Shown one piece after another: positions 1-43,489 of a stretch of DNA of 43,489 bases. The DNA comes from Lentilactobacillus hilgardii DSM 20176 = ATCC 8290 (GTDB lineage: Bacteria > Bacillota > Bacilli > Lactobacillales > Lactobacillaceae): assembly GCF_000159315.1 (NCBI RefSeq), contig NZ_GG669992.1:240368-283856 (forward strand). Direction: 5' to 3'. The first letter of the stretch is position 1. Each line of letters starts with the position of its first letter. The notes under the pieces are model-generated. The model worked only from the letters and a program-made list of their open reading frames with translations, ran no database searches and was not told the origin of the DNA. Made by a program: the position numbers and the translations under genes.

Positions 1-286
1 TTTTTTTTCTTCTAAAACAAGTTGAAACGTGCTTTAGAAATACATTATCAACTAATAAATTCAATCTTTATTTAATGCTCATAATCACTTTATCTCGGTC
101 AAAATAAAAAAACACATAATTTCAACATATTTGCTCATATACGTGTTTTTTAGAAGCTTTTACGCTTTTTTGACAAAAGTGCCTAAAAATCAAAAAAACA
201 GCTCAGAGTGCGTATAAACAGCCGCAGTCGTATACTTTTACGTAAAAATGGCGTATAATATGTATGTGTAAAAGGTGGGTGAAATT
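1..286. other. AT-rich spacer upstream of yaaA
   Basis: No gene is supported here. A T-run at 1-8 may be the tail of a terminator lying outside the window, possibly that of dnaN (inference from gene order). A weak stem pairs 10-16 (TTCTAAA) with 33-39. A longer imperfect stem pairs 107-115 (AAAAAACAC) with 143-151 (GTGTTTTTT) and could be another terminator. No DnaA-box cluster is visible here, so the canonical origin would lie further left. Confidence 0.5.
254..279 (+). promoter_or_regulatory. Probable -10 box and ribosome binding site of yaaA-recF
   Basis: TATAAT at 254-259 is a perfect -10 hexamer; no convincing -35 is seen. AAAGGTGGG at 271-279 is the ribosome binding site. It sits 7 bases before GTG 287, so it selects that start over GTG 275, which lies inside the site itself. 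Confidence 0.55.
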
Positions 287-517
287 GTGAAAAAAGAAAT
301 TTTCATTGATAGACCTTATATTACTCTGGGCCAATTACTTAAAGAGGAATCGATTATCAGTAGTGGTGGTCAAGCCAAGTGGTATTTAAGGGAACATACT
401 GTAAATATCAATGACGAGCCTGATAATCGCCGTGGTCGCAAGCTATACGCTGGAGATAACGTTGAGGTTCCAGATGTTGGCTTATTTTTTATTCGCTCAA
501 AGCAGGATTCTGAATGA
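287..517 (+). CDS. yaaA: S4-domain RNA-binding protein YaaA
   Basis: Small S4-domain protein of the YaaA family, a presumed RNA-binding ribosome-associated factor. The protein is 76 aa from GTG 287; an upstream in-frame GTG at 275 would overlap the ribosome binding site and is rejected. The S4 fold is visible as a compact alpha-L segment (ITLGQLLKEE, then GGQAKWYLRE, then NRRGRKLYAGD) ending in a beta strand with VEVPDVG. It lies between dnaN (outside) and recF, and its stop overlaps the recF start as ATGA, so the two are probably translationally coupled. Order and length match Firmicute origin regions. Confidence 0.9.
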   Translation: MKKEIFIDRPYITLGQLLKEESIISSGGQAKWYLREHTVNINDEPDNRRGRKLYAGDNVEVPDVGLFFIRSKQDSE

Positions 518-1635
518 GGTTGAAAGATATTGCGCTGCATAATTTTCGGAATTACATTGATCAAACACTGCAATTTTCAGACGGAATTAATGTATTTCTT
601 GGCGAAAATGCACAGGGGAAAACAAATTTACTTGAGGCCATTTACGTTTTAGCACTTACAAGGAGTCATAGAACGTCAAATGAGAAAGAATTAATTAATT
701 GGCAAAGCCAAACTGCTCAATTAAAAGGTACAATTCAGAAACAATTAGGAAAAGTTCCAATAGAACTGGATTTAGGAACAAAGGGCAAACGTGCCAAGAT
801 TAATCACTTAGAACAAGCAAAATTATCAAGCTATGTTGGTCAATTGAACGTTATTTTGTTTGCTCCTGAAGATCTTTCAATAGTAAAGGGTGCACCACAA
901 GTGCGACGTAAGTTTATGGATATGGAATTTGGCCAGATGAGTAATCGTTATCTATACAATTCCACCCAATATAAAAAAATTTTAAGACAACGAAATCGAT
1001 ATCTACGGGATCTTCAACATAAAATTCAGTCAGATAGGGTATATTTAGATGTTTTGTCGGATCAATTATCAGCATATGGTGCTGAAATTATTTATCAGCG
1101 GATACAGCTATTAAAAAAACTTGAAGGATTTGCAAAAAATGTTCATACAGAGATCTCTCAAGGAAAAGAAGCACTGACGTTTCTTTACCAGACTGTCGTA
1201 CCTGACGAACAATTAACATCTATTGAAAATATTTATCAAAATCTACTAAAACAATTTGCAGATATCAAAGAAAAGGAAATTCAGCGCGGTACCACTCTCT
1301 TGGGGCCACATCGAGATGACCTTAAGTTTGCTATCAATAAAAAAGAAGTTCAGTCATTTGGCTCACAGGGGCAACAGAGGACAACCGCACTTTCAGTTAA
1401 ACTTGCAGAAATTGATCTTATGAAAGAACAAACAAATGAATATCCAATTTTGCTATTGGATGATGTTTTGTCTGAATTAGACGATTATCGACAAACACAT
1501 TTATTAACAGCAATCCAAGACAAGGTACAAACATTTTTGACAACGACAAGTTTAAGTGGTGTTCAACAGGAACTTCTTAGCAACCCAAAGATATTTAGAA
1601 TTGCAAACGGCAAAGTAAATTTAGAAGAATCGTAA
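514..1635 (+). CDS. recF: DNA replication and repair protein RecF
   Basis: RecF is an SMC-like ATPase that helps load RecA at gapped DNA and stalled forks through RecFOR. The 373 aa length is normal. The Walker A motif GENAQGKTN lies near residues 30-38. The ABC signature region FGSQGQQRTTALSVKLAE lies near 280-298. Walker B ILLLDDVLSELD lies near 311-322. The start ATG overlaps the yaaA stop (ATGA), and gyrB follows after 12 bases with its own ribosome binding site (AAAGGAG), so yaaA-recF-gyrB form one transcription unit. Confidence 0.97.
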   Translation: MRLKDIALHNFRNYIDQTLQFSDGINVFLGENAQGKTNLLEAIYVLALTRSHRTSNEKELINWQSQTAQLKGTIQKQLGKVPIELDLGTKGKRAKINHLEQAKLSSYVGQLNVILFAPEDLSIVKGAPQVRRKFMDMEFGQMSNRYLYNSTQYKKILRQRNRYLRDLQHKIQSDRVYLDVLSDQLSAYGAEIIYQRIQLLKKLEGFAKNVHTEISQGKEALTFLYQTVVPDEQLTSIENIYQNLLKQFADIKEKEIQRGTTLLGPHRDDLKFAINKKEVQSFGSQGQQRTTALSVKLAEIDLMKEQTNEYPILLLDDVLSELDDYRQTHLLTAIQDKVQTFLTTTSLSGVQQELLSNPKIFRIANGKVNLEES

Positions 1636-1647
1636 AGGAGACAGAAC

Positions 1648-3591
1648 ATGGCTGATCAAAAAGAAACAAAAAAAGAACTTGCAAATGAATATGATGCCAG
1701 TCAAATTCAAGTTCTTGAAGGACTGGAAGCTGTTCGTAAGCGTCCAGGTATGTATATTGGAACCACATCTTCTCAAGGTCTTCACCATCTTGTTTGGGAA
1801 ATCGTCGATAACGGAATTGATGAGGCTCTAGCTGGATTTGCGACAAAGATTACTGTAACAGTTGAAAAAGATAATAGTATTACCGTGACTGATGACGGTC
1901 GTGGAATTCCTGTGGATATCCAAAAGAAAACAGGCAAACCTGCTCTGGAAACGGTGTATACGATTTTGCATGCCGGTGGGAAATTCGGCGGAGGCGGGTA
2001 TAAAGTTTCAGGTGGTCTACACGGTGTTGGTGCTTCCGTTGTTAATGCCCTTTCAGAAGAATTGGACGTTGCTGTTACACGAAATGGGAAAGTCTATTAT
2101 ATGGACTTTTCACGTGGACATGTTACCACTCCAATGAAAGTGATCGATCATGTGTCAGATGATTTACATGGTACTAAGGTTCATTTTTTGCCGGATCCTG
2201 ATATTTTTAGGGAAACAACGACTTTTGATATCAAAGTATTAACAGCCCGTCTTCGCGAACTGGCGTTTTTAAATAAAGGACTTCGGATTATTGTCCGAGA
2301 CATGCGGCCTGAAAAACCAACAGAACAAGATTTCCTTTATGAGGGAGGTATTCGACACTATGTCGAGTATCTTGATAAAGATAAAGAAACATTGCTTAAA
2401 GAACCAATTTACGTTGAAGGCATGGATAATGGGATTACCGTTGAAGTGGCCATTGATTATTCTGAAGATTATCATAGTACACTTATGACCTTTACAAACA
2501 ATATCCATACTTATGAGGGAGGTACTCATGAGGAAGGATTTAAGCGTGCTTTAACACGAGTTATCAATGATTATGCTCGTAAAAACAATTTGCTTAAAGA
2601 CAATGAAGCCAACCTTTCTGGGGAAGATGTTCGTGAAGGAACAACTGCCGTTGTCAGCATTAAGCATCCTGATCCTCAATTTGAAGGACAAACTAAAACT
2701 AAGCTAGGAAATTCAGATGCTAGGACTGTTACAGATCGAATCTTTAGCGATCATTTTTCAAAGTTCTTAATGGAAAATCCGAAGTTGGCACGAAAGATTA
2801 TTGACCGTGGGCTTTTAGCTTCTAAAGCGAGATCTGCTGCAAAGCGCGCTCGTGAAGTCACTCGTCGTAAAAGTGGCCTTGAAATTAGTAGTTTGCCCGG
2901 TAAGTTAGCTGACAATACCAGTAAGGATCCGAAAATATCCGAGTTGTTCATCGTCGAGGGTGATTCTGCCGGCGGTTCAGCTAAGCAGGGGCGTGCACGA
3001 TTAACGCAGGCAATTTTACCAATTCGAGGGAAAATTTTAAATGTTGAAAAAGCAAGTATGGATCGAATTCTTGCTAACGAAGAAATCCGCTCCTTGTTTA
3101 CTGCAATGGGAACTGGATTTGGTGACGATTTTGATTTATCAAAAATAAATTATCATAAGTTAATTATTATGACCGATGCGGATGTTGACGGTGCGCATAT
3201 TCAGACGTTGTTATTAACCTTGATCTATCGTTATATGAGACCATTAATTGACGCAGGGTATGTATATGTTGCGCAGCCGCCATTGTATCAGGTGCGTCAA
3301 GGAAAAATGCAACGTTATATTGATTCAGATGACGATCTGAATCAATTCTTAGGAACCCTACAGCCATCACCTAAACCAGTTATTCAGCGATATAAAGGAT
3401 TAGGCGAAATGGATGCTGAACAACTTTGGGATACGACAATGAATCCCGAAAATCGTCACCTTCTAAGAGTTGAGTCTTCGGACGCAGCAGAAGCCAACCA
3501 CGTATTCTCAATGTTGATGGGAGATAAGGTTGAACCACGACGCGAGTTTATTGAAGATAATGCAACGTTTGTTGAAAATCTTGATATTTAA
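1648..3591 (+). CDS. gyrB: DNA gyrase subunit B
   Basis: ATPase subunit of gyrase (GyrA2GyrB2), which introduces negative supercoils. The protein is 647 aa, the usual length for Gram-positive GyrB. The GHKL ATPase motifs are visible: [10 protein letters not shown] near residue 50, DDGRGIPV near 81 and [14 protein letters not shown] near 122. The TOPRIM domain carries [12 protein letters not shown] near 434 and the metal-binding [11 protein letters not shown] near 508. The C-terminal GyrA-interacting segment includes QRYKGLGEM. Start ATG 1648 follows AAAGGAGACAGAAC. No disruption is seen. Confidence 0.98.
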
Positions 3592-3646
3592 TTAATCATA
3601 GAAATGTACGTTCTTAACGATGATTGCGTGACATTTACTAAGATAA

Positions 3647-3662
3647 TGTTTCATGTGGAACA
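3647..3662. promoter_or_regulatory. parS-like centromere site between gyrB and gyrA
   Basis: TGTTTCATGTGGAACA matches the widely conserved ParB binding site TGTTTCACGTGAAACA at 14 of 16 positions. It lies in the 90-base gyrB-gyrA spacer, close to the origin where parS sites concentrate. A second, better match (15 of 16) lies at 40675-40690. That ParB binds here is inference. Confidence 0.6.
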
Positions 3663-3696
3663 TTACTGCTCTTAATTTTGAATGGAGGTAAAAAGT

Positions 3697-6234
3697 TTGG
3701 CTAACGAAACTAACCAAGGTGGGGATTTTCCGGGGAGAATCACGAATGTTGATTTGTCCAAAAAGATGCGAACATCATTTTTGGACTATGCAATGAGTGT
3801 TATTGTTGCCCGGGCACTTCCGGATGTCCGTGATGGATTGAAGCCTGTTCATCGAAGAATTCTTTACGATATGAATGAATTAGGCGTTACTCCTGATAAG
3901 CCATACAAAAAATCAGCCAGAATTGTTGGAGATGTTTTGGGTAAATATCATCCCCATGGTGATACGGCTGTTTATGAATCAATGGTCCGAATGGCACAAA
4001 CTTTTAGTTATCGATATATGTTGGTTAATGGTCATGGAAACTTCGGTTCTGTTGACGGCGATGGTGCTGCGGCTATGCGTTATACTGAAGCCCGGTTAAG
4101 TAAAATCGCAATGGAAATGCTACGCGACATTAATAAAAATACAATCGATTTTGTTCCAAATTATGATGGTACCGAAAGAGAACCAAGTGTTTTGCCATCA
4201 CGTTTTCCGAACCTCCTTGTAAATGGTGCCTCCGGAATTGCAGTGGGAATGGCAACGAATATTCCGCCACATAATCTTTCTGAAGTTATCAGTGCTATTC
4301 ATGTATTAATGGATAATCCGGATGCTACAACAGCAGATTTAATGGAAGTGCTGCCAGGACCTGATTTTCCTACTGGCGGAGTTGTCATGGGTAAGTCTGG
4401 TATTCGAAAAGCTTATGAAACTGGCCGAGGTTCAATTATTTTACGTGCAAAGGTTGAAATTGAAGGTGAGGCGAGTGGCAAACAACGGATTATCGCTACT
4501 GAGTTGCCTTATATGGTTAATAAAGCCAAATTAATTGAACGAATTGCTGAATTAGCAAGAGATAAGCGAATTGAAGGTATTACAGATATCAATGATGAAT
4601 CTGACCGAGAAGGAATGCGGGTTGTGATTGATGTTCGAAGGGATGCCAGTGCCGAAGTTATTTTAAATAATTTATATAAATTAACGTTGATGCAGACATC
4701 TTTTAGTTTTAATATGCTTGCAATTGTTAAAGGGACACCAAGAATCCTGAGCCTAAAAGAAATTCTTCAGTATTATCTGGAACACCAAGTTGAGGTTATT
4801 ACAAGGCGAACAAAATATGAATTGCAAAAGGCCCAAGCAAGAGCTCATATTCTGGAAGGATTACGAATTGCCCTTGACCATATTGATGAAATCATCAAAA
4901 TCATTCGAGGATCTCAGACTGGTGAAGTTGCTAAAAATCAATTAATTACGGGTTTTGGCTTAAGTGATAAGCAGGCCCAGGCTATTTTGGATATGCGATT
5001 GGTTCGTTTGACTGGCTTGGAACGCGAAAAAATTGATAAAGAATACAATCAGTTAATGAAAGATATCGAAGATTTTAAAGCGATTTTATCCAGTCGTGAT
5101 AGAGTTAACCAAATTATTTATGAAGAATTGTTAGAAATTCAGAAGAAATTCGGTGACGAACGTCGAACCGAACTCTTAGTGGGTGAAGTTCTTAGTCTTG
5201 AAGATGAAGACTTGATCGAGGAAGAAGACGTCATTGTTTCGCTCACTCATAACGGATATATCAAACGATTACCAACGACAGAGTTTAAAGCTCAAAATCG
5301 CGGTGGTCGTGGTGTTCAAGGAATGGGTGTTCATGATGATGATTTTGTTGAACAGTTGGTTTCAACTTCGACACATGACGTACTGTTGTTCTTTACCGAT
5401 GCAGGTAAAGTTTACCGTATGAAAGGGTATGAAATCCCTGAATATGGTCGTTCTGCAAAAGGAATCCCAATTGTTAATTTATTGAATATTAATTCTGGAG
5501 AAAAGATCGAAGCGGTTATTAATGTTTCTGATCGCAAAAATGATGTCCAAAAAGATCTTCTCTTTGTGACATTGTATGGAACAGTTAAGCGTACGCCTGT
5601 TTCTGATTTTGCAAATATTAGAAGTAATGGTTTAATTGCTATTCACCTTAAAGAGGGTGATCAATTAATTAATGCTTTGATTATTGATCAAAATCAAAAC
5701 GTCATTATTGGAACCCATCTTGGATATGCAATGAGCTTTAATGCATCTGATGTTCGCTCAATGGGTCGTTCAGCTACTGGGGTTCGGGGTATTCGCTTGC
5801 GTGAAAATGATTACGTTGTCGGTGCCGATGTTTTGAATCCTGACAGTGAAGTCTTTATTATTTCTGAAAAAGGGTTTGGTAAACGAACGCCAGCTGCAGA
5901 CTATCCGATTAAGGGTCGTGGCGGAAAGGGTGTCAAAACTGCCAATATCACAGAAAAGAACGGACCTCTTTCAGGATTAACAACTGTTAGTGGCAACGAG
6001 GATATTATGTTGATCACTGATAAAGGGGTTATGATTCGATTTGGAATAGAAGATGTTTCACAAACCGGCCGTTCTACTTTGGGGGTTCATTTAATCAGAA
6101 TTGATGAAGATTCAAAAGTATCAACGATGGCCAAGGTGGAGAAACAAGAAGACGAAGCTAGCAGCGATGCTTCGAAAGGCAACCTTATGAGTAGCAATGG
6201 TGATACATCTGAAGATTCAGATTCAACTAACTAA
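3697..6234 (+). CDS. gyrA: DNA gyrase subunit A
   Basis: Breakage-reunion subunit of gyrase. TTG 3697 is the preferred start: TGGAGGT at 3683-3689 sits 7 bases before it, whereas ATG 3682 overlaps that ribosome binding site. This gives 845 aa. The catalytic tyrosine is in [10 protein letters not shown] (Tyr at about residue 129). The quinolone-determining region reads [13 protein letters not shown], with Thr (about residue 90) at the position equivalent to E. coli Ser83. The C-terminal beta-pinwheel blades are present ([10 protein letters not shown] is the GyrA-box). The acidic, Ser-rich tail (residues about 815-845) is probably flexible. A strong terminator follows. Confidence 0.98.
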
Positions 6235-6258
6235 ATTAATAGACCGTTTTTAAGAAAG

Positions 6259-6302
6259 CAAAGTAAGTATTGGGATAATTCCATTATTTACTTTGTTTTT
6301 TT
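6259..6302 (+). terminator. Intrinsic terminator after gyrA
   Basis: CAAAGTAA (6259-6266) pairs with TTACTTTG (6288-6295), followed by seven T. It closes the yaaA-recF-gyrB-gyrA unit. Confidence 0.85.
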
Positions 6303-6314
6303 AGATAAAAATCT

Positions 6315-6356
6315 TTGACTTACTTTTTGTAAGTGATATTCTGAAATCAATCACTT
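6315..6356 (+). promoter_or_regulatory. Promoter with overlapping inverted repeat before the lactate-oxidase-like gene
   Basis: TTGACT (6315-6320) and TATTCT (6337-6342) are separated by 16 bases. A perfect inverted repeat AAGTGAT (6331-6337) / ATCACTT (6350-6356) spans the -10 and start region; its flanks (TTTTTGTA / TTTACGAAAAA) extend the symmetry imperfectly. This looks like a repressor operator or a 5' hairpin. The regulator is unknown. Confidence 0.45.
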
Positions 6357-6380
6357 TACGAAAAAGCTGAGGATTTTAAA

Positions 6381-7490
6381 ATGGTCGTTGTAAATGGATA
6401 CAAACAAAATGAAAATGAAAAGAAACTGAATGTTTTGAATTTAGATCAGTTGGAAAAACAGGCAAAGGAAATAATTCCAACCGGTGGTTTTGGTTATATA
6501 TCCGGTGGCTCTGAAGATGAATGGACATTACGAGAAAATCGTCGTGCATTTACACATAAGCAAATTGTGCCACGAGCATTGACAAATATTGAGAAACCGG
6601 AACTGGAAACAAATGTATTTGGAATTCCACTAAAGACACCTCTTTTCATGGTACCGGCAGCTGCTCAGGGCCTTGCACATGTAAAAGGAGAAGTTGATAC
6701 TGCTAAGGGTGTTGCTGCTGTGGGTGGACTAATGGCGCAGAGTACCTACTCTTCAACCTCAATTGCTGATACTGCCGCGAGTGGAACTGGTGCGCCTCAG
6801 TTTTTCCAGCTGTACATGAGTAAGGATTGGGATTTTAACGAGGCGCTTTTGGATGAGGCGAAAAGAGCAGGGGTTAAAGGCATTATTTTGACAGTAGATG
6901 CAACTGTCGATGGGTATCGAGAAGCTGACATTATCAATAACTTCCAATTTCCAATTCCTATGGCTAACCTTACTAAATACAGTGAAGATGATGGTCAAGG
7001 TAAAGGCATTGCTGAAATTTATGCTTCAGCTGCTCAGAAAATCGGTTCGGATGATGTTGCACGAATCGCAAATTATACGGATTTGCCTGTTATTGTTAAG
7101 GGAATCGAGTCACCAGAGGATGCACTTTATGCAATTGGTGCAGGTGCATCGGGCATTTACGTTTCTAATCATGGTGGCCGCCAATTAAATGGTGGTCCGG
7201 CATCGTTTGATGTATTGGAAGATGTTGCCAAAGCAGTTAATGGGAAAGTACCTGTTATTTTTGATTCCGGTATTCGTCGTGGATCCGATGTTTTTAAGGC
7301 GCTTGCTTCCGGTGCAGATTTGGTTGGAATTGGGAGACCAGTTATCTATGGATTAGCACTTGGTGGTGCTCAGGGCGTTCAGTCTGTATTTGAACATTTG
7401 GATCATGAGTTAGAGATTATTATGCAGTTGGCGGGTACCAAAACGATTTCTGATGTTAAAAATGCTAAATTGTTAAATATTCGATATTAA
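6381..7490 (+). CDS. FMN-dependent alpha-hydroxyacid oxidase, probably L-lactate oxidase
   Basis: Member of the FMN-dependent alpha-hydroxyacid oxidizing family (lactate oxidase, glycolate oxidase, lactate dehydrogenase/monooxygenase). The 369 aa length and overall pattern resemble lactic-acid-bacterial lactate oxidases, which turn L-lactate and O2 into pyruvate and H2O2. The active-site block SNHGGRQLNGGPASF (near residues 261-275) holds the catalytic His and substrate-binding Arg. The C-terminal FMN-phosphate block reads FDSGIRRGSDVFKALASGAD, then VGIGRPVIYG. The N-terminal GGFGYISGGSEDEWT is also characteristic. It is monocistronic between its own promoter and a strong terminator. Exact substrate is inference. 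Confidence 0.85.
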   Translation: MVVVNGYKQNENEKKLNVLNLDQLEKQAKEIIPTGGFGYISGGSEDEWTLRENRRAFTHKQIVPRALTNIEKPELETNVFGIPLKTPLFMVPAAAQGLAHVKGEVDTAKGVAAVGGLMAQSTYSSTSIADTAASGTGAPQFFQLYMSKDWDFNEALLDEAKRAGVKGIILTVDATVDGYREADIINNFQFPIPMANLTKYSEDDGQGKGIAEIYASAAQKIGSDDVARIANYTDLPVIVKGIESPEDALYAIGAGASGIYVSNHGGRQLNGGPASFDVLEDVAKAVNGKVPVIFDSGIRRGSDVFKALASGADLVGIGRPVIYGLALGGAQGVQSVFEHLDHELEIIMQLAGTKTISDVKNAKLLNIRY

Positions 7491-7501
7491 CTCAACAAAA
7501 T

Positions 7502-7546
7502 AAAAATGAATTCAAGTTCACATCTGACTTGAATTCATTTTTATTT
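7502..7546 (+). terminator. Strong terminator after the oxidase gene
   Basis: A perfect 16-bp stem, AAAAATGAATTCAAGT (7502-7517) with its complement at 7527-7542, encloses a 9-base loop. A-runs on the left and T-rich sequence on the right make it potentially bidirectional. Confidence 0.88.
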
Positions 7547-7610
7547 ATTTGAAGAAACAAATTCATTATTGCCGTATATAATTAATGTATCGTAAATCAA
7601 TTTAGGCATA

Positions 7611-7639
7611 TTGATCTTTTATCGGAAACATGTTACTAT
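7611..7639 (+). promoter_or_regulatory. Promoter of the rpsF-ssb-rpsR operon
   Basis: TTGATC (7611-7616) and TACTAT (7634-7639) are separated by exactly 17 bases. Transcription would start about 75 bases before rpsF, leaving a structured leader. Confidence 0.6.
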
Positions 7640-7674
7640 TCTTATTTGTGAGTATCTGAGTAAAAACAGAAACT

Positions 7675-7714
7675 CTCCTTGCTCTCGGGAAGGGAGCCAT
7701 AAGTCCATAAGGAG
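7675..7714 (+). promoter_or_regulatory. Candidate S6:S18 autoregulatory leader of rpsF
   Basis: CTCCTT (7675-7680) can pair with AAGGAG (7709-7714), which contains the rpsF ribosome binding site. Inside lies a hairpin GCTCTC/GGGAGC (7681-7686 with 7692-7697, loop GGGAA) and an unpaired strand CATAAGTCCAT. Ribosomal proteins S6:S18 are known to repress their own operon by binding such a leader in many bacteria; that this is the homologous element is inference from position and fold. Confidence 0.5.
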
Positions 7715-7722
7715 GTGCAATC

Positions 7723-8019
7723 ATGGAAGAAAAGAAATACGAAATCACTTACATCATCCGTCCTGATATCGAAGAAGCAGCAAAGTCTTCACTTATCGAA
7801 CGATTTGACAAAATCGTTACTGACAATGGTGCTAAGATTCTTGACTCAAAAGACTGGTCAAAACGCCGTTTCGCATACGAAATCGGTGGCTACAATGAGG
7901 GAACTTATCATATTATCACATTAACAAGTGATAATGATACTGCCTTGAATGAATTTGACCGTTTATCAAAGATTAATGACGATATTTTACGTCATATGAT
8001 CGTTGTTCGCGATGACTAA
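7723..8019 (+). CDS. rpsF: 30S ribosomal protein S6
   Basis: Small-subunit protein that binds 16S rRNA together with S18. The 98 aa protein shows the family start ([10 protein letters not shown]), the central [19 protein letters not shown] segment and the end [10 protein letters not shown]. The strong ribosome binding site AAGGAGGTG lies 7 bases before ATG. It is first in the operon with ssb and rpsR, the conserved arrangement. Confidence 0.97.
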
Positions 8020-8054
8020 TAAATCATTCTAACTATGAGAGGAGCAGATTCAGC

Positions 8055-8576
8055 ATGCTTAATCGTGCAGTTTTAACGGGACGCCTAACCCGTGATGTTG
8101 ATTTACGATACACACAGAGCGGAACGGCTGTTGGTACTTTCTCGTTAGCAGTAGATCGGCAATTCACTAACCAAAAAGGTGAACGTGATGCCGATTTCAT
8201 TAACTGTGTAATCTGGCGTAAATCCGCTGAGAATTTTGCCAACTTTGTTCATAAAGGATCTCTTGTTGGAATTGATGGTCGTATCCAAACTCGGAATTAC
8301 GAAAATCAACAAGGACAACGGGTCTATGTGACTGAAGTTGTTGTAGAGAACTTTGCTTTGCTTGAACCGCGTTCAGCACGGAACAACAATGCAAGTAATC
8401 AGCAAAACGGTAATGCTCCTCAACAAAATAACGGAAATAGTAATCCATTCGATAATAATAATTCGAACCCTAATAGTAGCAGTAACAATAATGGTGGCAA
8501 TAAGAGTAATCCTAATGACCCATTTGCTAACTCAGGGGACTCGATTGATATTTCCGATGATGATTTGCCATTCTAA
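8055..8576 (+). CDS. ssb: Single-stranded DNA-binding protein
   Basis: Essential ssDNA-binding protein acting as a tetramer in replication, recombination and repair. The 173 aa protein has an N-terminal OB fold ([19 protein letters not shown] to about residue 105, with [20 protein letters not shown] in the middle). A low-complexity Asn/Gln-rich linker (about 115-160) is followed by the acidic C-terminal tip ISDDDLPF, which docks partner proteins. It sits between rpsF and rpsR with a GAGAGGAG ribosome binding site. Confidence 0.98.
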
Positions 8577-8616
8577 ACTAGAAATGGTGAAGAGACTTTC
8601 ATGAGGAGGAACTAAC

Positions 8617-8853
8617 ATGGCTCAACAAAGACGTGGCGGCCGTCGTCGCCGTAAGGTCGATTTTATCGCTGCTAATCACATCGAATACATCGACTATAAA
8701 GATGTTGATTTGTTGAAGCGTTTTGTTTCAGAACGAGGAAAAATTCTTCCTCGTCGTGTAACTGGAACTAGCGCTAAGAATCAACGTAAGCTTACAATTG
8801 CTATTAAACGAGCACGAATCATGGGCTTAATGTCCTTCGTTGCTGAAGACTAA
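8617..8853 (+). CDS. rpsR: 30S ribosomal protein S18
   Basis: Partner of S6 in the small subunit. The 78 aa protein begins with a basic stretch ([12 protein letters not shown]) and has the conserved [13 protein letters not shown] and [10 protein letters not shown] blocks, ending in [11 protein letters not shown]. The ribosome binding site GAGGAGG precedes ATG. It is the last gene of the rpsF operon; a UUCG-capped terminator follows. Confidence 0.98.
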
Positions 8854-8865
8854 TAGTGTTTTATT

Positions 8866-8910
8866 AGGAGGTCTGGATAAAACTTCGGTTTTATTTGGAC
8901 CTCTCTTTTA
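8866..8910 (+). terminator. UUCG-loop terminator after rpsR
   Basis: GAGGTC (8868-8873) pairs with GACCTC (8898-8903). The inner stem ATAAAAC/GTTTTAT is closed by a TTCG tetraloop, and TCTTTTAT follows. Confidence 0.85.
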
Positions 8911-9050
8911 TATTCATAAAGAAATACCATGCAACCATTATTGAAGATAAATGCAATAGATAATTGTATTTTGAAATTCTTCAGAAAAATTTAATCTTTA
9001 TTTTATGGTAAAATAAAAACATTAAGCATAGTAATTCAAGAGGATAAAAA

Positions 9051-11063
9051 ATGAAAAATTGGTTTTCTCGTAATAGTGGTGAACTACCACCATTTGTTCA
9101 TAATCGCCGTTTGCGACGAATAATGTTATTTATCGCACTTATCGTAATCTATGGTGTGGTTATCTCGTTTTTATATAATATCGTGGCTTCAGTTATTCTT
9201 GTTATCATTAGTATTATGGGACTTATCTATACAATTGTGATGATGAATGAGATGAGTACGGATACAAATAGATACATTTCGGACTTGTCCTATCGGATTC
9301 ATCGCGGTGAACAGGAAAGTTTGTTGGAAATGCCTATCGGTGTCATGATTTTAAATGAAAATGGATTGGTAGAGTGGACAAACCCATATTTTACTAGATA
9401 TTTTAATAATGAAAATATTCTTGGAAAACGAATTGAAGATGTAGATCATGACCTACAACAGTTAATTATGAAGTATGGAGATTCTGATGAATTTCATACT
9501 GTTACTTGGCGTGACCATAAATTTACAATGCTGATTCAAAGTGAGTATCATTCCATTTATATGCTTGATATCACTCGGTATGCAAATTTGGAAGAAAGAT
9601 ATGAAGAAGAACAGATTTCAGTTGGGCAAATATTTTTAGATAATTATGATGAAATAACTCAGTCAATGACTGATCAGGAAATTTCTAATTTGAGTAATTA
9701 TGTGACAAACGAATTAGCAACCTGGTCTAAAAAATACGGTATGTATTTGAAACAAATTGATGATGATCATTTTTTCTTATTGGCGTATGCCAAATCGTTG
9801 ACCCAGATTGAAAATGATAAATTTAATATTTTGGATATCGTTCGTGAAAGTACATCTAAGCAAAATTTCCCATTAACACTTAGTATCGGAATCTCGTATG
9901 GAGAAGATGACTTAAATAGTTTAGCTGATCAAGCACAAAGCAATTTGGACTTGGCACTTGGCCGTGGTGGTGACCAAGTTGTCGTCAAATCTTTGGATGG
10001 TACGGCTAGATTTTATGGTGGTAAAACCAACCCAATGGAAAAACGGACTCGTGTCCGCGCACGAATGATTTCTCAAGCGTTAAATGAATTAATGGGGGAT
10101 GCTGACCAGATATTCGTTCAAGGCCATACACGCCCCGATATGGACTCTTTAGGTGCTTGTATGGGGATTCGCCGAATTGCTCAAATGAATAATAAAAAAT
10201 GCTGGATTGTTTTGGATAAAGAAAAAGTTCATTCTGATATTCAGCGACTTCTTGAGGCAGCAAAAAAATATCCGGAAATCAGTGACGCCATCATCACGCC
10301 AGCGGAAGCACTTTCCAAGGTAACAGATAGTAGTCTGTTAATTATGGTTGATCATTCCAAACCATCAATTAGTATTTCTCCGGATCTGTATCAGCGTATG
10401 ACCCAGAAAGTGGTTATCATTGATCATCATAGGCGGGGAGAAGAATTCCCTGAAAACCCAATGCTGGTTTACATTGAACCTTACGCTTCTTCAACTTGTG
10501 AATTGATTACCGAAATGTTTGAATATCAACCACACGAGGAAGAACCCATTAACCGTATTGAAGCAACGGCTATGTTGACTGGGATCTTTATTGATACGCA
10601 ATCATTCTCAATGAGAACTGGTACCAGAACATTTGACGCTGCTAGTTATCTTCGTTCAGCTGGAGCTGACTCAGTGGAAATGCAGCAATTAATGAAAGAA
10701 AACATTGATAACTATTTGCAGCGTAATCACCTTATTTCAATGGTTGAATTCTTCCATAAAGATATGGCCATGATTGTGGGTGAAGAAGATCGGGTTTATG
10801 ATCCGGTAACGGCTGCTCAAGCTTGTGATTCATTGCTTACGATGTCAGGTGTTGATGCATCATTTATTATCACTAAGCGTTCAGACGATAAAATTGGTGT
10901 TTCAGCTCGGAGTACCGGCTCAATAAACGTTCAAATCATTATGGAACGAATGGGCGGGGGTGGCCATCTTTCAAGTGGAGCTACCCAAATTGAAGATAAG
11001 TCGATTGCGGAAGTCAAACAATTACTGCTTGAAACGATCGACTATATCGATGATAATGAATAG
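9051..11063 (+). CDS. gdpP: Cyclic-di-AMP phosphodiesterase GdpP
   Basis: Membrane-bound enzyme that hydrolyses c-di-AMP to pApA, controlling osmotic and cell-wall homeostasis. The 670 aa protein has two N-terminal membrane helices (about residues 25-65), a degenerate PAS domain (about 85-175), a degenerate GGDEF domain (about 175-310) and C-terminal DHH/DHHA1 domains. Catalytic motifs are GHTRPDMDSLGA near residue 357, MVDHSKP near 432, VIIDHHRRG near 456 and GGGGHLSSGA near 635. rplI follows after 37 bases, the usual gdpP-rplI-dnaB order. The ribosome binding site AGAGG precedes ATG 9051. Confidence 0.96.
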   Translation: MKNWFSRNSGELPPFVHNRRLRRIMLFIALIVIYGVVISFLYNIVASVILVIISIMGLIYTIVMMNEMSTDTNRYISDLSYRIHRGEQESLLEMPIGVMILNENGLVEWTNPYFTRYFNNENILGKRIEDVDHDLQQLIMKYGDSDEFHTVTWRDHKFTMLIQSEYHSIYMLDITRYANLEERYEEEQISVGQIFLDNYDEITQSMTDQEISNLSNYVTNELATWSKKYGMYLKQIDDDHFFLLAYAKSLTQIENDKFNILDIVRESTSKQNFPLTLSIGISYGEDDLNSLADQAQSNLDLALGRGGDQVVVKSLDGTARFYGGKTNPMEKRTRVRARMISQALNELMGDADQIFVQGHTRPDMDSLGACMGIRRIAQMNNKKCWIVLDKEKVHSDIQRLLEAAKKYPEISDAIITPAEALSKVTDSSLLIMVDHSKPSISISPDLYQRMTQKVVIIDHHRRGEEFPENPMLVYIEPYASSTCELITEMFEYQPHEEEPINRIEATAMLTGIFIDTQSFSMRTGTRTFDAASYLRSAGADSVEMQQLMKENIDNYLQRNHLISMVEFFHKDMAMIVGEEDRVYDPVTAAQACDSLLTMSGVDASFIITKRSDDKIGVSARSTGSINVQIIMERMGGGGHLSSGATQIEDKSIAEVKQLLLETIDYIDDNE

Positions 11064-11100
11064 AGAAACCAAATTTTGAGGATAGTAGGAGTGATCTGTT

Positions 11101-11553
11101 GTGAAAGTTATTTTTCTAGAAGACGTCCGTGGTAAAGGTAAACGCGGTGAAGTTAAAGAAGTTCCAGACGGCTATGCTCAAAACTTTCTGATTAAAAATG
11201 GCAAAGCAAAAGCAGCTTCCCGTCAGGCAATGAGTCAGTTGAAGGGTCAGCAACGGGCTGAACAAAAGCGTGAAGAAGAAGAGCTTGAAGAGGCTAAGGC
11301 CGTTAAAACAAAGTTGGAAGATGACAAGACAGTCGTTGAATTAAAAGCCAAGTCGGGAACCGATGGCCGTTTATTTGGTTCAATTCCAAGTAAGCAGATT
11401 GCATCGGCTTTGGATAAACAGTATGGCATTAAGCTCGATAAACGAAAAATTGAGTTGGGCGAACCAATCAAGGTTGCCGGATATACTAATGTGCCGGTAA
11501 AATTACATTCTGAAGTAACTGCACGAATCAGAGTTCATGTATCAGAAAAATAA
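11101..11553 (+). CDS. rplI: 50S ribosomal protein L9
   Basis: Large-subunit protein with two globular domains joined by a long helix. The 150 aa protein starts at GTG 11101 after TAGGAG. The N-terminal domain has [17 protein letters not shown] and [12 protein letters not shown]; the charged connecting helix runs about residues 45-80 ([14 protein letters not shown]); the C-terminal domain has [13 protein letters not shown]. Its terminator separates it from dnaB. Confidence 0.97.
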
Positions 11554-11564
11554 TTGATAGGTTT

Positions 11565-11620
11565 GCAAAATGGGCTGGAAGCAAAACGATTAACATCATT
11601 TGTCTCCAGTCCCTTTTGTT
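11565..11620 (+). terminator. Terminator after rplI
   Basis: AAAATGGGCTGGA pairs with TCCAGTCCCTTTT (11605-11617) across a 25-base loop, followed by GTTT. Some readthrough into dnaB is possible. Confidence 0.7.
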
Positions 11621-11713
11621 TGGACAGTATTTAATTTTTATGTTAGAACAGTATGATTGATGTTTTTAAAACTACTAGAAAACCTGGGTTTAAGATTAAA
11701 TTGGTGACTATTA

Positions 11714-13093
11714 ATGAACAATGATTTAGTAAATCAGGTGCCACCTCAAAATATTGAAGCTGAAAAAGCGGTACTGGGATCAATCTTTCTGAGTACCGAC
11801 GCTTTAATAGATGCGATGGAATACCTTGATCCAAATGATTTTTACAAGCATTCCCACCAGATTATCTTTCAGGCAATGGTTAAGCTAAATGATGATGACC
11901 AAGCCGTAGATGGTATTACGGTGACGGATATGCTTAAAGATCAAAACAATTTAGATGATGTTGGTGGATACCAATACATTACAGAGCTGGCAAATGCGGT
12001 GCCAACAGCGGCAAACGTCACTTATTATGCAAAGATTGTCAAGGACAAAGCCATTTTAAGACGTTTGATTCAGACGGCTACAAATATTGTGACAGATGGT
12101 TATAATACCGATGAAGACGTTACAACTGTTTTGGATAACGCTGAACGTGATATTATGAATGTCGCGGAGGATCGTAATCAGTCTGGTTTTAAAGCGATTA
12201 AGGATGTTTTGAACTCGGCGTTTAATAAGATTGATGAATTATCGCAGGAAGGTGAAACCGTAACTGGGCTTTCTACCGGATATCCTGAACTTGATAAAAT
12301 TACGACCGGACTGCACAATGATGAATTAGTCATTTTAGCTGCTCGGCCGGCCGTTGGTAAAACGGCGTTTGCTTTAAATGTGGCTCAAAATGTCGGAACC
12401 AAAACAGATAAAACCGTTGCTATTTTTAGTTTGGAAATGAGTGCGGAATCCTTGGTAGACCGGATGTTATGTTCTGAAGGCAGTATTAATGCAAACCATT
12501 TGAGAACAGGTCAATTAACCGAAGATGAATGGCAAAACCTTGTTGTTGCAATGGGGAGTTTATCACGAGCCAACATTTTTATCGATGATACTGCAGGCAT
12601 TAAAATGTCCGAAATTCGCGCTAAGTGTCGTCGGCTGGCTAAAGAAAATGGTAACTTAGGACTTATTGTAATTGATTATCTTCAGTTAATTGAAGGCGGT
12701 CAACAAGAAAACAGACAACAAGAAGTTTCATATATTTCTCGACAACTAAAAAAATTGGCTAAAGAATTACACGTGCCGGTTATTTCTTTGTCACAGCTCT
12801 CTCGCGGTGTCGAGCAGCGTCAGGATAAGCGACCAGTACTATCGGATATTCGTGAATCGGGTTCTATCGAACAAGATGCCGATATTGTTGCTTTTCTTTA
12901 TCGTGATGATTATTATGAGCGAGATGATGACGATGATAGTGATTCTCAGGGTGCTGACGATGAAAATGATGTTGGTGAAGTTGAGGTCATTATTGAAAAA
13001 AACAGATCAGGTCCACGGGGAACGGTTAAACTATTGTTTGTAAAATCTTATAATAAATTTTCTTCCATCTCTTATGCACAAGATGGTGGATAG
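11714..13093 (+). CDS. dnaB: Replicative DNA helicase DnaB
   Basis: Hexameric replicative helicase (called DnaC in Bacillus). The 459 aa protein has the N-terminal primase-interaction domain (PPQNIEAEKAVLGSIF) and a RecA-like motor with Walker A AARPAVGKTAFALNV near residue 213 and Walker B LGLIVIDYLQLI near 315. It also has SQLSRGVEQRQDKRPVLSD and the Arg-finger block EKNRSGPRGTVKL. A short acidic insert (DDDDDSDSQGADDEND) before that block is a variable loop. The ribosome binding site (GGTGAC) is weak. The island's attachment site lies just downstream. Confidence 0.97.
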   Translation: MNNDLVNQVPPQNIEAEKAVLGSIFLSTDALIDAMEYLDPNDFYKHSHQIIFQAMVKLNDDDQAVDGITVTDMLKDQNNLDDVGGYQYITELANAVPTAANVTYYAKIVKDKAILRRLIQTATNIVTDGYNTDEDVTTVLDNAERDIMNVAEDRNQSGFKAIKDVLNSAFNKIDELSQEGETVTGLSTGYPELDKITTGLHNDELVILAARPAVGKTAFALNVAQNVGTKTDKTVAIFSLEMSAESLVDRMLCSEGSINANHLRTGQLTEDEWQNLVVAMGSLSRANIFIDDTAGIKMSEIRAKCRRLAKENGNLGLIVIDYLQLIEGGQQENRQQEVSYISRQLKKLAKELHVPVISLSQLSRGVEQRQDKRPVLSDIRESGSIEQDADIVAFLYRDDYYERDDDDDSDSQGADDENDVGEVEVIIEKNRSGPRGTVKLLFVKSYNKFSSISYAQDGG

Positions 13094-13119
13094 TTATTTT
13101 GTCGTTGTTAGTCAAAAAC

Positions 13120-13157
13120 AAAGAAAGACCGGGGCAAGCGTCCCAGTCTTTCTTTAT
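13120..13157 (+). terminator. Terminator after dnaB
   Basis: AAAGAAAGAC (13120-13129) pairs with GTCTTTCTTT (13146-13155), around a GC-rich loop. Confidence 0.85.
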
Positions 13158-13164
13158 CATCAGT

Positions 13165-13208
13165 ATAAAAAATAACAACCACGGCATTGAAGCGGCGTGG
13201 TTGTTATT
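13165..13208 (-). terminator. Displaced original terminator of tRNA-Lys
   Basis: AATAACAACCACG (13171-13183) pairs perfectly with 13196-13208. On the minus strand it is followed by six T, so it terminates leftward transcription. It resembles the hairpin at 25179-25224 next to the intact tRNA. This is most simply the terminator that followed tRNA-Lys before the island inserted. Confidence 0.75.
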
Positions 13209-13225
13209 TAGTGGTTTATGTAATA

Positions 13226-13241
13226 TAGTGGGCAGTCAGGG
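13226..13241. repeat. Left attachment core (att) of the island
   Basis: TAGTGGGCAGTCAGGG is identical to 25234-25249, which covers the 3' end of tRNA-Lys. Similarity continues imperfectly to GAACCC. It is the duplicated core made by site-specific integration. Confidence 0.88.
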
Positions 13242-13315
13242 TATTGAACCCAACTTTTTAGAAACCTGCTATCTTACAGTGTTCATGCGACTTTTCGCCA
13301 AAATAATTCTTAAAA

Positions 13316-13335
13316 TGCTTACCGATTTGCTTACC
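13316..13335 (+). repeat. Left integrase arm-type sites
   Basis: Two TGCTTACC copies (13316-13323, 13328-13335), 12 bases apart and followed by ATTGA. The same pair with the same spacing and the same trailing ATTGA lies at 25116-25135. Direct repeats flanking the core are typical integrase arm sites; binding is inference. Confidence 0.65.
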
Positions 13336-13340
13336 ATTGA

Positions 13341-14492
13341 CTAAAAATCGAGGTAATTTGCTAACTTTTCGGCTGCTTGATTATCTTGTTTTTTGGTAAC
13401 GTGGGTATAAATATTTAAAGTAGTTTGAGCATCCTCATGACCTAATCGAGTTTGAACTTCTTTAATGGTTGCCCCGGCCTCAAATAACATACTTGCAGAA
13501 GTGTGCCGGAAACCGTGAACGGTTATCTTTTTCAGGTTGTGGGCTTTAATAATCTTATTCAACCATTTAGCGGGTGTGTTTAGTGATTTAAACCCGTTAT
13601 TACTGTTAGCAAAGATCAATTGACCACGTTGAATCGTATTGAATCCCAGCATTAAATATTCGCGCCTTTGTCGGGCACGCCATTGTTTTAGGTAATTAAG
13701 CGTAATTTTGTCTAAAGCAATGACCCGCTGACCTTTCTTGGTTTTCGGTGGTTGAATGATCTGCTTACCACGCATTCCTTGAGTTAATGTTTTGTTGATA
13801 CTTAGTGTTGATTTGCTAAAATTAACATCATTCCAAGTTAAGGCTAAACATTCACCACGGCGGACACCCGCAAAGGCTAGAACTCGAAATAGCGTGTATT
13901 TCTCTAATTCCTCTTTAGGATCAATGTAACTAAAGAATTGGGCAAGTTGCTGTTTATCCCAGAAGTTTTCCGGCTTTTCACCCCAAGTTTCTTTACGTTT
14001 AGGGATGGTAATCATCTTAGCGGGATTATCACCGTGCATATAGCCGTGTTTTAGGGCGTAATCAAAAATAGCCATTGTATATTCATACCACCGCTTATAG
14101 TTGTAAGTTGCCTGCTTGAACCACTTATTAACTGCTCGTTGAACTTGAGCAATGGTAATAGTACGAATCCTTTTATTTCCCAGTTCTGGTAAAATGTGAT
14201 TCTCAAACATCCCTGCTGTTCGACAATATGTGCTAACTCGGACAGTGTTAATATATCCTTGATACCATTGTTCATAAACTTGTCTAAACAGAATATTACT
14301 TTCTTGATGGAAGTCACCTTGACTAATTGATAATTCCAATTGATTAGCTGCTAAGGTGGCTTCTTTTTTTGTTCTAAAGCCTCTTTTCATGATTCGCTTT
14401 GGTTTACCCGTTTGAGGATCTAAACCAGCGTAGACCTGAAATAAATAACGTTTGTTGCCATTCTTTAAGGTGTAACCCTTGATACTTGCCAT
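13341..14492 (-). CDS. int: Tyrosine site-specific integrase
   Basis: Phage-type tyrosine recombinase that inserts and excises the island at tRNA-Lys. The 383 aa protein has an N-terminal arm-binding domain (MASIKGYTLKNGNKRYLFQV), a core-binding domain (about residues 60-165) and a C-terminal catalytic domain. Catalytic residues are Arg in FAGVRRGECLALTW, the HGFRHTSASMLFEAG box (His-x-x-Arg), His in LGHEDAQTTL and the nucleophile Tyr in LNIYTHVT. The stop lies 100 bases from the att core. The start is just downstream of an inverted repeat at 14496-14529 that includes its ribosome binding site. Confidence 0.95.
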   Translation of the reverse strand: MASIKGYTLKNGNKRYLFQVYAGLDPQTGKPKRIMKRGFRTKKEATLAANQLELSISQGDFHQESNILFRQVYEQWYQGYINTVRVSTYCRTAGMFENHILPELGNKRIRTITIAQVQRAVNKWFKQATYNYKRWYEYTMAIFDYALKHGYMHGDNPAKMITIPKRKETWGEKPENFWDKQQLAQFFSYIDPKEELEKYTLFRVLAFAGVRRGECLALTWNDVNFSKSTLSINKTLTQGMRGKQIIQPPKTKKGQRVIALDKITLNYLKQWRARQRREYLMLGFNTIQRGQLIFANSNNGFKSLNTPAKWLNKIIKAHNLKKITVHGFRHTSASMLFEAGATIKEVQTRLGHEDAQTTLNIYTHVTKKQDNQAAEKLANYLDF

Positions 14493-14495
14493 AAT

Positions 14496-14529
14496 TACCG
14501 TTCCTTTCAGCGCCAGCTCGTGAACGGTA
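14496..14529 (-). promoter_or_regulatory. Inverted repeat sequestering the integrase ribosome binding site
   Basis: TACCGTTC (14496-14503) and GAACGGTA (14522-14529) are perfect complements. On the minus-strand mRNA the right arm GAACGGTA ends three bases before the int ATG and overlaps the AAAGGAA ribosome binding site. A second overlapping pair, CTTTCAG/CTGAAAG, competes with it. The loop contains the 15-base sequence repeated at 16050. Translational control of integrase is inferred. Confidence 0.5.
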
Positions 14530-14542
14530 TGTAAACTGAAAG

Positions 14543-15403
14543 CTATTTACCTTTATGCTGTTTATCTGATAACTTTGTTAAATTTGGATGCGTTATTTGT
14601 CGAAAAGTATCATCCTCAATTGTATGTTCTTGTTCATATTGCTGTTCGATTCCGTCTGACTCGTCATCCATGGAAATAACCATTCCAGAGAACGCCATGT
14701 ATTCAAAGTGGTATTTTTCGGGATTTAGTGCGCTTTCTGTTCCAAGGTTCCAATTAATTATTATTTGGTATCGTGTTTTACTATCAATGTCAATATTGGA
14801 ATTACTAATAAAATTCATTATTATTTGTTTTCCAATATAGGCCATTAGACTTTTTTTGAGGCTTTTAAACAGGCCAACTGTTTCACCAAAATTCATTAAC
14901 ATATTGTTAACTCTTATTTCGTGCAGTACCGATTGATTGATTTTGTTTTTCAACAAATCAATATCCTGTTTATTAACCCATTCGAGCGAGAAAGATAAAT
15001 TCTTTTTAAGCAGGTTGTTTTTAGATGTATTTAACCCCTCTGTTAATCTTTCAGATTCGATTTTATTGAAACTCACAATAAATATGGCAACTTCTAAGTC
15101 AGTTTTATTGTTAAGGGTTCTTTCGTATTGGATACCAACAATTCTATTTTCGTCCGTATTTATTTTTTCCCCGCTTAATTCAATAAATTGAAATTTCTCT
15201 GTAGGTATTGTCCTTGATATTAATTCAGAAATCCCGATGTTAAAAAAAGTACATAAAGTCTCAAGGGTATCAAATTGAATTCCCTTGCTTTTCCCATTGT
15301 ATATATTCGTTAATGTTGGTCTTGAAATCCCTGTTATCTTTGACAATCGGTTGATGCTAATTTTTGAAGCGTCAACATATCTCTTTAAATTAACAGTTAT
15401 CAA
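14543..15403 (-). CDS. Helix-turn-helix master repressor (Stl/CI-like)
   Basis: Presumed repressor that keeps the island silent. TTG 15403 is preferred as start because GGAGG lies 7 bases upstream; a TTG at 15424 lies before that site. This gives 286 aa. The N-terminal HTH of the XRE type is visible at residues about 12-60 (ISINRLSKITGISRPTL, then FDTLETLCTFFNIGISELI). The remaining ~220 residues are not recognised: no Ser/Lys LexA-type protease motif is seen, so induction by self-cleavage is unlikely. By position it matches the Stl-type repressors of islands, which are released by a helper-phage protein (inference). It is transcribed divergently from the Cro-like gene. Confidence 0.75.
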   Translation of the reverse strand: MITVNLKRYVDASKISINRLSKITGISRPTLTNIYNGKSKGIQFDTLETLCTFFNIGISELISRTIPTEKFQFIELSGEKINTDENRIVGIQYERTLNNKTDLEVAIFIVSFNKIESERLTEGLNTSKNNLLKKNLSFSLEWVNKQDIDLLKNKINQSVLHEIRVNNMLMNFGETVGLFKSLKKSLMAYIGKQIIMNFISNSNIDIDSKTRYQIIINWNLGTESALNPEKYHFEYMAFSGMVISMDDESDGIEQQYEQEHTIEDDTFRQITHPNLTKLSDKQHKGK

Positions 15404-15555
15404 ACAATTACCTCCAAATTGCAAACTATATGTTCACCAAATATCATACAACTTGTTATTATTATTGACAATGGAAAATAATCAATATAGCATGTAGTTA
15501 TTAATTACAATAAAACGTAATTATGTGAATATATAATTTACAATAAGGGGCGAAA
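15404..15555. promoter_or_regulatory. Divergent control region of the island switch
   Basis: TTGACA at 15465-15470 with TATAGC at 15486-15491 is a candidate rightward promoter (spacing 15, slightly short). A perfect inverted repeat TAATTAC (15502-15508) / GTAATTA (15517-15523) and a near direct repeat (ATTACAATAA / TTTACAATAA) are candidate operators. The region separates the repressor from the early genes. Confidence 0.5.
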
Positions 15556-15738
15556 ATGCCAGCAAATAAAAAAATTAGAGAGGAAATTCAAAGAAACGAT
15601 TTACTGAATTGGGCAGTTGCTACCCAAATAGGAATTGCAGACACAACACTTTCAAGATGGTTAAGAACTCCATTAAATCAAGAAAGACGTAAACGTGTTG
15701 AAAAGGCAATCAAGGAACTTACTAAAGCAAAGGAGTGA
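15556..15738 (+). CDS. Small Cro-like helix-turn-helix protein
   Basis: A 60 aa basic protein directly after the divergent control region, with ribosome binding site AAGGGG. The HTH reads LLNWAVATQIGIADTTLSRWLRT, followed by a positively charged C-terminal helix (ERRKRVEKAIKELTKAKE). Similar short HTH proteins are the first rightward gene in many Lactobacillales prophages and satellites. The role as Cro-type antirepressor or activator is inferred from position. Confidence 0.75.
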   Translation: MPANKKIREEIQRNDLLNWAVATQIGIADTTLSRWLRTPLNQERRKRVEKAIKELTKAKE

Positions 15739-15742
15739 CAGC

Positions 15743-16039
15743 ATGCAGGAACCGTTAAAAGTAACCTTAACCAGTGAAGACAGTGAACAGCTAAGACGTG
15801 AGGTGTTTGCGGTGATGTCGGAAGCTGTTCAACAGGTCAGAAACAATGCGATTCAAGCACCAGAATGGTTGAAAGGAAAATCCGGTGTGGCCAAGTACCT
15901 TTCAGTTGGAACAGATACGGTTACCGGGATGGTTAAGTTGGGGTTGCCGGAACATCATACAAAAGCATCCCCCAATATCGCCTTCTTTAAGAAGGCGGAA
16001 GTTGATAGTTTTCTCTTGAATGACGGTTTAATCAAATAA
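15743..16039 (+). CDS. Excisionase-like / AlpA-type DNA-binding protein
   Basis: ATG 15743 follows AAAGGAG and gives 98 aa; a longer frame from 15695 overlaps the previous gene and lacks a ribosome binding site. The C-terminal half has the HTH_17/excisionase pattern LKGKSGVAKYLSVGTDTVTG, then PNIAFFKKAEVDSFL, as in MerR-like Xis proteins. The N-terminal half is a charged helix (EDSEQLRREVFAVMSEAVQQ). It probably directs excision with the integrase or activates early genes. Start and stop are 5 bases from the preceding gene, so the two are cotranscribed. Confidence 0.65.
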   Translation: MQEPLKVTLTSEDSEQLRREVFAVMSEAVQQVRNNAIQAPEWLKGKSGVAKYLSVGTDTVTGMVKLGLPEHHTKASPNIAFFKKAEVDSFLLNDGLIK

Positions 16040-16049
16040 AAACACAAGT

Positions 16050-16064
16050 CGCCAGCTCGTGAAC
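16050..16064 (+). repeat. Second copy of a 15-bp island repeat
   Basis: CGCCAGCTCGTGAAC is identical to 14511-14525 in the integrase leader, in the same orientation. Fifteen exact bases in a 1.5 kb span are unlikely by chance. It may be a protein binding site shared by the integrase and early operons, or recombination debris. Confidence 0.6.
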
Positions 16065-16092
16065 AATCGTCAAGAAAGAATGTAACACATAC

Positions 16093-16121
16093 AAAAAGCC
16101 CGCTGAAATTAATCAACGGGC
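16093..16121 (-). terminator. Leftward hairpin with T tail
   Basis: GCCCG (16098-16102) pairs with CGGGC (16117-16121); on the minus strand five T follow. It would stop antisense transcription entering the early operon. No minus-strand gene upstream of it is supported. Confidence 0.45.
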
Positions 16122-16238
16122 GGTAGTGGGTAAGTTTTCTATGTTTAGTTTTGAAAGGAATGATGCCATTCCCCTTGTGGAACAAGTCTATTATATCGCA
16201 ATATCATGCTACTAACACGTTGAAAGAAGGTTAATCAG

Positions 16239-16937
16239 ATGAAAAAGGAAATTGTGTTTCTAAGCAGTCAGGCTGTTTATGCTGACACTTTTACAACTAG
16301 TGATGTGATTGCAAAATATGCCGGTTCATCGCACAAGACGGTGAATGAATTAATTCGTAGGTATAAGAACGACCTTGAAGAATTAGGGGTACTTCCATTC
16401 TCAATGGAGTTACCCCTCAAAGGAAGTAAAGGTGGTCATCCTCGTAAAGTGTGGCGTTTAAATGAAGAACAAGCAACGCTGTTAATTACCTATATGGGAA
16501 ATACAAAACTAGTTAGACAGTTTAAAAAAGTATTGGTTCATCAATTCTTTGCAATGAAACGGGTACTTTATAAAAAACAAGTGCAATTCGAATTGGGTAA
16601 ACATTTTTCCAAAGATCTACATCAAGCGATTGCTGAAAGTCCCCATTTGGATGAACATCATCACTTGTATGGAAATGTTAACAAATTAATCTACAAGCAG
16701 GCGCTCGGCGTTTCAACGAAGACGTTAAGGCAACAGCGGGACATCCCTAAAGATGAACCCATTACCCATTACCTTAATAGCAATGAAGCCGGTGCGGTTA
16801 AACGAGTTAAGCAACAAGTCCAGATCTTGTTAGGGATGCATTTAGATTATCAGCAAATTAAAGACGCTTTGCAGGTTCAGGGCATTGTTTATCAAATAAC
16901 CTTACCGGCTAAGCAACTTATGAAAGAAGGTCATTAG
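16239..16937 (+). CDS. Rha-family phage regulatory protein
   Basis: The 232 aa protein begins with the Rha/pRha pattern: FTTSDVIAKYAGSSHKTVNE, then GHPRKVWRLNEEQATLLITY and MGNTKLVRQFKKVLVHQFF. The C-terminal half (about residues 115-225) resembles the ORF6C/KilA-C-like extension of phage antirepressors (LGVSTKTLRQQRDIP, EAGAVKRVKQQVQ). Such proteins bind DNA and modulate phage development. The ribosome binding site is AAAGAAGG. It overlaps no neighbour, and a tiny ORF follows after one base. Confidence 0.8.
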   Translation: MKKEIVFLSSQAVYADTFTTSDVIAKYAGSSHKTVNELIRRYKNDLEELGVLPFSMELPLKGSKGGHPRKVWRLNEEQATLLITYMGNTKLVRQFKKVLVHQFFAMKRVLYKKQVQFELGKHFSKDLHQAIAESPHLDEHHHLYGNVNKLIYKQALGVSTKTLRQQRDIPKDEPITHYLNSNEAGAVKRVKQQVQILLGMHLDYQQIKDALQVQGIVYQITLPAKQLMKEGH

Positions 16938-16938
16938 G

Positions 16939-17055
16939 ATGTTAATTGCCGAGATTGGCGCATGGATTTTGTTTTTGGTGAAGTTTTTAACTGCTTTTGG
17001 TTTAGGAGTCGTGGCCAAGAGTATGTACGATCATCCCCACGACTGGTTTGATTAA
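16939..17055 (+). CDS. Tiny single-pass membrane protein
   Basis: A 38 aa ORF one base after the Rha stop, with GAAAGAAGG upstream. It has one hydrophobic segment (AWILFLVKFLTAFGLGVVA, about residues 8-26) and a charged tail (KSMYDHPHDWFD). Small membrane proteins of this layout are frequent in phage early operons. Function is not recognised. Confidence 0.55.
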   Translation: MLIAEIGAWILFLVKFLTAFGLGVVAKSMYDHPHDWFD

Positions 17056-17083
17056 GAAATGAGGTTACGGAAATGACCAACGA

Positions 17084-17158
17084 GGGCACAAAAATAGACC
17101 GTTCAACTTTGGCGAGTAACGGTCTAACACATTCCCATATTTTTGTGCCCTTTTATTT
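17084..17158 (+). terminator. Nested-hairpin terminator / attenuator
   Basis: A perfect 13-bp outer stem GGGCACAAAAATA (17084-17096) pairs with 17138-17150. It encloses a second perfect 7-bp stem GACCGTT (17097-17103) / AACGGTC (17118-17124). TTTTATTTT follows the outer stem. The second stem stacks directly on one arm, giving a defined fold of about 67 bases. It splits the early operon, so it may be an attenuator, not just a terminator. Confidence 0.75.
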
Positions 17159-17184
17159 TAACAAAGTAAAGGGAGTAATTAAAG

Positions 17185-17343
17185 ATGAAACAACTAGATT
17201 TTAGAATGGTAGAAGCCCAAATGAATCAATTAAACACGGATACACTCGGTTACATAGCAACCGTTAAGCTTATTCAAGATGCTTTGGCGCGCTACTTAGA
17301 AACCCATAATATGGATTCAAAGCATTATGACAAAACCAGCTAA
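17185..17343 (+). CDS. Small hypothetical island protein (52 aa)
   Basis: ATG 17185 follows AAAGGGAG. The protein is mostly helical (FRMVEAQMNQLNTDTLGYIA, then TVKLIQDALARYLETHN). It is the first gene after the nested hairpin, in the run of short phage-type genes leading to the primase. Not recognised. Confidence 0.6.
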   Translation: MKQLDFRMVEAQMNQLNTDTLGYIATVKLIQDALARYLETHNMDSKHYDKTS

Positions 17344-17382
17344 GCTTATCAATTGAAGAAGTACAGAAAGTGGGGTAATGGC

Positions 17383-17622
17383 ATGCGTAACCGGCAACAG
17401 GAACTATTAAACGAGTCTTTACAAGAACTCACTAATTTAAAAGCAGAACTTAAATTATTAACCGCAGAAGTCAATACCTTAAACCAGACCCCGCCTTGTA
17501 AGCGGGCTGATGTCCGATATTTACTTAACAGTCTCGTGATTAATGTTGAACATGCTGAACAGGCTGTCCAAACCACCCAGCAGTTAACTGTCGGGATTCC
17601 CATTTTAGGCACTGTGGATTAG
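17383..17622 (+). CDS. Small coiled-coil island protein (79 aa)
   Basis: ATG 17383 is preferred (AAAGTGGGG 7 bases upstream) over an upstream TTG at 17353. A predicted coiled coil covers about residues 4-40 (QELLNESLQELTNLKAELK, heptad leucines). A second helix (VINVEHAEQAVQTTQQL) precedes a short hydrophobic tail. No family is recognised. It lies in the early operon with its neighbours spaced 15-40 bases. Confidence 0.6.
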   Translation: MRNRQQELLNESLQELTNLKAELKLLTAEVNTLNQTPPCKRADVRYLLNSLVINVEHAEQAVQTTQQLTVGIPILGTVD

Positions 17623-17637
17623 AGAGGAGTTAGCAAG

Positions 17638-18045
17638 ATGAAAGATGATCGCATTATTTACCCGGAGTTAGTGGAGCAATCCCATGCTTATTTGTTATCA
17701 CGGGGCGTGGATGTTTCTAAGGATGTCGTTTACCGCCATATGATCAAGAGTCATTTGATCGACCAGAACGGTCAGCCGACCAAAAAAGCGATTGATGAAG
17801 GACTGGTATCAGAAGCCAATGACCCGAATTCGTTAGCCCTCTTCAAAGCCCAGAATCCATTATTCTTACCCTATGATGATCGTCACTTTATTTGGGTGGC
17901 CGAATCACAGGAATGGGCAGCCGATTTATTTGTCGCCAAAGATGTTTCTAAACGGATTATAGATGGGCGGGCAATTGGAAATAAACACCATGCACAAGCC
18001 GTTTTGAAATATCTTGAGAAGCAAGAAGGTGATAACCATGAATGA
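17638..18045 (+). CDS. Hypothetical satellite protein upstream of primase (135 aa)
   Basis: Good ribosome binding site (GAGAGGAGTT) and codon use like its neighbours support a real gene. The sequence begins with a helical domain (YPELVEQSHAYLLSRGVDVS) and has an aromatic block FLPYDDRHFIWVAESQEW. The product is unknown. Its stop overlaps the start of the primase gene (ATGAATGA), so the two were translationally coupled. Confidence 0.65.
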   Translation: MKDDRIIYPELVEQSHAYLLSRGVDVSKDVVYRHMIKSHLIDQNGQPTKKAIDEGLVSEANDPNSLALFKAQNPLFLPYDDRHFIWVAESQEWAADLFVAKDVSKRIIDGRAIGNKHHAQAVLKYLEKQEGDNHE

Positions 18046-18801
18046 GTTAACTAGTATCGCCCATAAGCTAGCCAAACAAGGCCTAAAGGCTTCCCTTTAC
18101 AAGCTAACAGCAAGCGCCCAGTGACCGCCCACGGTTATTTGGACGCTACTGATAACCTAATCCAACTTGGTGAATGGTTTGATAATGACCGGCAGTATAA
18201 TCTTGGCTTGCGGTTGGCTGATACAGGCATAGTTGTGGTGGATATTGACCATCACACCCAAATAGACGGCCGCAAGGTGTTAAAGCAGTGGCAAGCCAAG
18301 GGGATGACCCTCATCCCCCAATATGCTGAACAAACGCCCCACGATGGCTTACATTACTTCTTTAAGACTAATCAAAAGCTACCGGATAAAGTGATTGTTC
18401 CTAGTATTGAACTCAAAACCAAACAAATTATGATGGCGCCTAGTCAGCTTGACGGCAAGCCCTATCAAACGATTAAGGGCACTGATTTGACTCGTTTAAG
18501 CCCATTGCCGGCGTGGTTGGTTAATCTGTTAACAAGTCAGCAAACCGCTCACAAGACCTTACAGCATCGTTTATATAAGTCGTGGACAGGTAAGCTATTA
18601 GATCAGCTAGTAACCGGAACTGATCAAGGACAACGCAACATCTATTTAACATCCCTGTTAGGTAAATTATTGCATACCGGTTGTGATGGTGATACTGCGT
18701 ACAGCTTGTTGGTTTTTGCTAACGAACATTTAACGCCGCCGTTACCCGATCAAGAAGTTAATACAATTTTTAAATCCCTTTTAAAACGGGCATTAAAGTA
18801 A
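18038..18801 (+). pseudogene. Bifunctional primase/polymerase (PrimPol), frameshifted
   Basis: Satellite primase with an N-terminal PrimPol (AEP) domain and a C-terminal PriCT-like domain. ATG 18038 with AGAAGGTG starts MNELTSIAHKLAKQGLKA in one frame, which stops at 18122-18124. The rest (FPLQANSKRPVTAHGYLDA onward) continues in another frame. One missing base near 18080-18085 explains it. Downstream motifs are intact: GLRLADTGIVVVDIDHH (catalytic acidic residues), TPHDGLHYFF (catalytic His) and the PriCT segment RNIYLTSLLGKLLHTG. No ribosome binding site precedes GTG 18121, so that start is unlikely. Either the gene is broken, or the sequence has a one-base error. The helicase follows after 15 bases. 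Confidence 0.8.
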
Positions 18802-18816
18802 GTGAGGTGATCAATT

Positions 18817-20289
18817 TTGGACAGTGAGGCGCAAATGTTAGCCCAGCAATATGATCAGACAGTCAATCATCCGCATACTCTAAAAGACAAATTAATGATG
18901 GATGTCCAGACATGGCAACTTGATCATCAAACCAAAGCCCAAGCGAAGAATGACACCTTGCCTCGTTTAACAACATTAGCCGGTTCGCAAATTATGCAAC
19001 GTCATTTTATAACCTGTTTATTTTCTGATAATGAAAGTGCTCGGTTAGCCATTTACTTACCGCACGAAGGTATTTATACCCAGAATTACCGATACATTAA
19101 ACGGTTGATCGGTATGATGTATGCTCCCTTTAATGAGCGAGAGGCCGAGGAAGTTATTTATCATTTGATTAATTGGGCGAAGGTTAAAGAACCAACCGTT
19201 GACCGCTATTTAATTCCGGTGGCCAATGGAATTTGGAATCTCCACAGACATGAGTTAATCCCCTTTAGCCCTGATTATGTGTTTACTACTAAGATAGCAA
19301 CGAAGTATGTCAATAATCCAGTTCCACCAAACATTAACGGCTGGACAGTGGATGGCTGGTTAAATGAGATTGCTAATCATGACCCCGAAATTGTTAAATT
19401 GCTTTGGGAAATTATTAACGACAGCTTAAACGGTAATTTCACTCGCAAGAAAGCCATCTTTTTATATAGCGAAAAGGGAAATACTGGTAAAGGAACGTTT
19501 CAACAGTTGATCCAAAATTTAGTTGGCAAAAGTAATGTGGGGTCTTTGAAAGTTAACCAGTTTGATGAACGGTTTAAGCTAGCGCTATTAGTTGGTAAAA
19601 CGGTTTGTATTGGGGATGATACCCCACCGGATATTTATATCAAGGATAGCAGTAGTTTTAATTCTGTGGTAACCGGGGATTTAGTCACAATTGAGTATAA
19701 GGGCCAAGATGGTTTTACAACAACCTTAAGGTGTACGGTCATTCAATCTTGCAACGGATTACCAAACTTCCATAACAAGGGTGGCACAATGCGGCGCATG
19801 ATCATTGTCCCGTTTAATAACCACTTTGAAGGGAGTAATGACAATTGGGATATTCGGGACGATTACATGAGCCGTCAAGATGTCTTACAGTACGTTTTGT
19901 ATCGGGCTTTACAGCTTGATTTTAAAAAGTTTGATGTCCCAACGGTTTCTAAGCAGGCATTAAGTGAGTTTGAGAAAGACAATGACCCATTAATCGGGTT
20001 CCGAGAATTCTTTTTGAGTTTAGAGGTTGATAAGATTCCAACATACTACGTGTACGAATACTACAAGAAATATTGTCAGATCAATGGACTAAAAGCTTTA
20101 GGACAGAATAAATTTATTCGCCGACTATTACCACTCATTCCGGATTATACCAAAAGGAAAGCTAAAGCTACTCACGAGGTTTTTCAACAAGCTAATCGGT
20201 TTAAAACACAAGACGAAATAACAGTGTATGTTAGGATGCCTGAAATTGGTAAAGGGTATCAATGTTTAATCAAAAAAGTAAAAAAGTAG
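18817..20289 (+). CDS. D5/P4-type phage primase-helicase (SF3 family)
   Basis: Replication initiator-helicase of the satellite. TTG 18817 follows GAGGTGATC; 490 aa. A D5_N-like domain (about residues 60-175) precedes an SF3 AAA+ motor: Walker A YSEKGNTGKGTF near residue 219, Walker B-type KTVCIGDDTPPD near 263, and the C-motif/sensor region TVIQSCNGLPN near 308 with the Arg-rich MRRMIIVPF. The C-terminal winged-helix region (about 400-490) probably binds DNA. The TGGAACY array begins 20 bases after the stop and is the likely target of this protein. Confidence 0.88.
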   Translation: MDSEAQMLAQQYDQTVNHPHTLKDKLMMDVQTWQLDHQTKAQAKNDTLPRLTTLAGSQIMQRHFITCLFSDNESARLAIYLPHEGIYTQNYRYIKRLIGMMYAPFNEREAEEVIYHLINWAKVKEPTVDRYLIPVANGIWNLHRHELIPFSPDYVFTTKIATKYVNNPVPPNINGWTVDGWLNEIANHDPEIVKLLWEIINDSLNGNFTRKKAIFLYSEKGNTGKGTFQQLIQNLVGKSNVGSLKVNQFDERFKLALLVGKTVCIGDDTPPDIYIKDSSSFNSVVTGDLVTIEYKGQDGFTTTLRCTVIQSCNGLPNFHNKGGTMRRMIIVPFNNHFEGSNDNWDIRDDYMSRQDVLQYVLYRALQLDFKKFDVPTVSKQALSEFEKDNDPLIGFREFFLSLEVDKIPTYYVYEYYKKYCQINGLKALGQNKFIRRLLPLIPDYTKRKAKATHEVFQQANRFKTQDEITVYVRMPEIGKGYQCLIKKVKK

Positions 20290-20309
20290 AAGTGAGTTAG
20301 GGTCAAATG

Positions 20310-20662
20310 TGGAACTCTGGAACCAATCATGGCTAATCCCTTTAGTATCAACGGATTCAGCGGTTCCACATTTGAAATAAAAGTGGAACCAAAAGTGGAA
20401 CTAATCACGGCTAATCCCTACGGCCTCTAAGGATGATCTACGGTTCCAGAAAGTTCCAGATATTTATGGAACTTTGAAAAAAGTACCAGAACTGACTTAA
20501 AATGTGGAACCTGACCAGCAATCGAGGAAAATGTTGTTGTATCAACGTTTAAACGCCTTAAATCATCAAAAGTTCCATAATTGGTTCCATTTTGTTTTTA
20601 AAAGTGGAACCATGAGATGCCTTGGGGCACAAGCGATACAGCCGAAAAGTTCCAGAGTTCCA
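20310..20662. repeat. Iteron array (14 x TGGAACY), probable replication origin of the island
   Basis: Fourteen perfect TGGAAC(C/T) heptamers lie in 353 bases, seven on each strand. Plus: 20310, 20318, 20384, 20396, 20467, 20505, 20605. Minus: 20362, 20442, 20452, 20571, 20583, 20648, 20656. About 0.1 would be expected by chance. Four copies have the longer form AAATGTGGAAC. An AT-rich stretch (20668-20705) follows. In related islands the origin is an iteron set next to the replication genes and is melted by the helicase-initiator; that this array is the origin is inference from position. No gene is supported here. Confidence 0.78.
20325..20340 (+). repeat. Direct repeat inside the iteron array, copy 1
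   Basis: AATCATGGCTAATCCC is repeated at 20403-20418 with one change (AATCACGGCTAATCCC). In each copy a TGGAACY heptamer ends immediately upstream, giving a conserved unit of about 24 bases. Confidence 0.7.
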
Positions 20663-20734
20663 CATTTACCCCTACTTTACTTTTATATTTATATGTTTTT
20701 TAGTCATTTATTTGCCAAAAAGGAGTGATGATTG

Positions 20735-21154
20735 ATGAACGAATTAGAATTTAAACAAACCAAATTGCTTAAAAGAATCCAGAATCATGAAATGATGTTA
20801 TCACCGTCATGTGTTAGCGGTTATTATAATCGGACGACTGATAATAACCCGCTAGATTTTACCAAGTTATCGGATAACGAAAAAATAACTTTAGTAAATT
20901 GGATTGTTACCGTTTTTAAACCAATTAAAACGGTTAACAAATGGCACAGTTCTTACGGATTGAAACACTTGTTTGAACATGCTCCGTTGGGCTTCTATGT
21001 TAAAAATGGGGCGTTTAAAGGAGCAATGCTGATTGCTGGTTTTGAACCGGTTGACCCTAATGAACTTAATTGGCGCTTTAAAATTTCAGAGGTCAGCATT
21101 GATAATTCAGAAATAGCGAAAGCATGGGATTTTACCAGCAAAGGGGACAACTAA
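20735..21154 (+). CDS. Hypothetical satellite protein (139 aa)
   Basis: ATG 20735 is 8 bases after AGGAGTG; the TTG at 20732 is too close. The protein has a conserved-looking core, WHSSYGLKHLFEHAPLGFYV then NGAFKGAMLIAGFEP, similar in style to small uncharacterised proteins found in Gram-positive phages and satellites. No catalytic motif is recognised. It is the first gene of the three-gene cluster after the origin. Confidence 0.65.
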   Translation: MNELEFKQTKLLKRIQNHEMMLSPSCVSGYYNRTTDNNPLDFTKLSDNEKITLVNWIVTVFKPIKTVNKWHSSYGLKHLFEHAPLGFYVKNGAFKGAMLIAGFEPVDPNELNWRFKISEVSIDNSEIAKAWDFTSKGDN

Positions 21155-21155
21155 C

Positions 21156-21575
21156 ATGCGTAAATTAACCGAAACCGATATTCAAGTATTGCGGTTGTTG
21201 AAAAAAGGCGCTGATAATAAAGTAACCAAACGCCAATTAATGGATAAAGCCAAAATAACCGCTCGTAACTTGTATGATGCCATTGAAGCGTTACGTTCGT
21301 TAGGTATTCCCATCATGGCTAGTCGTAACGTCAAGGATCCCGGATACTACATTGCCCAGACCAAAGATGAAAAGATTAACGGGATTGCCCAGTATAAGAA
21401 ACAAATTGCTACGGAACGGCACAACTTAGCTTTACTTGAAAAGGCTAGCATTGACGACTATTTGAATAATGCCATTAAAAGCCCTGATTTTTGGCGGTTG
21501 TATGGTCATGATTTAATCAAGGTAACCAATATTACAGATCATTCAGTAACGTTTAAAATTAAAAGTACACTGTGA
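21156..21575 (+). CDS. Winged-helix/HTH domain protein
   Basis: A 139 aa protein starting two bases after the previous stop. Residues 1-65 form an HTH (LTETDIQVLRLLKKGADNKV, TKRQLMDKAKITARNLYDAI, EALRSLGIPIMASRNV) resembling HTH_11-type winged helices, with a beta wing ending in GYYIAQ. The C-terminal half is unknown. Probably a DNA-binding regulator of the island. The next gene follows after 11 bases. Confidence 0.65.
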   Translation: MRKLTETDIQVLRLLKKGADNKVTKRQLMDKAKITARNLYDAIEALRSLGIPIMASRNVKDPGYYIAQTKDEKINGIAQYKKQIATERHNLALLEKASIDDYLNNAIKSPDFWRLYGHDLIKVTNITDHSVTFKIKSTL

Positions 21576-21586
21576 GGGGATGAAAC

Positions 21587-21946
21587 ATGAAGAATAATGA
21601 GTTAATGCCATATTTTGCTGAACTATTGGAACAGCGAAACACCTTGATTCATCAGAATAGAATTTTGAACCGTCTCAACCGAACCATTGAGATTAACCGG
21701 CAAGCCCTTTATCAATTAGATGCTAATATCGATCAGTTATTGGCCAAAGATTGGCAAATGACCATGCGCTACCACCGGTTGTATGACCATCTAAAAAGCA
21801 ATTGGGTAGAGTTGAACGATGAATTAGAGCAAGTCACCCGTGACTTATGGTGCCTCACACAAGACCAAGTTCCCCTTGATTATTCAAAGGTGACTCCCAA
21901 ACAGCACCAGTTAATTAAGCAAGAGTTTGCCAAATATCATCGATAG
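21587..21946 (+). CDS. Helical hypothetical protein (119 aa)
   Basis: The ribosome binding site GAGGGGATG precedes ATG 21587. The protein is almost entirely alpha-helical and rich in Asn, Gln, Arg and Leu (NTLIHQNRILNRLNRTIEIN), with possible coiled coil across residues 12-60. Function unknown. It is the last supported gene before the gene-poor region and is followed by a terminator. Confidence 0.6.
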   Translation: MKNNELMPYFAELLEQRNTLIHQNRILNRLNRTIEINRQALYQLDANIDQLLAKDWQMTMRYHRLYDHLKSNWVELNDELEQVTRDLWCLTQDQVPLDYSKVTPKQHQLIKQEFAKYHR

Positions 21947-21960
21947 TCGCAAGCTAAAAG

Positions 21961-21987
21961 CATCCGTCAGTAAACGGGTGTTTTTTT
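21961..21987 (+). terminator. Terminator ending the island's rightward operon
   Basis: CATCCGT (21961-21967) pairs with ACGGGTG (21974-21980) with one G-U pair, followed by seven T. Confidence 0.85.
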
Positions 21988-21990
21988 ATG

Positions 21991-22048
21991 CTGACATTTC
22001 TGACACCTTAAAAAGAAAAAATCTTAATTTCTCGGCGCTTACAATTCC
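21991..22048 (+). repeat. Diverged direct repeat, copy A
   Basis: The segment with GACATTTCTGACACC and TTTCTCGGCGCTTACAATTC recurs at 23863-23918 with about 80 percent identity by eye. It is part of a larger duplicated set. Confidence 0.7.
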
Positions 22049-22320
22049 ATCAGTGGTGTTTTACATCTACTTGTGATGTAACGATATCTCTTTTACTATC
22101 AAAATGAACTCATAAATGGTTTTGATCATGCAATAAAATCACAACTTCGAGAACTTTTATTTGGGGATGCGTAACAGTTATAGACCTTGATGTTATAATA
22201 TTTGCCAACCTTTCGGCTTAAGCAATTAGCAGTTAAAAATTGAATGATTTAATTTGGTAAAAATGACAAGGTTTTGGCAAGGTAAAAACCTTATAAAACC
22301 CCATATTTTTTTGAGAGTCA

Positions 22321-22363
22321 TGCACCTAAAACACTGCACCCTAAAATGCAACGTGTTGCACCC
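22321..22363. repeat. TGCACCY cluster A
   Basis: TGCACCT (22321), TGCACCC (22335) and TGCACCC (22357) lie with TGCAACG (22347) in 43 bases. The stretch TGCACCCTAAAATG is shared with cluster B at 23488. The last copy follows GCAAC-GT-GTTGC and precedes a T-run, giving a hairpin. This may be a relic iteron origin of another element. Confidence 0.55.
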
Positions 22364-22674
22364 TTTTTTATTGTGTTGCATATACTTAAACCCTTGGTAA
22401 TACTGGTATTAGGTTGCTTTATATGTTGCTTTTTTACATCAAGAATTGGTAAGATTTGTCGAGAGAATTGTTGAGATATGTCCACGTTATGGTGCAACGT
22501 TATTCTAAATTACTTTTCGGTACTAACAGATTAATTTTTCACCAAGCTAATGACTTTCACTAGCTGATTTTTCAGCCACGAGATTAGCTAGACTATCCAA
22601 AATTGGACACACCCTTATTTAATCAAATTCCGAAAACCTGAAATACAATTCGTTTAATAATTAATCAACAGCTA

Positions 22675-22683
22675 TGATATAAT
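22675..22683 (+). promoter_or_regulatory. Extended -10 promoter of a candidate small RNA
   Basis: TGATATAAT is a consensus extended -10 (TG at 22675-22676, TATAAT at 22678-22683). A strong terminator lies only about 80 bases downstream and no ORF lies between. Confidence 0.65.
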
Positions 22684-22689
22684 GAAGTT

Positions 22690-22760
22690 GTCAAATAATT
22701 AACATCAATCTAGGCAACCGGAAGCGGTGCAAAGAGGTCACTGGAAACAGTGATTTTTTT
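22690..22760 (+). ncRNA. Candidate structured small RNA
   Basis: About 70 bases between an extended -10 promoter and a terminator. The terminator stem TCACTG (22738-22743) / CAGTGA (22748-22753) has a GAAA tetraloop and seven T. An outer pairing AGGCAAC (22712-22718) / GTTGCCT (22761-22767) brackets it, so readthrough would give a different fold. The GGTCACYGG element of its terminator resembles that of the minus-strand RNA at 24260-24355. Function unknown; it could be an antisense regulator or an antitoxin RNA. Confidence 0.55.
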
Positions 22761-23454
22761 GTTGCCTGTAATGAAGCGCTGCATCCCTTTATGGTATAAA
22801 GCACCTCACAATTAGGGATGATTCATAGATTACAATTAATTATGAACGTGTCGAATATTATTAAATACATTTATGATCAACGGGTCTCTTTTCGTAGATT
22901 GCCCATCTGCTTGAACGAGGTGAACTATATTCACCTAGTAATTTATTGAAGGTTTGGTTTTACTGGAAAATAAGTAGAACTAAGACCATTAGATTACCGA
23001 CTGTAGTTAATTAACGTTGAAATGTAGCACAACAGTTGGTTAATGCCTCCGCGAAGCCAGTTTAAATGCTTTGATAGTGTACTCACTAGTGTTTAGTTCA
23101 TGGTGCTGGTTATTATTAGTGAGATTGTTACCAGTTACATAAGCATAGGTGTATCGATAGCGGTAATGTACATATTTGTACGAAATGAATAAAGCAAAAA
23201 CTTTCAATTTAATTATCTTGGACATTTTAGACATTTTTGACAAAAACGCCAGCCAAGCGCTTCGTGATGCGAAAAACTAGGATTATTTAGAAATTATAAA
23301 TGGTGGAAAATGGTGGAACTTTTGCGTTAACAAAGTTAGGTGTCGAAGCTATGCAACGTTTTAGACTAAGAATAACTCAGATTTCCTAGGCTTTTACTCG
23401 TTTGTTGATTAGCATATACGATAGCAAAAGCTTATTTAACAAGCGATTTCACCT

Positions 23455-23513
23455 TGCACCTAATTATGAGGGTGCACCCATTTTGTGTGCACCCTAAAAT
23501 GAAAAAGGGTGCA
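23455..23513. repeat. TGCACCY cluster B
   Basis: TGCACCT (23455), the palindrome GGGTGCACCC (23470-23479, both strands), TGCACCC (23488) and GGGTGCA (23507, minus) give five copies in 59 bases. It is followed, as in cluster A, by GAGAGAATTGTTGAG (23590 region) and GTGCAACG. Confidence 0.6.
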
Positions 23514-23862
23514 CTACGTTGCAAGGATAAATGACGCTACAAACTAGGTATTGCAAGAGTTTATGATGACATTAACCAAAGAAACGACTTTGAGAGAATT
23601 GTTGAGGTTTATTAGGGTCTTGGTGCAACGAATGTTGGCTAATGTTGACGTTGGAATGGGATTAGTAAAAGGTGGTCAGTGCCCGTACTCGTCCATTTTA
23701 AAAATTGAATATTTTCCCCAAGCTAAACGCTAGGGATGCTAGTCATTGCTGTGTTTGCGAAGATACGTTGTCGGGAGTGACACGCTTTTTTGCTTCAATT
23801 CTTGGACACCGATAGAGGGATGATACACTGAACAACATTATCTGTTTAGAACAAGAAATATC

Positions 23863-23918
23863 CCGACATTTCCGACGCCCTAAAGAAAAAAGATCCAATT
23901 TCTCGGCGCTTGCAATTC
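23863..23918 (+). repeat. Diverged direct repeat, copy B
   Basis: Paralogous to 21991-22048 (shared TTTCTCGGCGCTT). The following segment (GTTAAG, then GGCTTTGGCTAGGTAAAAGC near 23975-24010) parallels 22228-22285 after copy A. Confidence 0.7.
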
Positions 23919-24115
23919 GGTAATGGTTTACTTGAAGAAGTGTAATAACATCCCTTTGAGTTTAAATAATTAGAAGTTAAGAAATGTTAAGGCTTTGGCT
24001 AGGTAAAAGCTCTATATAGAAGTGCTGAACCAAGTCGAAATATTCGACCTGCTTAGCGATCGGCTTTGGCTTGCGGACTATCAGATTGGTAATTTTACTA
24101 ATGGGATGATTGCCG

Positions 24116-24169
24116 ATATTTTTGTGTGCAATGTTAAGGATTACTTTTTTTATTGGTAAATGTGTATGA
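24116..24169 (+). pseudogene. Possible relic of an Fst/Lpt-type toxin peptide
   Basis: A 17-codon frame reads MIADIFVCNVKDYFFYW. It resembles the IAPIFVGLV core of Fst/Ldr-like type I toxins (IA-IFV--V conserved). The expected Pro and Gly are replaced, and the frame stops early. It lies about 90 bases left of, and convergent with, the candidate minus-strand RNA, as toxin and antitoxin genes do in par-type loci. No good ribosome binding site is seen. This is a weak call. Confidence 0.25.
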
Positions 24170-24259
24170 AATCCATTGATACATAAAGCATAGAGACGAT
24201 TAAAAACTGACAGAAAATAATGGAAAATACTGGAATTTGTTTTAATGAAGTTAGGTACC

Positions 24260-24355
24260 AAAAAAGGCCACCATTGCCGGTGACCAGCTTTGAACTTCAG
24301 TATAACAATCACTAAGACTATATTCTTAGTGTTATTTGAAGGACAATTCCTTCAT
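24260..24355 (-). ncRNA. Candidate minus-strand small RNA (RNAII-like)
   Basis: On the minus strand an extended -10 (TGC then TATAAT, plus coordinates 24362-24367) overlaps a palindrome ATGTCA-TGTTT-TGACAT. About 70 bases later the hairpin GGTCACC/GGTGGCC (24266-24285) is followed by six T. Between them are hairpins GAAGGA/TCCTTC and CACTAAGA/TCTTAGTG. The size, structure and convergence with the toxin-like frame recall RNAII antitoxins of par/Fst modules; this identity is inference. Confidence 0.5.
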
Positions 24356-24563
24356 GCTTGTATTATAGCATGTCAAAACATGACATTTAATTAGGTTAAA
24401 AAAGGCTACAAATTAACTTGTTGAAGTTGGAACACCTTATCAATTAGTCCGATTTTAAAAGTAGCTTAATCCGTTGGCACACAAATGATTTCGGCTTTCA
24501 CTCGTTTAATTATCGGACGCCGGTAGAGGGGTTAGGGATGCAACAAACTGAATGCCATGTTGT

Positions 24564-24845
24564 TCAATTATTAAGATTGTTTTTCCAGATAGAAAGCTTC
24601 CACTGACACCAATCAATAAAATCTTTTTCAGTAATGTGCTTGATATCAGGGATGTCTAGTTTGCGGGTGGTCAATGGTTCACCAATGGTCTTATGAATGG
24701 CACCAACCACCAAGTAATTAGTTTGTTGGGTAACCTGTGCTTTAGGAAGCGCACCAAAAGCACTAGCAACAGCAAATGCTTGCTTACGTGGCATACTCGC
24801 TAATTTACCTGTAAAGACAATTTCCATGTCCGTTAAATCAATCAT
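24564..24845 (-). CDS. Stand-alone BRCT-domain protein
   Basis: A 93 aa protein that is essentially one BRCT domain as found at the C-terminus of NAD-dependent DNA ligase LigA. MEIVFTGKLASMPRKQA is the first strand and helix, FGALPKAQVTQQTNYLVVG the central strands, and HITEKDFIDWC the last helix with its Trp. ATG 24845 follows TTGAGGGATG on the minus strand. BRCT domains bind DNA ends or nicks and other proteins. In an island it might interact with host replication or repair. It is the only clear gene in the right end. Confidence 0.8.
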   Translation of the reverse strand: MIDLTDMEIVFTGKLASMPRKQAFAVASAFGALPKAQVTQQTNYLVVGAIHKTIGEPLTTRKLDIPDIKHITEKDFIDWCQWKLSIWKNNLNN

Positions 24846-24974
24846 TAAACATCCCTCAATTAAAATAAATTTAATAGACTAACTAAGCACGCAAAAGTTT
24901 ACGTTGTTTTTTTATTTAGGCATACTAACCATAATCGGATCAAAGAAATAAGTTTATGTGAAAGGGTTGAAGTC

Positions 24975-25160
24975 ATGATAATTTGGTTTACAGTGGTTTT
25001 ACTTTTTCTCTTTTGGTTCATTGGGGTATTCATCCATAATAAAAATAACATCCCTGATCAAAGGGATGTAGACCAATTCATGGCTGGCGCATTAGATATA
25101 TTAAAATATGCTTCGTGCTTACCAAAATGCTTACCATTGATTTCGTCTAAATCGAATTGA
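24975..25160 (+). CDS. Small membrane protein at the island's right end
   Basis: A 61 aa frame with one strong N-terminal membrane helix (WFTVVLLFLFWFIGVFI, residues 3-20), then a polar part NNIPDQRDVDQFMAGALDIL. The last 15 residues (YASCLPKCLPLISSKSN) are encoded by the integrase arm sites, so the original C-terminus was probably replaced when the element end formed. The upstream AAAGGGTTGAAGTC is a modest ribosome binding site. Function unknown. Confidence 0.45.
   Translation: MIIWFTVVLLFLFWFIGVFIHNKNNIPDQRDVDQFMAGALDILKYASCLPKCLPLISSKSN
25116..25135 (+). repeat. Right integrase arm-type sites
   Basis: TGCTTACC at 25116-25123 and 25128-25135, followed by ATTGA, copies the pair at 13316-13335 with the same spacing. 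A partial third copy (TGCTTCG) lies at 25109. Confidence 0.65.
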
Positions 25161-25178
25161 ATCGAAGTGTTAAAAAGT

Positions 25179-25224
25179 AAAAAAACAGCAACCACGGCGT
25201 TTTAAGGCTGCATGGCTACTGTTT
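25179..25224 (-). terminator. Terminator of tRNA-Lys carried by the island
   Basis: On the minus strand AAACAGTAGCCATG pairs (with G-U pairs) with the complement near 25183-25197, then seven T follow. It lies inside the island, just after the tRNA 3' end, and mimics the displaced host terminator at 13165-13208. The island thus restores both the tRNA end and its terminator. Confidence 0.75.
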
Positions 25225-25233
25225 GAATTGCGT

Positions 25234-25249
25234 TAGTGGGCAGTCAGGG
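25234..25249. repeat. Right attachment core (att) of the island
   Basis: TAGTGGGCAGTCAGGG overlaps the last bases of tRNA-Lys and is identical to 13226-13241. Confidence 0.88.
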
Positions 25250-25309
25250 GCTCGAACCCTGGACCCACGGATTAAGAGTCCGTTGCTCTACCAACTGAGC
25301 TAACTGCCC
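25237..25309 (-). tRNA. tRNA-Lys (anticodon CTT)
   Basis: The 73-base cloverleaf is complete. Acceptor GGGCAGT pairs with ACTGCCC; D arm GCTC/GAGC; anticodon stem ACGGA/TCCGT with loop CTCTTAA (anticodon CTT); T arm CAGGG/CCCTG with loop TTCGAGC; discriminator A. CCA is not encoded. Its 3' end is the island's attachment site, and the gene remains intact. Confidence 0.96.
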
Positions 25310-25455
25310 ATCACTAACCGACTTAAATATAATAACATGGTGAAAAAACTTTTGCAATAGCAATTTTAAAAATTTACTTACAAGGTAGCGGTAATATTGA
25401 TTTAAAGGCAGAGTTGTTTGGTCTTTTGAACCAATCCAGCCCACTTCATACACTG

Positions 25456-25464
25456 TGTTATAAT
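25456..25464 (+). promoter_or_regulatory. Extended -10 promoter of the wal operon
   Basis: TGTTATAAT (TG plus TATAAT at 25459-25464) lies 70 bases before walR. No good -35 is visible, which fits an extended -10 promoter. Confidence 0.6.
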
Positions 25465-25534
25465 AACATCATGTTGGCGTGTGCAAATTTTGAAATAATA
25501 ACAATATTAAAATCCATGTTAGGAGAAATTGTTA

Positions 25535-26251
25535 ATGGCTAAAAAAATATTGGTAGTAGACGACGAAAAACCGATCGTCGACATAGAGAAGTTCAATTTA
25601 ACCAAAGAGGGTTATGAAGTTTTTGTAGCCTATGATGGTGAGGAAGCTTTAAAACAAGTAAATGAAGTTGATCCAGATCTCATCATTCTGGATTTAATGT
25701 TACCGAAGATTGATGGTCTCGAGGTTGCTCGAGAAGTTCGTAAAACAAAAGATACCCCAATTATTATGGTAACTGCAAAGGATTCTGAACTCGATAAAGT
25801 TCTTGGACTTGAATTGGGAGCTGATGATTATGTTACCAAACCGTTCTCTAACCGTGAATTAGTAGCGAGAGTAAAGGCTAATTTACGTCGTCAGGGCACT
25901 TCAAGCGGAAACTCAAGTGAAGGTGACGAAAATAAAGATATTAAGATTGGCGATTTAGTTATTCATCCAGAGGCATACTCAGTTTCTAAACGCGGTGAAA
26001 ATATTGAATTAACACATCGTGAATTTGAGCTTTTGCATTATTTAGCTCAACACATCGGTCAGGTTATGACGCGGGAACATCTTTTGCAAACTGTTTGGGG
26101 TTATGACTATTTTGGCGATGTTCGAACCGTTGATGTAACGGTCCGAAGACTTCGTGAAAAAGTTGAGGATAGTCCTAGTCACCCAACTTGGTTAGTGACA
26201 CGACGTGGTGTAGGGTACTACCTTAGGAATCCTGAAAGTGATCAACAGTAA
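25535..26251 (+). CDS. walR: Response regulator WalR (YycF)
   Basis: Essential OmpR-family regulator of cell-wall metabolism genes. ATG 25535 is 8 bases after AGGAGA; a TTG six bases upstream is rejected. This gives 238 aa. The receiver domain has the acidic pair VVDDEKPIV, the phospho-acceptor Asp in [19 protein letters not shown] near residue 53, and Lys in [13 protein letters not shown] near 102. The winged-helix domain (about 135-233) has [19 protein letters not shown] and [17 protein letters not shown]. It is the first gene of walRKHIJ. Confidence 0.97.
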
Positions 26252-26291
26252 GTTTGAGAGAAGATAAGAATGTAAGGGGTATTAACTGGTT

Positions 26292-28145
26292 GTGAATAAC
26301 CGAATCAAATTTTACCAATCAATTAAATTTAAAATAGCGCTGGTTTTCGCCCTCGTTTTGTTAGTAACTCTGGAAATTGTTGGTGCCGTATTTGTGAGGC
26401 AATTGGAACACCAAAACCTCTCAACCTTTACCAACCAGGTGCAGTTACAGTCTTACGTGAAGAACTCATTGATCACTGAACTTTCCCGTTCCAATAAGAC
26501 GTTGGCTAATAGGCGGATCAAAACAATTTTAAATGATTCTGACAGTAGCAACGCTGCACAAATTCAGGTTATTGATAATAAAGGAACCATTCGTGGAACC
26601 AATCAAGTTAATAATCAAGCAGTAGTTGGTCAAAAAACGACTGATAACGATGTTAAGAATGCAATTTATAACAGTCATAAAATTGAAAAGAACACTTATG
26701 ATTCATCGAGTAATACGAGATATTACACGTTGATCTCACCTTTGATAAAAAGTTCGGGAAATAGCAGTACGCTTGTGGGTGTCGTTTATACTAAAGCCAA
26801 TTTGGACACAGTATACCGAAACATTAATAGCATTACTGTCATCTACTTGTTTGCGGCCTCAATTGCGATTATCTTGGGCCTTTTAATTTCAATCGTGATT
26901 TCTCGAGCAATTACGCGACCGATTGAAGAAATGAAAAAGCAAACGATTCGAATTGCACGTGGTGATTATTCAGGTCAGGTTCATGTTTACGGAAATGATG
27001 AATTGGGCCAACTTGCCAGTGCCGTCAATAATTTGTCCGTTAGGGTTGAAGAATCCCATGAATCAACAGAATCCGAGCGTCGCCGTTTGGACTCTGTTTT
27101 GGCTAATATGACAGATGGCGTTCTGGCAACGGATCGTTGGGGTAACGTCATTATTATTAATGAAACGGCTGCTAGTTTCCTTGATCTTGATGAAAATCAG
27201 GCAATGGGAAAATCAATTTTAGATGTTTTGGATATTCGTAAAGATTATAGTCTGCGGGATTTGCTTGAAAAGCCGGATGAACTGATTCTTGATTTTTCAA
27301 GTGATGATCACAGTCTCATTTTGCATGCCCATTTTTCATTAATTCAAAGAGAATCAGGATTTATCAGTGGATTAGTCTGTGTTCTGCGGGATATTACCGA
27401 ACAACAGCGAATTGACCAAGACCGGAAACAATTTGTTTCCAATGTTTCCCATGAGCTGAGAACGCCGTTAACAAGTGTTCGATCATACATCGAAGCATTG
27501 CACGATGGTGCTTGGAAAGATCCTAAGTTGGCACCCAAGTTTCTAAAAGTCACCCAGGATGAAACTGATCGAATGATTCGAATGATCAATGATCTATTGA
27601 CATTATCACGAATGGATTCAGGCACTCAAAAAATGGAAGTTGAACTTGTTAATATTAACGAGTTGTTCAATTACGTATTAAATCGATTCGATATGATTCT
27701 TAAAAAAGATGAACATCCTGAAAAAATGTACACCATTAAACGCTATTTTACCAAAAGAGATCTATGGGTCGATCTGGATACGGATAGATTCACGCAAGTT
27801 CTTGATAATCTAATGAATAATGCGATTAAATATTCTCCAGATGGCGGTGTGATTACCTGTCGGTTGTATGAGACACGTAATAAGGTCATTTTAAGCGTCA
27901 GTGATCAAGGCCTTGGAATTCCACGTAAAGATATTCCACATATTTTTGATCGTTTCTACAGGGTTGATAAAGCCCGTTCTCGCCAACAAGGCGGAAGTGG
28001 TCTTGGCTTAGCAATTTCTAAAGAAGTTGTTGAAGCGTTGCATGGTCAATTATGGGCGGAAAGTGTCGAAGGAAAGGGATCGACTTTCTATATTGCGTTG
28101 CCATATGAACCGCTAGAAGAGGAGGACTTATGGGATGAGGTTTAG
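26292..28145 (+). CDS. walK: Sensor histidine kinase WalK (YycG)
   Basis: Membrane kinase paired with WalR. The 617 aa protein starts at GTG 26292 (AAGGGG is 12 bases upstream, slightly far). It has TM1 (about residues 12-33), an extracellular sensor (about 35-178), TM2 (about 179-203), HAMP (about 204-257), PAS (about 265-370), HisKA with the phospho-acceptor His in FVSNVSHELRTPLTS near 386, and HATPase_c (NNAIKYSPDGG, SDQGLGIPRKDIPHIFDRF, GSGLGLAISKEVVEA). It overlaps walH by 11 bases, so expression is coupled. Confidence 0.97.
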   Translation: MNNRIKFYQSIKFKIALVFALVLLVTLEIVGAVFVRQLEHQNLSTFTNQVQLQSYVKNSLITELSRSNKTLANRRIKTILNDSDSSNAAQIQVIDNKGTIRGTNQVNNQAVVGQKTTDNDVKNAIYNSHKIEKNTYDSSSNTRYYTLISPLIKSSGNSSTLVGVVYTKANLDTVYRNINSITVIYLFAASIAIILGLLISIVISRAITRPIEEMKKQTIRIARGDYSGQVHVYGNDELGQLASAVNNLSVRVEESHESTESERRRLDSVLANMTDGVLATDRWGNVIIINETAASFLDLDENQAMGKSILDVLDIRKDYSLRDLLEKPDELILDFSSDDHSLILHAHFSLIQRESGFISGLVCVLRDITEQQRIDQDRKQFVSNVSHELRTPLTSVRSYIEALHDGAWKDPKLAPKFLKVTQDETDRMIRMINDLLTLSRMDSGTQKMEVELVNINELFNYVLNRFDMILKKDEHPEKMYTIKRYFTKRDLWVDLDTDRFTQVLDNLMNNAIKYSPDGGVITCRLYETRNKVILSVSDQGLGIPRKDIPHIFDRFYRVDKARSRQQGGSGLGLAISKEVVEALHGQLWAESVEGKGSTFYIALPYEPLEEEDLWDEV

Positions 28146-29436
28146 TAAATACTTGATACCAATCGCACTAACCATTGCGGTGATCATTAGTCTGACGCTT
28201 TCAGTTGTCATTTGGACAAACCCTGCCAATTATAAAAATCGACAGAATTCATCACAAAATACGCAAAATGAAGAAATTACTAAGCCGAAGCGTTATGTTT
28301 ACGCACCAACTCAGGCTATCCATACTGATAGTAATGGTAATCAAACCATTTTAGTTAATCGATTGGTTAATTCGGTATCTGAAATTCAAAAAACGATGCA
28401 TGGTTATAAAAATGTTCATTTAAAAACACTGAGCACTAAGTCTCAGGATAAGTATTTTCAGATTGCTAATCGGCCCAACTCGATTATGTTAAATTACGTA
28501 AGTCCGGTTTCGATTAGAGTTATTAGTGATGTTACAAACAAATATTTTGAAAAATTGCCAAATCATCAAGTTTCACGAATTGTCTTGCCGACAAATGATT
28601 CAACGAGGATCTATCTACTGAATGATAAAAATTTTGCAGTTTATCAAATTAAAGTTAAAAAACATAGTTTGAAAAACTTAAACAAGGTTTTGAATATGAA
28701 TATTCGACGAGTACCTGCCTCTCTTCAACTATTTAACGGACAGCCAATGATTTACGTTAAAAGTCAAATTCAGATGCAACCCTATAAGTACCTAATTGAT
28801 CGTCAGTCTGAAGATTATTATGTAAGCCGACTATTAAATAATAGAGATTCACAAAGTAACGTCACCGTTAAACGCCGGAAAAACCTAGTCACCTATAGTG
28901 ATCAGAATACGCTTCAATTGGCATTTAATTCGAGAACCAGAATGGGAACCTTTTCTGATTTTAGAAATAATAGTGATCAGCAAAGTGTGACTTCAGTACT
29001 TGATGATTCATACGAGCAATTAGTGGATTTGGGATTGCCATTGGACAGTGTTCGATTTTTCAATTATGATACAAATTCGCGAACCGTTTCGTATAGAACC
29101 TTTGTTGAAGGATTTCCCATTTTTAGAGCAAATGGGTTTGGGACAATTTCCACTCAGACTTTGAATGCCAACGCTAAACGGTTGCAGTTTTCATTGGATA
29201 ACCCGGAAGTACCAATTCCAAGTAAACAGGGGTATAGCACATTACCAGCAACTGAGACTGCTATTCGGCGTTTAATTGCAAAGGGATATCATGCAAAAGA
29301 TATTCGTGATTTACGAATTGGATATGGTTGGCAAAAAGATAAATCATCACAATTGCTGATTAATTTGATACCGGATTGGTACGTTAATTATAAAGGCACT
29401 TGGCGCAGTTATTCATCGTTGATTAACCGATATTGA
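28135..29436 (+). CDS. walH: WalK regulator YycH (WalH)
   Basis: Single-pass membrane-anchored extracytoplasmic protein that modulates WalK together with YycI. The 433 aa protein has one N-terminal TM helix (YLIPIALTIAVIISLTLSVV, about residues 5-25). The remainder is extracellular, as usual for YycH. ATG 28135 lies in the end of walK after AGAGGAGGAC. Sequence divergence is high in this family, so the call leans on operon position and topology. Confidence 0.9.
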   Translation: MRFSKYLIPIALTIAVIISLTLSVVIWTNPANYKNRQNSSQNTQNEEITKPKRYVYAPTQAIHTDSNGNQTILVNRLVNSVSEIQKTMHGYKNVHLKTLSTKSQDKYFQIANRPNSIMLNYVSPVSIRVISDVTNKYFEKLPNHQVSRIVLPTNDSTRIYLLNDKNFAVYQIKVKKHSLKNLNKVLNMNIRRVPASLQLFNGQPMIYVKSQIQMQPYKYLIDRQSEDYYVSRLLNNRDSQSNVTVKRRKNLVTYSDQNTLQLAFNSRTRMGTFSDFRNNSDQQSVTSVLDDSYEQLVDLGLPLDSVRFFNYDTNSRTVSYRTFVEGFPIFRANGFGTISTQTLNANAKRLQFSLDNPEVPIPSKQGYSTLPATETAIRRLIAKGYHAKDIRDLRIGYGWQKDKSSQLLINLIPDWYVNYKGTWRSYSSLINRY

Positions 29437-29458
29437 TAGTGAAAGGAGGGGGAGTCGT

Positions 29459-30295
29459 TTGAATTTTAGGCGAATAGAGATCATTTTCTTGGTAACGTTT
29501 ATTGCAATTGATATTTTTTTGTTTGGAATGTTTGAGCAGAATATGAATATGCAAGCCGAAAACGTATCTCAGGGTGATTCTGATTCAAAAATTATCAAAG
29601 AAATGAAAGATGACCAGATTAAAGTGGGCAGCCTTTCTAAAAAGAAAAATTTTGCGTATTACCTTTCCGGTACGCAAAACGATACCTTACGTAACCAGAT
29701 GGGTCAGCTGTTAAATCAGACTCCCCACTATGTTGGCTATGAACTGGATAGTGAATTTAAGGATCCTGTTAAAGTTAATAAGGATAATCCACAGCAATCT
29801 ATTAATAAGTTATTGATGGACCCAACTTTCGTTGCTTTTGGCGATCAATATCAATATAGTAAAGACCTATCGACACCGCGAAGTATCGTTTATATTCAAA
29901 AGGCAATGGGTGGTTTAATGTATTCGACTGAAGCGCAAATCAGGTTTACGCTGAATGGTCGTTATCAAATCGTGAGTTACACACAGTCTTACTTGCAGGA
30001 TATTAAAAGTTTACGTGAAAAATCGGAGACGATTTCGGAAACTCGTGCTTTAATATGGTTATACCAATACAATGAGATTCCAAATAACACAAAGGTATCC
30101 TGGGCAAAACTAGGTTATACTAAATTGTTATCCATTGACGATGATCGCGTTTTTATTCCGACTTGGATTATCGCAATCAAGCCCCAAAACTCACCACAGG
30201 TTCAGCTTAAAAAGATTAATGCCTTTACCGGTGGTATCATAAAAGAAACGAATGAAAACTTGAAAAACAGTCAAAGTATCTCTGGAGTTAATTAA
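29459..30295 (+). CDS. walI: WalK regulator YycI (WalI)
   Basis: The 278 aa membrane-anchored partner of YycH. TTG 29459 follows GGAGGGGG. One TM helix (IEIIFLVTFIAIDIFLFGMF, about residues 5-25) precedes a periplasm-equivalent domain of the YycI type with repeated strands (SYTQSYLQDIKSLREKSE, FIPTWIIAIK). The stop overlaps the walJ start (TAATG). Position and topology support the call. Confidence 0.9.
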   Translation: MNFRRIEIIFLVTFIAIDIFLFGMFEQNMNMQAENVSQGDSDSKIIKEMKDDQIKVGSLSKKKNFAYYLSGTQNDTLRNQMGQLLNQTPHYVGYELDSEFKDPVKVNKDNPQQSINKLLMDPTFVAFGDQYQYSKDLSTPRSIVYIQKAMGGLMYSTEAQIRFTLNGRYQIVSYTQSYLQDIKSLREKSETISETRALIWLYQYNEIPNNTKVSWAKLGYTKLLSIDDDRVFIPTWIIAIKPQNSPQVQLKKINAFTGGIIKETNENLKNSQSISGVN

Positions 30296-31119
30296 TGTTG
30301 GAAAGAAGAAGCACTATGGAAAATGATGATATGCAAATCAGTGTACTTGCCAGTGGAAGCACCGGCAACGTTACATATGTTGAGACTCCGCAGCATAAAA
30401 TTCTTTTAGATGCGGGATTGAGTGGTAAAAAAATTGCAAACCTGATGTGTTCAATTGGGCGTGACATTAATGATGTCGATACACTTTTGGTAACTCATGA
30501 ACACTCGGATCATCGACAAAGTGTCGGTGTTTTAGCACGAAAATATGATTTGAATGTGTATGCTAATCAAGGCACATGGGATGCTATGCGATCACGAATA
30601 GGTAAAATTCCAGAAGAAGAAATTAATATTTTTCCACCAGATACGGTTATGGATTTTGGTGATATTGATATTGAGAGTTTTTCAGTGTCGCATGATGCAG
30701 CTGAACCACAGTTTTATGTTTTTCATCATCGTAACAAGTCATTTGTTGTCTTAACCGATACCGGATACGTTTCAGATCGGATGGAGGGGGTTATCAAAGA
30801 TGCAGATGGTTATCTTTTGGAGTGTAATCACGACATCGAGATGCTAGAGAATGGTGAATATTCATGGCCGTTAAAACAGCGGATTTTGGGTGATCAGGGT
30901 CATCTTTCAAATGAAGATGGTGCCAATACGATGCTGGATGTGATTGGTCATCGAACAAAGAAGATCTTTCTGGGACATCGAAGTCAGCATAATAATATGA
31001 AATCACTTTGTCATTTAACTGTTGCGTCAATTCTGGCTGATCATGATTATGGTGTAGGTAAAGATTTTAAATTGTATGATACGGAACCGGAAACGGCATC
31101 TTCTTTAATGATTATTTAG
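30295..31119 (+). CDS. walJ: Metallo-beta-lactamase fold protein WalJ (YycJ)
   Basis: The 274 aa metallo-hydrolase last in the wal operon. Members are proposed exonuclease-like DNA repair enzymes linked to wal signalling. The metal-binding motif THEHSDHRQS lies near residue 67; further ligands are His in FSVSHDAAEP, Asp in VLTDTGYVS and the C-terminal LGHRSQHNN. It starts ISVLASGSTGNVTYVE. ATG 30295 is supported by GGAG 7 bases upstream and stop overlap; ATG 30316 is an alternative (GGAAAG upstream). Confidence 0.93.
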   Translation: MLERRSTMENDDMQISVLASGSTGNVTYVETPQHKILLDAGLSGKKIANLMCSIGRDINDVDTLLVTHEHSDHRQSVGVLARKYDLNVYANQGTWDAMRSRIGKIPEEEINIFPPDTVMDFGDIDIESFSVSHDAAEPQFYVFHHRNKSFVVLTDTGYVSDRMEGVIKDADGYLLECNHDIEMLENGEYSWPLKQRILGDQGHLSNEDGANTMLDVIGHRTKKIFLGHRSQHNNMKSLCHLTVASILADHDYGVGKDFKLYDTEPETASSLMII

Positions 31120-31206
31120 ATTTCCTTTAGAATTTTATAACTTTGAGAACACACTTTTTTCAAGAAAAAAGTATATACTTTAAAGAAAACGAAGGGGGAA
31201 CACTCA

Positions 31207-32472
31207 TTGGCACAAAAAAATGGTTTTGGAAAAATTATTGTAACAGCTGTTATCGCCGGTGCTCTTGGCGGTGGAATAACTTATGGTGGTATGTCATACT
31301 TCAACAATAGTGATAGTGGCACTGGCACATCTTTGGTTTCGACCAATAAAAATGGCAATACCAAGATCAGTAATGTAAAGGTGAACCTCAATACACAAGC
31401 AGAGAAAGCTTTTAATGCAACTAAAAACACGGTTGTTTCCGTTATTAATCTTCAAAGAGAAAGCTCAAGCGATAATACGCTGGCCGGTATTCTTGGTGGC
31501 CTTGAGGATGGATCAGGAAGCAGTGGAAGTAGTAGTAAGAAGAGTGGTGAACTTGAGGCTTCTAGTGAAGGATCAGGTGTCATTTACAAAAAGAGTGGCA
31601 ACACAGTTTACATTGTGACTAATAACCACGTTGTTTCCGGTGCAAACGCATTGGAGATTATTCTGAGTGATGGTTCAAAAGCGTCAGCTAAAGTGGTTGG
31701 TAAGGATGCTGTTACTGATTTAGCAGTTATTAAGATTACTTCGAACAAGGTCAAAGATGTCGCTCAATTTGGAGATTCTGATAACATTAAAGTTGCTGAA
31801 CCTGTTCTTGCAATTGGCTCACCACTTGGTTCTCAATATGCAACTTCTGTTACTCAGGGTATTATTTCTGCTAAGAAGCGTGAAGTACCACAAACTTCAG
31901 AATCTGGTGCTCAAGTTGGCAATGCAACGGTTATTCAAACGGATGCGGCAATTAACCCCGGAAACTCAGGTGGTCCTTTAATTAATTTTGCGGGTCAGGT
32001 TGTTGGTATTAACTCTATGAAATTAGCACAGGATCAACAAGGAACCAGCGTCGAAGGAATGGGATTTGCCATTCCAAGTAATGAAGTTGTTACAATTATT
32101 AATCAATTAATCAAGAGCGGTCAAGTTGTTCGTCCAGCTTTGGGAATTGGCTACACTGATCTTTCCAATATTTCAGAAGAGCAACAACGCTCAGTTCTAA
32201 AATTACCAAAGAGTGTTACCCAAGGTGCGGTAGTCTTGAAAGTGAATAGTGGCTCGCCTGCTCAACGTGCCGGTATTAAGAAGTATGATGTTATCACCGA
32301 ATTGGATGGCACTAAGATCACACAACAGAGCCAATTACGTGATGTCTTGTACAAGCATAAGATTGGTGATAAAATTTCTGTTACGTATTATCACAAAGGA
32401 AATAAGGAAACAGGATCCATTACTTTAAGCCAAAAGGCAACGAATAAAGTGTTAAGTGAAGCAAGTAAATAG
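31207..32472 (+). CDS. htrA: Serine protease HtrA (DegP family)
   Basis: Membrane-anchored quality-control protease. TTG 31207 follows GAAGGGGG; 421 aa. N-terminal TM helix (about residues 9-29), a Ser/Gly/Asn-rich linker (about 35-120), then the trypsin-like domain with catalytic His in TNNHVVSGANALE near 141, Asp in DAVTDLAVIKI near 171, and Ser in NPGNSGGPLINFAG near 254. A single PDZ domain (about 315-405) has KLPKSVTQGAVVLKV. It is monocistronic with its own terminator, after the wal operon, the common order in this family. Confidence 0.96.
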   Translation: MAQKNGFGKIIVTAVIAGALGGGITYGGMSYFNNSDSGTGTSLVSTNKNGNTKISNVKVNLNTQAEKAFNATKNTVVSVINLQRESSSDNTLAGILGGLEDGSGSSGSSSKKSGELEASSEGSGVIYKKSGNTVYIVTNNHVVSGANALEIILSDGSKASAKVVGKDAVTDLAVIKITSNKVKDVAQFGDSDNIKVAEPVLAIGSPLGSQYATSVTQGIISAKKREVPQTSESGAQVGNATVIQTDAAINPGNSGGPLINFAGQVVGINSMKLAQDQQGTSVEGMGFAIPSNEVVTIINQLIKSGQVVRPALGIGYTDLSNISEEQQRSVLKLPKSVTQGAVVLKVNSGSPAQRAGIKKYDVITELDGTKITQQSQLRDVLYKHKIGDKISVTYYHKGNKETGSITLSQKATNKVLSEASK

Positions 32473-32524
32473 GAACAATCTCTAGCTAACAACACCGATA
32501 GTTAAAGATGTTATCTATTGTATG

Positions 32525-32562
32525 AAAAGAGCGAGTAATCGTAAGGTTGCTCGCTCTTTTGT
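32525..32562 (+). terminator. Terminator after htrA
   Basis: AAAAGAGCGAG (32525-32535) pairs with CTCGCTCTTTT (32550-32560). A-run and T-run flank the stem, so it can work both ways. Confidence 0.87.
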
Positions 32563-32761
32563 TAAATACTGGTTAGAAGGATACACAGATAAACTGAACG
32601 ATGACTTAAAGTAAATTAGTGGGTTTAATGGGTTTCCGAACGGTAAGCGAGTTAAATAAGAAAAATAAGGATAGTTAACGGATAAATACGAACTTCATGA
32701 AGATTATTTTTTAAAAGATTCAGTACTGATAAAAACAAACCAATTTTGTACACATTTCTCC

Positions 32762-33063
32762 TGTGGATAAACCTGTGGACAATCCACAAGGTGAATTGAA
32801 TTCACTGGTATATTACTGTTAATAAGTTATCCCCAGATTTTAAAAGTTATCCACATTTTCTGTGGATAACTTTTTTTAGAAATAAATTCTTGTTTGTTCG
32901 GTTTCCAAAATACTGATATAATAGGGTTTGCGAAGTGGATTTGCGAACGGGTGTTGTCCACAATTATGTGGACAACTAAAAGGGTACTTGACATATTTAA
33001 AAAAAATGCTGTGGTAGAAGAAAACGGTTTAAGTTATCAACCTGTGGATAACTATGTGGACAA
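32762..33063. promoter_or_regulatory. Dense DnaA-box cluster upstream of rlmH
   Basis: Four perfect DnaA boxes (TTATCCACA or its complement) lie at 32762-32770, 32847-32855, 32861-32869 and 33043-33051. One-mismatch boxes lie at 32774-32782, 32827-32835, 32954-32962, 32967-32975 and 33055-33063, and a two-mismatch box near 32781. Sites come in close inverted pairs. The 32473-33121 spacer has no gene. The canonical origin should be at dnaA, left of the window, so this is a second cluster. It straddles the rlmH promoter. A role in DnaA titration, transcription control or origin function is inference. Confidence 0.85.
32894..32922 (+). promoter_or_regulatory. Promoter of rlmH between DnaA boxes
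   Basis: TTGTTC (32894-32899) and TATAAT (32917-32922), spacing 17, with an extended TG before the -10. DnaA boxes on both sides suggest DnaA-dependent regulation. Confidence 0.7.
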
Positions 33064-33121
33064 CTTGTTTATAAGCCTCTTTTTTTACACAGGCTAAAAA
33101 TGGAATTAGGAGAAGATGAGA

Positions 33122-33601
33122 TTGAATATTAAATTAGTCGTTGTAGGAAAATTAAAGGAGAAATATTTTAAGCAAGGGATTGCTGAATATGCAAAACGTT
33201 TATCCCGTTTTTGTAAGTTTCAAATTATAGAAGTTTCCGATGAAAAGGCACCTGAGTCGTTAAGCCAAGCCGAAATGAATGAAGTTATGAATAAAGAAGG
33301 TTCGCGAATTCTAGATAAAATAAAAGATCGTGAGTACGTCTATGCGCTTGCGATTTTAGGAAAAGAGCGATCTTCCGAACAGTTTGCAAAGGAAATTGCT
33401 GATCTGACGACCTATGGTCATTCCGATATTACGTTTGTGATCGGAGGCTCTTTAGGGTTATCCAAGCATGTTTTGGATCGCGCAAACACGCAAATTTCGT
33501 TTGGAAAGTTTACGTTACCTCATCAATTGATGAGATTGGTTTTGACTGAACAAATTTATCGAGCATTTATGATTAATGAGGGAAGTCCGTACCATAAATA
33601 A
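33122..33601 (+). CDS. rlmH: 23S rRNA pseudouridine1915 N3-methyltransferase RlmH
   Basis: SPOUT-class methyltransferase modifying pseudouridine 1915 of 23S rRNA. TTG 33122 gives the standard 159 aa starting [19 protein letters not shown] 33116 lies only two bases from the AGGAGA ribosome binding site and would add two residues. Conserved blocks: [29 protein letters not shown] (SAM-binding knot) and the C-terminal [18 protein letters not shown], ending INEGSPYHK. The leader holds the DnaA-box cluster. Confidence 0.95.
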
Positions 33602-33625
33602 GCGTTATCGAAAGAAGGCTATAGA

Positions 33626-34207
33626 ATGCAAACGGCAATCGATATTTTCAATGCTATCCAACGTGATCCGCAAAATAAGATTTATACTGACAAGGGTGTG
33701 TTTCCGCTTTATCATATTGAGTCAAACGCCAAGATCCTTATTATTAGTCAGGCACCAAGTCGGAAAGCACAGGAATCGATGGTCTTTTGGAATGATCCAA
33801 GCGGCGATCGGTTACGTGACTGGATGGGGATTGATAAGGATCGGTTTTATCATTCAGGTAAAATTGCCGTGATGCCTTTGGATTTTTACTATCCAGGTAA
33901 GGGAATACATGGTGATTTGCCACCCAGAAAAGGGTTTGCGGATAAATGGCATCAACCCTTATTATCTTTGATGCCACACGTCCAGTTAAAATTGTTAATT
34001 GGTCAGTATGCGCAAAAGTACTATCTTCAAAAAAATCGACAAAAAAATTTAACAGAAACCGTTCGCTGTTTTGAAGATTATTTACCGGAGTATTTTCCAT
34101 TGGTGCATCCCTCACCTTTAAACTATGGGTGGATGAAACAGCATCCCTGGTTTATAAAAGAAGTCGTGCCGGAATTGCAAATTCGAGTTAAGAAATTGAT
34201 GAATTAA
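33626..34207 (+). CDS. Uracil-DNA glycosylase family protein
   Basis: The 193 aa protein has the uracil-DNA-glycosylase-like fold. Motif 1 region ILIISQAPSRKAQESMVFWN lies near residues 35-54 and the C-terminal motif VHPSPLNYGW near 158 matches the H-P-S loop of the superfamily. MPLDFYYPGKG and PHVQLKLLIGQYA are the intervening strands. It belongs to a divergent family, often annotated only as UDG-family; the base it removes is not known. It starts 24 bases after rlmH and is probably cotranscribed. Confidence 0.75.
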   Translation: MQTAIDIFNAIQRDPQNKIYTDKGVFPLYHIESNAKILIISQAPSRKAQESMVFWNDPSGDRLRDWMGIDKDRFYHSGKIAVMPLDFYYPGKGIHGDLPPRKGFADKWHQPLLSLMPHVQLKLLIGQYAQKYYLQKNRQKNLTETVRCFEDYLPEYFPLVHPSPLNYGWMKQHPWFIKEVVPELQIRVKKLMN

Positions 34208-34320
34208 CCGGTTTATTATAGTGTTAAACAGGGATGCCATAATGTATAACTTGATTCTTTTGATTATTAAATTGCGATTACGCTGTTTAGCCGGTTTAAC
34301 ATGAACACTTAATAATCAAC

Positions 34321-34349
34321 TTGCTTTTCTTCACCATTTAAGTAATAAT
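34321..34349 (+). promoter_or_regulatory. Candidate promoter of the first TPP riboswitch transcript
   Basis: TTGCTT (34321-34326) and TAATAAT (34343-34349) with 16-17 bases between. It starts transcription about 20 bases before the aptamer. Confidence 0.45.
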
Positions 34350-34371
34350 TAAGATGTCAAAATCGAATATT

Positions 34372-34440
34372 GTCTGGGGTGCCTTTTTGGCTGAGAAATA
34401 CCCATTGAACCTGATGCAGTTCGTACTGTCGGAGGAAGAC
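34372..34440 (+). promoter_or_regulatory. TPP riboswitch (THI element) controlling ykoE
   Basis: P1 is GTCT/AGAC at the two ends. The conserved core GGCTGAGAAATACCC (34389-34403) and GAACCTGATGCAGTT (34407-34421) are clear, with GGAGGAAGAC closing. GGAGGA (34431-34436) can pair with TCCTCT (34489-34494) in the terminator arm, a plausible antiterminator. TPP binding would favour termination. Confidence 0.93.
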
Positions 34441-34483
34441 AACAAGCAATTACCTATCTCGTGCACAGTTAACTATGTAGGTA

Positions 34484-34524
34484 AAAACTCCTCTCTCTGT
34501 AATTTCAGGGAAAGGAGTTTTTTT
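34484..34524 (+). terminator. Regulated terminator of the ykoE riboswitch
   Basis: AAAACTCCT (34484-34492) pairs with AGGAGTTTT (34513-34521), followed by more T. It is the off-state hairpin of the upstream aptamer. Confidence 0.82.
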
Positions 34525-34593
34525 GTTGTTTCACAGATAATTCCCTTTTGAATACTTTAGATGTTGATCATCATATGGAAAGGAAGAAATATT

Positions 34594-35148
34594 GTGAAAA
34601 AGAAATTTCATTTGCAGGATGTTATTTTGATCGCATTAATTGCGATTGCGTTTGGTGCTATTTTTGTTGGAACGGACTGGATATATAATGCTTTATATCT
34701 GGTAATCGGGCCCTTTGCCAATGAAGCTTTATTTGGGCTTTGGATCATGGCTGGACCGTTGACGATGTATTTAGTACGGGTTCCCGGTTCCGCGATTATC
34801 GGTGAAACCTTGGGAGCTGCCGCTGAGGTTTTATTTGGAGGCACGTTTGGTGCTGCAGCGCTAATTTCCGGGATTGTTCAAGGCTTTGGCAGTGAGTTGG
34901 GCTTTACCTTTTTACGCTATCGCAATTGGGGATGGGCAAGTCTTCTGACATCTTCCATTACGACAACCGTTGTGGCTTTTGGCTACGAGCTGTTTAGGTT
35001 AGGCTATGTTAAATATTCGGTTCCGATGATTATTGCATTATTTACTGTTCGTTTGATCTCTGATATTGTTTTTGGTGCGGTTTTGGTCAAAATGATTTTC
35101 TCACTTGTTGAGCGATCATCAGTCCTGCATTTTAACGTTTCAAAGTAA
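34594..35148 (+). CDS. ykoE: YkoE-type ECF transporter substrate-binding component
   Basis: Integral membrane S component of an energy-coupling-factor transporter, proposed to take up thiamine precursors such as hydroxymethylpyrimidine. GTG 34594 has AAGGAAG 7 bases upstream and is preferred over ATG 34561, which lacks a site. This gives 184 aa with five or six TM helices (DVILIALIAIAFGAIFVG, ALFGLWIMAGPLTMYLVR, GGTFGAAALISGIVQGFGSE and later). The TPP riboswitch supports the role. The partner ATPase and T component (YkoCD in Bacillus) are not adjacent, so it probably shares them with other ECF systems. Confidence 0.85.
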   Translation: MKKKFHLQDVILIALIAIAFGAIFVGTDWIYNALYLVIGPFANEALFGLWIMAGPLTMYLVRVPGSAIIGETLGAAAEVLFGGTFGAAALISGIVQGFGSELGFTFLRYRNWGWASLLTSSITTTVVAFGYELFRLGYVKYSVPMIIALFTVRLISDIVFGAVLVKMIFSLVERSSVLHFNVSK

Positions 35149-35163
35149 AAGCTTAATAAAGAT

Positions 35164-35233
35164 GTCTGGGGTGCTTTTATAGCTGAGATGATACCCATTG
35201 AACCTGATACAGTTTGAACTGTCGAAGGGAGAC
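35164..35233 (+). promoter_or_regulatory. Second TPP riboswitch, controlling the amidohydrolase-NCS1 operon
   Basis: GTCT (35164-35167) pairs with AGAC (35230-35233). AGCTGAGATGATACCC and GAACCTGATACAGTT are the conserved cores. It starts 16 bases after the ykoE stop, so the operons are separately controlled, or this acts on readthrough transcripts. Confidence 0.93.
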
Positions 35234-35265
35234 TAAGCCGGTTATTCTGAATAAGAAGCCGTTTG

Positions 35266-35302
35266 ATCTTTTCTTCGACTGTTTTGAAGGAAGGATTTTT
35301 TT
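35266..35302 (+). terminator. Expression platform: terminator overlapping the ribosome binding site
   Basis: ATCTTTTCTTC (35266-35276) pairs with GAAGGAAGGAT (35286-35296) including two G-U pairs. The right arm is the ribosome binding site, and seven T lead straight to ATG 35303. GTCGAAG (35221-35227, inside the aptamer) is perfectly complementary to CTTCGAC (35273-35279), giving a mutually exclusive antiterminator. TPP would thus both terminate and hide the start site. Confidence 0.8.
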
Positions 35303-36688
35303 ATGGAATATTCGTTAGTCATTACAAATGGTCATATTGTGACACCAACTAAAGTTGTAAACGCTGATTTAGCGATCAAGGGCGGAAAAATTGCCGCCAT
35401 CGGAAGTGGTTTGGCCGATCAAGCGGATAAAGTAATCGATGCCAATGGCCAAATCGTGTTACCGGGGATGATTGATTCACACGTTCACATTAATGAACCC
35501 GGAAGAAGTGACTGGGAGAACTATCATACCGGTTCACAAGCATTAGCGGCCGGTGGGACGACCACAATGTTGGTTATGCCTTTGAATGCCTTACCAGCTC
35601 GGACCACAGGGCAAGAATTTAAACGACAAAAAGAAATTGCCGAGCATAAATCCTATGTCGATTTTGGATTATATGGCGGCCTGGTTCCGGGGAATCTGAC
35701 TGAAATTCAGAAAATGGCAGACGAAGGTGCAATGGGTTTTAAAGCATTTATGGCAACGACTGGATCAGATCTTCCCGGAGATTTTAAAAACGTTGATGAT
35801 TATCAGTTACTAAAAGGGATGCAGGCTATTGGTAAAACGGGATTGCCTATCCTAGTACACGCTGAAAATGCATCCATTACTGATGGTTTAACTGCTGAGA
35901 AGATTGCCGAGGGGAAAACAGACATTCAGGAATACGTCGATTCAAGACCACCATTTGTTGAAGTCGAAGCAGTTCGTCGAGCCATTTATCTTGCCAAACA
36001 GACTAATGTTCATTTGCACTTTGTCCATTTGTCTACACCTAAATCCGTTGATCAAGTGACCCAGGCTCGACAGAACGGGCAGAATGTGACGTGTGAAACT
36101 TGTCCACATTACCTGATATTGGATTGTAATCAATTTGAAAAAATTGGACCGTTGGCTAAATGTTCACCGACACTGAGAGATCCTGAAATTGTTAAAGGAC
36201 TTTGGAAGAAAGTGTTTGCGGGCCAAGTTGATACAATTGGTTCCGATCATTCGCTGGCACCAATGTCGATGAAAGAAAGTCCAGATCATAATATTTTTGA
36301 TATTTGGGGTGGTGTGAGCGGCTGTCAAAATAATGTCGATTTGCTTTATGATGAAGCAGTTAAGAAACGGGGATTGCCTGTTACAGATCTCGTGAAACTC
36401 ACTGCCGAAACGCCAGCAACATTATTTGGAATTGCCAATAAGGGAAAGTTGCAGGTTGGCTATGATGCTGATATCACGCTTTTAGATCCTAATCAAAGCT
36501 ATGTTTTGAAAACAAAAGATTTGTATTATGAAAACAAAATTAGTGCTTATACTGGTTTTAAAATTAACGATCGAGTCACAATGACCATCCTTCGGGGCCA
36601 GATTATTTACACTTTGAAACAAGGCTTTGTGGGGCAACCAACCGGCAGGTTTTTAACAAAACAACGTGCTGGAGTTGAGTCATTATGA
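35303..36688 (+). CDS. Allantoinase-like cyclic amidohydrolase
   Basis: Amidohydrolase-superfamily enzyme of the allantoinase/dihydropyrimidinase type, 461 aa. All metal-site motifs are present: DSHVHINEPGRSDWE (His about 60 and 62), carboxylated Lys in GAMGFKAFMATTG near 147, His in LVHAENASI near 187, FVHLSTPKS near 243 and Asp in IGSDHSLAP near 315. The sequence best fits allantoinase (AllB). The TPP riboswitch and NCS1 partner make a role in thiamine or pyrimidine salvage equally plausible. It ends overlapping the next start (ATGA). Confidence 0.82.
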   Translation: MEYSLVITNGHIVTPTKVVNADLAIKGGKIAAIGSGLADQADKVIDANGQIVLPGMIDSHVHINEPGRSDWENYHTGSQALAAGGTTTMLVMPLNALPARTTGQEFKRQKEIAEHKSYVDFGLYGGLVPGNLTEIQKMADEGAMGFKAFMATTGSDLPGDFKNVDDYQLLKGMQAIGKTGLPILVHAENASITDGLTAEKIAEGKTDIQEYVDSRPPFVEVEAVRRAIYLAKQTNVHLHFVHLSTPKSVDQVTQARQNGQNVTCETCPHYLILDCNQFEKIGPLAKCSPTLRDPEIVKGLWKKVFAGQVDTIGSDHSLAPMSMKESPDHNIFDIWGGVSGCQNNVDLLYDEAVKKRGLPVTDLVKLTAETPATLFGIANKGKLQVGYDADITLLDPNQSYVLKTKDLYYENKISAYTGFKINDRVTMTILRGQIIYTLKQGFVGQPTGRFLTKQRAGVESL

Positions 36689-38007
36689 ACACATCAAAGT
36701 CGCTTTCAATTTCACCCGATTTAAAGCCTCGAACCCAATCTGATAGACATATTGGTCAACTTTCGTATATGGCAATGTGGCTGGGGGACGGGTTTAATAT
36801 TGGTAACGTCACTTTAGGTTCATCGATTGTTGTAGCTGGTGTTGCAACGATGAATCTACTACAAACGATTCTTGCTACAGGAATGGCGATCGCAATTATC
36901 ACCATTATTTTTGTACTGAACGATCATTTTGGATACTATACCGGTTCGCCATATGTGATACAGTTACGAATGACATTTGGCATTTTAGGATCAAAATTAG
37001 CCAGTTTATTAAGAGGGATTCCCGCAATTGTATGGTATGGGTTTCAGAGTTGGACCGGTGGGTTAGCATTAAATCAAATTTTTAAAATTACTAGTGGTTA
37101 TGATAATCCTGCTACATTTTTTGTGGCGTTATTAGTTGTGCAGACTTTAATTTCCATACGAGGGTTTAAGTCAATCAAGGTTGTTGCAACCTGGATCTCT
37201 TTAGTCATGGCTGTTTTATTGATCGGAATGCTAATTTATTTAGTTACTCAGAGGACAGCAGCTTTTTCCAATCGGATGATTAACGTCAAAGGCACTTGGG
37301 GCCCAACTTTTTGGGGATTCGTAGTTGCATTTTTAGGAAATTATACGGCTGTGTTTGAGTCTGCGGCTGACTATTCACGAGAATTACAAGCGGGTTTGTC
37401 AAACAAGCGCCGGGCAGCACTTTATTTTCTGCCAATTTTTATTGCTTATGGCATTACAGTTTTAACCGGAGCATTATTGGCTGTTGTAACCGGTATTTCA
37501 AGCCCGGTTCATGCAATGGCGCATCTATTTAACAATAATCTGGTTACCGTTGTGGTGTCTGCATTCATTGTTTTAGGAACAATTACGATAAATTTGGTTG
37601 CAAATATTATTCCGCCGACTTATGTATTAAATTCATGGTTTAATTTGTCGGAGCGTAAATCGTTAATTATTGTGGCACTATTAGCTAGTTTGAGTTTCCC
37701 TTGGTTATTGGTTCAAGATAGCTCCTCTACAGGATTGACTATTTTTATTAAAACGTATTCTGCGTTTCTGGGTCCAATGACGGCAATTATTTTGAACGAG
37801 TATTATGTCAAACGACGTAAAAGGGTTGATGTGGCTGATTTATATAATAATCAAAAGGTAAAGGCCTCAATCCAGCCTATTATCGCACTGTTTGTTGGAG
37901 CAGCTCTGGCATTGATGGGAGTGAATCTTAGTTGGCCGATTGGGTTCATGATGTCATGGTTACTATTATGGCTATTAGGATATGATAAGACACGAACACA
38001 GGTGTGA
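36685..38007 (+). CDS. NCS1-family nucleobase/allantoin/thiamine-precursor permease
   Basis: A 440 aa transporter of the NCS1 family (cytosine/purine/allantoin/thiamine), about 12 TM helices. Typical blocks are LSYMAMWLGDGFNIGNVTLG in TM1 and IVWYGFQSWTGGLALNQIF in TM3, which form the substrate site. It is translationally coupled to the amidohydrolase (ATGA overlap) under the same TPP riboswitch, which suggests it imports that enzyme's substrate or a thiamine precursor, as CytX-type NCS1 proteins do. Substrate is not determinable from sequence alone. Confidence 0.87.
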   Translation: MNTSKSLSISPDLKPRTQSDRHIGQLSYMAMWLGDGFNIGNVTLGSSIVVAGVATMNLLQTILATGMAIAIITIIFVLNDHFGYYTGSPYVIQLRMTFGILGSKLASLLRGIPAIVWYGFQSWTGGLALNQIFKITSGYDNPATFFVALLVVQTLISIRGFKSIKVVATWISLVMAVLLIGMLIYLVTQRTAAFSNRMINVKGTWGPTFWGFVVAFLGNYTAVFESAADYSRELQAGLSNKRRAALYFLPIFIAYGITVLTGALLAVVTGISSPVHAMAHLFNNNLVTVVVSAFIVLGTITINLVANIIPPTYVLNSWFNLSERKSLIIVALLASLSFPWLLVQDSSSTGLTIFIKTYSAFLGPMTAIILNEYYVKRRKRVDVADLYNNQKVKASIQPIIALFVGAALALMGVNLSWPIGFMMSWLLLWLLGYDKTRTQV

Positions 38008-38014
38008 GACTTCG

Positions 38015-38052
38015 AAAAAGGTTGGACAAAAATTATTTTTGCCCAACCTTTT
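38015..38052 (+). terminator. Terminator after the NCS1 permease
   Basis: AAAAGGTTGG (38016-38025) pairs with CCAACCTTTT (38043-38052), with further pairing CAAAAA/TTTTTG inside. Symmetric runs let it serve both this operon and the convergent membrane gene. Confidence 0.85.
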
Positions 38053-38089
38053 ATAGATGATGTGATGTATTGTTTATCTGGGATATAAG

Positions 38090-38743
38090 TTAAGAGCCAT
38101 TTTTAGATGGTGTTTGGTTCAGCGTTTTAAAATTATGCTTAAGACCCGGCCAAATATATTTATCTGCAGTTTGAATGATTAAGCCGTTAAAAAGTATTGA
38201 AAAAATTGTGCCAATATTAACTGCGTACAAATTCTTTGTGACAGCAAATGAAATAATTATTGCGGCAATAGGAGGCACAAAGTCGAGCAATTGAGCTGCA
38301 ACCGCACTTTTACGTAAATAAAAGAATCTCAAGATGTTAGTGGTATCGTCATTTGGATGCATAAGAATGTTTGCTCGTTGATACAGTGAAATAGCTGTGC
38401 AGAAGAATACAATTCCCAGACATGATAAAACGGCCCGAATCACAATTGGCAGAGTCCCGATTCCAAGTGAATTAAGTAGGTTAACAAAGAGGCTTACAAA
38501 ATAACTAAAAAAACAAACATAAGCGATTTCACCAATAAATCGTGGCCAATCCCAGTATTTGATTAGAATCTGGTTTGTGACTGTATTAAGAAATCCAATA
38601 ATGAATAGCAGGACCCCGACATTTACGTTGAACCAATGGCTGTAGTTAACCGCAGAAGCAGTCCAGACCGCACTTCCCATGTTTGCTGAAATAGTTAGTG
38701 CGTTTCCGAAAGCGTTTAATATAAGACCTGATATGAGACCCAT
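38090..38743 (-). CDS. YczE-like membrane protein
   Basis: A membrane protein of the YczE/YyaS type with five or more TM helices (ISGLILNAFGNALTISANMG, NVGVLLFIIGFLNTVTNQIL and others), function unknown. From ATG 38743 it is 217 aa. The frame is open upstream (KNSLKQRWMGLISG would be a typical N-terminus). The strong GGGGG (38778-38782) sits 7 bases before codon ATC 38770-38768, where a start would be expected. So either the start is a rare non-AUG codon, or the normal ATG has mutated. No neighbour on the same strand. Confidence 0.78.
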   Translation of the reverse strand: MGLISGLILNAFGNALTISANMGSAVWTASAVNYSHWFNVNVGVLLFIIGFLNTVTNQILIKYWDWPRFIGEIAYVCFFSYFVSLFVNLLNSLGIGTLPIVIRAVLSCLGIVFFCTAISLYQRANILMHPNDDTTNILRFFYLRKSAVAAQLLDFVPPIAAIIISFAVTKNLYAVNIGTIFSILFNGLIIQTADKYIWPGLKHNFKTLNQTPSKNGS

Positions 38744-38885
38744 CCAGCGTTGCTTGAGTGAATTTTTGATAGTAATGCCCCCTTAACACCATTAGTGTAT
38801 CATAGTTATTTATATTGAATCATGAAAATAATTGAAAATCAGAATTGTGCTCTTTCATCATTTTTGATATACTTTCTTTAATTAA

Positions 38886-38942
38886 TATGGCGATGACGTT
38901 CGCCTATACTCGTTTAATAAAAGAGTTGATGACGTCTACCTT
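38886..38942 (+). promoter_or_regulatory. Fluoride riboswitch
   Basis: GGCGATGACGTTCGCC (38889-38904) and AGTTGATGACGTCTACC (38924-38940) match the crcB-motif core (first hairpin, then GATGACG-CTACC). It is followed by a terminator and crcB, the classical arrangement. Fluoride binding would prevent termination. Confidence 0.95.
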
Positions 38943-38966
38943 TATTTGGAAAGGTAGGCGTTTTTT
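38936..38966 (+). terminator. Regulated terminator of the fluoride riboswitch
   Basis: CTACCTTT (38936-38943) pairs with AAAGGTAG (38950-38957), then GCG and six T. The left arm overlaps the aptamer's conserved CTACC, so binding and termination exclude each other. Confidence 0.88.
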
Positions 38967-38986
38967 CGTCGAGAGGAGGAAAGATC

Positions 38987-39388
38987 ATGAAAGTGGATTG
39001 GTATAGAATAGGGCAATTTTCTTCGGTTTTTATTGGTGGCATGATTGGAGGGGTTGCCAGATATGAGGTTGGTAACTGGTTAAGCGCGAATACATTTGCA
39101 GGGACAACTTTTGTGAATGTTGTCGGGTGTTTCTTTTTGACAGTCACCATTTATGGGTTGGACTTAGTGATTGATCTTCCAGAATGGATAATCTTAGGAT
39201 TTGGAACGGGGGTTATAGGAGCGTTTACGACCTTTTCAACTTTTGCACTGTTGTTTGCTCAAAATATTCAGCAACAACCTATTGAAACATTATGGTTTTT
39301 AGCGATTAATTTGATTGGTGGTTTTATAACAGCCATTCTCGGTTATTTGACAGCACGGCTAATGGATCGAGGTAAAAAGATATGGTAA
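38987..39388 (+). CDS. crcB1: Fluoride channel CrcB/FluC, first subunit
   Basis: Small four-helix fluoride exporter, 133 aa. Conserved motifs: GGMIGGVARYEVGN near residue 18, NVVGCFFLT near 43 and GVIGAFTTFSTFA near 80 (the Phe-box/TTFSTF). The strong ribosome binding site GAGAGGAGG precedes ATG. It overlaps crcB2 by 7 bases. Paired genes in Firmicutes usually form a heterodimeric dual-topology channel. Confidence 0.93.
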   Translation: MKVDWYRIGQFSSVFIGGMIGGVARYEVGNWLSANTFAGTTFVNVVGCFFLTVTIYGLDLVIDLPEWIILGFGTGVIGAFTTFSTFALLFAQNIQQQPIETLWFLAINLIGGFITAILGYLTARLMDRGKKIW

Positions 39389-39741
39389 TTGTATGGGTGG
39401 CACTGGGTGCTGGAATTGGTGCAATAGTACGATACTTGATTACAATAATTGGTAAACACTATTGGCCAAAATTACCTCTTGCGACATTGATCATTAATGT
39501 AGTCGGGGCTGTGATTGCCGGCTTCTTGGGTGGTATTCAAATTTCGGGAACCGGTTCATTATTCTTGTTAACGGGGATCTGTGGTGGTTTCACAACTTTC
39601 TCGACGTTTACAACCGATACATTTGTTTTATTACGAAATAGGCGCTGGCTGACTGTGTGCGCGTATTACTTTGGGACGATTGGACTTGGCTTTTTAGCCG
39701 TTTACTTGGGATTGTGGTTGGGCCAGCTTATGGTCTCTTAG
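39382..39741 (+). CDS. crcB2: Fluoride channel CrcB/FluC, second subunit
   Basis: A 119 aa partner of the preceding gene, with ALGAGIGAIVRYLI near residue 5, LIINVVGAVIAGFL near 35 and GICGGFTTFSTFTTDTF near 70. The antiparallel pair exports cytoplasmic F-. Translation is coupled to crcB1 by overlap, and both are under the fluoride riboswitch. Confidence 0.93.
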   Translation: MVIVWVALGAGIGAIVRYLITIIGKHYWPKLPLATLIINVVGAVIAGFLGGIQISGTGSLFLLTGICGGFTTFSTFTTDTFVLLRNRRWLTVCAYYFGTIGLGFLAVYLGLWLGQLMVS

Positions 39742-39795
39742 GGCTTTCACTTAAAGTGCGTTAAAATAAATAAGTTACGTTTGTAGGTCGTATAT

Positions 39796-40659
39796 TTGAA
39801 AGGAACGATTTTAATTACATCTAAACAATTAGTGATTTTAAAAAATGGCAGCTTGATTATACTTGGCGCTTTTATATACGCAATTGCAATTAATGATTTT
39901 CTGATCCCGCATCAAATTGGTGAGGGCGGTGTGACAGGATTAACGACGATTGGTTACTATGCATTACATATACCACCATTTTTGACTAATTTGTTTTTAA
40001 ACGGTTTCCTGCTTGTAATCGGGTTTCGATTTCTGGATCAAAAAACGGTCTGGTATTCACTGTGGGCTGTATTATGGATTTCGATCTTTTTGAAATTACC
40101 AAGATTATTGCAATATCATACATCACAAACAATTATTCCGGCAGTCGCTGGCGGTGTCTTAATGGGGGTTGCCATGGGGATTATTTTTCGCGGCGAAGGC
40201 ACAATTGCCGGCAGTACTATTTTGGCAAAAATTATGAATCGTTATTTTGGTATGATGACCGGGACTGCAATGCTACTGTTTGATTTAATTGTCGCAATTC
40301 CCTCCGGCTTCGTTATTGGATTACAAAATATGATCTTAACGGTCATTGAACTATATGTAAGCGCAGTTGTCCTAAATAACCTTCTATCCCGATTCGGGGC
40401 TAAAAAATCGGTCACGATTATAACGAATCAAACTGACAGAGTAACAGCTATCCTGTCGGAAAGGCTCAAACAGGGTATTACCCTTGTTGATGCGAAGGGA
40501 TATTATCATCAAGAAAAACGGTCAATGATTTATATCATTTGTACAAAATCCCAATTAGCTGAAATCGTACCTTTGATCTCTGAAATTGATCCAAAAGCTT
40601 TTGTTGTAGTTGAGGATGTTCATAGTGTGAACGGCAAATTATTGGATAAAATCTTGTAG
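39796..40659 (+). CDS. YitT family membrane protein (DUF2179)
   Basis: A 287 aa protein with five to six TM helices in the N-terminal 190 residues (LIILGAFIYAIAINDFLIP, then GEGGVTGLTTIGYY) and a C-terminal cytosolic DUF2179 domain (about 205-285; VTIITNQTDRVTAILSERL, MIYIICTKSQLAEIVPLI). The function of the family is unknown. TTG 39796 is the longest start with only a weak AGG upstream; AAAGGAA lies just inside the frame and might serve a rare downstream start, so the exact N-terminus is uncertain. Confidence 0.85.
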   Translation: MKGTILITSKQLVILKNGSLIILGAFIYAIAINDFLIPHQIGEGGVTGLTTIGYYALHIPPFLTNLFLNGFLLVIGFRFLDQKTVWYSLWAVLWISIFLKLPRLLQYHTSQTIIPAVAGGVLMGVAMGIIFRGEGTIAGSTILAKIMNRYFGMMTGTAMLLFDLIVAIPSGFVIGLQNMILTVIELYVSAVVLNNLLSRFGAKKSVTIITNQTDRVTAILSERLKQGITLVDAKGYYHQEKRSMIYIICTKSQLAEIVPLISEIDPKAFVVVEDVHSVNGKLLDKIL

Positions 40660-40674
40660 ATTGGGCATTATAAA

Positions 40675-40690
40675 TGTTTCACGTGTAACA
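40675..40690. promoter_or_regulatory. parS-like centromere site after the YitT gene
   Basis: TGTTTCACGTGTAACA matches the ParB site TGTTTCACGTGAAACA at 15 of 16 bases, including the central CACGTG. Together with 3647-3662 it marks the origin-proximal domain. ParB binding is inferred. Confidence 0.8.
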
Positions 40691-40733
40691 TTTAAGCTAA
40701 TGACGATAAAATTAATGTAGACCATTGTAAAAT

Positions 40734-40783
40734 AAAACGCGTGATAGGAAGTATATCCATGACTTCTTACCACACGTTTTTTA
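40734..40783. terminator. Bidirectional terminator between YitT gene and dehydrogenase remnant
   Basis: AAAACGCGTG (40734-40743) pairs with CACACGTTTT (40771-40780) with one mismatch; an inner GGAAGT/ACTTC stem extends it. A-run and T-run flank it, so it serves both convergent units. Confidence 0.78.
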
Positions 40784-40818
40784 TTAATTTTTAAAGCTTG
40801 CTTTTGTTTCCCCTAATT

Positions 40819-41555
<737 letters not shown>

Positions 41556-41715
41556 AAGTCATTTCCCCTTTCATAAGTTCAAAGTGAAGAAGCAATTATC
41601 TATACTTTAAGTATAACGCTATGTGAAAAAAATAACAGCATAAATCAGTTATTTTTGTTTGCGCTTACAAGTGTTGAAAAACATTGGTTTAATTCGTGAA
41701 TGAAAGGTCTTTATT

Positions 41716-41724
41716 TGATATAAT
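41716..41724 (+). promoter_or_regulatory. Extended -10 promoter of the aldo/keto reductase
   Basis: TGATATAAT (TG at 41716-41717, TATAAT at 41719-41724), 48 bases before the start. No clear -35. Confidence 0.6.
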
Positions 41725-41771
41725 GTTAGTAGTATTTGTTCTGAAATTCACAATCAGTATGGAGGTAAATG

Positions 41772-42755
41772 ATGACTCAAAAACTGACTAAAATTGGTAA
41801 AACTGATATTTTATCTACGCCGCTTGGATTGGGAACTAATGCCGTGGGTGGCTACAACCTTTTTCCGGATTTAAAGGATGAAACCGGGGTGGAAATTGTC
41901 AGAGCAGGATTGGAAAACGGTATTACGTTACTGGACACAGCTTATGTATATGGATTAGGACATTCCGAAGAATTGGTTGGACAGGCGATGAAAGATTTTG
42001 ATCGTAGTCATATTATTTTGGCAACCAAGGGTGCCCATGATTTTTCGACAGGTGAAGAAGTCATTAAGAATGATCCGAAGTTTTTGACTGAACAGGTTGA
42101 AGCCAGTCTTAAACGGTTGAAAACGGATTATCTTGATATTTATTATATTCATTTTCCGGATAAGACAACACCTAAAGCTGAAGCAGTGGGTGCGCTTCAA
42201 AGGCTTCGTGAGCAAGGGAAAATCAAAGCAATCGGGTTATCAAATTTCAGTTTGGATCAAATTAAGGAAGCTAATGCGGATGGGTACGTTGATGTTGTTG
42301 AAGATGAATTTAGTTTACTCCATCAGGATAATGCTCAAACAATGATGCCTTATCTAAAGGCAAACCAAATCAGCTTTGTGCCATATTTTCCACTTGCATC
42401 GGGACTACTCACCGGCAAATATGACCAAGCAGTTTCGTTTGCAGGTGATGATATTAGAAGCCAAATTGCAGATTTTAAGAAACCGCGTTTTGATGAGGCG
42501 TTAAAAGCGATTGATAGAATTCGACCAGTTGCACAAGCATATGACGCAACGGTCACACAAATTGTGTTGGCATGGTATATGCAGAATCCACTTATTAGTG
42601 TTGTTATTCCGGGAGCCAAACGCCCCACACAAGTTATCAACAATGCAAAGGCAATGGCGATTGATCTTACAAAAGATGATTATCAAAAAATCGATGATGC
42701 TTTTTCTTGGTTCAAAGATGAAGACAGCGGTAAATCCTTGGCAGATCCTGACTAA
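41772..42755 (+). CDS. Aldo/keto reductase
   Basis: NADPH-dependent carbonyl reductase of the AKR superfamily, 327 aa from ATG 41772 (GGAGG six bases upstream; ATG 41769 is only three bases away). The catalytic tetrad is visible: Asp and Tyr in LLDTAYVYGLGHSEELVG near residue 55, Lys in IILATKGAHDF near 83, His in YLDIYYIHFPDK near 123. The cofactor site IKAIGLSNFSLDQI and the C-terminal SVVIPGAKRPTQVINNAKA are typical of AKRs. Substrate is unknown; the setting beside dehydrogenases suggests general aldehyde detoxification. Confidence 0.9.
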   Translation: MTQKLTKIGKTDILSTPLGLGTNAVGGYNLFPDLKDETGVEIVRAGLENGITLLDTAYVYGLGHSEELVGQAMKDFDRSHIILATKGAHDFSTGEEVIKNDPKFLTEQVEASLKRLKTDYLDIYYIHFPDKTTPKAEAVGALQRLREQGKIKAIGLSNFSLDQIKEANADGYVDVVEDEFSLLHQDNAQTMMPYLKANQISFVPYFPLASGLLTGKYDQAVSFAGDDIRSQIADFKKPRFDEALKAIDRIRPVAQAYDATVTQIVLAWYMQNPLISVVIPGAKRPTQVINNAKAMAIDLTKDDYQKIDDAFSWFKDEDSGKSLADPD

Positions 42756-42864
42756 CTGTTTAATAACCTCTTTTGACTGATCCTTCATGTTACTTGAAAT
42801 AACCTGGACAATCAAGTTATGCTGTTGGTAACTTAAGATTAGTCGAGAGGAAGGGTTGGACGAA

Positions 42865-43489
42865 ATGAAAATTGGATTTATTGGATCGGGGAATATTGGC
42901 CGTAATCTTGCTAGGTTAGCCGTTAAAAATGGTTATGATGTTATCATGAGCAATTCTCGGGATCCAGAGACACTTAATGATTTGGTTTCAGAGCTTGGTC
43001 CCCACGCAAAGGCTGCTTGGGCAAAAGATGCTGCAGAGCAGGGAGACCTTGTTGTCGTCACAATTCCGTTGAAAAATTATCGTCAGGTACCCGTTGGGCC
43101 ACTAAAAGGCAAAACGGTTATTGATACAATGAACTATTATCCTTCCAGAGACGGGCATATTTCAGAGCTCGATAGTGGCAGTACAACCACAAGTGAACTT
43201 TTACAGGCTCATTTGCCCGAATCAAAAGTTGTCAAAGCGTTTAATTCGATCATTGCCGGTGAATTGATTTCAACGTCGTTGCCGAAGAGTAACCCAAATA
43301 GGCGGGCGTTACCAATTGCTGGCAATGATTCAAAGGCAAAAGAAACGGTAGCATCATTAATCAATCAGTTTGGATTTGATGTTTACGATGCCGGGTCATT
43401 GCACGAAGGCTTTCGTTTTCAAAACGGGACACCTGCTTATGTTATCAGGGCAAATAAGAATCAGCTGATTGCAGCTTTAGAGAAAGCAT
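42865..43489 (+). CDS. NADPH-dependent F420 reductase-like oxidoreductase (partial)
   Basis: The open frame runs off the window after about 208 codons. The N-terminal Rossmann motif KIGFIGSGNIGRNLARLA (GxGxxG) and the segment VVVTIPLKNYRQVP belong to the NADP oxidoreductase, coenzyme F420-dependent-like family (NAD-binding domain 2). KTVIDTMNYYPSRDG and VVKAFNSIIAGEL are typical of that family. The ribosome binding site GAGAGGAAGG precedes ATG. In lactobacilli, which lack F420, such proteins act as NAD(P)H oxidoreductases of unknown substrate. Confidence 0.8.
   Translation, partial: MKIGFIGSGNIGRNLARLAVKNGYDVIMSNSRDPETLNDLVSELGPHAKAAWAKDAAEQGDLVVVTIPLKNYRQVPVGPLKGKTVIDTMNYYPSRDGHISELDSGSTTTSELLQAHLPESKVVKAFNSIIAGELISTSLPKSNPNRRALPIAGNDSKAKETVASLINQFGFDVYDAGSLHEGFRFQNGTPAYVIRANKNQLIAALEKA

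Follow-up and report, generated by a model that had tools for sequence, protein, structure and literature searches.

A modular array of opposed iterons behind a D5/SF3 helicase gene as the probable replication origin of a PICI-like satellite in Lentilactobacillus hilgardii

The stretch of DNA analysed here (the window, 43.5 kb) carries an array of 14 TGGAACY iterons that is very probably the replication origin of a PICI-like satellite of about 12 kb in tRNA-Lys, built from modules of iterons and presumably bound by the helicase encoded directly upstream. The case is made from sequence comparison: it rests on the layout of the array, on the genes of the element that carries it, and on the recurrence of such arrays behind homologous helicase genes in other genomes. 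Many of these arrays share a conserved palindromic box between opposed iterons, which appears to be undescribed. The coordinates of all features are collected in Table 1.

The Iteron Array and Its Element

Within 353 bases, TGGAACY occurs seven times on each strand, where 0.098 copies would be expected from the rest of the window; our recount agrees with the first-pass annotation, which had put the chance expectation at about 0.1. The whole window contains 26 copies against 10.5 expected from shuffles, 12 of them in the 43,079 bases outside the array. Four tight heptamer pairs that had been named before (20310/20318, 20384/20396, 20442/20452, and 20648/20656) are correct as given and are joined by a fifth at 20571/20583 that was absent from the earlier list; in the strain's own assembly (113 contigs), two same-orientation heptamers 1–5 bases apart yield five matches, all of them in the array. 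The longer sequence AAATGTGGAAC, said to be shared by four copies, is indeed found at 20305 and 20500 on the plus strand and at 20363 and 20657 on the minus strand. A direct repeat next to the heptamers, described before as one of 16 bases, is likewise real, but it is not exact: It matches at 16 of 17 bases (20325–20341 and 20403–20419). The helicase gene stops at 20289 and the first iteron is at 20310, so that the array follows the gene directly on its 3′ side.

By its strand order (++- ++-- ++-- +--), the array can be parsed into four modules with iterons facing inward, which cover all 14 copies, and the 7:7 strand balance arises because these modules are inverted pairs. Same-strand neighbors are spaced by 8, 12, 10, 12, and 8 bases, plus one pair at 38, and opposed neighbors by 44, 22, 46, 15, 66, 22, and 43 bases. 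Ten of the 14 heptamers pair with opposite-strand copies about one single center, which makes five symmetric pairs; random positions give 2.4 on average (p 0.0005), and none of 2000 gap shuffles reached five, so that the mirror-symmetric layout noted in the first pass exceeds chance. Such symmetry is also a trait of the family: Among 72 other arrays with at least eight iterons and at most 16 sites, a global dyad was detected at p ≤ 0.05 in 27 when compared with random positions and in 21 when compared with gap shuffles.

Table 1. Features of the window; coordinates refer to the window, and assignments of function are predictions from sequence.
Feature	Position	Strand	Remarks
Integrated element, about 12 kb	13226..25249		exact 16-bp repeat TAGTGGGCAGTCAGGG at 13226–13241 and 25234–25249
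TGCTTACC repeat pairs, presumed integrase arm sites	13316–13340 and 25116–25140		
Tyrosine integrase	13341..14492	−	PF00589 1.4e-25, PF14659, PF14657
cI/Cro-type HTH regulator	14543..15424	−	PF13443 1.3e-15; PHROG regulators
Rha-like regulator/anti-repressor	16239..16937	+	PF09669 7.7e-16; phrog_2657 1.4e-39
Prim-Pol (AEP) primase with PriCT_1	18121..18801	+	PF09250 7.2e-18, PF08708 3.2e-11
D5/SF3 helicase (D5_N, DUF5906, Pox_D5)	18817..20289	+	PF08706, PF19263, PF03288; Pox_D5 at residues 387–454
Putative replication origin array	20310..20662		14 TGGAACY iterons, dyad center near 20486
TGGAACY iterons	20310, 20318, 20384, 20396, 20467, 20505, 20605	+	
TGGAACY iterons	20362, 20442, 20452, 20571, 20583, 20648, 20656	−	
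Module 1	20310..20368		iterons 20310(+), 20318(+), 20362(−); inner pair 44 bases apart (start to start)
Box of module 1	20333..20361	−	27.0 bits, top match of the 43.5-kb window; locus in matrix training set
Module 2	20384..20458		iterons 20384(+), 20396(+), 20442(−), 20452(−); inner pair 46 bases
Degenerate box-like sequence, module 2	20411..20439	−	4.6 bits, sub-threshold; has the 16-of-17-base direct repeat in common with module 1
Module 3	20467..20589		iterons 20467(+), 20505(+), 20571(−), 20583(−); inner pair 66 bases
Box of module 3	20527..20555	−	19.9 bits, second-best match of the window; locus in matrix training set
Module 4	20605..20662		iterons 20605(+), 20648(−), 20656(−); inner pair 43 bases
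Box-like sequence, module 4	20612..20640	+	TTGGGGC center; 9.5 bits, sub-threshold
AT-rich stretch outside the array, candidate unwinding region	20670..20729		GC 0.25
tRNA-Lys(CTT)	25236–25309	−	3′ end covered by the right TAGTGGGCAGTCAGGG copy

The element could be delimited to about 12 kb because a 16-bp repeat lies over tRNA-Lys and paired TGCTTACC repeats lie near both ends. This repeat at tRNA-Lys corresponds to a specific att site of the PICI type, and the gene order is that of a PICI as well: integrase and HTH regulator on the minus strand, followed on the plus strand by a small HTH protein, Prim-Pol, and helicase, and then by the array. As a candidate excision protein, the small HTH protein is uncertain (phrog_668, 9.5e-06), and no terminase or capsid-remodeling family was detected among the scanned proteins of the element, some small ORFs lying outside the scan. 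The helicase matches PDB entries 7ola/7om0, in which the molecule is named DNA primase, with an E-value of 9e-137 over residues 52–487; we take these entries to be the PriRep protein of SaPI5. Like a self-loading helicase of the SaPI5 type, it combines D5_N, an SF3 core, and a Pox_D5 C-terminus, with homology over most of the protein, and it is probably the origin-binding initiator.

The right part of the element is nearly free of ORFs and holds two smaller clusters of GGTGCA/GTTGCA-type hexamers (22321–22412 and 23455–23518), with a sequence resembling the box described below at 22384–22412 (18.2 bits) after the cluster at 22321–22412. The clusters are possibly the remnant of a second origin; positions 21901–25250 gave no tblastn match to the fetched helicases. 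The same part contains diverged duplicated tracts (22011–22499 and 23488–23918, 77–89% identical), and a 93-aa ORF on the minus strand (24564–24845) looks BRCT-like by eye, without a Pfam match.

If the array is read as an origin, the helicase encoded upstream would bind the TGGAACY iterons via its C-terminal domain. A module would then consist of one or two inward-pointing iterons per side, the inner ones usually about 44 bases apart, and two helicase complexes could sit head to head on each module, as has been proposed for SaPI and SV40 origins. Melting might start between these complexes or in the nearby AT-rich stretch, and the neighboring Prim-Pol would presumably prime.

Arrays Behind Homologous Helicase Genes

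To place the array among its relatives, we searched 60 relatives, 301 genomes of the family, and 295 genomes of the order. The 96 helicase-homologue loci considered are part of the matches, namely the best 30 listed per search, one viral contig, and 20 further matches from the family search. In 62 of the 96, the 700 bases 3′ of the helicase contain a 7-mer on both strands that is commoner than in all 60 shuffles, compared to 1 of 88 upstream and 1 of 96 coding controls, which supports the earlier notion of an origin array belonging to the adjacent helicase. The remaining 34 homologues lack an over-represented 7-mer by the shuffle test, and a relative with 70–71% identity (L002) has a weak array only. 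The over-represented 7-mer often differs from locus to locus. Across 62 loci with at least six copies, same-strand neighbors are mostly 8–12 bases apart, and the spacing of opposed neighbors peaks at 10–14, 21–23, and 41–47 bases, a pattern with which the array of the window agrees.

Could the heptamers instead be operators of a regulator that controls the helicase or the genes after 20732, with replication beginning elsewhere? The array occupies part of the 442 bases that separate the helicase from the next ORF of more than 100 aa, one sigma-70-like site lies there as well, and the element encodes HTH regulators, all of which would suit such a role. The promoter-like site is, however, at chance level (1 found, 1.7 expected), and neither promoters nor terminators exceed chance; moreover, the array follows the helicase in relatives, where iteron and helicase C-terminus vary together, and phages phi31 and Sfi19 show a similar layout behind their helicase genes. 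We therefore consider operators very improbable and continue with the array as an origin.

With respect to base composition, 70 of 89 arrays hold a 40-mer of at least 85% AT and 19 remain below 85%; in the 46 arrays that reach at least 90% AT, the median position of the AT-rich 40-mer is the middle of the array (0.49). The array of the window has no such center: its best internal 40-mer has 75% AT, and the best 40-mer of the AT-rich stretch at 20670–20729 (88% AT) begins 11 bases past the last iteron, outside the array. An AT-rich center is also missing from two near relatives, L031 (72%) and L240 (75%), which deviate together with the window from the arrangement of two iteron sets around an AT-rich region (PMC6092414), in a comparison that leaves out the close relatives L002 and L003 because the available sequence holds too few of their iterons. 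The helicase of L240 is 66–67% identical to that of the window, and its array comprises, by eye, about five modules with GTACCA.

Two further observations concern individual loci. Six same-genus helicases of 668–768 aa (L023, L024, L025, L028, L029, and L030) are accompanied by ATCCGTCAT, ATCCTCCCAT, or GGACGGA-type arrays, and the four of them that were compared (L024, L028, L029, and L030) differ little in the helicase C-terminus. In L005 (G057:C1), a helicase homologue with two in-frame stops is followed by a weak 7-mer cluster, and this locus is probably a decaying element.

Iteron Choice and the Helicase C-Terminus

The set of loci used from here on was obtained by removing 15 of the 96 downstream regions as redundant, which left 81, and by adding 12 phage loci, taken from 610 matching phage records, together with 21 of the 23 loci at class level, L116 and L124 having too little downstream sequence; this amounts to 114. 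For the 73 of these loci with at least six iterons, the similarity of the motifs correlates with the C-terminal identity of the helicases, given the core, with a partial Mantel r of 0.098 (permutation p 0.006). The first-pass annotation had proposed co-variation between motif and C-terminus as a check; such co-variation exists, weak overall but standing out in a few pairs whose helicases are nearly identical. The pairs are instructive: L086 (GTTCCA) shares 97% of the core with L090 (GGTGAC) and L092 (GGTAAC) and 73–75% of the C-terminus; for L019 (GTTCCA) and L094 (TATCCA) the values are 93% and 81%, and for L024 and L029, whose iterons also differ, 99% and 89%. Many of the differences within such pairs map to a short stretch that precedes the last conserved segment, for example SRRGIDDSSNIWRF versus SQHGMHDHNFIWRF, and this stretch may form the wing of a winged helix. 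The iteron cannot simply be read off C-terminal similarity, because the GTTCCA core is common to helicases with 15–20% C-terminal identity and because L054 and L017 have different iterons at 74% identity. Iteron choice thus appears to follow the helicase C-terminus weakly across the whole set and clearly in a few pairs.

A Conserved Box Between Opposed Iterons

In many relatives, the gap between the iterons contains an imperfect palindrome, AAACCCTTGATATNACAGGGTTTA (the box), whatever the iteron. Among k-mers common to the 81 non-redundant regions, AAACGTTGAT is present in 15 and ACGTTGATA in 16. A first position matrix, cross-validated, reached at least 12 bits in 50 of the 81 regions and in 3 of 81 coding controls. 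A merged matrix did so in 68 of 114 regions and 3 of 102 controls, in a cross-validation whose halves are not fully independent because L059 and L098 have the same box hit and do not differ in the parts of the helicase that were compared and because the added loci were not filtered for redundancy. With the merged matrix fixed, at least 12 bits were found in 32 of 39 held-out loci (130 later loci minus two that were too short and 89 that were redundant), as compared to 2 of 39 coding and 0 of 39 upstream controls. Over 153 regions, training loci included, the box is found in 80 of 89 with at least seven iterons and in 37 of 64 without (p 5.5e-6). Outside the order of the window, the first matrix reached at least 12 bits downstream of the helicase in 8 of 22 class-level loci; in 3 of the same 22, 12 bits are reached in the whole helicase gene, which is longer. 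In the window itself, two of the four modules (1 and 3) have a clear copy.

Of 44 boxes flanked on each side by an iteron no more than 15 nt away, 38 have opposed iterons (31 of 36 loci, p 1.3e-5) and six have iterons in the same orientation; for held-out boxes under this limit the numbers are 23 of 27 (17 of 20 loci, p 0.003) and four, and in 10 of the 23 opposed cases the iterons are exactly 44 bases apart. Under a looser limit of 60 nt the excess is weaker (48 of 74 boxes, 32 of 51 loci, p 0.09). We found no description of the box in the literature searched, to which figures and most subscription papers did not belong, so it may be in print. The box is a candidate functional element common to many such origins and apparently undescribed.

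We tentatively suggest that the SF3-helicase origins of Bacilli phages and satellites follow a two-part code, a reading to which we give slightly less than even odds: Rapidly changing iterons would be read by a wing-like C-terminal segment, and a slowly changing box, AAACCCTTGATATNACAGGGTTTA, between inverted iterons about 44 bases apart would act as a common initiation element, either as the place of first melting or as the site of a factor present in all hosts. The branch of the window would have multiplied this module and dropped the AT-rich center.

A competing view, somewhat doubtful in our judgment yet quite conceivable, assigns the box to a host-encoded or other accessory factor instead of helicase loading. 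It would account for a box that varies little among loci with divergent iterons and helicase C-termini, and also for palindromic versions of the box that occur away from helicases, namely in the genome of the strain itself, behind integrase genes, and ahead of a pair of adjacent ORFs in a phage group; the place between inverted iterons at near-fixed spacing, on the other hand, suits helicase geometry equally. We know of no factor for the box sequence. We rejected the idea that the box is exclusive to origins: at least 12 bits are reached at 14 start positions of the window, compared to 1.85 in Markov sequence, and these positions include one within the helicase gene (19924) and others in the element's right part. 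As for the versions away from helicases, a palindromic box is located about 75–105 bases 3′ of tyrosine integrase genes at L141:2057, L146:458, and L151:13596, a location where an att core or a terminator is to be expected. In L147–L150 and L152–L155, the 22-base palindrome AAACGTTGATATAACAACGTTT lies just upstream of two adjacent ORFs of about 190–206 and 590–629 aa (where complete), whose sizes suggest a small and a large terminase.

A single-strand hairpin, be it a primosome-type or nicking site, or a transcription terminator is an unlikely function of the box. The idea was prompted by eye, as the arms look complementary in many copies and the versions 3′ of integrases look terminator-like. 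The sequence TTGATAT may resemble rolling-circle nick sites. The mean fold z over 59 copies (−0.46 to −0.72) is slightly but consistently under zero; this folding excess is, however, small and alike on both strands, as for any imperfect palindrome. Permutation of the arms gave p 0.37, 0.19, and 0.82 for Watson–Crick pairs, and with G–T pairs two of three tests come near significance (p 0.06, 0.045, and 0.35); the best column pair has a z of 3.4 among about 1,100 pairs. Gapless co-variation, folding, and arm permutation thus did not establish a hairpin, nothing terminator-like was detected at 20200–20800, and a search for known RNA families returned one chance-level match. A primase site is not favored either, because the presence of the box is not associated with a Prim-Pol of the window type (66 of 117 regions with the box, 17 of 36 without, p 0.35), in a test that used short flanks and a profile by which divergent primases could be overlooked. 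We do not claim a second type of box with a TTGTGGC center, as the model seeded with it converged to the common consensus.

If the two-part code holds, the box would allow origins to switch helicase specificity without losing function. Read as an origin, an odd repeat cluster becomes legible. The layout rule of inverted iterons about 44 bases apart with a shared box can help to find and compare origins of phages and satellites. In pairs of near-identical helicases with different iterons, the short C-terminal segment is the likely specificity element, and such natural pairs make origin recognition by self-loading SF3 helicases directly testable.

Comparison with Known Origins

The array of the window is very likely a multi-module form of a familiar type of origin, its function being deduced from sequence. 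As far as the available text of the cited work goes, the origin of Gram-positive PICIs lies immediately 3′ of the initiator gene, and PICIs of E. coli, described as identical in organization, always have two iteron sets flanking an AT-rich region (PMC6092414). In the accessible part of another report, the C-terminal domain of SaPI Rep recognizes the downstream iterons (PMC7581432), and opposed repeats are described, in the portion available, as loading two head-to-head helicases (PMC9894130). The window resembles SaPI/PICI origins in having its array directly 3′ of the helicase gene, opposed iterons, and a helicase homologous to 7ola/7om0. It differs from them in that the arrangement of two iteron sets around an AT-rich region, as given in the accessible text (PMC6092414), is replaced by four modules, the AT-rich center being absent. 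The first-pass impression that the array layout is unlike known origins was not supported, since origins of the SaPI type are published with iterons in opposed orientation, as the available passages of PMC6092414 and PMC9894130 have it.

Nor is the motif unlike that of known origins, as had also been thought: The core motif of the window is not new, because Lactococcus phage phi31 (AJ292531) has seven copies of TGGAACA after pri31, a homologous helicase gene whose region is 42.7% identical to the helicase of the window. As in the window, these iterons have the GTTCCA core and form two opposed sets, and each half contains one box-like sequence (17.8 and 11.3 bits); phi31 has two modules around an AT-rich center, whereas the window has four modules and no such center. 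The region after pri31 is, we assume, the proven origin that gives phage resistance (ori31/PER31). Iterons in common, as here with phi31, also hint at the phages and satellites that could be rivals for initiators.

Phage Sfi19 of S. thermophilus likewise has a non-coding element after a DUF5906 helicase, with nine copies of AGTAAC and two box-like sequences (25.5 and 12.7 bits); the iterons at its right box are opposed by eye, with a shorter core, and in the same orientation by 6-mer count. In each half of phi31, and by eye of Sfi19, iterons face each other across the conserved sequence. The corresponding element of Sfi21 acts as an origin and confers resistance, according to the available text (PMC6356513). 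The Sfi21/Sfi19 type differs from the window by its other iteron and by the presence of an AT-rich center. A more distant parallel is offered by the origins of SV40 large T and papillomavirus E1, at which, as the accessible part of PMC9894130 has it, helicases are loaded head to head on opposed short repeats; there the DNA-binding domain is N-terminal (PMC7581432, in the text available), unlike in our model for the window, and the analogy is one of mechanism only.
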